From the IMG/VR virus record IMGVR_UViG_3300047666_000621, positions 1 through 39,817 of that record: a DNA stretch of 39,817 bases; one strand, given 5' to 3'. The first letter of the stretch is position 1, and every line of letters begins with the position of its first letter. Source of the DNA: a virus. Below the pieces are notes generated by a model. That model had not been told where the DNA came from. It searched no databases and was given only the letters and a program-made list of their open reading frames with translations. The position numbers and the translations under genes are program-made. Of the stretch, positions 1 through 39,817 are shown in pieces.

Positions 1-1010
1 ATCGACGGAAACTGTCGCCAGTGCATCCCGGCAAACGTGTCAGATTTTGAGCTGTGGAAATGGCCGGTATAGAAATAGTGAAAGTCGCTCACTCCATACA
101 ATGCGCGGAAAGTGTGCTTGATATTCTCGGCCATCTTTTCAGGCTTAACCCCGTGCCCATGATGCGAACAAATAAACAGTCGCCCGCGCTGAAATATTCC
201 ATAGTGGCTTTCCTGGCCGTTAATCGTCACGCGCGGATTGTTGGCGTATCTCTGCCCTAGCGCAATCAGAACCGGCTGGGGAATGTTGGGGTCGTGGTTG
301 CCGGGGTTTGATTCGTAGATAACCTCGGCGTGAGTTGTCAGCGCCATTTCGATTTGCCAGATAGCGACCTCTATCCCAAGCAACAGATTTTCGCCGTGAC
401 TGCCCTCGACCTTCAGTTTGTGCAGGCTCCGCACTGTCACGTCGCGGTCGTCGTTAGCGTGGAGCCGGTCGCCGTTGTCCAGAATTAGGGCTGTGTCTGC
501 TGGGGATAAGCTGCCATGAAGCTCTCCGAAACCCTCTTTGACGCGCTTAACCGCTATCTCCCGGTTGTAAGCTCTGTGCCCTTTGCCCTCGGATATAACC
601 GCGCCAAGGTGAAAATCTGAGTTTGCGAATAGGTTAACGATATTTTCGCGGGGCCGGTTGCCAAGGATAATTTCGGGGATGGCCAGAACGCCGCCTAGTA
701 GCGTCACGATGCGCTCGGCCACAGCTTCAGGCGCGGCAGGTTCTGGCGCTAGTTGTAGCGAATAGGATATGTCGCCCGCTGGCGTGGTCTTGAGCCAAGC
801 CGTCTTTGGAACCATGCCCGTTCCTAGCGCCTTCATCGCCGCTTGAATGGCCGGATCTTGCCCCAGTATTTTTGACGCGCGTGTCACGCGAGAATTGAGC
901 GTTTCGCGGGCTAGACCTAGAGCCTTCGCAGCTTTGGTGACTGTGCCGTGCGCTTCAACAGCGTCTAGGGCTTCTTGGGCTAACTCAGGGGATAGGGGTG
1001 GCGTCGGCAT
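1..1010 (-). CDS. Metallophosphoesterase, left-edge copy (3' truncated by window)
   Basis: This is the first copy of the calcineurin-like phosphoesterase that is complete at 38355-39482. The gene starts at 1010 and runs off the left edge, so the last ~39 codons are missing. The reading frame is intact and keeps the metal-site motifs (DFH, GD, GNHD, HHGHG, GHFH) and the N-terminal helix-turn-helix-like segment. Most differences from the other copy are at third codon positions, so both copies appear to have been under protein-level selection. The upstream DUF6378-like gene overlaps its start by 26 bases. Substrate is unknown; phage members of this superfamily include nucleases and phosphodiesterases. 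Confidence 0.9.
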   Translation of the reverse strand, partial: MPTPPLSPELAQEALDAVEAHGTVTKAAKALGLARETLNSRVTRASKILGQDPAIQAAMKALGTGMVPKTAWLKTTPAGDISYSLQLAPEPAAPEAVAERIVTLLGGVLAIPEIILGNRPRENIVNLFANSDFHLGAVISEGKGHRAYNREIAVKRVKEGFGELHGSLSPADTALILDNGDRLHANDDRDVTVRSLHKLKVEGSHGENLLLGIEVAIWQIEMALTTHAEVIYESNPGNHDPNIPQPVLIALGQRYANNPRVTINGQESHYGIFQRGRLFICSHHGHGVKPEKMAENIKHTFRALYGVSDFHYFYTGHFHSSKSDTFAGMHWRQFPS

Positions 1011-1269
1011 TTGAGAGTTCTCCAGCAAGGGCCATATAGCCCGCACCATCGACATAGCTGTCATGGTGTGGTCCGTTCACTAATCGTGCAATTTTAAGCC
1101 ACGCCATGCAAAGCGCAACCTGCTCGGGGGAAACGTCCGCGCCGAGAATGACCTGCCAGCCTGTCGCTATGCGCTGGAAGTTTTCCGATGGGGGGCCATA
1201 TGACGCCGCGCGGGGGCCGCAAACTAAGTCCGTCGCCTCCGCTAAGATATGGGCGCGCTGCATCTGCAT
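985..1269 (-). CDS. DUF6378-like small protein
   Basis: The body (ILAEATDLV..., then SYGPPSENFQRIATGW, later a Met-Ala-Leu-rich C-terminus) matches my recollection of the phage DUF6378 domain, about 80-90 residues of unknown function. The chosen start is the ATG at 1269. An in-frame TTG at 1326 would add 19 residues, but those bases also encode the end of the preceding gene. No clear ribosome site is visible, so coupling to the upstream gene is likely. It occupies the slot where the right-end copy of this region carries an unrelated 49-codon gene, so it is a strain-variable cassette. Confidence 0.7.
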   Translation of the reverse strand: MQMQRAHILAEATDLVCGPRAASYGPPSENFQRIATGWQVILGADVSPEQVALCMAWLKIARLVNGPHHDSYVDGAGYMALAGELSNADATPIP

Positions 1270-1289
1270 CGGGGGGGATTGGGTCGCGC

Positions 1290-1505
1290 TCAAGTTAGCT
1301 CGCCTAGCGGCACGACTTCGTGGCAAATCGTGTTGGTCTTGGCGACAGGCGCACCTCGCTCTAGGAACGCATCAAGCGCTTCCTGCGCGCGCGGCTGCAA
1401 CTGCGCTTCGCACGCGGCCATGGATTCATATGAGTTTTGGCTGTGGAATGATGCAGGGTCAGCAACGCCAACCAGCCAGACGAGAAGTATCATTTCAAAC
1501 ATCAC
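1290..1505 (-). CDS. Small exported or membrane-anchored protein, lysis region
   Basis: A 71-residue protein with an N-terminal hydrophobic stretch (MILLVWLVGVA) that looks like a signal peptide or anchor. A charged, Gln/Ala-rich body with two cysteines follows. Its start overlaps the stop of the o-spanin-like gene in an ATGA, so it belongs to the lysis operon. The 3' half of a homologue is visible at the right edge (39679-39817). I do not recognise the family; a lysis-accessory role is inferred from position only. Confidence 0.65.
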   Translation of the reverse strand: MMFEMILLVWLVGVADPASFHSQNSYESMAACEAQLQPRAQEALDAFLERGAPVAKTNTICHEVVPLGELT

Positions 1506-1726
1506 TCACCCCCAAAAACAGAGTCGTATGTGGCAATCAGCGCCCGCCCGGTCGTGAGGCTAAGCGGGCCACCGTCTGAGGCTAGAGCGGCAGCGTGTGC
1601 GGTCACACGGGGGGCTAGGACGTCTCGTGCTGCGTCATTGCTCGCCACGGTCGCGCAACCAGTCACGGTCAGCGCTAGGGTCGCCAGTGCCAATATCCGC
1701 GTCGTCTGCTCTCTTGCGTGTCTCAC
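1502..1726 (-). CDS. Outer-membrane spanin-like lipoprotein (Rz1-like)
   Basis: A 74-residue protein with a classic lipoprotein signal: an Arg-containing N-terminus, a hydrophobic stretch (LALATLALTV) and a lipobox ending TGC near residue 24. It overlaps the preceding inner-membrane spanin candidate by 92 bases in another frame, as in many Rz/Rz1 pairs. Spanin pairs fuse inner and outer membranes after the endolysin acts. The call rests on architecture and position; the mature part is not Pro-rich as in lambda Rz1. Confidence 0.65.
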   Translation of the reverse strand: MRHAREQTTRILALATLALTVTGCATVASNDAARDVLAPRVTAHAAALASDGGPLSLTTGRALIATYDSVFGGE

Positions 1727-1868
1727 GGTATTCCTCCATTCGTTTCGCGGTCTGTCTTGCCCGCTCAGAATTGCCGCCGCTGCGCCAAATTGTCAAGACT
1801 GCTATTAGGGCGAGGCCCATATAGGCAAAGCCGCGACCAATTCGGGAAGCTAGGAATGCGGCAATCAT
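1635..1868 (-). CDS. Inner-membrane spanin-like protein (Rz-like)
   Basis: A 77-residue protein with one N-terminal membrane helix (about residues 9-28) followed by a charged, Arg/Glu-rich helical segment likely to form a coiled coil. This is the usual plan of an inner-membrane spanin, though shorter than lambda Rz (~150 residues). The start at 1868 overlaps the endolysin stop in an ATGA, which favours it over a start six codons upstream. The o-spanin-like gene begins inside it. Confidence 0.6.
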   Translation of the reverse strand: MIAAFLASRIGRGFAYMGLALIAVLTIWRSGGNSERARQTAKRMEEYRETRKRADDADIGTGDPSADRDWLRDRGEQ

Positions 1869-2512
1869 CGGTCGCCCCTCGCCCATTTCTTGAGACGTTC
1901 ACGCATGACCCAAGCCAATCCCGCAATCGCTACAAACGCGCACGCGATAACGATAATCTGAGCCGTGCCGTCTAGCTGTGACACCGCAGTGCCCGCGCCT
2001 GTGATAACGGATATTGCCCCGGCAGCGCTCGCCTGCATCGTCGTTGATTGTGCTGGGGATGTGCGAGGTGTTGGCACCGTCCGCGCGAACCACGACCGCA
2101 CGTCGAAGCAAGGGCAAGCCTTGTTGGCATATTCGTGATGCCCGGATAATTTCAGGTTTGGCCCGTATTCGGTTTGCAGGCGCGCGACTAACTTGCGCAG
2201 CGCCGCGCCCTGCTCTTCGGTAAAGTTGTCCTCAAACGAGCCGTCTTTTGCGCCGCCACCACCGCCGAACAAGCTAATACCGATTGTGCCTGTGTTGTGG
2301 CCCTTGACGTGTGCGCCGGTGCGTTCGATCGGTCGCCCCTCCGCCTCAGTGCCGTCGCGGTCAATTAGAAAATGATAGCCATTGTCTGACCAGCCCCGCC
2401 CTTCAACATGCCACTCGCGCACTCTGGCAACCTTTTGCGCCGTGGTTTTGTCAGCCCACCAATCGGCGCGGGTCGCAGTGCAGTGAATAATGATTTCGCT
2501 AATAGGTCTCAT
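1865..2512 (-). CDS. Endolysin, T7-lysozyme-type N-acetylmuramoyl-L-alanine amidase with C-terminal membrane segment
   Basis: The first ~145 of 215 residues form an Amidase_2/PGRP domain that cleaves the bond between N-acetylmuramate and L-alanine. By alignment from memory with T7 lysozyme, the zinc ligands are His10, His125 and Cys133, with Tyr46 and Lys131 in catalytic positions; the GHHEYANKACPCFD block is diagnostic. A low-complexity linker follows, then a hydrophobic helix near residues 185-203 (IIVIACAFVAIAGLAWVM) and a basic tail. T7 lysozyme lacks this extension. The membrane segment could tether the enzyme or act as a holin-like element. Confidence 0.9.
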   Translation of the reverse strand: MRPISEIIIHCTATRADWWADKTTAQKVARVREWHVEGRGWSDNGYHFLIDRDGTEAEGRPIERTGAHVKGHNTGTIGISLFGGGGGAKDGSFEDNFTEEQGAALRKLVARLQTEYGPNLKLSGHHEYANKACPCFDVRSWFARTVPTPRTSPAQSTTMQASAAGAISVITGAGTAVSQLDGTAQIIVIACAFVAIAGLAWVMRERLKKWARGDR

Positions 2513-2513
2513 G

Positions 2514-2738
2514 TCATCCTCCTAATTGCCGCCCCGCGCTCAGCGATTTTCGCCTTTGCTTAATCTCAAGTATCTTGTTGTAGATTGTCAAGACCAAAAC
2601 CGTCGCGCCTAGAACCGCCATAATAACGGCCCACCCGTCTGATAGCCAAGGGGCCCACGCGAAAAACGTAACGCCGGCACTCCCCTGCGCGACTGGTAGC
2701 AATTCTTTCATCAGTGTGCCGTCCTTAAAAATTGCCAT
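2514..2738 (-). CDS. Holin-like small membrane protein
   Basis: A 74-residue protein directly upstream of the endolysin. It has a moderately hydrophobic N-terminal half and a strong membrane helix (about residues 36-53, WAVIMAVLGATVLVLTIY), then a basic tail (KQRRKS). Size, charge distribution and position fit a holin, which times lysis by permeabilising the inner membrane. A second possible start (Met10) lies behind AAGGACGG, so two products differing at the N-terminus are possible. Confidence 0.6.
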   Translation of the reverse strand: MAIFKDGTLMKELLPVAQGSAGVTFFAWAPWLSDGWAVIMAVLGATVLVLTIYNKILEIKQRRKSLSAGRQLGG

Positions 2739-3018
2739 CCCAGACCCTTAGAGACGCATTGTCTCGGCTCATCATTTCCTTGGCAACAACCTCCTGCATG
2801 GCGTGGCTGTCAGTGTGGTCAACGCCCCACTTCTTGGCCCACTCGTAAAACATTTTCATGGGGACCAGCCCAACTAGCTTGTTATCCCCCGCGCCGTCTA
2901 GGCCCGCGCTTTTTAGGGCCTTGGCCTTCTTGAGGACTGGATTCCAATCGTGCGATTGCTTTATCAATATCCGCCCTGTCACCTCGTCGTATGTCATCGA
3001 CTCGCTTAATTTGCTCAT
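2725..3018 (-). CDS. Conserved phage protein of unknown function
   Basis: A 97-residue soluble protein beginning MSKLSESMTYDEVTGR. It contains a DWNPVLKKAKALKSAG segment and a KLVGLVPM...WAKKWGV segment that I recall from small genes beside capsid genes in other phages, with no defined role. The ATG at 3018 follows a GAGG-like site. It overlaps the preceding gene by 137 bases in a different frame, which is long but plausible here. Confidence 0.65.
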   Translation of the reverse strand: MSKLSESMTYDEVTGRILIKQSHDWNPVLKKAKALKSAGLDGAGDNKLVGLVPMKMFYEWAKKWGVDHTDSHAMQEVVAKEMMSRDNASLRVWDGNF

Positions 3019-3154
3019 GGTCTGCCTCAAATTTCAAATGCGGGGAACGATTGCGCAAAATGGCGGCGTTGTCTTCGCTCAGTTCAAACGTCTCACCTTG
3101 GCGGCGCAACGCCCCACCAACAAACATCCCTTTAACTAAAACTGTGTATTTCAT
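2882..3154 (-). CDS. Small protein downstream of the capsid gene
   Basis: A 90-residue protein that follows the major capsid gene. The N-terminal ~35 residues (KYTVLVKGMFVGGALRRQGE) look like a small beta domain, and the C-terminus is strongly basic (GPKKRGPRRRGG). Genes here often encode head-completion or decoration proteins, but I cannot assign one. The last 137 bases also code for the next gene in another frame, which may explain the Arg/Lys-rich tail. Confidence 0.6.
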   Translation of the reverse strand: MKYTVLVKGMFVGGALRRQGETFELSEDNAAILRNRSPHLKFEADHEQIKRVDDIRRGDRADIDKAIARLESSPQEGQGPKKRGPRRRGG

Positions 3155-3203
3155 ACTGCACCTCTGAAAAGCAGTGGGGCGACCGAAGCCGCCCCGCTTT
3201 TAT

Positions 3204-4160
3204 TTAGGAGATTGCGTTATCGAAGAGGCCGCCGTTTGCGGCTTCGTTCTTGCAAACTAGGGTAAGCTCCGTAACCACCTGGCGTTTGTCGTTGTCGCCC
3301 GTTTTGGCAAGCGCCTGATTCTTGGTAGCCCGCAGAACACCAGCGCACCACATATCAGACTGGTTGATGAAGATGTCCCGGCTGCGGTTCTCACGAGTAG
3401 GAACCCAAGTCACTGTGCCCCAAGGCGTAACGTAAACCGCCATTGCGTTGCGAACCTCGTCTTTGCTCGCTTCAATGTTGGCCCGCTGGTTGTTATTGCC
3501 AGTAAAGCCTAGCGCGATATTCATCTGGTAGGATGAAAGCATGACAGTGTCAGGCTTGCCGCCGGCAGACCAGATTGATTCCATAACCGTATCGAAGCGC
3601 GCCTGGCTGAAGTCAATCAGCGTGGTTGTTTCGTCGGTGCGCGCGTCGGTGCCGTCGCCTGTTGCCGAAGCACCCTCATTCGCCCCAAAAAGCACGTTAG
3701 TGGTCAGCCATGCAGGAGCGCCCGCAAGTTCACGCGCTGTAGTCGCATTGCCCGCAACTCGCGCGTTATTGGCAAACATAGCCTTTTCAATATCGAGCTT
3801 TTGTTCTTTTGCAATCTTGAGTATTTGGAATGCCATTTCCTTGGCGCGGCCAGCTTTATTCAGGCCGTCGTCAGTGCCGGGGATAACAACCGCATTCTTA
3901 AAGATTTGCGTGTAATTGCCCTGACGGGTGGTCGCTGTGCGCGCCTCGGCAGCTGTGTCGTCGCCTTCGATGTGGGCATTTGTAGCGGACGAGCGCAATG
4001 AGTCGGTCTGATGTTCATGGTACGTATTGGTCGCTTTGACCTTTGCCATGCCGCTATAGAACGGCGTTTCCTCTGGCGAGATGTCATAGATGGAATCCGA
4101 AAGATCCTCGCGGATGCCGTTGACGTCGTAGCTGTCGAATGTGTTGGCTGGTTGTGCCAT
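3204..4160 (-). CDS. Major capsid protein (SU10 / DUF5309 type)
   Basis: A 318-residue protein matching the SU10-type HK97-fold capsid family. The opening (NTFDSYDVNGIREDLSDSI, then ISPEETPFYSGM) and the core (HEHQTDSL, GNYTQIFKNAVVIPGT) are typical. It is preceded by the scaffold gene and the portal, the normal head-assembly order. No separate protease gene is evident, which agrees with scaffold-type assembly. It should be the most abundant virion protein. Confidence 0.93.
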   Translation of the reverse strand: MAQPANTFDSYDVNGIREDLSDSIYDISPEETPFYSGMAKVKATNTYHEHQTDSLRSSATNAHIEGDDTAAEARTATTRQGNYTQIFKNAVVIPGTDDGLNKAGRAKEMAFQILKIAKEQKLDIEKAMFANNARVAGNATTARELAGAPAWLTTNVLFGANEGASATGDGTDARTDETTTLIDFSQARFDTVMESIWSAGGKPDTVMLSSYQMNIALGFTGNNNQRANIEASKDEVRNAMAVYVTPWGTVTWVPTRENRSRDIFINQSDMWCAGVLRATKNQALAKTGDNDKRQVVTELTLVCKNEAANGGLFDNAIS

Positions 4161-4181
4161 TTTGGGTATTCCTATTCGGGT

Positions 4182-5162
4182 TTAATTGTCAGGCGCAAGC
4201 ATGGAAGCAACAAAGTCGTCTATGCTGCCAGTTTTCCGGGCTTTCGCCAATTGCTTGTCACGGGCAACGCTTTGAGGCTGTTTTCTTCGTCCAGTCGGCT
4301 TGATTGTTTTCTGGGGCTTTGGCGTAACTTTCGCCGCAGATTTGCCAGATTGCAATTCTCGCCATTTCATAGCGTCCATGAGAACGCTAACCGCTCGGGA
4401 GTCTGTGACTTCGCCCATTTCGCCTGGGGTGAAGTGGTAACTCTCGATGCCCGTTTTAAACAACTTGTCCCGCAACGGCGCAGCCGTCTCAGGGTTTGCA
4501 AATTCAGGTATTGCAGTTTTCAAGCGTTGGACTTGCTCTTGCAGGTAGACCTGTTTTGCCTGTTGTTGCATTGCAGACTGGCGCTGTGTGACGTCTTGGA
4601 TTTGAGACTGCTGGGCAGTGTACTCAACCATATCGGCGTCATATCGCGCGTTCTCCTGCATGTACCCAATAGGGTCGCTGTTGAGCAGGGCTGCACTAGG
4701 CTTCTGCGGCATCGTCTTCATGCCGTTTTGCTGTAGGCTCTGGACGGTTTCAACAAATTTGCGTTGTTCCGCTTGGAGGGACGAATACATCTGCTCAGTT
4801 TGCTTGCGCACGTCGGCGGATTCTTGCATCCCTTTTTGGATATACGCTTGCCCCGAATAGGAGCGGGTAAGGTCTTCAAGGGTAACTTGCTTGTCTGCGC
4901 CGTCTATTTTGACAGTGTAGAGCTTATTTGCAGGTGCCTTTTCGCCTTCGTCTTGTTCGGCTGCGTAATCCTCATCGTCTGAGGTTTCGCCCTCGTCTGG
5001 CGCTTCCTCGTCGGGGTTCTCGATTTGTTCCCCGTCTTCTAGTGCGTCGTCTTCCTCGATTTCTTCCGGCTCGGGCGCTTCTTGCGTTACCTCGTCGGCG
5101 TCGTCTTGGGATTCGGGCGCGAGCAGTCCTTGAACTGCTGTCTCTAGGTCAGTCGCTTGCAC
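4182..5162 (-). CDS. Scaffolding protein
   Basis: A 326-residue protein with a very acidic N-terminal third (runs of Glu/Asp around residues 20-75), a Gln-rich coiled-coil middle and a basic C-terminus (KPQKTIKPTGRRKQPQ). This is the standard profile of internal scaffolding proteins that drive capsid assembly and leave before packaging. It sits immediately upstream of the capsid gene. The call rests on composition and position, since scaffolds diverge too fast for motif matching. Confidence 0.85.
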   Translation of the reverse strand: MQATDLETAVQGLLAPESQDDADEVTQEAPEPEEIEEDDALEDGEQIENPDEEAPDEGETSDDEDYAAEQDEGEKAPANKLYTVKIDGADKQVTLEDLTRSYSGQAYIQKGMQESADVRKQTEQMYSSLQAEQRKFVETVQSLQQNGMKTMPQKPSAALLNSDPIGYMQENARYDADMVEYTAQQSQIQDVTQRQSAMQQQAKQVYLQEQVQRLKTAIPEFANPETAAPLRDKLFKTGIESYHFTPGEMGEVTDSRAVSVLMDAMKWRELQSGKSAAKVTPKPQKTIKPTGRRKQPQSVARDKQLAKARKTGSIDDFVASMLAPDN

Positions 5163-5394
5163 GGTCCTGATTCCTCTTTTCTATAATTTTGCCGTCCACA
5201 ATAAAGGATTGCAGCTGGCTTTGGACTTCCTTGACGGCAAACGCCATCCGCCGGGCCTCAAGGACTTCCTCGTCGGTTGCCAGCTTATTGGTAAATATAT
5301 CACAGTGCCGCCGAAATGCAACAGTGAAGGCTTCTTGCAACACATCGTCAGCCATAAGGTTTGCGGCGTGGTTGGCCCTTGCGATTTTATCCAT
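5149..5394 (-). CDS. Small helical protein between portal and scaffold
   Basis: An 81-residue, largely helical protein with many Asp/Glu/Lys residues and no membrane segment. It overlaps the portal stop by 8 bases and the scaffold start by 14, so it is translated as part of the head-assembly set. I do not recognise the family; a head-assembly accessory role is inferred from position. Confidence 0.7.
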   Translation of the reverse strand: MDKIARANHAANLMADDVLQEAFTVAFRRHCDIFTNKLATDEEVLEARRMAFAVKEVQSQLQSFIVDGKIIEKRNQDRASD

Positions 5395-7474
5395 TGTTCA
5401 TGCCCCCGTATTGACGTGGTGCGTTCTGCTGTGCGCTAACCTGCGCAACGTCAACGCTAGTGCCGTATTGGCCCAATATCTTCGCGGCATCGACAAGCAG
5501 GCTTTGCGCCAATTCATCGCGCTTGAAATCATCGCTGTTCGCCATGTCCATCAGCTTGCGCTGGTGTTCCATCGTGGCCTTTTGCATGTCCACTTGGGCG
5601 CGAGTCTGGGCCTTCATTTGCTCAGCCTGCAAGAATGCCGCGTTGGGGTCGCCACCTTGGCCCTGCTGTGCCTGTGCTGCCTGTGCCTGTTGCTCCATAA
5701 TCTGCTGCTCAATTTGCGCATTCATGGGCTGCATGTAGCGGTCTGAGTTGTGGACCCCGCCATGCGCCATGATGTCGGCCTGCGCGTTGCGAATGTTGGT
5801 CATTGAAACCATCCCGTTTTGTGGGCCATAGGTGCCAAATACCTGCATTTGCAGCGCCGCGATTTGTTGCAGCGTCATCATTTTTTCGTCGTGCTTGTTG
5901 GTGCCAAGGCCTACGTTTGCCATCATGTCCAAATCAACGCCCCACGACCGTGGGTCTACCGGGATGAATTGACCGTCTAGCCGCATCATTTCTTCGGGGT
6001 TAGGGTTGGCGCGGGCAATCTGTGCAATGGTGCGGAAAAGTTGCTTCATGCCGCCCTCAGCCAGCGTGCGGGCGATAAGCTCGGAAACTGCGGTCGCGGC
6101 CTGTACAGCGGCGTTAACGCCCGTAGCGGTCTGGTTTTGTAGGCTGTCGGTGTCCATGCTGCCATTAGCGCCAGAGACGCCCGTCTTGGACCTGATGGCC
6201 TCGTCATAGAGCGCGATTGCCGGGATTGCCGATGTCGCAGCGGACCCTATAAGAATCTCGCGCACCGCCGTCATGTCTGTTGTGCGAATAATTCCGCCGA
6301 TTTCATTGTTCAACAAATCGTCCATCTCGACCGAGTTGTCGTTAACTAACAGCCTCGGGTTGTTGAGCATGGCGATATTGTCGAGCAAGCCACGAATCAA
6401 TGACGTTGAAGCGTCTTGGTCCTCAAGAATGATATCAACAATGGACCGGCCAAAGAACGTATGTGGCTCCGGGTCTACCTCGAACACGGCGAACGGGTTG
6501 AAGTCACAAAGCTCATGCTCAAGCAACTCGTAGTTCAAGCCGGCACAGATAAACTTATACAGGCGCGGGATGCCTACGCCCTCGATGTCCATCCGCATAT
6601 ACGCTTCGGTAATCTTAATTTTTCGCATTGAAGGGTCAAGCGCGTTCTCGTCGTCGTCGCGCTCGCCAAAACCGCGCCGCGCGATTTCTTCCTCCTCTTG
6701 CACGCTGCCCTCGCCGGACCCCGCGAGGTTGTAAACCTTGTCAAAGTCAAAGCCCATTTCGACCAGATCCCCGACCCGCCCGTCCGTGCTGTGGCCGCAG
6801 ATAAAACAATCGTCTAGGCTAATCGCGTTGCTGTCGACGAAGAAGTCTTCAGGCGCGATGCTGTGAACCTTAATCTCGCCGCGTTTTTTCGTAAGGCTGA
6901 CCTTGGCGTCATACAGCGCCGGGGTCATGGGCTGGCCCATTGGGTCAAGCATGGCCTCTTGGGTTAGCTCCGACTCAACAATTTCTGCGCCCTCGTCGCT
7001 GGCAAGGTCCGACATCTGGTCCTCAGTAAGGCCCGTGTATTCGTCAAATTCAACCTCTTCCGTCTCGTCATAGTACGCCTTGGCGATGCCGACCTTCTTG
7101 ATAAGTGCGTCGTGAAAAACGTCGCTTAGAACGCTGAACCCATCATTTCGGTTAAAGACATAACTGCAATACTTAGACGCCTGCTCAGCGGCCCCCACAG
7201 CTTGCCCCGGGCGCGGCACGAACTCAACCGGCGCGGCAGACTGCAAGAAAACTCGCATCAGCGCAGGCTTGATTGCCCGCACCGTGTCACGGCATTTGGT
7301 AGCCACAACCTTTGAGCGGCCCTCTTCATATTTCAGGTCGGACTTGCCGTCAAAGTACTTCTGCGCTTTGATGCGGTCCGGCGCGACTTCGCTTTCGATA
7401 AAGTCAACGGCTTCACGGATGGCAACCTTTACAGAGTTGCCAATTTGTTCTTCTGTGAGCTTTTTCGGCTTCAT
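5387..7474 (-). CDS. Portal protein (P22 gp1-like)
   Basis: A 695-residue protein with the P22-type portal layout and near the length of P22 gp1 (725). Family-like landmarks are the N-terminal KVVATKCRDTVRAIKPALM segment, the SIAPEDFFVDSNA loop, HTFFGRSIVDI and the helical LLDNIAMLNNPRL region. A Gln/Ala-rich helical C-terminus could form a barrel projecting into the head. The dodecameric portal is the DNA channel and docks terminase. Its start overlaps the preceding 61-codon gene in an ATGA. Confidence 0.93.
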   Translation of the reverse strand: MKPKKLTEEQIGNSVKVAIREAVDFIESEVAPDRIKAQKYFDGKSDLKYEEGRSKVVATKCRDTVRAIKPALMRVFLQSAAPVEFVPRPGQAVGAAEQASKYCSYVFNRNDGFSVLSDVFHDALIKKVGIAKAYYDETEEVEFDEYTGLTEDQMSDLASDEGAEIVESELTQEAMLDPMGQPMTPALYDAKVSLTKKRGEIKVHSIAPEDFFVDSNAISLDDCFICGHSTDGRVGDLVEMGFDFDKVYNLAGSGEGSVQEEEEIARRGFGERDDDENALDPSMRKIKITEAYMRMDIEGVGIPRLYKFICAGLNYELLEHELCDFNPFAVFEVDPEPHTFFGRSIVDIILEDQDASTSLIRGLLDNIAMLNNPRLLVNDNSVEMDDLLNNEIGGIIRTTDMTAVREILIGSAATSAIPAIALYDEAIRSKTGVSGANGSMDTDSLQNQTATGVNAAVQAATAVSELIARTLAEGGMKQLFRTIAQIARANPNPEEMMRLDGQFIPVDPRSWGVDLDMMANVGLGTNKHDEKMMTLQQIAALQMQVFGTYGPQNGMVSMTNIRNAQADIMAHGGVHNSDRYMQPMNAQIEQQIMEQQAQAAQAQQGQGGDPNAAFLQAEQMKAQTRAQVDMQKATMEHQRKLMDMANSDDFKRDELAQSLLVDAAKILGQYGTSVDVAQVSAQQNAPRQYGGMNNG

Positions 7475-7656
7475 GATTTACCTTCTGTCCTTGAATTATC
7501 GGGTGCCAGTGCGGATATGACCATCATGGAAATAACAACAATCATCGCAGGTGTTTTGGCAGGCAATTTCCTAACGGTCGGAATTATGCTTAACATTCGC
7601 GAGCTAGACGTTCCGAACCCGTCCCTTAAAAACATTGTGGCGCTGTTGCTATTCAT
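7471..7656 (-). CDS. Small gene filling the gap between ejection protein and portal
   Basis: A 61-residue frame that exactly bridges the ejection-protein gene and the portal gene, with 4-base ATGA overlaps at both ends. That spacing is the main support for it being real. The product has a short hydrophobic segment (AMIVVISMMVISALA) near residues 37-51 and a Ser/Arg-rich remainder, with no recognisable family. An antisense 65-codon frame with two hydrophobic segments covers 7517-7714 and is the competing reading. Confidence 0.5.
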   Translation of the reverse strand: MNSNSATMFLRDGFGTSSSRMLSIIPTVRKLPAKTPAMIVVISMMVISALAPDNSRTEGKS

Positions 7657-9779
7657 CGGCGCGGCCCTTGCAGTAACCCTCGCGTGCGCTCAGTCACTGT
7701 CGGAAGTGCTGTAAGCCCAGCGCCAAGAGTCACTGCGTTGACGCCTTGGCCTGTGTTGGCTGGCAGCGGGTTTGAAGTAAGATTTCTTATGATGCTATCC
7801 AAAGCCGCCGCGCCATTCGGGCGTGACAGAACGTCAGCCAACTGACCGCGCACGTCGTCGCTAAGGCGCGCGATTGAAGCATCATCTGACCCAAGCCCGC
7901 GCCGTCCAATATCCCGCACGCCTTCAATGGGCTGTAGGTTGCGAACCGCGCCGGGGGCAACCTCTTCCGAAACAATCCGATCCGCAGCTAGGCGCGGTTG
8001 AGTTGCGCTGTTCATGGCAACGCGCGACCGAAGACCGAGCGCAGCACCAGCTTCCCGAAGCTGTTTTAGCACCTCTGGGGCCTCGTCACCAAACAGCGCT
8101 TGCAGTTTAAGCTTTGAATTGGGGCTAGATGTTTGGCTAAACAATGAAAGCGCTTGCCGCGCGTCTACATTCTGGTCAGATGCTACCGCCCGCACATTCC
8201 CCATAACGTGGTCGATTTGGCTGCGCACCCCTTGGCGCATGGCCCGCAACTCAGCAGGCGTGGCGTCGGCTATGGCTTCGGCCATGTCTTCAATAGTGGT
8301 GTTCGTTGCCAAAAGTGTTTGGCCCGTCCGCACGGCTGCACGGCTGCGAATGTCTGTTGATGCCGCTTGCAGCGCCTCGTCGTATCCCGGCACCGCATCA
8401 GCTAACGCCCCGCGCAGGTCACGCGCTACACGGTTGGCAAAAGCGCCATCGGGTGACATTCGGCCCGTGATAGAGTCCTTACTGGCCTCGGCCACCTCGT
8501 CAAAGGCGCGCTTGATATAGTCCGCCATCATAGTGTTGGGCATTTCGTCAAACACTACAGACCCGTCGTCACCAATTTGCGCCATGATTTGCTGGTTTGG
8601 GAAGCCGTCATAAATCATACGGTCGTTCGCTTGCTGCACAGCGCTCCGCACAAGGCCGCGTGGCGCGCGGGTCAGGATGTCCTCAACAGCCCGACCTTCT
8701 GGCGTGTCGTAGTTGATACGCGTGTCATATGCTTTTTGATAAAGGGGGTTAATTATGGGACGCGCAGAAGCCGCCCGCGCCGATTGGTTGGCAAGGGGCG
8801 GGATGCTCGGACCCATGCGCCCGCCGTCAAGCGCGTCAAGAACGCCCGCCGTTGTCGCTTCTGCGCGCGCATCAACTCGGCCACGCGCCAAGGCCGCGCC
8901 AGGTGTTGGGCTGCGCATAGCTGCATCAAGTGACCCCCCCGCACCGGGGCTGACATCTGCCAACATGGCGCTAGGCCCAGCTTGGTCAAGCGCTGCCCGC
9001 ATTGCTGTGGGGTCTTCCTCGCCAATAACGCGGCCCAATACTCGGCCCGTCTCTGGCGTTACATTTAGCGCCGCGCCTATTTGGTTGCCGACTCTTGAAT
9101 TTCTCGCCGCGCCTTGGCCTGCGCGGTATACCTGCCCAACACCCGCCGCCACTCCCGGAATCGCGCCTCCAAGCAATCCACCGAACAGCCCCCCAATTCC
9201 ACCGGACGCCGCGCGGTTTTGAAAGCCGCCCTCGCCCTCCATAAATCCTTGCGTAGCGCCTGCGCCAGCGCCCAGCCCCATTCCGCGCATAACTCCGCGT
9301 GCAAGTGTTGGGGCCGCACGAATCGCGCCAACGCCAAGCGCTGCCGGGGCAATCGCGCCGAACAGGTCAGCGGACAATCTGGCCGCGCCCGACATGTTTT
9401 CCTCGTTCTGGCGGAATCTCTCTAATTCGTCCCCGTATGCGCGGCCTGTTAGCGCGCTCGTGACCGCTGCGCTCGCCTCGTCGCCCACGGTGCCCAGCGT
9501 CATGCTTTCGCCCGCGCGGTTAAGCCAAGTGCCAAAATCTTCGCCGTATGATTGCACGCCGTCGTCGCTGCCTATGATGTTGTCAAATAGGGCTGCACCC
9601 AAGCCACGCTCTGGCGGCGCTGCGACTGGCTGCTCTAGCCCGCCCTGTGCCCCCGCAGATTGCCTGCGCTGCAATTCAGCAACTGCCTGCGCCCGTGTTG
9701 GGCCTGATTGCATGGTTGGCGCGCTTGCCGCTGCTGCTCTGCGGTCAAGTTCGGCCTGTGCTTGTGCTGCTGTTGTCAT
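7653..9779 (-). CDS. Internal virion / DNA-ejection protein
   Basis: A 708-residue, Ala/Gly/Arg-rich protein. Around residues 135-220 there is a Gly/Ala-rich amphipathic-hydrophobic region (GAIAPAALGVGAI, GGIGGLFGGLLGGAIPGVAAG) of the kind found in ejection proteins that cross membranes. Long helical stretches follow. Large genes of this composition near the portal usually encode proteins packaged in the head and injected with the DNA, as P22 gp7/gp16/gp20 are. No catalytic motif is visible. Confidence 0.75.
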   Translation of the reverse strand: MTTAAQAQAELDRRAAAASAPTMQSGPTRAQAVAELQRRQSAGAQGGLEQPVAAPPERGLGAALFDNIIGSDDGVQSYGEDFGTWLNRAGESMTLGTVGDEASAAVTSALTGRAYGDELERFRQNEENMSGAARLSADLFGAIAPAALGVGAIRAAPTLARGVMRGMGLGAGAGATQGFMEGEGGFQNRAASGGIGGLFGGLLGGAIPGVAAGVGQVYRAGQGAARNSRVGNQIGAALNVTPETGRVLGRVIGEEDPTAMRAALDQAGPSAMLADVSPGAGGSLDAAMRSPTPGAALARGRVDARAEATTAGVLDALDGGRMGPSIPPLANQSARAASARPIINPLYQKAYDTRINYDTPEGRAVEDILTRAPRGLVRSAVQQANDRMIYDGFPNQQIMAQIGDDGSVVFDEMPNTMMADYIKRAFDEVAEASKDSITGRMSPDGAFANRVARDLRGALADAVPGYDEALQAASTDIRSRAAVRTGQTLLATNTTIEDMAEAIADATPAELRAMRQGVRSQIDHVMGNVRAVASDQNVDARQALSLFSQTSSPNSKLKLQALFGDEAPEVLKQLREAGAALGLRSRVAMNSATQPRLAADRIVSEEVAPGAVRNLQPIEGVRDIGRRGLGSDDASIARLSDDVRGQLADVLSRPNGAAALDSIIRNLTSNPLPANTGQGVNAVTLGAGLTALPTVTERTRGLLQGPRR

Positions 9780-11293
9780 TGCCCACCATCCACGATTGCT
9801 TGCAATTCTTCTGGCGTCATATTTGAAAGGGCCGCGCCGCCGCTGTTGCTGCCATGCGCCGCAATTAGTCTTTGCACTTGGTTGGGAATGCTAGACGATT
9901 GGTCAAGCGCGCTCAAATCTTGCATCGCCTGCGCTTGCGTGTAGCTTGCATCGCCCATCATTCTGTTGACAATATCCGAGCGCGCGATGTTGAATTGGGC
10001 CTTGGCCTGCATGACTGCAATAATTGCAGAGTTAGCGGCCCTTGTGTTCCTCATGTTGCCAAGGGAATCAAGCATTCCCTGATATTCAATATCAGACGTA
10101 GAGCCAGACCCCTCGGCGCGGAGGGTTGGGCCTACTCGTTTGACAATCGCATCCCTTAACGCTGCGACGTCGTTAAACTCGGGGAACATTTGTGCAAGCC
10201 TGCCGGACACGGGGCCTTCCGGCGCTAGAGCCGCCAATTCTTGCAATGTGTTCAGGTCGCCCATAGCGGCAGATGCTGCTGACCCTGTTGTCCTAAAATT
10301 ACCAAACTCTTTAATAAGCCCCTCCGATAGGCCAGCGCGCAACGCAGCGTCAGGGTCTATTTCGCCGCCCGCGCCGTTTGTGATATTTACGCTGGTTCCG
10401 CCCGCTCCAAACGCCCGCTCCATTGCAGCCGCAGGGTCCATTCCTTGCGCAAGGAGGAAGTCGTAGTTCTGCATCCCGCTTGTCTGGTCTGCTGGGGCAT
10501 TAGACGCCTGATACGCCTGCAAAGCTGGCACGACGCCCAGCGCCTCGGCCATAGCCGCAAATTGCTCACCATTTGGCTGGCTGCGCAGCCATTCTATTGA
10601 GCGGTTGGTCCGTTTCTCGTCGCGCCGTCCTTGGCGTGCGCCCGCGACCTGCTGTCCCACGTTGCCGTCAGGGTTGAGGCGCATTGAGTTGAAGCCCATC
10701 GCCAAGTTGCCCATCAGGTCTTTGAAATTATCGCGCTGCGTAAATGGCTGCGCGGTCTGCCCTGTTGCATTTGTGTCACGCCTTTGCAGGCCCAATGCGC
10801 CTAGGATGCCTTGCGGTTCTTGTGCCATTTCCGGCGCTCCTCGTGTGGACATTGTGGGCTGCTGCCCTTGTGACGTGCCATAGTAAGCGTCTCGCATCCA
10901 ATCTGAGGCGTTCGCTGACCGACCACCTGCGCCCCATACGCTTTCATCCCCGTATCCAAGATGCATTCTCCCCGCGCCCATGTAATCCGCGCCCTCCCCA
11001 AAGCCCGTAAGGCCGTTTGCGCGGCCCCTTGATACGATTTGACTGAGGAGGCCCCTGTCCTGCTCGTTCGCAGGGTTGAGCCGCCGACCACCCATGTAGA
11101 AGTCTGCGTCGACTGCGTTGCCGTGGTCGTGGCGTGTGGACCCCGTGCGGTTCGGCCCCTCTGCATCCTGGCCTCCGCTAATGACGTTCATCGTTAAGCC
11201 TAATTCGGGCAGGAACGACAAGGCATTGACCAGATTAGGTGCTAAGGGCTGGTTGCGAGTTGCCCCTTGGTTGGAATAGCGCAGCCAATCCAT
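9776..11293 (-). CDS. Virion protein with N-terminal M15-like peptidoglycan peptidase domain
   Basis: A 505-residue protein. The first ~135 residues carry a zinc-peptidase pattern: RHDHGNAVDADFY at residues 54-66 and GRMHLGYG at 108-115, giving His57 and Asp64 plus His111 as likely ligands. This resembles D-Ala-D-Ala-type M15 or murein endopeptidase domains. The rest is helical and Gln/Ala-rich like an ejection protein. A virion-borne wall hydrolase that opens peptidoglycan during DNA entry is the likely role. It overlaps the ejection protein by an ATGA. Confidence 0.75.
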   Translation of the reverse strand: MDWLRYSNQGATRNQPLAPNLVNALSFLPELGLTMNVISGGQDAEGPNRTGSTRHDHGNAVDADFYMGGRRLNPANEQDRGLLSQIVSRGRANGLTGFGEGADYMGAGRMHLGYGDESVWGAGGRSANASDWMRDAYYGTSQGQQPTMSTRGAPEMAQEPQGILGALGLQRRDTNATGQTAQPFTQRDNFKDLMGNLAMGFNSMRLNPDGNVGQQVAGARQGRRDEKRTNRSIEWLRSQPNGEQFAAMAEALGVVPALQAYQASNAPADQTSGMQNYDFLLAQGMDPAAAMERAFGAGGTSVNITNGAGGEIDPDAALRAGLSEGLIKEFGNFRTTGSAASAAMGDLNTLQELAALAPEGPVSGRLAQMFPEFNDVAALRDAIVKRVGPTLRAEGSGSTSDIEYQGMLDSLGNMRNTRAANSAIIAVMQAKAQFNIARSDIVNRMMGDASYTQAQAMQDLSALDQSSSIPNQVQRLIAAHGSNSGGAALSNMTPEELQAIVDGGQ

Positions 11294-12186
11294 CAGGAAA
11301 GACTCCGGCCTAGCCCTGCATAATCAACGCGCAGGAAGCCATCACTGCCAAACCTGACAAGCTCGGGGTGCGTCTTCTGTAGCTCGTCGGCCATGACTCC
11401 GAATGTTGGCTGGGCTGGGTCGGCAATCTTCTTGCCCGCTTCGTTCCAGTCCCAACTGTAGAAGCTAACGTCGCCTACATTGCCAGCATATCGCACGTTC
11501 TCTTTCAAGCGCGGGTCGGATGCCGCCGCGGTCGCCCCCATCGTCAGATAGTCAAACAGACCAGGCTGCTTTGATTGTGTTGACGTCTGCCCATACTGAG
11601 CGCCGCCAAGCGCCTGCATTGGCAAATTGAGCGCCTGCTGTGGTGCGCTTGCGTAGCCTTGATATTGTTGACGGCCCGCATTCATAAGCTGTTGCATAAG
11701 CGCTTGCTGTTGCCCGCCTTGCTGCGCTTGCTGTTGCCCAATCCGCTCGCCAAAGCCAAAGCCCATGTTTGACAGATTGCCCATTTGGTTCGCAGCCTGC
11801 AAGCCAATCTGCTGCTGGTTTTGCGCGCCGCCTAATGCGGTGTTGAAGCCCTGCTGCTGAAGCTGCCCGAACGTATCCGCGCCTTGGCGTGCAAAGCCCT
11901 CATTGGTCATAGCGTCAGCTACGCCGTGGCGAGACCCGCCAAACGCGCCCGCCTGTGTGGCCTGCGCGCCCATGTTGTTAGTCGCCATCTGGCGTTGCCG
12001 TTCCAAGCTGTCGAGCGTGTTGCCCGTGACTTGCTCAGTGTACGGGTTCATAAACGCGCCAATGTTTGGCCCTGCGCCGGCTGCTGCCGTGCCGCCTAGC
12101 GCAGCGTTGTAAGCGCCCGCTGATTGCCCGAATACACCGTTTTGTTGCGGTGTCTGCGTCTGCTGTGGATTTGCTCCGCCTGCCAT
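11293..12186 (-). CDS. Structural protein with C-terminal S74 intramolecular chaperone
   Basis: A 297-residue protein. The first ~220 residues are Gln/Gly/Asn/Ala-rich low complexity. The last ~75 form a peptidase S74 (endosialidase-type) intramolecular chaperone: SDPRLKENV, then SFYSWDWNEAGKK, FGVMADELQKTHPELV and the VDYAGL ending. These domains trimerise fibre-like proteins and then cleave themselves off near the Ser of SD-RLK. Here the domain sits on a short Gln-rich protein rather than an obvious beta-fibre, which is odd. Confidence 0.8.
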   Translation of the reverse strand: MAGGANPQQTQTPQQNGVFGQSAGAYNAALGGTAAAGAGPNIGAFMNPYTEQVTGNTLDSLERQRQMATNNMGAQATQAGAFGGSRHGVADAMTNEGFARQGADTFGQLQQQGFNTALGGAQNQQQIGLQAANQMGNLSNMGFGFGERIGQQQAQQGGQQQALMQQLMNAGRQQYQGYASAPQQALNLPMQALGGAQYGQTSTQSKQPGLFDYLTMGATAAASDPRLKENVRYAGNVGDVSFYSWDWNEAGKKIADPAQPTFGVMADELQKTHPELVRFGSDGFLRVDYAGLGRSLS

Positions 12187-12187
12187 G

Positions 12188-12637
12188 TTATTTGCCCCCG
12201 CCCATGCCTGAAGATGTCATTACGCTGGGCTGTGGCTTGTATTGTGCCCCCGCCGCTGCGCCCGTCACTGGGTCAATAAACTGGTCGGCCATTGCGTTGA
12301 ATTGGCCGGGACGCTGGGCTTGGAACTCGTCAACAGCGCCTTGGAATATCGGAGCGGACGAGAAGCCCTGCACCCCGTTGAAGTCCTGCGCTTGAGGCAT
12401 CCCCTCCATTCCGGTCATCCCGCCGCCTGACATGCCAAACGCATCCGCAGCCTGCCCAGTGTTGGCAAAAGCTGCGTTCTGCATCGGTGAGAATGCGGCA
12501 ACCTCCGGCCCATAGTAGGGCGTGTAACCGATTTGGGAAATGTCATTGGCGCGCGAGATATTCGCCTGCGAGGCGTCCTGCACAAATTGCGGGATTTGCG
12601 TCTCGCTTGTTTCGCTTCCGCCTTTACCGCCGCTCAT
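12188..12637 (-). CDS. Low-complexity structural protein
   Basis: A 149-residue protein rich in Gly, Ala, Gln, Met and Pro. It has an IPQFVQDASQANISRANDIS segment and a YTPYYGPEVAAFSPMQNAAF segment resembling small proteins that precede S74 proteins in other podovirus genomes. The start at 12637 is chosen because it overlaps the upstream stop in an ATGA; a start at 12751 would overlap that gene by over 100 bases. Probably a minor virion component; no domain identified. Confidence 0.65.
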   Translation of the reverse strand: MSGGKGGSETSETQIPQFVQDASQANISRANDISQIGYTPYYGPEVAAFSPMQNAAFANTGQAADAFGMSGGGMTGMEGMPQAQDFNGVQGFSSAPIFQGAVDEFQAQRPGQFNAMADQFIDPVTGAAAGAQYKPQPSVMTSSGMGGGK

Positions 12638-12990
12638 ATTTTGCGCTCCATAACTGTCATTACTGGCTTCCAGCCTTCTTTGCCTAGAACCTTGAGCCAG
12701 CCATGCCGACCGCTCATTGTCATACCCTCGCAGCCCTGAGTCTTTCCCCATGCTGCCGCGGAATCAATCATTCCGATTAACTCTTGCTTGTCGCCCGCGG
12801 CCAGAAACACATGCAGCACCTTTTTCTGTGGGTAGCATATGATTTCGGTTATAGCACAACTGTTGCTTGCTGGCCACAGTTGCATTTTGGCCGATGCCAC
12901 GCCGCGCGCTACGTCGTCAAAGGCGTGCGTCCCGCCGCTGTACGCTAGGGCGCTGTCGATTTTATCGCGGTAGTCTTCAAGGTTTACCAT
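12634..12990 (-). CDS. GNAT-like phage protein
   Basis: A 118-residue protein with the layout of small acetyltransferase-like proteins seen in podovirus structural blocks: a SCAITEIICYPQKKVLHVFLA strand pair, an AAGDKQELIGMID helix, AWGKTQGCEGMTM, then the SGRHGWLKVLGKEGW motif. The fold resembles GNAT N-acyltransferases, though I see no complete acetyl-CoA loop. The start at 12990 overlaps the preceding stop by 7 bases. Function unproven. Confidence 0.7.
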   Translation of the reverse strand: MVNLEDYRDKIDSALAYSGGTHAFDDVARGVASAKMQLWPASNSCAITEIICYPQKKVLHVFLAAGDKQELIGMIDSAAAWGKTQGCEGMTMSGRHGWLKVLGKEGWKPVMTVMERKI

Positions 12991-13307
12991 GTTGCAATCC
13001 CCGCTCGCTTCCATGTATCTGTTGCGGTGCAGACGTATATATAGGCCGCATCCTGTGCAAATTCGCCAAGCTGTCCCGACGCTGTGGCGCTTGCAGGAAC
13101 ACCTACAAACAGGCCGACCTTAGCGAAGGCTCCGCCCTTGGACACGACCGGATACCCGCTGGCATTATCCCAAAGAATGACGCCATTCTCAACAGCATTT
13201 GCGGCGTCGGTCTTATAACCCAAGCGGTCCCAAGCTGCGGCAATGGCGCGACGAAAGTCTTGTGCCCAAACGCGAACATCGGCCCCGACTGGTGGCAGTC
13301 CAATCAT
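12984..13307 (-). CDS. Small structural-block protein
   Basis: A 107-residue protein with a VWAQDFRRAIAAAWDRLGY helix and a Gly/Ala-rich half (GVILWDNASGYPVVSKGG, then YIYVCTATDTWKRAGIATW). The last phrase is typical of short receptor- or fibre-linked modules in phage tail proteins (VxxGAATWKR-type endings). It overlaps the preceding tail gene by an ATGA. A minor tail or fibre-tip component is possible. Confidence 0.6.
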   Translation of the reverse strand: MIGLPPVGADVRVWAQDFRRAIAAAWDRLGYKTDAANAVENGVILWDNASGYPVVSKGGAFAKVGLFVGVPASATASGQLGEFAQDAAYIYVCTATDTWKRAGIATW

Positions 13308-14782
13308 CGACGCCCCCCCGCGAACGCTTCAACGCGCATCGTGCCAACCCGCCAATCTGCAAGCCGAGCCGCATCAACGCGCATTCGAACCTGCCTGCCC
13401 GTGAATCGCACGTCTGTGGGGTTTGCCATTGAATAGGGGCCAAACGATTGCTCGACCCCATTGGGGTGCAGGCGCGTCTTAAACGTGGCTGTGACGTCGC
13501 CTTGTGTGGCCTCGTCTGGGATTAGACTGGTGAACGCGGTGACGTTCTCGCCAGTGCCGACCGTGATAGGCCCGCTCTCTGCAAAGACTGCATCATCCCC
13601 GTGTGCTAGGCCCACCTCATGCTCATACACATTGCCGCTTGCGTCAGCCCATAGCGGATACTTGAACACGCCGCGTGGGACCGCTGCTGTACGCTCCATT
13701 GTGCCGATTGTCCAGTGCCCCTCCGCATAGTCTAGCGCAACATATCTGTCGCACTCGTTAGAACCGCCGGATGGATAAAACCACCAGATTTCTCCATGGT
13801 CTGCCATAGAGACAACATGCACCAAACTTGCTTGGGATTTATTCAAATCGCCAAAAACATAGTCGGCCACGTCGCAAGGAAGCTCTTGAACCGTGCCCCC
13901 CGAAAAGGTGAAAAATGCGTTTTGGCCCATCCAGAACGCGCCCGCGTCAACTGACACCAAAGACTTGCGGCTGTTGATGCCGCAGGATTGTCCCACACGC
14001 TCGAACCCATATACAAAAGGGGGGCCTTGGTAGGTTGCCGTGTGCGCGTCTTGGTCTGTAAGGATTAGAGACTGCCCGCGCGTTCGCACCCCGCACATGA
14101 TTTGACCAGACGTTTGTAATTCAATATCGCCAGCCTCGTTGGTCGCTGCCGCCGTCCAAGTGGTGTTTGCCTCGCGGTCGCACCATTGGACGCTGCGCGG
14201 ATTGCCGCCAGCCCCCAGCGCGAAAAGAAACCTCTCGGCTGTTACCATTAGGGAAAGATTGCCCGTTGGCGCATTGGTAATCGCCGCAGCTGCGGTACTC
14301 GTGTTTAGAGCCCACTCATAGAGTTTGCCGTCCTTATTTGAACACGCGACTAAGTTCTCCCCAAAGTTATCTAGCGCCCAAGTGGTCGCCTCGGAAAAGT
14401 TGCCGGTGTCTGGCCTTGGGGTGCCAAACGTGCCGAGGCCGAAGAACCCGCCGCCGAATCCGGTAATTGCCGCAGACCGGACAATACCAGCGGTGAAGCC
14501 TGCGGGCGTAATGTCGGTTGTGGTGCCGGATGCCGACGTGACAAACAGCTTGTTGTAAGTTCCAGCCGCAATGCGCCTGCCTCCGGCTAAGTCCTCCCAC
14601 GCGAGCATCCCACGCGGGGGCTGGTCATATGCAGTTTCTAAGCGTGTGCGCCACCCGCCAACAGGCCGCAATGACCCATCGCGCCAGCGCACTAAATTCG
14701 CATCGCGCCATCGCCCCGCCTGGTCAAGCTCGGTGCCGTTGCGGTAAACGCCTGGCGGGAGTTCTAATGGAAGAAGCGCCAT
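13304..14782 (-). CDS. Tail/DNA-stabilisation protein, P22 gp10-like
   Basis: A 492-residue beta-rich protein. The opening, PLELPPGVYRNGTELDQAGRW followed by DGSLRPVGGW, is the hallmark of podovirus proteins annotated as packaged-DNA stabilisation or tail tubular proteins. Repeated short beta motifs run through the middle (LYEWALNT, VQWCDREANTTW, IWWFYPSGGSNECDR), suggesting a propeller-like fold. It should plug or extend the portal below the adaptor and provide a fibre attachment site. Confidence 0.82.
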   Translation of the reverse strand: MALLPLELPPGVYRNGTELDQAGRWRDANLVRWRDGSLRPVGGWRTRLETAYDQPPRGMLAWEDLAGGRRIAAGTYNKLFVTSASGTTTDITPAGFTAGIVRSAAITGFGGGFFGLGTFGTPRPDTGNFSEATTWALDNFGENLVACSNKDGKLYEWALNTSTAAAAITNAPTGNLSLMVTAERFLFALGAGGNPRSVQWCDREANTTWTAAATNEAGDIELQTSGQIMCGVRTRGQSLILTDQDAHTATYQGPPFVYGFERVGQSCGINSRKSLVSVDAGAFWMGQNAFFTFSGGTVQELPCDVADYVFGDLNKSQASLVHVVSMADHGEIWWFYPSGGSNECDRYVALDYAEGHWTIGTMERTAAVPRGVFKYPLWADASGNVYEHEVGLAHGDDAVFAESGPITVGTGENVTAFTSLIPDEATQGDVTATFKTRLHPNGVEQSFGPYSMANPTDVRFTGRQVRMRVDAARLADWRVGTMRVEAFAGGRR

Positions 14783-14783
14783 A

Positions 14784-15503
14784 CTACGCCGCCGTCTTCA
14801 TAATATACGCAAGCGCATAGTAGGGAGGCAGGTTTTCGTGCGCAGCGCCAGAGCCTTTGGCCCCCGAATTGCCAGACATAGTGTGCGTGTGCGCCCCCGC
14901 GGATTGCGTTGCCCTTGTGCTGGACCCCGTGGCGATGTCTGCTACTGTAAAAGACTCCTGATTGTTATCGCGCAGCGAGAAACTGAGGGCGATGTCGTGC
15001 GTGTGCGCCCCTGCGCTGGCAGTAACGATATCGCCCGCTGCATGGGCGTGAGCGGGCATTTCGGCCTCGCTAAGCGTCACAGTCGCAGCGCCGCCAGTGT
15101 CTCCGACGTCGTAAGTCGCACCGCTGTCTGCGCTGGCATGAATAACAAAACGGTCGGTTAGGTTTGGTGTGCTGTTGGCTCCGTCACAAATGACCCAGCC
15201 GGATGGAATTGCGCTTATTGCGCCGCTCCACATGATAATCCCGCCCGCGGGGACATGAAAGCCAGCGACCACGGCAACGCTGTTCGCCAGTAGCGTGGTG
15301 AAGCTGCCTGCCGCTGGTGTGGTCCCGCCAATAATGGAGTTGTCAGCCGTGCCACCCACGACCTGCGGCGCAACCGCCGTCGTGCCGTCAAGAAGATTGT
15401 CAAGCGTGTCTAACAGTGTGTTATACTTCGCGCCCCACGAGTCTTCAGACGCGCCGACCTCTGGCTTTACCAGGCCGTATGTCGTTGTCGTAGTGTCTGC
15501 CAT
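14784..15503 (-). CDS. Tail fibre protein with phage tail-collar domain
   Basis: A 239-residue protein. The N-terminal part ([22 protein letters not shown]) is a common fibre-attachment motif. The middle ([24 protein letters not shown], then [10 protein letters not shown]) is a classic Phage_Collar domain, and the C-terminal part has the His-rich PAHAHAAGD and [13 protein letters not shown] motifs ending in [14 protein letters not shown]. Such short fibres or tips contact the host surface. Confidence 0.88.
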
Positions 15504-15521
15504 TGGGCTACCTCGTCAAGA

Positions 15522-15553
15522 TTTCTTTGGTTTCTTTGGTGTCTTTGGTGTCT
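15522..15553. repeat. Short CTTTGGTGT-type tandem repeat
   Basis: The gap between the Ala/Ser-rich gene and the collar-fibre gene holds a low-complexity run based on the unit TTTCTTTGGT / GTCTTTGGT. It includes the stop codon of the upstream gene. It is likely a slippage-prone tract. Confidence 0.6.
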
Positions 15554-15984
15554 TATTGCTTGACCCATATTTCACTGGTGTCTCCTTGGTCTTCCCAAAG
15601 GCGGATGCCTCTGATTGCTGTGGCTGCGGCCATAGATGCCGCTGCAATGGCCTTTGCCGTGACGAATCCCACCGCCGCGACAGTAGACTCTGCTGCAATG
15701 GTCGCCGCGCTGACCCTCATCCTAACCGCTGCAACCGCAACAGAGGCCGAGGCCGATGTGGTCGCCGATGCCACCACAATGCCGAAGCCCGAGGCCGATG
15801 TGGTCGCCGTTGTTGCCGCCCCAGCGCTCGCGGTGTAGGTGGCTGTTGCGGTAACGGCTACAGACGCAGAAGCGCTCGCAGCCGCAGTTGCGTCCTCAAA
15901 TGATGCTCCAGATTCATCAGAAAGAGCCGCGCCGCCCTCGTTGAAAAGGGACGCGCCGCTTTGGTCTAGAAGAATGTTAGCCAT
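15553..15984 (-). CDS. Ala/Ser/Thr-rich low-complexity tail-region protein
   Basis: A 143-residue protein. The first ~30 residues (LLDQSGASLFNEGGAALSDE) look like an attachment segment. Residues ~33-120 are built from Ala, Ser, Thr and Val in alternating runs (SASASVAVTATATYTA), and the end is charged (IRLWEDQGDTSEIWVKQ). Composition and position between fibre genes suggest a fibre-associated protein. No family recognised. Confidence 0.65.
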   Translation of the reverse strand: MANILLDQSGASLFNEGGAALSDESGASFEDATAAASASASVAVTATATYTASAGAATTATTSASGFGIVVASATTSASASVAVAAVRMRVSAATIAAESTVAAVGFVTAKAIAAASMAAATAIRGIRLWEDQGDTSEIWVKQ

Positions 15985-16002
15985 TATTTTGACCCCAAGC
16001 GG

Positions 16003-16446
16003 TTACTCACCAGCATACCCAAACATGGCGTCGAATTGCTCTGCGGAGATACCTTTGACCGCCCCTATTCGCATAAGAAGCGGCGCGTTTCGGCGGACCT
16101 CTGTAATGCTCGCCCACGTTACCTGCGCGCCCAGACGCTCTTCCTCTGGCATAGCCGAAAGGGCCTCGTCAAAAGATGCAGGCCATTCACCACGCGCTGC
16201 GCGAACTGCGTCCTCAGAGGCGAGGAACCCAAGACGGACCGCCGCCATGATAAAAGACACTTTAGGCAGCGCTGCGTCGGCGCGGAAGTTTTCGCGCGCT
16301 TTCTGCCAGTCGACTTTTACAACACTACCCGCGCCCAAAGTCCAAGCGTCTCGAAAGTCTTTTTTCGATGCGGTAAACGTCAAATCACTCGCCTGGAACT
16401 CAACGTCGTCAATCTTAACTAGCTCTTTAATTGCTTTACTGGTCAT
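16003..16446 (-). CDS. Tail-region protein, possible fibre-assembly factor
   Basis: A 147-residue soluble protein starting MTSKAIKELVKIDDVEF. The start at 16446 is favoured by an AAAGGATAGCAGC leader and an ATGA overlap with the upstream gene. It is helical with a FRDAWTLGAG segment near residue 35 and lies between fibre genes, where assembly chaperones are often encoded. I cannot name the family. Confidence 0.65.
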   Translation of the reverse strand: MTSKAIKELVKIDDVEFQASDLTFTASKKDFRDAWTLGAGSVVKVDWQKARENFRADAALPKVSFIMAAVRLGFLASEDAVRAARGEWPASFDEALSAMPEEERLGAQVTWASITEVRRNAPLLMRIGAVKGISAEQFDAMFGYAGE

Positions 16447-16937
16447 GCTGCTATCCTTTGCTCTTGAAACTGCCACGCGTCTCGGTGCGTCATGTCTGCT
16501 GGCAGGCTGGCGCGGGTGACAATGCGCAAAATGTCTCTGTTGCCCCGGTAGTCTCGCCAGACGCGGGGGGGCAGGTGCATTTTGACTAGGTACTCCATCG
16601 CCTCCCGTTCTGTCATAGCGTCGACTGGCTCGGCAGTGTGCAGAATGTGCCCGCGATGATGCCGCTCAAAGTCCGGTTGCGCTTCATCGTGGGCAAGGGC
16701 GTGATACACCTCGACTGGGGGCAGAATTTTCCCATGCATAGCCATACCCAGCCACGCGCGGGAGGGCGATGTGAACTGCGTTGGCGCGTCAATCTCGTCG
16801 GGGTCTTCCCACGCAATGACGTATTTGGGACTCGGCAACGGCACGTTGTGTTTCGCATACGTGAGAGTGAGAAGAATCTCACGCATTCGCAAATCGTGGT
16901 CCAGCCAGCGCACGCCCGTGACGTTCACGCCGCTCAT
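16443..16937 (-). CDS. Tail-region protein of unknown function
   Basis: A 164-residue soluble protein rich in His, Trp, Arg and Asp (HALAHDEAQPDFERHHRGH, later RVWRDYRGNRDILRI). It follows the 622-residue fibre gene with an ATGA overlap and precedes the possible assembly factor. No membrane segment and no recognised domain. A fibre-linked chaperone role is only an inference from location. Confidence 0.65.
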   Translation of the reverse strand: MSGVNVTGVRWLDHDLRMREILLTLTYAKHNVPLPSPKYVIAWEDPDEIDAPTQFTSPSRAWLGMAMHGKILPPVEVYHALAHDEAQPDFERHHRGHILHTAEPVDAMTEREAMEYLVKMHLPPRVWRDYRGNRDILRIVTRASLPADMTHRDAWQFQEQRIAA

Positions 16938-18802
16938 GCTAGAGTTCCAAAACCAGTAGAGTGATTTGTAGCGATGTTTGAAAGCGCGGCAGCGGTGGGC
17001 GTTAATATGTATGAAAGAAGACCTACCGTGCTGGTAGTGTAGGCCGTGCCCGTTTTTTGCTCCAAGGCCTCAACATAATTGCCGGTTAGCGTGTTGTTGC
17101 CCCGCCGACCGTTTGCTGTTCGGTAAAGCGCAGTTGAGAAATTAGAGGTGAAGCCCAGCGTCGTGTTTCCCGAGCTAACGTCTGTAATGGACGCGACATT
17201 GAAACTCTCGTCAATCGCAGCGGTACTAGCGAGGTCGTAGTTCGCGCTGTAAGCCGCAACACCAGCCGATGCCAGCAATGCAGCATCGATTGCTATCACT
17301 GCAATATCTCGGCGCAGCGCCGCATCTGGGTCATTGGTTAGGTCTGTGTCGGCGCTGTCTGCAATCCCGCCGCCGCCGCCGACTGCGCCCCATTCATCCG
17401 TATAACCTTCAAATCCAGGGGTCGTAGTGTTATATCCAAACATACCCTCCACTGGAGAACTAGGCCGCCCGGCTGTGTCCCATGTGCTGACTGTGACGCC
17501 TGTTCCCCCGATGTTTGCCAAGAACGTCGCAGGGACGGGAACGTCAGAGCCGTTGTTAGCTTTGAGAAGCACGGAGGAAAGGCTGTTAGAGCTGCCCGCC
17601 TGCGAGCCGATGGTGTAAGGCACAAACTCCACTTTGGTGGCGTCGTTTGAGACCGTTGCCGTCTCCTGTATCAACCACCAGCCGAGGAATGTAGCGTAAA
17701 GGAGTTTCGGGTTTAACTCGTAGTCTTCAAGCAAGATACCGGACTTGGCGAGCGCTAGGTCGGCATAGTTGCCCTGCCCGTACTGAATAGCGAAAGCACC
17801 GTTGCTGAACCTGTAGACGCGGTGACCTACTGCGGTAGTAGACCCGAGCCCTGTAATGGCGTCGTCATCGTCCCAGAACTTTACAAGGGCGGTCTGCGCC
17901 GATGCGGCTACACCCGTTTTGTTAAGCAAATCGTAAGACACGGTTGTAACTGCATCAAACGACAACACGTTCGGATTGTGTACGTTTCCCGTACCGCCAA
18001 GCTCTAAAATCGACCCAGCGCCAGCATCAAACCCCAAGCCGTCCGCACGGCCCGTGATTGCCATACCCGACTTAAGCGGCACCCCAGCAAGCAGGAGATA
18101 CTCGTAAAGGTCGCGGGTGGTGTTGGTGTCATTCCCGAGGGGGTTGTTGAAGTATTCAAAGCCGATAATTAAATTCGTGGCAGTGTTCACGGCAATCCGC
18201 ATCGTGAACAACTTACGACGCCAGTCTAGCCGGGTCGGCACGCTCGTTTGTTGTTGCAGCGCGCCCGCGTTGTCGATGTAGACATAGGTCGAGTCTGCAT
18301 TCAGGTTTGCGACCGTTACGCCTGTTGCGCCAGCGTAATGAAGGTCAAAGAACCCTACGCCTTCGTCACTGCGGATCTCGCCCTCAACAGCGGGCTGAGC
18401 AAATGTGGTCCCGCCTACGGCAACTGTCGACACGTAAGTCGTGCTAACCCCGGTCCCCCGCGCTTTGAGTAAGGCGTGGTCAACACCGTCCACAAAGGTT
18501 TGCAGGTTTGTGGTGTCCACGACAAGCAGGTCAGTATCCACCACCGTCATATTTGTGCTGGCAAAGACGGGTGCCGCGCCGCTAACTACGCTCTGGTCAA
18601 GCGCCTTGACGTCCGCAATGGAAGTCAGCTCAGAGTCCAAGAGTGAGCCGTCCAAAACAAGCGTCTTGATAGCCGACATTGTGAAGTTTACAGTCTCGCC
18701 GGTCGAGTCGTTGGAGGTGTCCGACACGTCTGTGCCGATAACCATGTCAGCGGTTGCGGGCGTTGTGACTGCGTAATCTGTGACGTTGCCAATTTTAGAC
18801 AT
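16934..18802 (-). CDS. Main tail fibre / receptor-binding protein candidate
   Basis: A 622-residue protein rich in Thr, Ser, Asn, Gly and Asp. The N-terminal segment (NVTDYAVTTPATADMVIGTDVSD, then VNFTMSAIKTLVL) is a form used by many phage fibres to bind the tail. The middle has short beta repeats (VANLNADSTYVYIDNAG) and a WxTAGRPSSPVEGMFGYNTT segment, a phrase common before fibre ends, followed by GFEGYTDEWGAVGGGGG. It is the longest tail gene and the best candidate for host recognition. Confidence 0.78.
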   Translation of the reverse strand: MSKIGNVTDYAVTTPATADMVIGTDVSDTSNDSTGETVNFTMSAIKTLVLDGSLLDSELTSIADVKALDQSVVSGAAPVFASTNMTVVDTDLLVVDTTNLQTFVDGVDHALLKARGTGVSTTYVSTVAVGGTTFAQPAVEGEIRSDEGVGFFDLHYAGATGVTVANLNADSTYVYIDNAGALQQQTSVPTRLDWRRKLFTMRIAVNTATNLIIGFEYFNNPLGNDTNTTRDLYEYLLLAGVPLKSGMAITGRADGLGFDAGAGSILELGGTGNVHNPNVLSFDAVTTVSYDLLNKTGVAASAQTALVKFWDDDDAITGLGSTTAVGHRVYRFSNGAFAIQYGQGNYADLALAKSGILLEDYELNPKLLYATFLGWWLIQETATVSNDATKVEFVPYTIGSQAGSSNSLSSVLLKANNGSDVPVPATFLANIGGTGVTVSTWDTAGRPSSPVEGMFGYNTTTPGFEGYTDEWGAVGGGGGIADSADTDLTNDPDAALRRDIAVIAIDAALLASAGVAAYSANYDLASTAAIDESFNVASITDVSSGNTTLGFTSNFSTALYRTANGRRGNNTLTGNYVEALEQKTGTAYTTSTVGLLSYILTPTAAALSNIATNHSTGFGTLA

Positions 18803-18814
18803 ATTGCGGCCCCC

Positions 18815-19195
18815 TTATGTGAGCGTCAGGTCGAAGTCGCCGGTCGGGATGCGGAAGATATCACCCGTTCCAATCGCTTTGCTGGTGCCAAGCGCGGCGT
18901 ATGCAATCATGTTGCCGCTGGTGGCGGCGTCAAACACCGCAACATGCGTTACCGTGCCCCAATCGCCCGTTGCCGCGTCAAACTCGACATTGCCGGAGTT
19001 GGTGGCGAGGTTGCCCGCCGCTGTGAACGCGATAGCCTTGCGCGCGTAAGCATCGCCCGACAACTCAGTGCCGCCGGCGGCTTCGCCAGGGGCAGACGTG
19101 AATAGGCCAAGATACCACTCGGTCGGGCGTGTTGCGGTGCCTGTCGTGAACAGGAACGAAAGAACCAGCGTTTCGGCTGTGTTGGTGAAACTCAT
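18815..19195 (-). CDS. Small phage tail fibre-type protein (GTELSGDAYARKAI family)
   Basis: A 126-residue beta-rich protein with a very recognisable pattern: PTEWYLGLFTSAPGEA, GGTELSGDAYARKAI, ATGDWGTVTHVAVFDAA and ALGTSKAIGTGDIFRIP. Proteins of this pattern are widespread in tailed phages and often annotated as tail fibre protein, though the role is not well defined. It sits between the adaptor and the large fibre. Confidence 0.78.
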   Translation of the reverse strand: MSFTNTAETLVLSFLFTTGTATRPTEWYLGLFTSAPGEAAGGTELSGDAYARKAIAFTAAGNLATNSGNVEFDAATGDWGTVTHVAVFDAATSGNMIAYAALGTSKAIGTGDIFRIPTGDFDLTLT

Positions 19196-19196
19196 C

Positions 19197-19817
19197 TCAG
19201 TAGCTCCTGATTTTCATGCGCAGACCGGAGCCGCTGTGCTTGGCTTTGTTTGATTGCGTTTGCAGTGATTGGACTGCCGATTGATACATCGCGGCCCATG
19301 TTGTGGCTCGCCCATCCTCTTTCAGATATGGAGCGCTGTGGATAAGTGCCCCGTAAAGATAAACGTCGGATGCCTCAGACAACAGCCAGTTGCCCGTGTT
19401 GGTGTCGGATAGGGCAGGGATGCGAGCGTTATAGATAAGCTCGGCGTTGTAAACCTCGTCAGGCGTCGGGAAGAACTCAAATTGTCCCGCCGAAACTGCA
19501 TAGAAAACTGGACGTCCGCCCGTGTTGGCATTGCCCGCGCGCCGCTCGATTAGCTCGGCTTGGCTAATAAGGTCCATAGGCGCTGTGTTGCCGTCTGTCG
19601 TGTGGAATCGGATTGAACCGAGCCAGTCGGTCGGGACTTGGCTGTACTGGCTGGCAATCTCTGCGACCGCGCGCGTCTCCATCTGCCAGTGCCGCAGGTC
19701 TCGCCCGATAGCGGCCTCCGCTAGGGAGATAAACGTCGGGATAGTTGCTGTTAGGTCAGACCGGTTAAGGAAGTCGCCAATCGCCGTTTGTAGCGTGGCA
19801 TACGTACTAATACTCAT
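19197..19817 (-). CDS. Head-tail adaptor protein
   Basis: A 206-residue helical protein matching podovirus adaptors: TLQTAIGDFLNRSDLTA and FISLAEAAIGRDLRHW at the N-terminus, the VPTDWLGSIRFH strand, and YLYGALIHSAPYLKEDGR near residue 150. These proteins form a ring below the portal that links it to the tail. Here the gene lies far from the portal, upstream of the fibre genes. Its start overlaps the previous stop as TAATG. Confidence 0.85.
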   Translation of the reverse strand: MSISTYATLQTAIGDFLNRSDLTATIPTFISLAEAAIGRDLRHWQMETRAVAEIASQYSQVPTDWLGSIRFHTTDGNTAPMDLISQAELIERRAGNANTGGRPVFYAVSAGQFEFFPTPDEVYNAELIYNARIPALSDTNTGNWLLSEASDVYLYGALIHSAPYLKEDGRATTWAAMYQSAVQSLQTQSNKAKHSGSGLRMKIRSY

Positions 19818-20962
19818 TAGAGCAGGCCCCTCTTTTCTAGGTATTGTTCTACTTCGGCTTGGCTTGGCTGTTGTGATAACAGACCTAGCCCCATTCCGCC
19901 AGCGGCCACGCCTGCGGATAGGTTGCTCAGGTTTGCGAGGCGCGGGTCAAAGCGGGCGAACTTGGACCGCAAGAGGCCGGGGCGCAACATAGCGATACTT
20001 TCTATCTCGTCTCCATCCGGCGTAAAATCATCGTCAAATCTTGCGCTGTCAAATCCAGCATTCAACAGGCCTTGGTGCGTCCCTCTTACATCATCAGAAT
20101 ACGTATCGTTTAGAGGCATCCATGAGTTGCGACCTGCTGCGTCCCGCATCATTCCAGACGCCTCTTCGTATGCTTCAAACACCTCCTCCCCAGACGCGGT
20201 ATTATCGGCACGCGAAAGCAATTTAGCCACCTGTGCATCTTCGCCGCCTCGGTCTAGCGCATATTCGCTAGCATCTTCGCCGCTGAATGCGTGATAAGAC
20301 GCATCGCTTCGCGCAAAGCTCCTATCTAAACCAAACCCATCGCCGCCATGATAAAGCGGCGTGCCCGTATCAAACCCCATCTCGTCAGCCCTCGCCATTC
20401 TGCTTGGCGTATCCATCGGCATATCAACGCCCGTTGCGCCTGTCTCGTAAAGCCGCATCAATTCCATGCTGTCGTTAGGGCCTAGTGCGCCCAGCATGTC
20501 GTCTGTGACCTCACTCCCGCGGCCCTCGCTTAGAAGGTTCGCTATCTCTTGGGCTGGGGTTTGGGGGGCGTCGGGGATTGCGTTGCCCGCATTGCTGCCG
20601 ACTATTGACGGGTCATAAGCCCGCACCCCAGCATCCACCACAGACTCAACGCCCTGACGAACAGACGACGCGCCGCCGGGCATAAGCATCATAGCGCCAG
20701 CGCCAGCCATAGCCGCGCCTGAAGCTGCTCTGTCCATTATGCTACGGTCGGGCGCAAACATATCACGGCCCGCCTGCTGCGCCTCTATGACGTCTGCGCC
20801 CGGAGACAGTAAGCCGCCCAATCGTGCGACGGCGTCAACGCGCGGATATAAATCAGGGCCGAGCAATCGACGAGCGCCTTTTGCAAAACGCGCCTCGGCT
20901 TCAGACAAAGCTCGACTGCGTGCCTGCCCTGCATCGCTGCTGAAGAAGTCTAGTAGCCCCAA
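19817..20962 (-). CDS. Virion-associated protein with ADP-ribosyltransferase-like region
   Basis: A 381-residue protein. The N-terminal half is Ala/Gly/Met-rich with a hydrophobic patch near residues 84-97 (AMAGAGAMMLMPGG). The second half begins MGFDTGTPLYHGGDGF and continues through AFSGEDASEYALDRGG to LRSKFARFDP. The order 'YHG ... FS.. A..YA ... SKFARFDP' is characteristic of ADP-ribosyltransferase-like domains in phage virion proteins that may be injected to modify host targets. A typical catalytic Glu cannot be fixed by eye. The alternative is a purely structural ejection protein. Confidence 0.65.
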   Translation of the reverse strand: MGLLDFFSSDAGQARSRALSEAEARFAKGARRLLGPDLYPRVDAVARLGGLLSPGADVIEAQQAGRDMFAPDRSIMDRAASGAAMAGAGAMMLMPGGASSVRQGVESVVDAGVRAYDPSIVGSNAGNAIPDAPQTPAQEIANLLSEGRGSEVTDDMLGALGPNDSMELMRLYETGATGVDMPMDTPSRMARADEMGFDTGTPLYHGGDGFGLDRSFARSDASYHAFSGEDASEYALDRGGEDAQVAKLLSRADNTASGEEVFEAYEEASGMMRDAAGRNSWMPLNDTYSDDVRGTHQGLLNAGFDSARFDDDFTPDGDEIESIAMLRPGLLRSKFARFDPRLANLSNLSAGVAAGGMGLGLLSQQPSQAEVEQYLEKRGLL

Positions 20963-21005
20963 GTGGCTGGCCCTCTGTCTTTGGTGTGCTGTGGGCTAAT
21001 ACTCA

Positions 21006-21383
21006 TTAAAACGGGCCTTGGCGCATACGCGGGTCCATCTGTGGTGCAGCGGGTGGCAAGATGCCAGCGGCGCGCATTGACTGCATAAGCGCTTCTAGGT
21101 CGCCGAGACCAATGCTGGTGATTTGCTCAGGCTGTGGGCCTGGGGCCATCATGCCGGGTTGTGGCTGCATTGCTGGCGCGGGCTGTTGCATTGGGCGCAT
21201 TTGCCCTTGCATGGGCTGGCCTTGAGCCTGTTGCATTGCCTGCTGCTGTCGGTCCTTCGACCCATAGGGCGAGAACATGGCATTGCCGAGCGACGACAAT
21301 AACCCGCCGCCCTCAAACTTAGGGCCGGACATTCCGGCCCCGCCGCCGTCAATCATGTCCATAAAGCCTAGAAAATCTGCCAT
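21006..21383 (-). CDS. Gln/Pro/Met-rich small protein downstream of TerL
   Basis: A 125-residue protein with a Gly-rich N-terminus, a low-complexity middle of Gln, Met and Pro (about residues 45-85), and a short helical end (GLGDLEALMQSMRAAG). It has an AAAGGGGCGAAC leader. Such proteins occur between terminase and structural genes of podoviruses, probably as minor virion components; no family recognised. Confidence 0.6.
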   Translation of the reverse strand: MADFLGFMDMIDGGGAGMSGPKFEGGGLLSSLGNAMFSPYGSKDRQQQAMQQAQGQPMQGQMRPMQQPAPAMQPQPGMMAPGPQPEQITSIGLGDLEALMQSMRAAGILPPAAPQMDPRMRQGPF

Positions 21384-21422
21384 GTTCGCCCCTTTGTTGC
21401 AAACATAACACAGTGCGTGTGC

Positions 21423-22721
21423 TTAGGCTATCCCCTGCAAATTGCGGCGCAGCGGCTTGCGACCCGCCGACACCTGCACCATATTGCGATACACCGCCAC
21501 AAGGCCGAACGCATCAGCGCAGTGAGACGCCCAATCGTGGTCAGGGCCAAGGCCAATGTTTCGCACCGCATCGCGCTTTTCGTGATACCAGCCCAAAGCC
21601 TCGCGCCCGCCTGCCGTTGTTTCCTCGTTAAACCGCACGGACGCAAACATCTGCCGAACAGCATCAATCCGCATAAGTGCAGCGCCAGCGCCCTGATTCT
21701 TGACCACATCGCAAGTAAAGCCAGCTTGCCGCAGGTATCCATCGGGCGTGACCGAAAACACCGTGTCGTGCTTCCGCCCGTCATGTGGCAGGACACAGAC
21801 CGCATCGCCGTAGCCATTAGAGCGGAGCCAGTTAACGTGCGCGTCAAAGGGCTGGCCGACCGCTTCATAGTAATCCAAGCACCGAACCTCAGTGCCGACG
21901 AACTGCACAATCCAAATCGCAGTCGCATCAGACTTGCGAGACGTGCCGCCGATGTCAAAGATTGCATACTTCTTAACCAGTGGGTCAGGTGCCACGAAGC
22001 CAATACGGCCTTGGAGCCGTGCGTCGGTTAGGTGGCGCGCGAAGTAAGCGCCCTCAAGGACGTTTGCATACTCGCCTTCCCAGATATGGCCGTAGCGCTC
22101 AGGCGTGGCGTCAAGGCAATCAACGCGCTCCTGCTTGAGCACGCTAGGCAACCACGGATTGTCAGACCAGTTGGCCCGAACAACTGTTGAGCCTGTGGGT
22201 GTGTTGTTGCCGCGAAGCAACATATCGACCGGGTCAAGCGCGCGGTGCGGGTTCCATGAAAACCAAAGCTCAGAGCCTTCCTTGCGGATTGTCGGGCGCA
22301 GCAACGTCATCGACCTGTCAGATAAAGCCTGTGCTTCTTCTACCCAAGCGCGGTCGAATCCCTCAAGCGATTTAACGCTATCGGCTGTGTGGTCCTGCAT
22401 ACCTGTGAATGTGATTATGCCATCGCCAGGCGTTTCGATAACCTCGCGGTAGACCTTGAACCCCTCGCGCTCGCCGAGCCCGAACGTTGTGAGCTTGTCT
22501 TCTAGTAACCGCTTGGCTGATTGCTTTAGAGACTTCTGCACCTCACGAATGCAAACTGACCTCATGCTAGGGCTTCGTAAGTGGTCCTCAATCATCAGCC
22601 CGCCGAAGAAATGCGACTTGCCGCCCCCTCGCCCGCCCCACACCCCCTTGTAACGCGCCGGCTCTAGCAGGTCCACGAAAACGCCAGCCGTGGGAATCTT
22701 GAGTTTTAGCTTAGCGCTCAT
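21423..22721 (-). CDS. terL: Terminase large subunit
   Basis: A 432-residue packaging motor. Near the N-terminus GGRGGGKS is the Walker A loop, and GFDRAWVEEA about 95 residues later is Walker B with its catalytic Glu. The C-terminal nuclease begins at YAIFDIGGTSRKSDATAIW with a conserved acidic residue and continues through the VLPHDGRK segment. It pumps DNA into the capsid through the portal and cuts it. The small subunit lies directly upstream with an 11-base overlap. Confidence 0.95.
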   Translation of the reverse strand: MSAKLKLKIPTAGVFVDLLEPARYKGVWGGRGGGKSHFFGGLMIEDHLRSPSMRSVCIREVQKSLKQSAKRLLEDKLTTFGLGEREGFKVYREVIETPGDGIITFTGMQDHTADSVKSLEGFDRAWVEEAQALSDRSMTLLRPTIRKEGSELWFSWNPHRALDPVDMLLRGNNTPTGSTVVRANWSDNPWLPSVLKQERVDCLDATPERYGHIWEGEYANVLEGAYFARHLTDARLQGRIGFVAPDPLVKKYAIFDIGGTSRKSDATAIWIVQFVGTEVRCLDYYEAVGQPFDAHVNWLRSNGYGDAVCVLPHDGRKHDTVFSVTPDGYLRQAGFTCDVVKNQGAGAALMRIDAVRQMFASVRFNEETTAGGREALGWYHEKRDAVRNIGLGPDHDWASHCADAFGLVAVYRNMVQVSAGRKPLRRNLQGIA

Positions 22722-23055
22722 CCGGCATCACTATAACCCGCTCAATGACCTGCGGTGTCATGCTGCCGTCGCTTGACGTGCTGTCGACCGATTGTTTAGG
22801 CGTCCCGTGGGCTCGGTCTTCGCTTTGCTTGAACAGGTTTAACGTGCCTGCGGATAGTAACAAAGCGTAGTCTTCGTCTGTGAATTTATCGGCCTGAAAC
22901 TTAGCCTGCATTGAGGCTAGTATCTTTAGGCGCATTTTAGCGGCTATTTCAGCCGCTTTAAGCTCGTCGGCGCGTTGTGCTTTGGACTTGCCGCCGGGGT
23001 TTCCCGATACGCCCTTTTGAAACTGCGTGTCCTTTGGGTCTTTCTTGTCTGTCAT
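22711..23055 (-). CDS. Terminase small subunit candidate (DUF5681-like N-terminus)
   Basis: A 114-residue protein directly upstream of the large subunit. It opens with TQFQKGVSGNPGGKSKAQRA, the DUF5681 pattern found in many small packaging proteins. A helical core (DELKAAEIAAKMRLKILASM) follows. Small terminases bind the packaging site and regulate the motor. Position and size support the call. It overlaps the beta-solenoid gene by an ATGA. Confidence 0.8.
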   Translation of the reverse strand: MTDKKDPKDTQFQKGVSGNPGGKSKAQRADELKAAEIAAKMRLKILASMQAKFQADKFTDEDYALLLSAGTLNLFKQSEDRAHGTPKQSVDSTSSDGSMTPQVIERVIVMPDER

Positions 23056-23411
23056 GTCGGCCTCGCGTCACGGTTGAAGCGTTCAACCTGCCGGTTATAC
23101 CAATCTTGTTGCTGCGCCTCAAGCTGCGCGACCCGTTCTTTTACAGACGCCGCATGGTTGCCCCCGACGGTTCCATTAACAGCGCCGACGCTACTCATGA
23201 CCGCGCCTACGACGCTCCCGTATACGTCGCCCCAGACGGTGCCGACAATATCGCCCCCGATGCACCCGCGTATATTGCCGCGAACGTCGCCACAAACATC
23301 CCCGTAGATATCGCTGTTTATGCTACTGATTTGCAACTGCCCGCAGTCATCTTCTTTGAATGTGACGAGGTTGGCAATCTTGGCGAGCATGCATTCTGCT
23401 GTGTCGGCCAT
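23052..23411 (-). CDS. Tetrad-repeat (xGDV) beta-solenoid-like protein with coiled-coil tail
   Basis: A 119-residue protein. Residues ~32-75 form a four-residue periodic array of the type V-x-G-D (IYGDVCGDVRGNIRG, then IGGDIVGTVWGDVYGSV), expected to wind into a small beta-solenoid. The C-terminal ~30 residues (VKERVAQLEAQQQDWYNRQ) are a likely coiled coil. The start at 23411 has an AGGAGAG leader; a TTG at 23474 is less likely. Similar V.G.V.GDV arrays occur in phage proteins of unknown role. Coupling to TerS suggests late expression. Confidence 0.7.
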   Translation of the reverse strand: MADTAECMLAKIANLVTFKEDDCGQLQISSINSDIYGDVCGDVRGNIRGCIGGDIVGTVWGDVYGSVVGAVMSSVGAVNGTVGGNHAASVKERVAQLEAQQQDWYNRQVERFNRDARPT

Positions 23412-23512
23412 TCGTTTGCTCTCCTGCCAGTCCGTCGCCGGGTGCTGGTCATGTTCTAGGTGCTTGCCGCGCAATGTAAGCCATTTCTGGCGAGAATGCT
23501 AGACTTGCCCGC

Positions 23513-23830
23513 CTAGGGTTTCGCTACGCCAGAAGACAAGGCAAACTCTGCCGCTGCTTCAAAGGTTGATGCGCCAACGCAACAGAACCCGTTAGGTGTG
23601 TCAGGATACCATTGTATCGTCCACACGCTGTTTTCGGATATCGCTTTCAGCCTTTCCTCCTCGGAGGGCCAGTCAATGTGGTCATCTGTTTGCTTACCGC
23701 CATAGAACCCCCATTCATCTAGCCACCTTTGGGCCGTTGCATGGTTGCAAGCGTGGCAGTCATTGAACCCAATCGTCAAAGACGAAAACTCGCCATTTAG
23801 CAAGTCAAGTAACTTGGCCGGATTTGTCAT
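23513..23830 (-). CDS. Small hypothetical protein
   Basis: A 105-residue soluble protein starting MTNPAKLLDLLNGEFSSL at an ATG preceded by GAAGGGA, preferred over an ATG ten codons upstream. It contains CHAC and a late CC pair (NGFCCVGASTF), a Trp-rich middle (WTIQWYPDTPNG) and an acidic helix. No known family. It starts the run of small accessory genes upstream of the late block. Confidence 0.65.
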   Translation of the reverse strand: MTNPAKLLDLLNGEFSSLTIGFNDCHACNHATAQRWLDEWGFYGGKQTDDHIDWPSEEERLKAISENSVWTIQWYPDTPNGFCCVGASTFEAAAEFALSSGVAKP

Positions 23831-23873
23831 GGTATTCCCTTCGTGTTGTGGTGCGGGCATCCCGCCCGTTGGT

Positions 23874-24032
23874 CTAGCCGTCTACCGCTTGATTTAGCGC
23901 CATGATGGCCACGTCATAAAACTCTTCGTCGTCTATGTGCGCCGCGTCTTCCTGCATACGTTCGCGCATCCAGTCCACTAGGTCGGCCTGTAGGGTGGCG
24001 CGGGCTTGGGCGCTGCGTTCATCTTTGGTCAT
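23874..24032 (-). CDS. Small acidic helical protein
   Basis: A 52-codon frame (MTKDERSAQARATLQADL at the start, DDEEFYDVAIMALNQAV near the end) with codon use like its neighbours. The predicted product is helical and acidic. The leader is weak (CTGAG). The 47-codon gene upstream ends 4 bases before it. Unknown function; called from coding character and tight packing. Confidence 0.5.
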   Translation of the reverse strand: MTKDERSAQARATLQADLVDWMRERMQEDAAHIDDEEFYDVAIMALNQAVDG

Positions 24033-24035
24033 GGC

Positions 24036-24179
24036 TCAGGTTTTAGGTCCGACAAGTGGCGAGTAAAAATGCGACAGCGCTAGCATTAAGCACCTCCATC
24101 GCCCGAAGCAACCGAGGCTGCGCAGCTTTGGATACGTCATCCAAGCGGCGGCGAACTGGTTGCGGCGTTTTAGCTTCAT
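24036..24179 (-). CDS. Small basic protein
   Basis: A 47-codon frame beginning MKLKRRNQFAAAW, preceded by AAGGGGAGAGAC, one of the strongest ribosome sites in this block. The product is basic with two cysteines and a short hydrophobic segment (CLMLALSHF). No family recognised. The non-coding stretch lies directly upstream, so its promoter is probably there. Confidence 0.5.
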   Translation of the reverse strand: MKLKRRNQFAAAWMTYPKLRSLGCFGRWRCLMLALSHFYSPLVGPKT

Positions 24180-24399
24180 GTCTCTCCCCTTGGGGTTAGA
24201 TGCTTAGAATAGTTTGAGTGGGTATTCCTTCACCCAGAGCGCATGGGGTCCAATAGCCTAGCGACTATCCCCCTTGCCTTTTCTACCACTCACTGGGCCT
24301 GCTACTTTAGCACTTCCGCGCTCATGAGGTGTGATTGGCTAGGCGGGCTCCATACCGCGCCCCTGCTGTGGGCCCTATCACACCACAACAAAGCGGCTC
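24180..24399. other. Intergenic region rich in inverted repeats
   Basis: About 220 bases with no convincing gene on either strand. Several inverted repeats can be seen: GGGT/ACCC around 24220-24235, GAGTGG(G)TA near 24216 with TACCACTC near 24283, and a longer nested element at 24328-24384. It lies upstream of the small minus-strand genes leading into the late block, so a leader, promoter region or structured RNA is plausible. Confidence 0.5.
24328..24384. repeat. Nested inverted repeat, possible structured RNA
   Basis: The outer arms GGTGTGAT (24328-24335) and ATCACACC (24377-24384) pair perfectly over 8 bases. Inside, GGCG (24342-24345) pairs with CGCC (24358-24361), with two further G-C pairs after a one-base bulge. 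CCC...GGG can form a third stem. The result resembles a three-way junction, but is shorter than a tRNA and lacks its conserved T-arm. Could be an RNA leader or a protein-binding site. Confidence 0.4.
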
Positions 24400-24582
24400 T
24401 TAATCACCTTGCCCCATTGCGCGCGACGTTGCAAGCCTTGGGTGTAGCGGCCCGCGCACCTTCCACAATGCGCGGGCGTGCCCGTCTCGTAGGCCATTCG
24501 ACAACTCAACCGGGGAGAAAGGATTGGCCCAGCCGTTGTTGCGGGTGTATGCGCTGATATTGAGGGGACAATGAACCCCCAA
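24400..24582 (-). CDS. Doubtful 60-codon frame
   Basis: The frame starts at a TTG with no good ribosome site. It reads ISAYTRNNGWANPFSPVE then a basic Gly/Arg-rich tail. The same frame is open upstream to the TAG ending the next gene (24616), so it may be a readthrough extension or remnant of that gene. It may also be chance in a GC-rich stretch. Confidence 0.25.
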   Translation of the reverse strand: MGVHCPLNISAYTRNNGWANPFSPVELSNGLRDGHARALWKVRGPLHPRLATSRAMGQGD

Positions 24583-24615
24583 GAGGCGCGCGACCGTCCG
24601 CTGCGCTAAGTTATG

Positions 24616-24930
24616 CTAGACCGCAGCGCCCTCGATGTCTACTGCGGCTTGGGGCACCTTCCGCCACTGGTCAATGAATCCTGCGCCTTGCATCCCTGCA
24701 CATCCGTCAGTTTTCACTTTGACGCCTTCAGGTCGCGGGTTGACGGCAGTATTGCATCCCGTCACCTCAACCCAAAACTGCACGTCTTTTTTTGTGACCA
24801 TAATCCGGTCGCCAACTTTCAGACCCAGAGCGCGCAGACCGGCCCCGACAAGCTGCTTGTTTAGCTGCACGGTTTGGGTCCGTAGCTGCTGAAGCTGTGC
24901 TTTGATTTCGTTCACTTCGTCCATATTCAT
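24616..24930 (-). CDS. Small protein with N-terminal coiled coil
   Basis: A 104-residue protein. It begins with a heptad-like helix (VNEIKAQLQQLRTQTVQLNKQL), followed by a small beta domain (LKVGDRIMVTKKDVQFWVEVTG) like an OB or SH3-type barrel. The start at 24930 overlaps the upstream stop in an ATGA. Function unknown. Its frame remains open for another 72 codons after the TAG. Confidence 0.65.
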   Translation of the reverse strand: MNMDEVNEIKAQLQQLRTQTVQLNKQLVGAGLRALGLKVGDRIMVTKKDVQFWVEVTGCNTAVNPRPEGVKVKTDGCAGMQGAGFIDQWRKVPQAAVDIEGAAV

Positions 24931-25262
24931 GCCTCGTCCTCCTGCACAAAGCGCACGGCCTTGCCTCTTCTGTTCTTGTACCAACTTTCGCACCTCTCTT
25001 GCGTGCCATGACCCACGGGGCCAAACATTCCGCAATCAAACTGCCACATCCAACGCTCGGTCTTTACTTCTACTAGGTCTAGGGGGCCCTTTTCAACTTC
25101 CCAATGCTGACCTCGCTCGGTCCAACCGGACGACGCCCAATCTCCGTCTGTTCCAGAGCTCAAAACTGCCCCATGCACAGGATATTTCCCGCCAGCATCC
25201 ACGTCATAGATCTGGACCTCTCGCCCGTCGCGGGTGCGGTATTGCTTGCTCATGTCAATCAT
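24927..25262 (-). CDS. Conserved small phage protein (TRDGREVxIY)
   Basis: A 111-residue protein with the motif YRTRDGREVQIYDVDAGGKYPVHGAV, which I recall from many phage genes of unknown function. The start at 25262 has AGGAGA six bases upstream and overlaps the previous stop by an ATGA. The rest is a Trp-rich beta region and a basic end (WYKNRRGKAVRFVQ). A regulatory or host-directed role is possible. Confidence 0.7.
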   Translation of the reverse strand: MIDMSKQYRTRDGREVQIYDVDAGGKYPVHGAVLSSGTDGDWASSGWTERGQHWEVEKGPLDLVEVKTERWMWQFDCGMFGPVGHGTQERCESWYKNRRGKAVRFVQEDEA

Positions 25263-25498
25263 GACGTTTCTCCTGTTGGTGCCTTACGCGCCTCTAGCAT
25301 TGCGTCGGCTACCTCGTAGACGTGAGGCGCAACACATTGCACAATGTAAGCAGCTTCCATTGCGCTACCTCGAACGCCATTGCAAAAACCCGCCAAAGCC
25401 TGCCCCGCAAAGTAATCGCGCAGGGTCATGCCAGAATCGCCGCCATGTTCCCAGTTTCCATATGCGAACGCTGGACCGCCGTTTTCATCTTCGCTCAT
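25259..25498 (-). CDS. Conserved small phage protein (GMTLRDYFAGQAL)
   Basis: A 79-residue protein containing GMTLRDYFAGQALAGF, a phrase shared by many small phage and prophage proteins of unknown role. A short helical C-terminus follows (VYEVADAMLEARKA). It is coupled to both neighbours by ATGA overlaps within a long accessory operon. The family is recognisable but uncharacterised. Confidence 0.75.
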   Translation of the reverse strand: MSEDENGGPAFAYGNWEHGGDSGMTLRDYFAGQALAGFCNGVRGSAMEAAYIVQCVAPHVYEVADAMLEARKAPTGETS

Positions 25499-25977
25499 CG
25501 TGTCGCCTCCATAAACTCAGTTACAACGCCCAGCGCCTCAGCTTGGACAAACAACCGCGCCTTTTCCGTGCGCCAGTAGTCACGGCCTGCCAAGTCCGGC
25601 TTGTGGTGTATCGCCCATTGGTACGCATCAAGACTGTCAGCGAATTTCAGGCGGTTAAAGTTCTCGCCCGTCGCTTTTGGGCAAGCATCGCCCCAAACAT
25701 CCGCCATCGCCTGCGCCTCAACCTTCACAAGCCAATCAGCCACGTCCGCGGGCATTGAACGCTTGAGCGGCGATGGTAGGTCAGCCGTTTCAGACTCGCC
25801 GTCGTCGTGGATTAGCGCGTGACATGCTAACTCAAATTCCTGCGGCCATAATGCTAGGCATATCCGCGCCACGCGGCCTGAGTGCCCGTCAACGTAATCG
25901 TTTGTCAATGACAAGTCCGCGTTGGTGTGCCATCTGCGCACCCGTCCAGCGGCAAAGATTGCTTTGAGCCTGCCCAT
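25495..25977 (-). CDS. HD-domain phosphohydrolase (YfbR-like nucleotidase)
   Basis: A 160-residue HD-superfamily protein. It has His32 in DGHSGRVARI, the His57-Asp58 pair in CHALIHDDGES, and a downstream TADLPSPLKR segment as in YfbR-type 5'-deoxynucleotidases, which dephosphorylate dNMPs. In phages such enzymes adjust nucleotide pools or remove host nucleotides. The C-terminal half is divergent, so the exact substrate is uncertain. Confidence 0.75.
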   Translation of the reverse strand: MGRLKAIFAAGRVRRWHTNADLSLTNDYVDGHSGRVARICLALWPQEFELACHALIHDDGESETADLPSPLKRSMPADVADWLVKVEAQAMADVWGDACPKATGENFNRLKFADSLDAYQWAIHHKPDLAGRDYWRTEKARLFVQAEALGVVTEFMEATR

Positions 25978-25979
25978 GT

Positions 25980-26303
25980 CTAAACCTCCCTCATGTGGAT
26001 AATATCGCCGCCGAACCGGTCAGCGTATTCCTTTGCGCCTGCCTCTGACAGCGCCATGGTCCCAACTATCCAGCGCTCGCCAGCAGGTGCCGCAGCAACC
26101 TCTTTGTGTTGCTTCACCACGCGGAAGGCCCCCGAGTATCCAAGCCATGAAATTTGACGCGCTAGGCATGTGTCGGAATTCCGGTTGGAATATAGCATCT
26201 TGACCTTGCTTTCGGGGTGTACCGGCATCACGCCTTGATTGTGCCCGTGCCACTCGCCGTCGTTCACGTCGAACAAAAGCGGCGTTGCGTCTATCTGGGT
26301 CAT
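25980..26303 (-). CDS. Small hypothetical protein
   Basis: A 107-residue protein starting MTQIDATPLLFDVNDGEW, behind GGGGAGTG at good spacing; an earlier start lacks this. Alternating beta and loop segments are predicted, with an AAPAGERWIVGTMALSEAGA stretch. No recognised domain. It overlaps the upstream membrane-protein gene by an ATGA. Confidence 0.65.
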   Translation of the reverse strand: MTQIDATPLLFDVNDGEWHGHNQGVMPVHPESKVKMLYSNRNSDTCLARQISWLGYSGAFRVVKQHKEVAAAPAGERWIVGTMALSEAGAKEYADRFGGDIIHMREV

Positions 26304-26497
26304 GTTTTCACTCCCCAAAAAGTAAGGAACAACACAAACGCAATCACTATCAGCATTTGAACAATTAAAGACAGTTTGGCCTCTTGGCTTATCTTTATCT
26401 TAACAGAATACGGAATCGGAATGGCCATAAACTCAACATATTCAACTCCAATTGAAACCGTGCATTTCTCAGAAAAAGCCTTCCATCGCGCTATCAT
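26300..26497 (-). CDS. Small membrane protein
   Basis: A 65-residue protein with a soluble N-terminal half (WKAFSEKCTVSIGVEYVEF) and one C-terminal membrane helix (about residues 44-61, LIVQMLIVIAFVLFLTFW). A C-tail anchor like this suggests an inner-membrane location. Coupled by ATGA overlaps on both sides. Function unknown; early phage membrane proteins often act on the host envelope or exclude other phages. Confidence 0.65.
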   Translation of the reverse strand: MIARWKAFSEKCTVSIGVEYVEFMAIPIPYSVKIKISQEAKLSLIVQMLIVIAFVLFLTFWGVKT

Positions 26498-26760
26498 GTC
26501 GTCACCCGTGGCGCGTTGTGGAGGTAGCTCGTGTTGTTGCGCAGCACTTCGTTAATGCTAAGAACGCCCTGAGTGCGAAGGGAATATATAGCGGTGTCCG
26601 TCGCGGTCTTTGACACCTGCCTGCGGTACGGCCTTAGCCATCCGCCTTTGGTCGAGTTGTTGAGGCGCAGCATGATGTCGGCCACCAGGCGCGGCTTGCC
26701 GTCTGACATGATAGCCTCGACCGCCTCAATCTGGCATGGCTCTGTGGGTTGTTTTGGCAT
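26494..26760 (-). CDS. Winged-helix-like small DNA-binding protein
   Basis: An 88-residue protein whose layout fits a winged helix: CQIEAVEAIMSDGKPRLVADIMLRL then TATDTAIYSLRTQGVLSINEV with a beta hairpin. A CAGGAATAACCAG leader precedes the start. Probably a transcription regulator or replication accessory protein. Target unknown. Confidence 0.6.
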   Translation of the reverse strand: MPKQPTEPCQIEAVEAIMSDGKPRLVADIMLRLNNSTKGGWLRPYRRQVSKTATDTAIYSLRTQGVLSINEVLRNNTSYLHNAPRVTT

Positions 26761-26807
26761 CTGGTTATTCCTGTTGGTGGTGGTGGCGGGGCTTTACGCT
26801 GCCGCCT

Positions 26808-27011
26808 TCATGATGCGTCGCAAGCGTTATTAGCCATCGTTGTGGCGATAGTGATAGTGTGACCCGCGCGACGCGCGGCAACAAAAGCGGCACGGAAAGG
26901 CAAGTAGCGCGCCTCCTCCTCTTCCTGTCGCTGCGCCTCATACTTTGCAGCGCGACGTGCGGCTTCCTTGCGCATCTTTGTTTCGACGGGCCATTCGTAA
27001 AGTGCGGTCAT
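26808..27011 (-). CDS. Small charged helical protein under a shared promoter element
   Basis: A 67-residue protein with a long charged helix (KEAARRAAKYEAQRQEEEE). Its leader AAAGGAACCGAGACA before the ATG is nearly the same as that of the pentapeptide gene at 36344. A 17-base promoter element is also shared with that gene. It is therefore likely to be switched on with it and heads the 27.0-24.0 kb operon. No domain recognised. Confidence 0.65.
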   Translation of the reverse strand: MTALYEWPVETKMRKEAARRAAKYEAQRQEEEEARYLPFRAAFVAARRAGHTITIATTMANNACDAS

Positions 27012-27051
27012 TGTCTCGGTTCCTTTGGCTGCGTTTGTGTTCCTGAGATAT

Positions 27052-27092
27052 GTTTAACGCTCACACTGCCTTTGCGCAAGCGCTAAATCACC
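27052..27092 (-). promoter_or_regulatory. Promoter/operator element upstream of 27011
   Basis: On the minus strand, ATTTAGCGCTTGCGCAA (27072-27088) is identical to 36274-36290. It contains a TTGCGC that could be a -35 box, followed after 16 bases by TTAAAC as a possible -10. It ends 61 bases before the start codon. The preceding GGTG extends the match to a third site near 28535-28545. A shared phage or host regulator is inferred. Confidence 0.55.
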
Positions 27093-27098
27093 ATCGGG

Positions 27099-27590
27099 CT
27101 AAATAATATCAGTGCCCCGCTTAGCCAGCACGCCGGACTTGATTAGCAAGATGATATCTTTGCTGACCGTCGTAGCCGATGCCCCCACCTCGCGTCCTAT
27201 ATTCGCGTTGGACATGCCCAGCTTGTGCAGCTTAGCGACCTTGGGGCGGCGAGCCTTGGCCTTTGCTGACCGAAGCGGCGCGGATAGCCCCATGTCCCTC
27301 GTCACAAGCCCAGCTTTTAGCAATGCCGCGAAGTCATTGCGGACGCTGTAATAGCTAATTCCCATATGTGTTGCGACCTGCTGGCGTGTCAGCCCTTCGT
27401 TAATCAACACAAGAACCTCGGCTTGGCGCTTAGCAATTGCCTCTGCCGATGTGTGCTGGCGCTGGGGCTTTTCGCGTGGCTCGTCGTCAGCCCCTGCTAA
27501 TGCCGCTAGCATGGCCTTGGCGATGTCGCCCTCGATGCTGGTTGCGTATGTGCGATTGAGCGCGAATGCATGTGAAATATCTGGTCTCAT
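27099..27590 (-). CDS. Tandem helix-turn-helix regulator
   Basis: A 163-residue protein with two HTH units: LTRQQVATHMGISYYSVRNDFAAL (about residues 68-90) and MSNANIGREVGASATTVSKDI (about 125-145), joined by a basic linker (RSAKAKARRPKVAK). Duplicated HTHs of this type resemble Sigma-70 region 4 or resolvase-type folds and would bind two half sites. It lies next to the repeated promoter element, making it a candidate regulator of it. Confidence 0.7.
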   Translation of the reverse strand: MRPDISHAFALNRTYATSIEGDIAKAMLAALAGADDEPREKPQRQHTSAEAIAKRQAEVLVLINEGLTRQQVATHMGISYYSVRNDFAALLKAGLVTRDMGLSAPLRSAKAKARRPKVAKLHKLGMSNANIGREVGASATTVSKDIILLIKSGVLAKRGTDII

Positions 27591-27901
27591 GGCTTGGCCT
27601 CCCCATTGAATGCGACCTCGGCATTTTCAACAAAGTTATTCCAAAGCGCAGTCATTATTCGCGCATGGGTTGGGCTGTTTGGAGATGTGCCCGTATGACA
27701 GAGCACCGTCTCGGTGCCGCTCAGATACAAGCCGTGCATTTCCTGCGGCCCCTCTTGGTCGAATTTTTCTGCGGTAGTTTCGACACTAGACTTTGTTTGC
27801 CTCGCATGGCCGGCTGCATCAAGTGCATGGGTCGAACCCCACTTAACGCGCCCAATAGATACAGCCGCTTGCTGCATTTCTTTCAAGACGTTATCATCCA
27901 T
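27587..27901 (-). CDS. Small hypothetical protein, cassette A
   Basis: A 104-residue soluble protein with a GGGAGG site eight bases before the ATG. It ends in VAFNGEAKP; the preceding gene ends in AAFNGEAN, and the 18 bases coding for this tail are repeated at 27597-27614 and 27909-27926. The repeat suggests the gene arrived by insertion or duplication behind its neighbour. Function unknown. Confidence 0.65.
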   Translation of the reverse strand: MDDNVLKEMQQAAVSIGRVKWGSTHALDAAGHARQTKSSVETTAEKFDQEGPQEMHGLYLSGTETVLCHTGTSPNSPTHARIMTALWNNFVENAEVAFNGEAKP

Positions 27902-28252
27902 TTAATTAGCCTCCCCATTGAATGCGGCCATGATGGCGGCGCGGTGGTGTGTGTTGACGGCTCTTATAGCAATATCTGCGCAGCCAGCGGCGCTCCAATT
28001 TGCAACAGTGTTCACACGCCACATAGCGCTTCCTGACAAGGATATTCGCATGGTGTATTGCAGGCCCAAACTCATGTTGGTTCTGCGAATTAGTTTGGCC
28101 TTTGTTTTCGTCCAAACCAGCGGCGCAATCATGTCGGGCATCGCGGCAAGGATGGCGTTGGCCAAGTCAACATCCGCAGGGGTTGGCCCTTGCCAGTTAT
28201 CAACAGCGCGGTTTGCCATAATAATCTCGGCAATCTTGTCCCGCGCGCTCAT
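27902..28252 (-). CDS. Small hypothetical protein
   Basis: A 116-residue protein. It begins with a helical segment (RDKIAEIIMANRAVDNW, then PADVDLANAILAAMPDMIAP) typical of phage proteins that count or bind nucleotides, though no motif is clear. The C-terminal third is beta-rich with Trp and Cys. It overlaps the upstream LexA-like gene by an ATGA. Its 3' end is the source or copy of the repeated FNGEA tag. Confidence 0.65.
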   Translation of the reverse strand: MSARDKIAEIIMANRAVDNWQGPTPADVDLANAILAAMPDMIAPLVWTKTKAKLIRRTNMSLGLQYTMRISLSGSAMWRVNTVANWSAAGCADIAIRAVNTHHRAAIMAAFNGEAN

Positions 28253-28473
28253 GCGACCGCCTCCCTAAGTGGCAAGAGCCGCGCCGCTCTGTGAGAACCC
28301 GGCACCCGTGTTAGCGCGCCCCTGACCTCCATGCGCTTAATCATCCGGCACACTGCCGAGACGGTCTTGATTTTCATGGCGTGCGCAATCTCGGAGTGCG
28401 TCGGCATAACTCCATGCTTGGCGTGATGCGCTTCCATTGCGCGGTAACAGATTAGTTGGCCTGGTGTTAGCAT
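28249..28473 (-). CDS. LexA-type winged-helix DNA-binding protein
   Basis: A 74-residue protein matching the LexA N-terminal domain: MLTPGQLICYRAME, then GVMPTHSEIAHAMKIKTVSAVCRMIKRMEVRGALTRV, the helix-turn-helix and wing. There is no peptidase half, so it is not self-cleaving. The start at 28473 is preceded by GAAGGGAATGAGGGT and lies 55 bases below a partial copy of the shared promoter element. A likely early regulator. Confidence 0.75.
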   Translation of the reverse strand: MLTPGQLICYRAMEAHHAKHGVMPTHSEIAHAMKIKTVSAVCRMIKRMEVRGALTRVPGSHRAARLLPLREAVA

Positions 28474-28527
28474 ACCCTCATTCCCTTCGGTTACGTTCCT
28501 CAAACAATGCCCCAAACATGACGCGCC

Positions 28528-28545
28528 CGCAACAGCTAAATCACC
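28528..28545 (-). promoter_or_regulatory. Partial copy of the shared promoter element
   Basis: Minus strand reads GGTGATTTAGCTGTTGCG. The first 11 bases equal the 27082-27092 site, and TTGCG recurs at nearly the same spacing. It lies 55 bases upstream of the LexA-like gene, the same distance as in the other two sites. The -10 region is weak. Confidence 0.4.
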
Positions 28546-28583
28546 TCGGGGCCGGTCTACTGACATGCTACTGACATGGGCGG

Positions 28584-28979
28584 TTAAATGTCAGCTTCGT
28601 CTAAAGTAGCGCGGATTTCGTCAACTCCCAAGGCTAGCTGCTCGCCTATCCAATCGGCCTGAGCGCCAGAAATGACAAGGCTTTCGTTCCATCGCGTACT
28701 TATCCTAGAATTTTCAAACAATGTTACAGATGCAATGGGGTGTGTGTTCGTGCCCTCGTCCCTTGCTGCCATCCCGTCAGATATCCAAGCAAGCTGGCGC
28801 AACTGCGCGGCAATGAAGCGGTGCCATTCGGGGTCAATGTCCGCTTCCCCAGCATTATCTACGCGCGCCCACAATTCGGACGTGTCGGAGTTAATGAACA
28901 AATCAAGGCTCAGAAAATGAGTAGACCGGCCCTCGTCTGCGGCGGTTTTTTTGTCCTTGAAGCTGATAACCTCGCCCAT
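28584..28979 (-). CDS. Hypothetical protein
   Basis: A 131-residue acidic soluble protein starting MGEVISFKDKKTAADEG. It contains alternating helices with Trp (WHRFIAAQLRQLAWISDGM, DWIGEQLALGVDEIRATL). I do not recognise the family. It is flanked by short gaps rather than overlaps, so it may have its own ribosome site. Confidence 0.65.
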   Translation of the reverse strand: MGEVISFKDKKTAADEGRSTHFLSLDLFINSDTSELWARVDNAGEADIDPEWHRFIAAQLRQLAWISDGMAARDEGTNTHPIASVTLFENSRISTRWNESLVISGAQADWIGEQLALGVDEIRATLDEADI

Positions 28980-29035
28980 CTACTCGCCCTCCCCTGTTCC
29001 GCGCAGGGCCTTCGATCTCGCTGTTTTTGTTTGGG

Positions 29036-29251
29036 TCACGAGAACTCACCGCAACCGTTATGGAAGTCCAGAACCTTTAGAACAAACACCGTTCGCGCAT
29101 AATGATTAACGACGTCTCTCCCGCGCTCGTTTCTTAAGATAAACTCAGGGTGCCATCCGCCAGAACGAAGCCATGTCCATCCAGTGTTGGCGTCATCTAC
29201 AAAGACGCGCCCGCCTCGCTTCAATGTAACTCTTTGTGCGTCACTTGTCAT
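29036..29251 (-). CDS. Small hypothetical protein
   Basis: A 71-residue protein beginning MTSDAQRVTLKRGGRVFV, behind AAGGAAGG. It is a beta-rich small domain (WTWLRSGGWHPEFILRN) with a C-terminal FHNGCG. It overlaps the end of the helicase-loader candidate by 11 bases, so it belongs to the replication operon. Function unknown. Confidence 0.6.
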   Translation of the reverse strand: MTSDAQRVTLKRGGRVFVDDANTGWTWLRSGGWHPEFILRNERGRDVVNHYARTVFVLKVLDFHNGCGEFS

Positions 29252-29708
29252 TTTTATGGCCTTCCTTGCTTGGTTCACGCATCGTCTTCGGTCTCGCGTT
29301 AACCTGCGCCATTATCTCGGCTGCGGCCTCTGGCGTCACGCGCGGCAACTGTGCAGGCTCAGGGGCGCGCTGTGTGGTGCGTGCGACCTTCGCGCCACGG
29401 GCTTGCTTGAGAATGGCGAGGACGTGCCCAGGGTTCGGCTTGCGGCTTGGGTTCGCGTTCCGCCACTTGCGCAGCCCGTAGACCACCTGCTCATGCGACC
29501 AATCTTGCAGCGTGTCCATCCAGTCGGCCATGATGCCAGCCTTCAGCGCGTCGGCGGGTCGGTCCTTCCAGTATCCGTCAAGAATGACTTCCACGTCAAA
29601 AGCAATCTTCTGTCGGTGTTCGGATAAATCTTGAGGCGATAGAGATTGCGCGTGTTGTGGCGTCGGGTGCGCGATTGTTCGGGTCGTCGGTAGGTTGTTC
29701 TGGTTCAT
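29241..29708 (-). CDS. Candidate helicase loader / replication accessory protein
   Basis: A 155-residue protein. Its helical core (WMDTLQDWSHEQVVYGLRKWRNANPSRKPNPGHVLAILKQAR) resembles small phage proteins that accompany DnaB-type helicases, where the phrase 'yp.eaV..al..w...np..fP..geil' is common. It follows the YdaU-like gene, overlapping it by 113 bases in another frame. Loading the host helicase at the phage origin is the inferred role. No helicase gene is present, in line with host dependence. Confidence 0.55.
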   Translation of the reverse strand: MNQNNLPTTRTIAHPTPQHAQSLSPQDLSEHRQKIAFDVEVILDGYWKDRPADALKAGIMADWMDTLQDWSHEQVVYGLRKWRNANPSRKPNPGHVLAILKQARGAKVARTTQRAPEPAQLPRVTPEAAAEIMAQVNARPKTMREPSKEGHKNDK

Positions 29709-30384
29709 CTGTCCATCGTCCTTGATTTAGCCACGAAGCGGCGTGCGGTATGAATTGCGGGTCTTTGCTTTGAAGTGAAGGAAGTTGCTGGGATAGTCCA
29801 AACATCACGTCGTCGGGCCGCGCCGCCTTCATGGCTTTGGCGAATGCCTTGCGCGCTGCGTCCTTCCCAACCTTGCGAGGGTATCGGTCCCAAAACTCTG
29901 CAAAATCCGCGTCGTCAGGTTTGAGCTTTGAGGGCACAATCGCTAAGGGTACGTTAGTACCCTTTTCTCTTATTGGTTCTGGTTCTGGTTCTGGTTCTGG
30001 TTGCTTGGGCTTTGCTTGAGCATTGCTAGATGCCTTTCCCTTTGTTGCCAATGGCTTAGCTTTTCCGCCCTTAGAGCCTGCGTTCACGCGCTTAGCATGG
30101 GCCTCAGAACTTTTCGCAAATTCCGCAGACAGCCGAGCATTGCTTAGCCGCTTTCCGTCGCGCTCAAAAAACTCGCCAAGCACCGACAGAACGACCGCCC
30201 GGTCTTCGTCACAGGCGCAGCGCATTCGGCGCATTATCCAAGCGTCATCATCTGGCAAGCTACAACCTGGCATCATCCACATAAGCCGCAGTAGGCGGTT
30301 GTATGCCCCATCCTCAGCAAGGGTCAGGTGCGAAGTGTCCGCTTCAAAGTCGGTCGGATACATATTAAAGAATGGTAGGCCCAT
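29596..30384 (-). CDS. YdaU/DUF1376-type replication protein
   Basis: A 262-residue protein. Residues 1-80 form the DUF1376 (YdaU) domain: PFFNMYPTDFEADTSHL, then EDGAYNRLLRLMWMMPGCSLP. A basic/polar linker and a (Pro-Glu) repeat near residues 128-138 separate it from a second helical domain (FAEFWDRYPRKVGKDAARKAF), known from phage replication initiators. It is the likely origin-binding initiator that recruits the host replisome. Confidence 0.85.
   Translation of the reverse strand: MGLPFFNMYPTDFEADTSHLTLAEDGAYNRLLRLMWMMPGCSLPDDDAWIMRRMRCACDEDRAVVLSVLGEFFERDGKRLSNARLSAEFAKSSEAHAKRVNAGSKGGKAKPLATKGKASSNAQAKPKQPEPEPEPEPIREKGTNVPLAIVPSKLKPDDADFAEFWDRYPRKVGKDAARKAFAKAMKAARPDDVMFGLSQQLPSLQSKDPQFIPHAASWLNQGRWTDEPEQPTDDPNNRAPDATTRAISIASRFIRTPTEDCF
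29975..30001. repeat. GGTTCT hexanucleotide microsatellite
   Basis: About four and a half copies of GGTTCT on the plus strand inside the YdaU-like gene. They encode the alternating Pro-Glu linker. Copy number may vary in-frame by two residues. Confidence 0.8.
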
Positions 30385-30755
30385 TATGTCTTTGACCTCG
30401 CTATGGCCTTGCGGTTAACCCAGCCCCAGACCGATTTGGAAGGCTTCCGTGCCTCTCGGTGCAGCCCGTCTGGGGTGTGTCCAAACTTCTCGCAAAATTG
30501 ATGCCAAGCCCAACCGTTGCTATACCCCCGACCCCTTCCGATATGCACGAGGCCAGACATGAAATCTTGCATCTCAAAATCTGATGGCGGGGCTACTGGC
30601 TCCTTAAACTCCCTAGCTACCTCTGAAGCGGAAACCGGCTCGTTTTGCATAACGTCCAGCGCCCGCCACGCTTGCGCGTTCGTCATTCCATCCTGAATGA
30701 GTTTACCACCTGAAGTGATGCACCATCCGTCTTGTGATTTTTCTATTTTTGGCAT
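30384..30755 (-). CDS. Replication-block protein with GWAWHQFCEKFG domain
   Basis: A 123-residue protein. The C-terminal part (YSNGWAWHQFCEKFGHTPDGL, then SVWGWVNRKAIARSK) is a domain also found at the end of phage DEAD-box helicases and primase-like proteins, thought to bind nucleic acid. The N-terminal ~35 residues are a small beta domain. It lies first in the replication transcript, after a terminator and a 100-base gap. Confidence 0.6.
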   Translation of the reverse strand: MPKIEKSQDGWCITSGGKLIQDGMTNAQAWRALDVMQNEPVSASEVAREFKEPVAPPSDFEMQDFMSGLVHIGRGRGYSNGWAWHQFCEKFGHTPDGLHREARKPSKSVWGWVNRKAIARSKT

Positions 30756-30858
30756 TTGGTCGCCCCTATTTGGGCAGGGTCTTGATAAGCGCGGCCCCCC
30801 GTGCTACCAATAACCTGCGTTACATGCACTGACTATGCCGCACCCACGGCTAAAATGC

Positions 30859-30888
30859 AAGGCCCGAAGTTTCAACGCTTCGGGCCTT
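30859..30888 (-). terminator. Rho-independent-type terminator
   Basis: A perfect 11-base stem (AAGGCCCGAAG / CTTCGGGCCTT) with an 8-base loop. On the minus strand it is followed by GCATTTTAG, a weak T tract. It sits just after the stop of the 94-codon nuclease gene, so it should separate the 32.9-30.9 kb transcript from the replication genes. Confidence 0.8.
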
Positions 30889-30890
30889 TG

Positions 30891-31175
30891 CTATTCCACA
30901 GCCTTAGCCCTCACCCGCTTTGCAAATGCGTGCGCCTCGTCGTCGGTGCGGATTATCTCATGGCACCCGTCCCAGCGCTTGAGAAACGCCACCTGCGGGG
31001 CCGTCAGCTTTCCTATGGTCGTCTTGACCTCAACTAGGTAGCTTCGCCCCCCGTAGCCCACTACAGCGTCACACGGCAGGTCCATAGGCTCGACTGTGAG
31101 TCCGTATGCTCGGAGAATGGCGAATATATCTGGCTCGTTGCCGTCTCGTTTGGCTTTGGCGGGGGGTCTGCGCAT
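30891..31175 (-). CDS. PD-(D/E)XK / VRR-NUC-like endonuclease
   Basis: A 94-residue protein with the small nuclease core: EPDIFAILRAYG, the acidic PCDAVVGYGGRSYLVEVKTT (Asp and the E-x-K pair), then Gln in LTAPQVAFLKRW. This matches VRR-NUC or Holliday-junction-resolvase-like phage nucleases, which process branched or recombining DNA. It is last before the terminator. Usual length for the family is 90-110. Confidence 0.8.
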   Translation of the reverse strand: MRRPPAKAKRDGNEPDIFAILRAYGLTVEPMDLPCDAVVGYGGRSYLVEVKTTIGKLTAPQVAFLKRWDGCHEIIRTDDEAHAFAKRVRAKAVE

Positions 31176-31182
31176 TATATGT

Positions 31183-31356
31183 CTAGCCCTTCTTGCGTTT
31201 AGTTATAATCTCAGTCCAACCGCCTGTGTATGGCTTGGGTTTGGTAAGCGGGTCCGCCGTCCAGTTGCTAGAATGGCCGTCATTGTTTCCCACTAGGTCC
31301 ATAAGCGGCGTGTCGGTAGGGTTGAAAGCTACGATTTTGTCTTTGCGTTCGGTCAT
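31183..31356 (-). CDS. Small protein, cassette B
   Basis: A 57-codon gene beginning MTERKDKIVAFNPTD and ending KRKKG. Its start overlaps the methylase stop by an ATGA. The opening six residues equal those of the 32455 gene. The 19 bases at its 3' end (31181-31199) repeat the 3' end of the methylase gene (31359-31377). It thus looks like an inserted small gene. Function unknown. Confidence 0.6.
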   Translation of the reverse strand: MTERKDKIVAFNPTDTPLMDLVGNNDGHSSNWTADPLTKPKPYTGGWTEIITKRKKG

Positions 31357-32078
31357 AGGTCTAGCCCTTCTTGCGTTGGGGGTGGCGCTGGCTGCGCGAC
31401 AAACAAATCCGGCTCGTCGTATGCGGCCTGCACACGTTTGCACGCAATCTCGAAGTAATCGGGGTCTAGTTCAATGCCGATGCCCTTGCGGCCCAGCTTT
31501 TGGCAGGCAACCAGCGTTGTGCCGCTGCCCATAAATGGATCTAGGATTGTTTCGGCGTGGAGGCATTCCAAAACCCAATTCATCACTGCAACGGAAACTT
31601 GGCACGGGTGCTTAGTCTTTTCTGGTGACAAATTTTTAACCTGTGGAAACTCTCGCCAATTATAACCAGCAACCATATCATTTTTGACCTTTAATGATTC
31701 TGGGTTTCTGCATTTTTGTTTAGACCTAGCTGCATCAACATCGCACCCCCAAAAACCCCAAAGCCTTGTTTGCCTCGGCAGGTTGCTTCCATAAACCCAT
31801 GTCAGAACGGAATCAGGCGCGCCAAGAATGGGGCAAACCATTCGCATCATTTCCTCTGGATACTGCAATATCGCAGAAGGCGCGCCGTTTATCGCGCGCA
31901 TAAACATTTCAAAGGCTTCTGGCGTGTCGTTGTGCGTGTTATACTTAAACCCAATCCCATACGGCGGGTCTGTCACGACGGCATCCACCTTCCCAAGCGC
32001 GGGCATGACCTCTAGGCAATCCCCCAGATACAAATCGCAGTTGCCTATCTTAACATGGCGCGTCCATGGCTCAGTCAT
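31353..32078 (-). CDS. DNA N6-adenine or N4-cytosine methyltransferase (beta-class order)
   Basis: A 241-residue amino-methyltransferase. The catalytic motif DPPYG is at residues 37-41, and the AdoMet-binding DPFMGSGTT at 180-188; this order is the beta class. KTKHPCQ just before the second motif is typical. The start at 32078 overlaps the upstream stop by an ATGA. There is no cognate nuclease beside it, so it is an orphan, likely protecting phage DNA from host restriction or marking regulatory sites. Confidence 0.9.
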   Translation of the reverse strand: MTEPWTRHVKIGNCDLYLGDCLEVMPALGKVDAVVTDPPYGIGFKYNTHNDTPEAFEMFMRAINGAPSAILQYPEEMMRMVCPILGAPDSVLTWVYGSNLPRQTRLWGFWGCDVDAARSKQKCRNPESLKVKNDMVAGYNWREFPQVKNLSPEKTKHPCQVSVAVMNWVLECLHAETILDPFMGSGTTLVACQKLGRKGIGIELDPDYFEIACKRVQAAYDEPDLFVAQPAPPPTQEGLDL

Positions 32079-32455
32079 GATGCAGCCTCCGATATGAGCG
32101 CCTTGAGGATTGCGATTAGCCAAGCGCGGGCGGGGTTTTCTTCAAACCAACATTCGCCGTAAAGCTGCTGCGCTCCTGAAAGCCCGTTAGGCCACCAACA
32201 CACCGAAACCCTCCCAACCGTGGGGTCTGTCACTATCGAAAATTGGCTAATCCCCGGCAGCACCGCATCATGCAGCGCCTTGGCCGCGTCTAGTGAGCCT
32301 TTGTATGCGTGGCGGCAATATTCCTCTCGCATCTGCAAATTTATGTCCTGACAAGGTGTCGAGAAAACACTCCGGTTTGCCAAGCGAAAGCCACGATTGT
32401 CCCCCGCCTCAACCTTCGCCAGCAACTCAATTAGTGCGTCTTTACGTTCAGTCAT
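32075..32455 (-). CDS. Conserved phage protein (AAKALHDAVLPG)
   Basis: A 126-residue protein with AAKALHDAVLPGISQFSIV and the ending NPARAWLIAILKALIS. I recall both from small phage proteins beside methylases and replication genes, of unknown function. It overlaps both neighbours by ATGA. Its first codons (MTERKD) recur in the 57-codon gene downstream. Confidence 0.75.
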   Translation of the reverse strand: MTERKDALIELLAKVEAGDNRGFRLANRSVFSTPCQDINLQMREEYCRHAYKGSLDAAKALHDAVLPGISQFSIVTDPTVGRVSVCWWPNGLSGAQQLYGECWFEENPARAWLIAILKALISEAAS

Positions 32456-32547
32456 AATGCAGACCCCCTGCGCAGAATTTCCGTTTTTGCCTTCGTTAGC
32501 TCGTCATAGGTCGAAGCCGCCCTGACGCTCATTGGTCCCGTCGTCAT
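32452..32547 (-). CDS. Doubtful 31-codon overlapping frame
   Basis: A short frame ending in TYDELTKAKTEILRRGSAL whose stop overlaps the next start as ATGA. It begins inside the zinc-finger gene in another frame. The coupling is suggestive, but length and lack of a ribosome site make it uncertain. Confidence 0.3.
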   Translation of the reverse strand: MTTGPMSVRAASTYDELTKAKTEILRRGSAL

Positions 32548-32746
32548 TACCGCGCGCCGGTGTTGTGACTGCAACCGGGCGAGGCGCAGACGTAACGCCA
32601 GAAACGGCATCTCTTTGAGCGCGGATTTCGTCGCGGTGTTCGGGGCAGGCCCACTTGTAACCGGGCTTGGATTGCGTGCTGTATTGGCCCGGAAGACGTG
32701 TGCCCCAGGTTGTGGGCTTGTGGCATATGTGGCAGGCATGGCTCAT
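32504..32746 (-). CDS. Small zinc-finger-like protein
   Basis: An 80-residue protein with CHICH at residues 5-9 and CPEH near residue 34. These give a plausible zinc site of two Cys pairs or Cys/His. The rest is disordered, ending RQGGFDL. It overlaps the XRE regulator stop by an ATGA, second in the leftward early operon. Likely nucleic-acid or protein binding. Confidence 0.65.
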   Translation of the reverse strand: MSHACHICHKPTTWGTRLPGQYSTQSKPGYKWACPEHRDEIRAQRDAVSGVTSAPRPVAVTTPARGNDDGTNERQGGFDL

Positions 32747-32913
32747 TCCTTTGTCAGATAATCCGACAGCGCCTTGAGGACCGCATAGGTCGGGTTGGCG
32801 TTCCTGCCGCTGCGGATTGCCGTCAGCGTGTTGCGGTGCATTCCGGTCTTGTCAGCCACGACGCCTAGCTTGCGGTCGTGTAGCCCGTCAACGATTTCTT
32901 CTAGGGTCAGCAT
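32743..32913 (-). CDS. Short XRE/Cro-type regulator
   Basis: A 56-codon gene reading MLTLEEIVDGLHDRKLGVVADKTG, then MHRNTLTAIRSGRNANPTY and a short helix. This is a complete minimal Cro/CI helix-turn-helix, with recognition helix near HRNTLTAIRSG. It lies first behind the mirror promoter at 32944-32978, so it is the best candidate to bind the palindrome there and control both directions. Confidence 0.75.
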   Translation of the reverse strand: MLTLEEIVDGLHDRKLGVVADKTGMHRNTLTAIRSGRNANPTYAVLKALSDYLTKE

Positions 32914-32943
32914 GTGGTCGCCTTTGGTTGATGTTGCACGTTT

Positions 32944-32978
32944 AGCCTATTGACTTGGGCCGGGCTTGTCAATAGATT
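32944..32978. promoter_or_regulatory. Mirror-image divergent promoters with palindromic operator
   Basis: Plus strand: TTGACT (32950-32955), 17 bases, TAGATT (32973-32978). Minus strand: TTGACA (32967-32972), 17 bases, TAGGCT (32944-32949). The arms CTATTGAC (32947-32954) and GTCAATAG (32968-32975) are perfect inverted repeats 13 bases apart. The two promoters face away over the same DNA, so only one can be occupied at a time. They serve the XRE gene (left) and the recombination operon (right). Confidence 0.7.
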
Positions 32979-33027
32979 GGGCATGCGGCGGTGGAAAACT
33001 GGCCGCACCACAACAGGGAATAGACAC

Positions 33028-33645
33028 ATGACAGAGCAACCGACCCCGGGACCAGTAGACGAGGCAATCAAGGCGCTGGTGAAGGCGCAGCAAGAAATGG
33101 GCGCGGTCCTCAAGAACGCGAAGAACTCGCACCTCAAAAGCAAATATGCGGACCTTGGGTCAGTCATTGACGCGACGTTTCCAGCGCTCCACGCCAACGG
33201 GTTTGCGGTAATGCAGCCCGCCGGAATGGACAATATAGGACAATTTGTCGAAACGCATTTCTGCCATATCAGCGGCAAGACATTCAGCAGCCGCATCTAT
33301 CTTGTCATTGGCAAGAACGACATGCAGGGCGTTGGCTCGGCTCATACTTACGCGCGCCGCTATGGCTTGATGGCAATGGCCGGGGTTGCGCCGGAGGATG
33401 ACGACGGCGAGGCGACTAAGGCACCGAAGCGCCAAGACGCACTTCCGCCATTCGATAACGCTGCTTTCACTGAGCGCCTGCTTAGAAGCATTCTTAGCGC
33501 GAAAACCCTGCAAAATTTGAAGGACTATTTCGCCGAGGCGCACAAGGAAAAGCAACGCCTAACAAACGAGCAGTATCAAGCGCTGATGACAGCCAAGGAC
33601 GAGCGCAAAGCCGCCCTAGCGCCGCCAGTGGACGAGGGCGAATGA
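33028..33645 (+). CDS. erf: ERF-family single-strand annealing protein
   Basis: A 205-residue recombinase. The ERF core is seen at AIKALVKAQQEMGAVLKNAKN, YADLGSVIDATFPAL, the NGFAVMQPAGM strand and VGSAHTYARRYGLMAMAGVAPEDDDG, where Ala-Tyr-Arg-Arg-Tyr is diagnostic. The C-terminal ~50 residues are a helical tail (LKDYFAEAHKE). It anneals complementary strands for phage recombination and circularisation, as P22 Erf does. The ATG at 33028 has AGGGAA upstream. Confidence 0.92.
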   Translation: MTEQPTPGPVDEAIKALVKAQQEMGAVLKNAKNSHLKSKYADLGSVIDATFPALHANGFAVMQPAGMDNIGQFVETHFCHISGKTFSSRIYLVIGKNDMQGVGSAHTYARRYGLMAMAGVAPEDDDGEATKAPKRQDALPPFDNAAFTERLLRSILSAKTLQNLKDYFAEAHKEKQRLTNEQYQALMTAKDERKAALAPPVDEGE

Positions 33646-34079
33646 CAACCCGCACCATCCGCACCGAAAGTCAGCTCGCCGCGTGGTTTGAACACCTCAA
33701 GGTCAGGAAGTTACCTTTGACGGTAACAGCTATCAAAGGCGAGGCGCGGACCCAGCAACAGAACCGCACGCTGCATATGTGGTTCCGGGAGATATCGCAG
33801 GAGATTGGCGACGAGGCGTCAGAGGTTAAAGGCTTCTGCAAGGGGCGATTCGGCCTGCCCATCTTGCGGCGCGACAACCCCGAGTGGATAAAGAAGTACG
33901 CGCCGATGTATATCCCGCTTAGCCATGAATTGCGGCTTGGGTTTTTTGCTATTGTGCCCATGACGCGGGACTTTAAACTGCCTCAGATGATGGAGATAAT
34001 GGACGAGGTGCAGCGCTACTATCTACAGCAGGGCATTCGGCTGACCGACCCTGACCCAATGGCGAAGGCTAGAGCATAA
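33642..34079 (+). CDS. ninB: NinB-like recombination protein
   Basis: A 145-residue protein matching NinB (Orf of lambda family): TRTIRTESQLAAWFEHL, then ARTQQQNRTLHMWFREISQEIG, FCKGRFGLPILRRDNPEW and a MEIMDEVQRYYLQQGI C-terminus. Lambda Orf helps load RecA-like or annealing proteins by modulating SSB. Here it is coupled to ERF by an ATGA and shares an operon with SSB, which fits. Confidence 0.88.
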   Translation: MTTRTIRTESQLAAWFEHLKVRKLPLTVTAIKGEARTQQQNRTLHMWFREISQEIGDEASEVKGFCKGRFGLPILRRDNPEWIKKYAPMYIPLSHELRLGFFAIVPMTRDFKLPQMMEIMDEVQRYYLQQGIRLTDPDPMAKARA

Positions 34080-34426
34080 AACGCTCACCCCTACGCAAGC
34101 AAAGCAAGAAGCGCGCCGCCAAATACAAAGGGGCAGCAGGCCGCGATGCCTTGGACTATATGGGCGCGGTTAAGCGGCTTCCTTGCGTTGTGTGCGGTGC
34201 CAGCCCGTGCGATGCACATCACTGCTTTAACGGGCGTTACAGCACCGCAAAAGCCAGTGACTACGCCGTGATACCTCTATGCCGGGAATGCCACTTGGAC
34301 GGCCCCGAGGCTATCCACCGAATCAAACGGACATGGGCCGAGAAGCACGGCCCTGACCACAGCTACATCGAACAAACCCGCCGCAATGTCGCGGCAATGC
34401 TAGGAGATACCAATGGGACAAGTTGA
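34076..34426 (+). CDS. HNH / Ref-like nuclease, apparent ATA start
   Basis: The core has CVVCGASPCDAHH, a YAVIPLCRECH segment and a C-terminal helix, as in Ref/NinG-type HNH nucleases of phage recombination modules. The conserved Lys/Arg-rich N-terminus (KRSPLRKQSKKRAAKY) is encoded in frame from 34079, but no ATG, GTG or TTG precedes it. The codon in the start position is ATA (34076), with GAAGG seven bases upstream and an ATAA overlap with the ninB stop. The first standard start is TTG 34151, giving 91 residues. Confidence 0.65.
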   Translation: MKRSPLRKQSKKRAAKYKGAAGRDALDYMGAVKRLPCVVCGASPCDAHHCFNGRYSTAKASDYAVIPLCRECHLDGPEAIHRIKRTWAEKHGPDHSYIEQTRRNVAAMLGDTNGTS

Positions 34427-34667
34427 GCAGGCGCACGCCGCAACAGGCGCGGAAGTCCGGCAGTTTATTGAGCGCTACGAGCGCCTAGAGCAGGAAAAGA
34501 AGGACATTGCCGATGGGCAGAAGGAGGTCATGGCAGAGGCAAAGGGCCGGGGATATGACCCGAAGGCATTGCGCGCGCTGGTCAAGATCCGGGCAACCGA
34601 CCCGAGCGACCTGAGCGAACAAGAGGCAATCTTGGAACTATACAAATCAGCATTGGGAATGACATAA
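34413..34667 (+). CDS. GapR-like protein (DUF2312 / UPF0335)
   Basis: An 84-residue protein matching the DUF2312 family almost throughout: [47 protein letters not shown], then [15 protein letters not shown]. GapR in Caulobacter coats overtwisted DNA ahead of replication forks and stimulates topoisomerases. The family is characteristic of Alphaproteobacteria. A phage copy in a recombination operon may help phage DNA replication or compete with the host protein. An AGGAGATACCA leader precedes the start. Confidence 0.9.
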
Positions 34668-35119
34668 TGGCCGGATCAGTCAACAAAGTTATCATCATAG
34701 GCAACCTGGGTGCAGATCCCGAGGTGCGCAGCTTCCAGAACGGCGGCAAGGTCTGCAATCTGCGCCTTGCCACGTCTGAGACATGGAAGGACAAGCAAAG
34801 CGGCGAGCGCAAGGAGAAAACCGAATGGCACACGGTCGCCATTTTTCAAGAGGGGCTTGTCCGCATTGCCGAGCAATATCTTAAGAAAGGCTCCAAGGTC
34901 TACATCGAAGGCAAGTTGCAAACCCGTAAATGGCAGGACCAATCCGGCGCGGACAAATACAGCACCGAGATTGTGCTTCAGGGATTTGACGGCGTGCTGA
35001 CGATGCTGGATAGCCCTAACGGTGGGCAGCAGGGCGATTCCGGCGGGGATAATGGCCACAGCAATGCGCAAAGCCCTCAGCCGCGCCAAGACCTAGACGA
35101 GGATTCGATTCCCTTCTAG
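34667..35119 (+). CDS. ssb: Single-stranded DNA-binding protein
   Basis: A 150-residue bacterial-type SSB. The OB fold runs from [19 protein letters not shown] through [21 protein letters not shown] and [17 protein letters not shown], to about residue 112. A disordered Gly/Gln/Ser linker and the acidic tip DEDSIPF follow, which recruits repair proteins. It ends the recombination operon, just before a strong hairpin. Confidence 0.95.
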
Positions 35120-35128
35120 ACAAAAAAA

Positions 35129-35159
35129 CGCCCCCGGCAACGCTTGTTAACCGGGGGCG
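35129..35159 (-). terminator. Terminator between convergent operons
   Basis: A 9-base perfect GC-rich stem (CGCCCCCGG / CCGGGGGCG) with a 13-base loop. The seven A residues before it become a T tract on the minus strand, so it is a strong terminator for the regulator gene at 35221-35475. The hairpin may also stop the rightward SSB transcript, though the plus side lacks a T run. Confidence 0.85.
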
Positions 35160-35220
35160 AGTTATACCAACAGGGAGGTGTTGTGGGTCGAGCAGGTCAG
35201 ACCGTAACTAACACTAGCCG

Positions 35221-35475
35221 CTATTCCCTGCGAACGTCAAGCGCCTTGCGCATATCATCTGGCAAAAAGTCCCGCATGGTTACGCCGCCGCCGGTCGCTA
35301 ATTCCAAGCGCGCTGCGACGTCAAGGCTTGTAACCTGGCGATAGCCGCTGAGCATTTGGCTGTAAAAAGGCCCGTTAAACCCCGCATGTTGACAGAACGC
35401 CTTTTGCGAGTCGAAGTTTGCGGCGACGTATGCGCGCAGCTTGTCAACGCCGGGAAGGCTAGGGGTGGGTGTCAT
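35221..35475 (-). CDS. Cro/CI-like HTH regulator
   Basis: An 84-residue protein with an HTH at about residues 20-52: DSQKAFCQHAGFNGPFYSQMLSGYRQVTSL. The pattern resembles YdaS/Cro-type repressors. A CCAAAGGAACCCACCTC leader precedes the ATG, which overlaps a 39-codon gene's stop. It carries no self-cleavage domain. It could hold a repressed state or simply time gene expression. Confidence 0.75.
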   Translation of the reverse strand: MTPTPSLPGVDKLRAYVAANFDSQKAFCQHAGFNGPFYSQMLSGYRQVTSLDVAARLELATGGGVTMRDFLPDDMRKALDVRRE

Positions 35476-35591
35476 GAGGTGGGTTCCTTTGGTTTAGGCG
35501 TCTTTTGTTCTGGCAGTAGCGATGCGCATCGCTTTTTCCCTTGGGGGCTGCACGAACATTTGAATCCGGTTATAGGGCAAGCTAGGCGCAT
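35472..35591 (-). CDS. 39-residue Cys-rich small protein
   Basis: A short frame reading MRLACPITGFKCSCSPQGKK with four cysteines (5, 12, 14, 22) and a Pro/Lys tail. It is preceded by AAAGGAGAGAT, a near-ideal ribosome site. Its TGA overlaps the start of the HTH regulator as ATGA. It lies 22 bases after the methyltransferase-like gene. The Cys pattern suggests a small metal-binding fold. It may alternatively be a translated leader coupling the regulator. Confidence 0.55.
   Translation of the reverse strand: MRLACPITGFKCSCSPQGKKRCASLLPEQKTPKPKEPTS
35518..35533. repeat. 16-base perfect palindrome
   Basis: AGCGATGCGCATCGCT reads the same on both strands. It lies inside the 39-codon gene, about 45 bases upstream of the HTH regulator start, and is followed on the plus strand by TTTTT. 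It could be an autoregulatory operator or a hairpin attenuating the operon. Confidence 0.6.
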
Positions 35592-35613
35592 ATCTCTCTC
35601 CTTTATCCATGCG

Positions 35614-36234
35614 CTACACTAAGCCACGGTTAGCGGGCGCGCAAGGCCCGCTCCACTGCGCCGCCATTGCATCGGCGATGCCTTGATAGGTTGTGCTGCG
35701 CTCTTTCCAGCGATTGGGGCCGGGCGAAGCAAGGTGGCAATCCGCGCGGGCATGTTCCGCCGTCATGGTGCTGGTCGGCGTTAACGGTGGCAGGCCGCGT
35801 GTCCAGAAGCATGTTCGCTTCTTTGCCGGGTCTCCAAACTGCCACGGCTGGACTGTGAAATCCGCCCTACTCCCAACAATCTCGCAGGCGTATCTGTGCA
35901 TAACTGGGTTTTCGACCGCCACGCATGGCGCGTTTGCATTCAAACACTCAAGAAAGAACGCCGCGCCAGCCCGCATATCGTCCCACAGGTCGCGTTCAGC
36001 AAGCCAGCGGACGCCGGAATTGCACAGGCGCGTGCATGGCGGGTGCGCAATAACTAAGTCCCAAGGCTCGCGCAGTATTGCTGACACGTCGCCCTGAACG
36101 TGCGGGCCAGGCGCATCGCTTGGCAGCAGGTCACACGACACAGCGTCATGGCCTCGCGCAATAAATGCGTCACGCACGCGTCCTGAGTATTCGCAAGCGA
36201 CCAGCACCCGCATCTTTTCTGGCGTCGTTTTCAT
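35614..36234 (-). CDS. Short cytosine-C5-methyltransferase-like protein
   Basis: A 206-residue protein with the start of a Dcm-like fold: MRVLVACEYSGRVRDAF (AdoMet motif I variant), DLVIAHPPCTRLCNSG with the Pro-Pro-Cys catalytic loop at 65-67, and VAVENPVMH with the Glu-Asn motif at 109-110. It is well short of the ~330 residues of true enzymes and I see no target-recognition domain. Such short forms are common in phages; activity is unproven. Confidence 0.75.
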   Translation of the reverse strand: MKTTPEKMRVLVACEYSGRVRDAFIARGHDAVSCDLLPSDAPGPHVQGDVSAILREPWDLVIAHPPCTRLCNSGVRWLAERDLWDDMRAGAAFFLECLNANAPCVAVENPVMHRYACEIVGSRADFTVQPWQFGDPAKKRTCFWTRGLPPLTPTSTMTAEHARADCHLASPGPNRWKERSTTYQGIADAMAAQWSGPCAPANRGLV

Positions 36235-36261
36235 GTCTTAGGCTCCCTTTTCCATGTTATT

Positions 36262-36310
36262 TACCTAGCCGCAATTTAGCGCTTGCGCAAGGTCCAAACT
36301 GTGATAGGTA
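36262..36310. promoter_or_regulatory. Mirror-image divergent promoters around CTTGCGCAAG
   Basis: The palindrome CTTGCGCAAG (36282-36291) provides a TTGCGC -35 box in both directions. TAGGTA follows rightwards after 16 bases (36305-36310), and TAGGTA leftwards after 17 (minus strand of 36262-36267). The dyad centres nearly coincide. It lies between the methyltransferase-like gene and the pentapeptide gene. The 17 bases 36274-36290 recur at 27072-27088. Confidence 0.65.
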
Positions 36311-36343
36311 GGGGATAGAAACTCAAACGAAGGAACCGAGAGA

Positions 36344-36880
36344 ATGGAATTTGACATTACCAGCCGATGGACGGGCAAAGCAAAGTTTACCGCCGAGATT
36401 GACTGCGCAGACGACGCGCCCCGCTCGACTAAGATTGGTCTGGCGGTCAAGTGGGCCAAGAAGTGGGGCGTCGACCTGAGCGGTGCCGACCTGCGCGGTG
36501 CCAACCTGCGCGATGCCAACCTGAGCTGTGCCAACCTGAGCGGTGCCAACCTGCGCGGTGCCGACCTGAGCGGTGCCAACCTGCGCGGTGCCGACCTGAG
36601 CGGTGCCAACCTGCGCGGTGCCGACCTTCTTTGCCTTGGCAACATGGCCGAAATTCGCACTATGCAGATTGAAAAGTGGATGGTTGGATACACCGCCACA
36701 GAATTGCAAATTGGGTGCCAGCGCCACGCAATCGAGAAGTGGGCCAAGTGGGACACCGATGCTGGCCGTAAGTGGGTATCTTCTATGGATACCGCAGCCC
36801 CAGAATGGGCGAATCGCAACCTAGCGCTAGTCTTGGCATTGATTGAGGCAAACCCAGCAATCAAAGGGGGCGAAGCATGA
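36344..36880 (+). CDS. Pentapeptide-repeat protein
   Basis: A 178-residue protein. Residues ~44-93 hold ten A(D/N)LxG pentapeptides ([13 protein letters not shown]...), enough for about two and a half coils of a right-handed quadrilateral beta-helix. A ~85-residue C-terminal domain follows ([19 protein letters not shown]), a phrase I recall from other phage pentapeptide proteins. Some members mimic DNA and inhibit gyrase (MfpA, Qnr); this one is short for that. A GAAGGAACCGAGAGA leader precedes the ATG. Confidence 0.85.
36473..36622 (+). repeat. Ten 15-base tandem repeats in the pentapeptide gene
   Basis: Ten units of the form RACCTGNGCGGTGCC run without interruption. The last four units are two identical 30-base copies (36563-36592 and 36593-36622), with one change in the 30 bases before. 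Such base-level uniformity points to recent expansion by slippage or recombination. Confidence 0.9.
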
Positions 36881-37068
36881 GCTTAGGCGACGACAACCGG
36901 GCGATGCAGTACCACAAGGACAACGGCACCTTGCGCGAGTTCATGCTAGGCACCCTCACGCTTGAGCAATGCCAGGGCCCGCCAGAGCCGATGCCCCTCG
37001 ACCGAAGCGCGACGATGGACGCGGGAACAACGCCCCTAATTACGTGGCTCGCCGCTAGGGGTGATTGA
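36877..37068 (+). CDS. Small hypothetical protein
   Basis: A 63-residue protein whose start overlaps the pentapeptide stop by an ATGA. The N-terminal half is polar and helical ([20 protein letters not shown]). The C-terminal half has a Pro-rich linker and [12 protein letters not shown]. No family recognised. Likely co-translated with the pentapeptide protein. Confidence 0.6.
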
Positions 37069-37098
37069 TATGAACAACACAACCGAAGGACTACGAAT

Positions 37099-37278
37099 AT
37101 GAATGAGACCAAAGAATTGCGCTGGTTTGAGGAAATAGCCATGAAGTGTGAGCGGTGCGGCGGTCGAGCCTCTGGAACATTGCGTGGGTCGCAAAATGAA
37201 AGCTACGGAAAGCACTGCAATCGATGCGCTCAAAAGCGACTACGGGACAGCGAAAAAGCCCGCGCCAAATCAAGATAA
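37099..37278 (+). CDS. Small zinc-ribbon protein
   Basis: A 59-residue protein with CERC at residues 17-20 and CNRC at 40-43, a standard treble-clef or ribbon zinc site, followed by a basic helix (AQKRLRDSEKARAK). GAAGGA lies nine bases before the ATG; Met15 is an alternative start. The basic tail suggests nucleic-acid binding. Confidence 0.6.
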   Translation: MNETKELRWFEEIAMKCERCGGRASGTLRGSQNESYGKHCNRCAQKRLRDSEKARAKSR

Positions 37279-37294
37279 CCAAAGGAACGAACAC

Positions 37295-37480
37295 ATGCCT
37301 ACCACACGCACGGAATTGACTGAGAACGAAGTCCTCTACGCTTGCGCGTATTGGGTAGAATGTGGGTGCCCCGAAGTGAAAAACAGCAGAACTTATTTGT
37401 CGATTCACAAAGGCAGCAATGACCCCCGAGAGCCGAGCGGAGACACAGTTACCGCGTCTGTTCAAACCCAACCACGATAA
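37295..37480 (+). CDS. Small hypothetical protein
   Basis: A 61-residue protein starting MPTTRTELTENEVLYACAYW behind AAAGGAACGAACAC. The frame is open further upstream, but only this ATG has a ribosome site, and it follows the zinc-ribbon gene by 16 bases. It contains CGCPEV and a polar tail. No known family. Confidence 0.6.
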   Translation: MPTTRTELTENEVLYACAYWVECGCPEVKNSRTYLSIHKGSNDPREPSGDTVTASVQTQPR

Positions 37481-37491
37481 GGAACAAACAC

Positions 37492-37875
37492 ATGACCGAC
37501 ATTGCAATCGCAGACATCCCCGCCGCGCTGGTGGATATCCACGCCAAGCTAGTTGAGAAGCTAGGCGCGCAGCCTCTTTTCGACCCTTACCTTTCAATTA
37601 AACAAAACGGCAAGTGGTCAATAACGCTGTGGAAGGCTGAGGCTTCAAGCCTTTTAACATGCCACGAGTCGACCCCAGCCCAGGCGATATTGGTTTCGCT
37701 GCAATTCATAGCAAGCATGGTTGGCAGCGACGAGCAGAGCGTTATTGACTGGCAGGAAAGCCTCGCAAGCGTGATTGACGAGGGCCACGACCTCAACCTG
37801 CCCGACACCGTGCTTGCACCGCTGCGCGCGTCGTCACAGGCTATGACTGAGAACCTTATTGGAGTGGCGAAATGA
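37492..37875 (+). CDS. Hypothetical protein
   Basis: A 127-residue soluble protein starting behind AAGGAACAAACAC. It has an N-terminal helix (ALVDIHAKLVEKLG), a strand pair (LSIKQNGKWSITLWKAEASS), and an acidic middle (VIDEGHDLNLPDTVL). Seen as a typical single-domain accessory protein of phages; no named family. It couples to the next gene by an ATGA. Confidence 0.65.
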   Translation: MTDIAIADIPAALVDIHAKLVEKLGAQPLFDPYLSIKQNGKWSITLWKAEASSLLTCHESTPAQAILVSLQFIASMVGSDEQSVIDWQESLASVIDEGHDLNLPDTVLAPLRASSQAMTENLIGVAK

Positions 37876-38051
37876 TTGACCAGCACCAGCACCGCCCGCA
37901 GCACCCGATTGACCACGAAAAGCACAACCGCGCCTCAGACGCGCACTATGAAAGCAAGCGCCCCGGCCTAATACGCGAATACCTCGCCGAAATGGCTGGC
38001 GTTGTTCTCGTCTTCGCAATCATTATTGTTGCGCTTGTGGTGACGCCATGA
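37872..38051 (+). CDS. Small C-terminally anchored membrane protein
   Basis: A 59-residue protein. The N-terminal half is His/Gln-rich (DQHQHRPQHPIDHEKHN) and the C-terminal half is one membrane helix (AGVVLVFAIIIVALVV). Both ends overlap neighbours by ATGA. The His-rich face may bind metal. Role unknown; similar anchors occur in superinfection or inner-membrane host-takeover proteins. Confidence 0.6.
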   Translation: MIDQHQHRPQHPIDHEKHNRASDAHYESKRPGLIREYLAEMAGVVLVFAIIIVALVVTP

Positions 38052-38380
38052 GCAAGCGAACCGTTTTAGTTTATCACGACTGCGCCAATTCATCGCAAGA
38101 GCGCATCCCGCGGCCCGTTTCGCTAGTGTGCGAGCCTTGGGAAACGCCAGATGCGGAAGCCCCACAGACGCTACAGGAGCGCGTGCTAGGGGGGCTCAAC
38201 AGCGTGCCCCGCACAGCTAGGACCATCGCGGGAAATGTGGGCTTAGACGTGCGCTCAGCGCGCAACGTGCTAGTAGAACTGTGCCGCAAGGGCGAGTGCG
38301 TCATGAGCCCGCCAAGAAGCAACCTAGCGAATCTTTATCGCCGCGCGGGAAGCCTCACAGCAACAGCTCCACCTCTTTAA
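38048..38380 (+). CDS. Winged-helix-like protein
   Basis: A 110-residue protein. Residues ~43-85 (ERVLGGLNSVPRTARTIAGNVGLDVRSARNVLVELCRKGECV) read as a winged helix with recognition helix at VRSARNVLVELCRKG. The N-terminal ~35 residues are an independent polar segment. It ends 26 bases inside the convergent metallophosphoesterase gene. A DNA-binding accessory protein. Confidence 0.65.
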   Translation: MSKRTVLVYHDCANSSQERIPRPVSLVCEPWETPDAEAPQTLQERVLGGLNSVPRTARTIAGNVGLDVRSARNVLVELCRKGECVMSPPRSNLANLYRRAGSLTATAPPL

Positions 38381-39482
38381 ACCGCCCGCGCTTGGCCGTA
38401 TCAAACGAGGCTCCGTATATCCCGCTAGTGTCCACAAAGCTCATAATCTCTTCGTATTGAGTCGTGGACACTATCGACGGAAACTGTCGCCAGTGCATCC
38501 CGGCAAACGTGTCAGATTTTGAGCTGTGGAAATGGCCGGTATAGAAATAGTGAAAGTCGCTCACTCCATACAATGCGCGGAAAGTGTGCTTGATATTCTG
38601 AGCCATCTTTTCAGGTTTAACCCCGTGCCCGTGGTGCGAACAAATAAACAGCCGCCCGCGCTGAAAAATGCCGTAATGGCTTTCTTGCCCGTTAATCGTC
38701 ACGCGCGGATTGTTGGCGTATCTCTGCCCTAGCGCAATCAGAACAGGCTGGGGAATGTTGGGGTCGTGGTTGCCGGGGTTTGATTCATAGATGACCTCGG
38801 CGTGAGTTGTCAGCGCCATTTCGATTTGCCAGATTGCGACCTCTATCCCAAGCAACAGGTTTTCGCCGTGAGACCCCTCAACCTTGAGCTTGTGCAGGCT
38901 CCGCACTGTCACGTCGCGGTCGTCGTTAGCGTGGAGCCGGTCGCCGTTGTCCAGAATTAGGGCTGTGTCTGCCGGAGATAAGCTGCCATGAAGCTCGCCG
39001 AAACCCTCTTTGACGCGCTTAACCGCTATCTCTCGGTTGTAGGCTCTGTGTCCCTTGCCCTCAGATATGACTGCGCCAAGGTGAAAATCTGAGTTTGCGA
39101 ATAGGTTAACGATATTTTCGCGGGGCCGGTTGCCAAGGATGATTTCGGGGATAGCCAAGACGCCGCCAAGCAAAGCTACAATGCGCTCGGCCACAGCTTC
39201 AGGCGCTGCGGGTTCGGGGGCTAGTTGTAGCGAATAGGATATGTCGCCCGCTGGGGTGGTCTTGAGCCAAGCCGTCTTTGGAACCATGCCCGTTCCCAAG
39301 GCTTTCATCGCCGCTTGAATGGCTGGATCTTGCCCCAGTATTTTCGACGCGCGGGTCACGCGGGAATTGAGCGTTTCGCGGGCTAGACCTAACGCCTTCG
39401 CGGCCTTGGTAACTGTGCCGTACGTTTCTACGGCGTCTAGGGCTTCTTGAGCTAGTTCAGGGGATAGGGGTGGCGTCGGCAT
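38355..39482 (-). CDS. Metallophosphoesterase with N-terminal HTH-like segment
   Basis: A 375-residue protein (start at the ATG shared by both copies; a GTG at 39512 adds ten residues). Residues ~15-45 look like a helix-turn-helix (TVTKAAKALGLARETLNSRV). The phosphoesterase domain has DFH (132-134), GD (180-181), GNHD (237-240), HHGHG (283-287) and GHFH (316-319), the five metal-site motifs of calcineurin-like enzymes. The HTH suggests it acts on DNA, as SbcD/Mre11-type nucleases do; that is inference. Confidence 0.88.
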   Translation of the reverse strand: MPTPPLSPELAQEALDAVETYGTVTKAAKALGLARETLNSRVTRASKILGQDPAIQAAMKALGTGMVPKTAWLKTTPAGDISYSLQLAPEPAAPEAVAERIVALLGGVLAIPEIILGNRPRENIVNLFANSDFHLGAVISEGKGHRAYNREIAVKRVKEGFGELHGSLSPADTALILDNGDRLHANDDRDVTVRSLHKLKVEGSHGENLLLGIEVAIWQIEMALTTHAEVIYESNPGNHDPNIPQPVLIALGQRYANNPRVTINGQESHYGIFQRGRLFICSHHGHGVKPEKMAQNIKHTFRALYGVSDFHYFYTGHFHSSKSDTFAGMHWRQFPSIVSTTQYEEIMSFVDTSGIYGASFDTAKRGRFKEVELLL

Positions 39483-39508
39483 TGTGAAAAACCTTTGCGT
39501 GTCGCCGG

Positions 39509-39658
39509 TCACTCATTCTTGAGCGCCTTGGCAGCTTCTAGGATAACCTGCGGCAGGCGGCGCGCTGACACGCGGCAAACCTCGACACCATCTACCCACG
39601 TCACAAGGTCAGACCCGTGCGCCGTGTGGTAGACAGCGGGCGCGCGCTGCATCTGCAT
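39509..39658 (-). CDS. Small protein replacing the DUF6378 gene in this copy
   Basis: A 49-residue frame: MQMQRAPAVYHTAHGSDLV, then TWVDGVEVCRVSARRLPQV and a short helix. Its first six residues equal those of the DUF6378-like gene in the left copy, after which the two are unrelated. A TTG at 39715 would extend it into the upstream gene. Its stop is adjacent to the possible GTG start of the metallophosphoesterase. Unknown function. Confidence 0.55.
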   Translation of the reverse strand: MQMQRAPAVYHTAHGSDLVTWVDGVEVCRVSARRLPQVILEAAKALKNE

Positions 39659-39678
39659 TGGGGGGGATTGGGTTGCGC

Positions 39679-39817
39679 TCAAGTCAGCTCGCCTAGCGGC
39701 ACGACTTCGCGGCAAATCGTGCGCGTCCTAGCAACAGGCACGCCCTCATCTAGGAGCGCGTCAAGCGCCTCCTGCGCGCGAGGCTGCAACTGAGCTTCGC
39801 ACGCGGCGAGGGTGTCA
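39679..39817 (-). CDS. Right-edge partial copy of the small exported protein
   Basis: The last ~45 codons of a homologue of the gene at 1290-1505, cut by the window edge. It ends VPLGELT as in the other copy. Differences include several amino-acid changes, so this part has diverged more than the metallophosphoesterase. Confidence 0.7.
   Translation of the reverse strand, partial: DTLAACEAQLQPRAQEALDALLDEGVPVARTRTICREVVPLGELT

Follow-up and report, generated by a model that had tools for sequence, protein, structure and literature searches.

Exchange of unrelated genes at a probable accessory slot beside a metallophosphoesterase gene in a mosaic phage

Phage contigs assembled from mixed populations may carry, within a single sequence, traces of more than one strain. 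The window analysed here, comprising the whole 39,817 nt of IMG/VR record IMGVR_UViG_3300047666_000621, raises this question directly: self-comparison reveals that its two ends hold homologous copies of one region, and in each copy a different small gene separates a metallophosphoesterase (MPE) gene from a small exported-looking gene. The position that it occupies is referred to as the slot, and the left-end copy (from position 1) and the right-end copy as version L and version R, respectively. The sequence-only reading had proposed a gene swap between strains at this fixed slot, clean at the gene borders. On the minus strand, the genes follow the order holin-like gene, Amidase_2 endolysin, weakly matching spanin pair, small gene, slot gene and MPE. 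The endolysin (1865-2512, minus strand) is well defined (Pfam E 2.4e-18; phrog_822 E 1.1e-51), the candidate inner spanin (1635-1886, minus) weakly matches the Rz-like spanin family phrog_1026 (E 0.019), and the candidate outer spanin (1502-1726, minus) is lipoprotein-like, with a weak LPAM_1 match below the cut-off (E 0.11). The small gene upstream of the slot has a GTG start and, by eye, an apparent signal sequence in version L (1290-1505, minus), is recognized by homology in version R (39679-39817, minus), where the contig end cuts it, and has no Pfam or PHROG match.

The two slot genes are unrelated, as had been claimed. Version L carries a DUF6378 gene encoding 94 aa (985-1269, minus), assigned to Pfam PF19905 with 102.4 bits against a curated cut-off of 27.1 (E 1.7e-29), while version R carries a 49-codon gene (39509-39658, minus) that has no Pfam match. 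Both open with the codons for MQMQRA, and both are followed by the MPE gene with the same start codon. The MPE is cut at its 3′ end by the contig end in version L (1-1010, minus) and is complete in version R (38355-39482, minus; 375 aa). The MPE copies (1-1011 and 38473-39483) are identical at 942 of 1011 positions (93%, 69 mismatches), and the flank upstream of the slot (1253-1418 and 39642-39807) at 145 of 166 (87%). Between these homologous flanks lie non-homologous blocks of 241 nt in version L (1012-1252) and 158 nt in version R (39484-39641). Downstream, homology starts one base ahead of the MPE ATG; upstream, the junction falls within the slot gene, after the six shared codons. The DUF6378 stop codon lies inside the MPE gene, with an overlap of 26 nt (985-1010), whereas the 49-codon gene ends 26 nt short of it. 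The MPE start codon is thus the only border common to both versions, so that the description of the exchange as clean holds at this codon and fails at the upstream junction and at the DUF6378 end.

Each block appears, by eye, to bring its own Shine-Dalgarno-like sequence for the MPE. In version L, the DUF6378 Gly-Glu codons supply GGAGAA seven bases before the MPE start, and in version R the block contains AAAGG nine bases before it; the MPE could therefore stay expressed with either block. The strains would then differ by an exchanged block extending from the small gene that closes the lysis module to the MPE start codon. Such an exchange would be ordinary homologous or illegitimate phage recombination, after which selection would keep those joints that leave the MPE intact. 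Genes for a NinB/Orf-like recombination mediator (33642-34079), a single-stranded DNA-binding protein (SSB; 34667-35119) and a DNA methyltransferase (31353-32123) are also present in the window, and with these the phage may itself stimulate recombination of its genome. Elsewhere, at 36344-36880 on the plus strand, 15-nt DNA repeats encode a pentapeptide-repeat-like pattern with PHROG matches of unknown function.

How the two copies came to lie on one contig is indicated by its extremities. Positions 1-127 are exactly identical to 38473-38599, and mismatches between the MPE copies begin directly after this stretch; if the 69 mismatches fell at random over the 1011 positions, 127 nt free of them would have a probability of 3e-5. 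We read the identity as an assembly k-mer fork. PMC10914622 describes contig ends from metaSPAdes, which may not be the assembler used for the window, as sharing the maximal k, and k lists reaching 127 as being in use. A related record, IMGVR_UViG_3300046534_000753 (G001), runs collinear with a large part of the window, has a single MPE and a single DUF6378 gene, and its own two ends are exactly identical over 127 nt; with about 42.7 kb, it is thus probably circular and complete. IMG/VR classes the ends of the window record as linear, without end repeats, which is expected since they are 93% rather than 100% alike. The MPE copies differ in 61 synonymous and only 4 non-synonymous codons. Together, the 127-nt fork, the circular relative and the synonymous-rich differences indicate that the contig most likely goes once round a circle and finishes on the version of the other strain. 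The window is thus very probably one circular phage genome of about 38.47 kb from a mixed population, its overlapping ends representing two strains that differ by exchange of the slot block, and reading the two copies as two haplotypes of one circle is strongly indicated.

Other origins for the two copies fit the same observations less well. A true duplication of the MPE region inside one genome would account for both copies being on one contig, but their placement at the two contig ends with an exact repeat of k-mer length and the single copy in the circular relative make it highly improbable. It is also very unlikely that the contig is a chimera in which one of the two slot versions is artefactual: the versions do sit where the assembler encountered a fork, at the ends of the contig, but the reading frames are open in both, the differences are synonymous-rich, and relatives of the 49-codon gene adjoin the MPE in other phages. 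The open frames and the synonymous-rich MPE differences likewise argue against the assembly error at 39483-39644 that the sequence-only reading had named as a possible refutation. What counts against a swap between two strains is that the version R arrangement was seen once only: an exact 24-mer representing it had no match in other viral contigs, and tblastn confirmed none of 25 candidate stretches in viral contigs. Separately, 43 candidate stretches emerged when genome contigs were searched for bacterial or prophage relatives, and none of them was confirmed.

The left arrangement does recur. In the closest relatives, L004 and L005, the latter being the locus of G001, DUF6378 occupies the slot with the same MPE overlap; these two are identical across 8338 nt and are therefore counted as one phage. 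They lack MQMQRA, which leaves the start codon of the slot gene uncertain. By comparison with this single outgroup phage, DUF6378 may be the older state of the slot in the window's lineage. The exact arrangement with the 49-codon gene was not found among relatives, although a remote relative of that gene occupies the slot in L076. On balance, the gene swap is confirmed, and the two parties to it were most likely strains of the same mosaic phage; the homologous flanks around unrelated blocks, the synonymous-rich differences, the 127-nt ends and G001 all bear it out.

Measured on version R, the MPE matches PHROG 704, labelled 'DNA repair exonuclease', over residues 21-345 (E 7.7e-44); among the Pfam metallophosphatase families, none matches it at E<=10. 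Residues D132, H134, D181, N238, H239 and H284, which we take to be the metal-site residues, are invariant in all seven aligned sequences, and the N terminus has helix-turn-helix (HTH) Pfam matches below their cut-offs. Because the presumed metal-site residues are kept and the N terminus is HTH-like, if sub-threshold, a DNA-acting nuclease is plausible. Neither slot gene, nor the MPE, nor the small upstream gene has an NCBIfam match at E<=1, and the two slot genes match no PADLOC family at E<=0.1, the PADLOC models describing defence rather than anti-defence systems. For the anti-defence or exclusion effects that the sequence-only reading had raised for these genes, no support emerged.

To define what precedes the MPE in other phages, an MPE profile search was performed, from which 80 of 364 relatives were kept and grouped into 24 clusters at 70% identity. 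The genes directly upstream in the cluster representatives were sorted by hand from an open reading frame (ORF) heuristic, without a gene finder, leaving L075, L081 and L084 unsorted. Many unrelated genes occur there, in line with the variety expected from the swap proposal: DUF6378, the predicted beta-beta-beta-alpha type of the 49-aa protein (L076), exported-looking small proteins, spanin-like, holin-like and lysin genes, genes without an assignment, and exported-looking trypsin-like proteases, for which Pfam Trypsin_2 was examined in L071 and L083.

Two further lineages change at the same point. L069 and L066 are 95% identical from the base before the MPE onward, and upstream one has a 108-aa exported-looking gene, whereas the other has a different spanin-like gene and lacks the 108-aa gene; among the 11 loci of this lineage the first state occurs in 6 and the second in 4, with L067, whose sequence ends 49 nt before the MPE, grouped with the first by its last bases. 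L154 and L155, both from metagenome 3300020045, share an upstream stretch of 620 nt at 89.7% identity, and their homology resumes exactly at the MPE start codon, at 87.8% over 164 nt only. Between these stretches L154 has 721 nt with a DNA methylase gene (3615-4335) and L155 has 20 nt without that gene (3606-3625). Counting the window, three lineages therefore have differences that stop at the start codon of the MPE. Other pairs behave differently: in cluster pairs of L068, L080, L083, L091, L095 and L133 homology starts 135-408 nt inside the MPE, and in many others it runs unbroken through the start codon. L092 breaks at -2/-3 against its own cluster, but upstream homology to L099 and L103 is regained at -17, which reduces this break to an indel of about 80 nt. 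A recombination site specific to the MPE start was considered and rejected, since most of the pairs listed break elsewhere or not at all.

The coincidence at the start codon in three lineages is also what speaks for a dedicated cassette system, integron-like or site-specific, inserting the slot genes. Recurrence at gene borders is weak evidence of anything special, however, because viable joints are expected there in any phage. No direct or inverted repeat of at least 10 nt (seed 7) occurs within 960-1320 or 39440-39710, the slot contents vary in length and gene number, and the adjoining spanin-like gene can change along with the slot (L069/L066); a cassette system is accordingly an extremely remote prospect. 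Phage genomes are mosaic, with accessory, moron-like genes at module borders, and the slot resembles this general pattern in that conserved genes enclose small, mutually unrelated genes that substitute for one another, and the joints fall on gene borders or close to them. It departs from it in that the differences in three lineages stop at one and the same start codon, that of the MPE, and in that the swapped genes recur near the MPE in other phages. The slot is best read as a product of ordinary phage mosaicism, a recurrent site for accessory genes with no dedicated cassette system behind it. Among the titles and abstract openings covered on cassettes, lysis, mosaicism and metallophosphoesterases, none concerned this slot, and searches on hypervariable, anti-defense, hotspot or lysis cassettes and on recombination breakpoints at gene boundaries also returned nothing on it.

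Of 50,697 phage records, 1446 contain a match to DUF6378, and all 31 aligned members match the family. The AlphaFold2 (AF2) model of the version L protein is all-alpha (mean pLDDT 88.6). MazG-type all-alpha NTP pyrophosphohydrolases are marked by conserved ExxE ... ExxD acidic motifs; such an assignment was not borne out by motif, as no ExxE pair is conserved in the 31 members, in which the acidic residues D70 and D74 are invariant and E84 is present in 29. Comparison with the MazG-like protein of cyanophage S-2L (7ody) gives Z 3.9 and an rmsd of 3.5 over 63 residues, among unrelated entries of like Z. Structure search of the PDB gives no match at E<=0.001 and, on a second look, Z 4.6 at best, and a profile search of PDB sequences gives short partial matches only (best E 0.13). 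Two DUF6378-matching PHROG families are labelled phosphofructokinase. The kinase fold of that enzyme includes beta strands; the label is implausible for a 94-aa protein whose model is all-alpha, without strands. In two other phages the gene is placed beside a thymidylate synthase gene or among replication genes, and the passages found by domain name state no function.

The 49-aa protein of version R is modelled as three strands and a helix (beta-beta-beta-alpha; mean pLDDT 91.2, pTM 0.58) from seven sequences, some weakly related. Its best PHROG match has E 0.3, the model finds nothing at E<=0.001 in the PDB or BFVD, and the family profile gives short partial matches to PDB sequences, the best (E 0.0057) being an unrelated design. 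Its CRP-406 relative has E 0.0008 against 8656 ORFs and, when all phage records are searched, E 0.5. At E<0.01 the profile recruits genes beside the MPE: that of L076 occupies the slot itself, that of L007 overlaps the 3′ end of the MPE gene, and those of L114 and L087 precede the MPE by 390-500 nt; L154 and L155, found with the L114 protein, also have the MPE downstream.

These placements raise the possibility that the swap is not random cargo, with DUF6378 and the small beta-beta-beta-alpha protein serving the MPE as alternative accessory partners. DUF6378 lies within 2 kb of the MPE in 7 of 24 MPE clusters: upstream on the same strand in one (the window's own lineage), downstream on the same strand in three and downstream on the opposite strand in four, one cluster being counted twice. 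Among the seven families present in at least five clusters, it is the only one with more than one geometry; one family of four clusters also has two. At E<=1, all three matches of the 49-aa protein and all four of its CRP-406 relative lie near the MPE, against a background of 425 of 4077 ORFs, a contrast that is overstated because most background ORFs are spurious frames. Among 21 control proteins at E<=1, one (a spanin-region gene) has two of three matches near the MPE, one has one of one, and the rest have none. For the 49-aa protein and its CRP-406 relative the proportions fall to 5 of 18 and 5 of 7 at E<=10. The 49-aa family also rests on weak scores, with L071 and L090 at E 0.07-5 in profile rounds and L026, the candidate for both slot genes, at E 0.051 in one round and later lost. 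From the DUF6378 side the MPE is within reach at only 8 of 42 loci, some of them short, and in the large L104 cluster the two are 1.2-1.4 kb apart. These data suggest that both slot genes are recurrent MPE neighbours; exchange of partners is nonetheless an unlikely, if serious, alternative to ordinary mosaicism at an accessory slot.

The nearest named phage found, Octadecabacter Antarctic DB virus 2 (OANV2, MW805364.1), is described in PMC9239159 as a podovirus. Its major capsid protein is 87% identical to that of the window, and longer aligned stretches of the structural region reach 69-81% at the DNA level. As in the window, a DUF6378 gene (gp37) lies upstream of an MPE homologue (gp36), on the same strand and 138 nt away, which favours partnership; unlike in the window, the pair faces the lysis genes, and the MPE is about 25% identical. 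In Sulfitobacter phages pCB2047-A and pCB2047-C, an MPE homologue with 27% identity over 96% lies downstream of the lysis genes, as in the window, but in pCB2047-C the gene directly before the MPE is annotated as 'protease' and has an apparent signal sequence, and no DUF6378 occurs in the 11-kb stretch examined.

That the slot swaps alternative partners of a DNA-acting MPE, with each partner fitting the enzyme to a host factor or target of its own, is a quite doubtful proposition; if true, the strains would differ in MPE partner while the enzyme is unchanged. The swap provides a natural strain pair for asking what use DUF6378 is to the phage and ties this domain by position to a metallophosphoesterase, and it illustrates that mixed-strain circular contigs can expose gene swaps.

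Follow-up and report, generated by a model that had tools for sequence, protein, structure and literature searches.

The stretch of DNA analysed here, hereafter the window, is the 39,817-nucleotide IMG/VR record IMGVR_UViG_3300047666_000621. Both of its ends carry a metallophosphoesterase gene read on the minus strand. The right-hand gene is complete, while the window edge truncates the left-hand one, whose C-terminus is missing. The name given to this gene in a sequence-only reading of the window fits a match to the PHROG family "DNA repair exonuclease" (phrog_704, E 8e-44). In addition, the motifs DxH, GD, GNHD and GHFH are present in the sequence, and a Pfam search returned a sub-threshold HTH only. 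The features of the locus are given below, A and B denoting the two strains that we propose to be represented.

1-127, no strand: candidate junction 127-mer (assembly-graph branch vertex), first pass; identical to 38473-38599, first mismatch at 128
3-1013, minus strand: metallophosphoesterase/SbcD-like exonuclease, putative allele A, truncated by the window edge; 97% identical to the single copy of relative G002
985-1326, minus strand: small DUF6378 gene upstream of the metallophosphoesterase, putative strain A; 1012-1252 are 89% identical to relative L005
38355-39482, minus strand: metallophosphoesterase locus, putative allele B, complete; reading frame open to 39512, with the ATG at 39482 as likely start (MPTPPLSP...)
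38473-38599, no strand: candidate junction 127-mer, second pass after a full lap of 38,472 bases; exact identity, and G002 also closes by 127
38473-39817, no strand: putative redundant 1,345-base overhang, second lap on strain B, as judged from the end homology, the 127-base junction and the comparison with G002
39487-39641, minus strand: unrelated stretch at the same place in putative strain B, where another small ORF has its C-terminal end; strain-specific gene replacement
39642-39817, no strand: putative strain B continuation to the contig end, 86-88% identical to 1253-1428

A BLASTN comparison of the first and last 4 kb of the window aligned 1-1014 with 38473-39487 at 93% identity (947/1017), and a second collinear block, 1253-1418 with 39642-39807, at 88%. 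This confirms that the window ends are homologous yet diverged, as had been claimed from the letters alone. Two points were absent from that first description: the homology starts with an exact 127-base stretch, and it resumes past an unrelated stretch (1014-1252, 239 bases, versus 39487-39641, 155 bases) to continue almost to the final bases of the window. Because positions 1012-1252 are 89% identical to a relative and the other end carries a different small ORF, strain B would be a genuine mosaic strain rather than a product of sequencing error. An exact direct terminal repeat was rejected, since no prefix of the window equals its suffix over 16 to 3000 bases. IMG/VR likewise called no end repeat for this record, in which one side of the overlap lies inside the contig.

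The two versions of the gene show 69 differences, distributed over third (58), first (10) and second (1) codon positions, in line with the earlier description of them as mostly third-position. The sequence-only reading had also suggested counting synonymous and non-synonymous changes. There are 63 of the former and 6 of the latter, leaving 4 of 336 residues different (dS 0.31, dN 0.008, dN/dS 0.025), and we read this divergence as allele-type. A linear genome with two diverged, separately selected metallophosphoesterase copies near its ends, that is, an imperfect terminal duplication, would also account for two open copies under strong purifying selection and for a divergence well above sequencing error. 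However, the first copy is truncated right at the contig edge, the exact start has the length of the assembler k (see below), and the homology reaches nearly the last base of the window, as expected of a second lap.

The exact identity between 1-127 and 38473-38599 extends over exactly 127 bases, the first mismatch being at base 128. Elsewhere in the alignment 7.8% of positions mismatch, and the exact runs reach at most 83 bases. In a simple independence model, which is a rough guide only since mismatches cluster, the chance of at least 127 exact bases at an arbitrary end is about 3e-5, and that of exactly 127 about 3e-6. Certain podoviruses carry terminal repeats of hundreds of bases, and the window ends might accordingly be taken for true direct terminal repeats whose copies diverged within one genome lineage. 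Yet replication and packaging normally keep terminal repeats identical, the divergence begins here after exactly 127 bases, and the diverged stretch lies inside a gene with a gene replacement adjoining it. We consider the chance of such repeats to be close to nil.

The length of the junction points to the assembler. A JGI data set was assembled by metaSPAdes with "-k 33,55,77,99,127", so that 127 is the largest k (PMC11584781); for the present record, we infer the assembler and its k from the 127 bases of the junction. The ends of the window thus share exactly the top JGI k, as a de Bruijn maxK overlap does. In simulations with within-population variation, most metaSPAdes contig ends at a break had exactly maxK bases in common (COBRA, PMC10914622). 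Similarly, when two circular strains were put into a toy graph with k=127, its unitigs opened with the shared 127-mer and parted one base later. The window is like the overlaps described for COBRA in that a contig end shares maxK bases with another place at a repeat or variation branch (PMC10914622). Unlike in those cases, its path would have re-entered its own starting vertex and continued along the other allele. Strain A does not share the final 127 bases of the contig, and the junction does not explain the stop at 39817.

The closest complete relative, IMG/VR 3300046534_000753 (G002, 42,820 bases), has ends that share exactly 127 bases. Hence, the same k closes it into a circle of 42,693 bases. 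It carries one metallophosphoesterase copy (7582-8713), encoding a protein 97% identical to that of the window, and all 21 window blocks tested lie in the same circular order in G002, once round. Window 38355-39487 corresponds to G002 7582-8713, and window 1-1503 to an overlapping place, G002 7700-9184. As window position 38355 falls at 7582 and position 1 at 7700, the joint between 38.4 kb and 1 kb of the window is continuous in G002, via its single gene copy. Unlike the window, G002 closes cleanly on one allele, and it differs in its circle length and in an unrelated structural module. It is listed without a repeat class despite the identity of its ends, L017:1-127 and L016:4694-4820, a label that may need checking.

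The same joint is found in a second contig, 3300047667_000821, where a single gene links both window ends. A metallophosphoesterase homologue was detected in 7 of 25 related phage records and in two copies in none of the seven; in one record, G003, the two matched stretches are close neighbours and can belong to a single 390-residue frame. The podovirus isolate Octadecabacter Antarctic DB virus 2 (OANV2; MW805364, PMC9239159), with a circular record of 39,241 bases and many structural proteins 75-89% identical to those of the window, also has one distant homologue. This protein, gp36, is however only 25% identical, and its gene is on the opposite strand relative to the capsid gene. It is annotated "DNA polymerase subunit" (MW805364 25059-26294), an annotation that may mislead. 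None of the terminal 60-mers recurred internally in the 84 loci searched from relatives, most of which are fragments or flank-limited. Exact strings of the strain B end or of the junction had no match that would represent a contig of strain B in IMG/VR, from which records very near the window may have been withheld.

Overall, the locus is single-copy in closed relatives with a continuous joint, and two complete copies were seen neither in one molecule nor in the relatives. With the gene single-copy in its relatives and the first copy cut by the edge, the earlier proposal of two selected copies or an imperfect terminal duplication is left unsupported, and we regard it as highly improbable. The other proposal made at that stage, that two co-existing strains were used to close the circle, is favoured by the 127-base junction, the collinear single-copy G002 and the allele-type divergence. 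The window is thus almost certainly one lap of a circular phage map followed by a second-lap tail from a co-existing strain, an assembly artefact.

According to this two-strain explanation, the window would be a contig assembled from short metagenome reads. The phage, a relative of podovirus OANV2, would have a circular map of 38,472 bases that may stand for a physical circle, a circularly permuted genome or a genome with terminal repeats. Inside the metallophosphoesterase gene, two strains of the sample would have at least 127 bases in common and differ beyond them on one side, reads of strain B presumably being present in the same sample. The assembly path would start at the shared 127-mer on strain A, make one full round of 38,472 bases, re-enter the 127-mer and exit on strain B for 1,218 more bases, tracing a rho-shaped path. 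Because of this path through the shared 127-mer, both "copies" would be alleles of a single locus. The remainder of the circle is known as one consensus only, with no strain assignment for its parts.

The switch between alleles could instead be a natural recombinant junction in a hybrid phage, both alleles being present, rather than a path choice of the assembler. Mosaicism is seen among these phages, in that a gene is replaced in strain B and a whole structural module sets the window apart from G002, which would suit such a hybrid. A recombinant would nevertheless still hold one copy of the locus per genome, and the assembler alone suffices for the 127-base length; we give this explanation almost no weight.

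Modular mosaicism is strong across the phage. Many early genes, the lysis gene and the metallophosphoesterase show about 75-97% protein identity to G002 (loci L015, L016 and L017), with 2525-23800 set off from the remaining window. Most structural genes (about 3.2-19.2 kb) have 75-89% protein matches to OANV2 and none in G002, which has a different capsid and portal set. A pentapeptide-repeat protein (36344-36880) consists of about ten 15-base units with non-repeat N- and C-terminal parts. A 35-base leader ending in AAGGAACCGAGANAATG precedes two ATG codons, at 27009-27043 on the minus strand and 36312-36346 on the plus strand, and could be an early promoter or ribosome-binding leader common to both. 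A near-identical 27-base stretch (2817-2843, minus strand; 36450-36476, plus strand) encodes WAKKWGVD in two otherwise unrelated proteins. No tRNA genes were found in the window. A host search with the capsid protein matched only three small binned contigs (Rhodobacteraceae, Rhizorhabdus and Oceanospirillaceae).

On the strength of these comparisons, the window reads as a circular map of 38,472 bases, opened within the metallophosphoesterase gene and followed by 1,345 bases of a second lap on strain B. Without those last 1,345 bases, the genome is probably complete at about 38.5 kb. The end homology is an ordinary assembly artefact, neither a genomic feature nor novel. For curation, this means that the record, although classed as linear, probably represents a complete genome with a circular map of about 38.5 kb, to which a redundant 1.3-kb tail from a second strain is attached. 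Near-circles like this one evade exact terminal-repeat tests, and a terminal k-mer recurring inside the contig could reveal them. Finally, the two alleles give a small glimpse of natural variation at a single phage locus, with its dS of 0.31 and an adjoining gene replacement.
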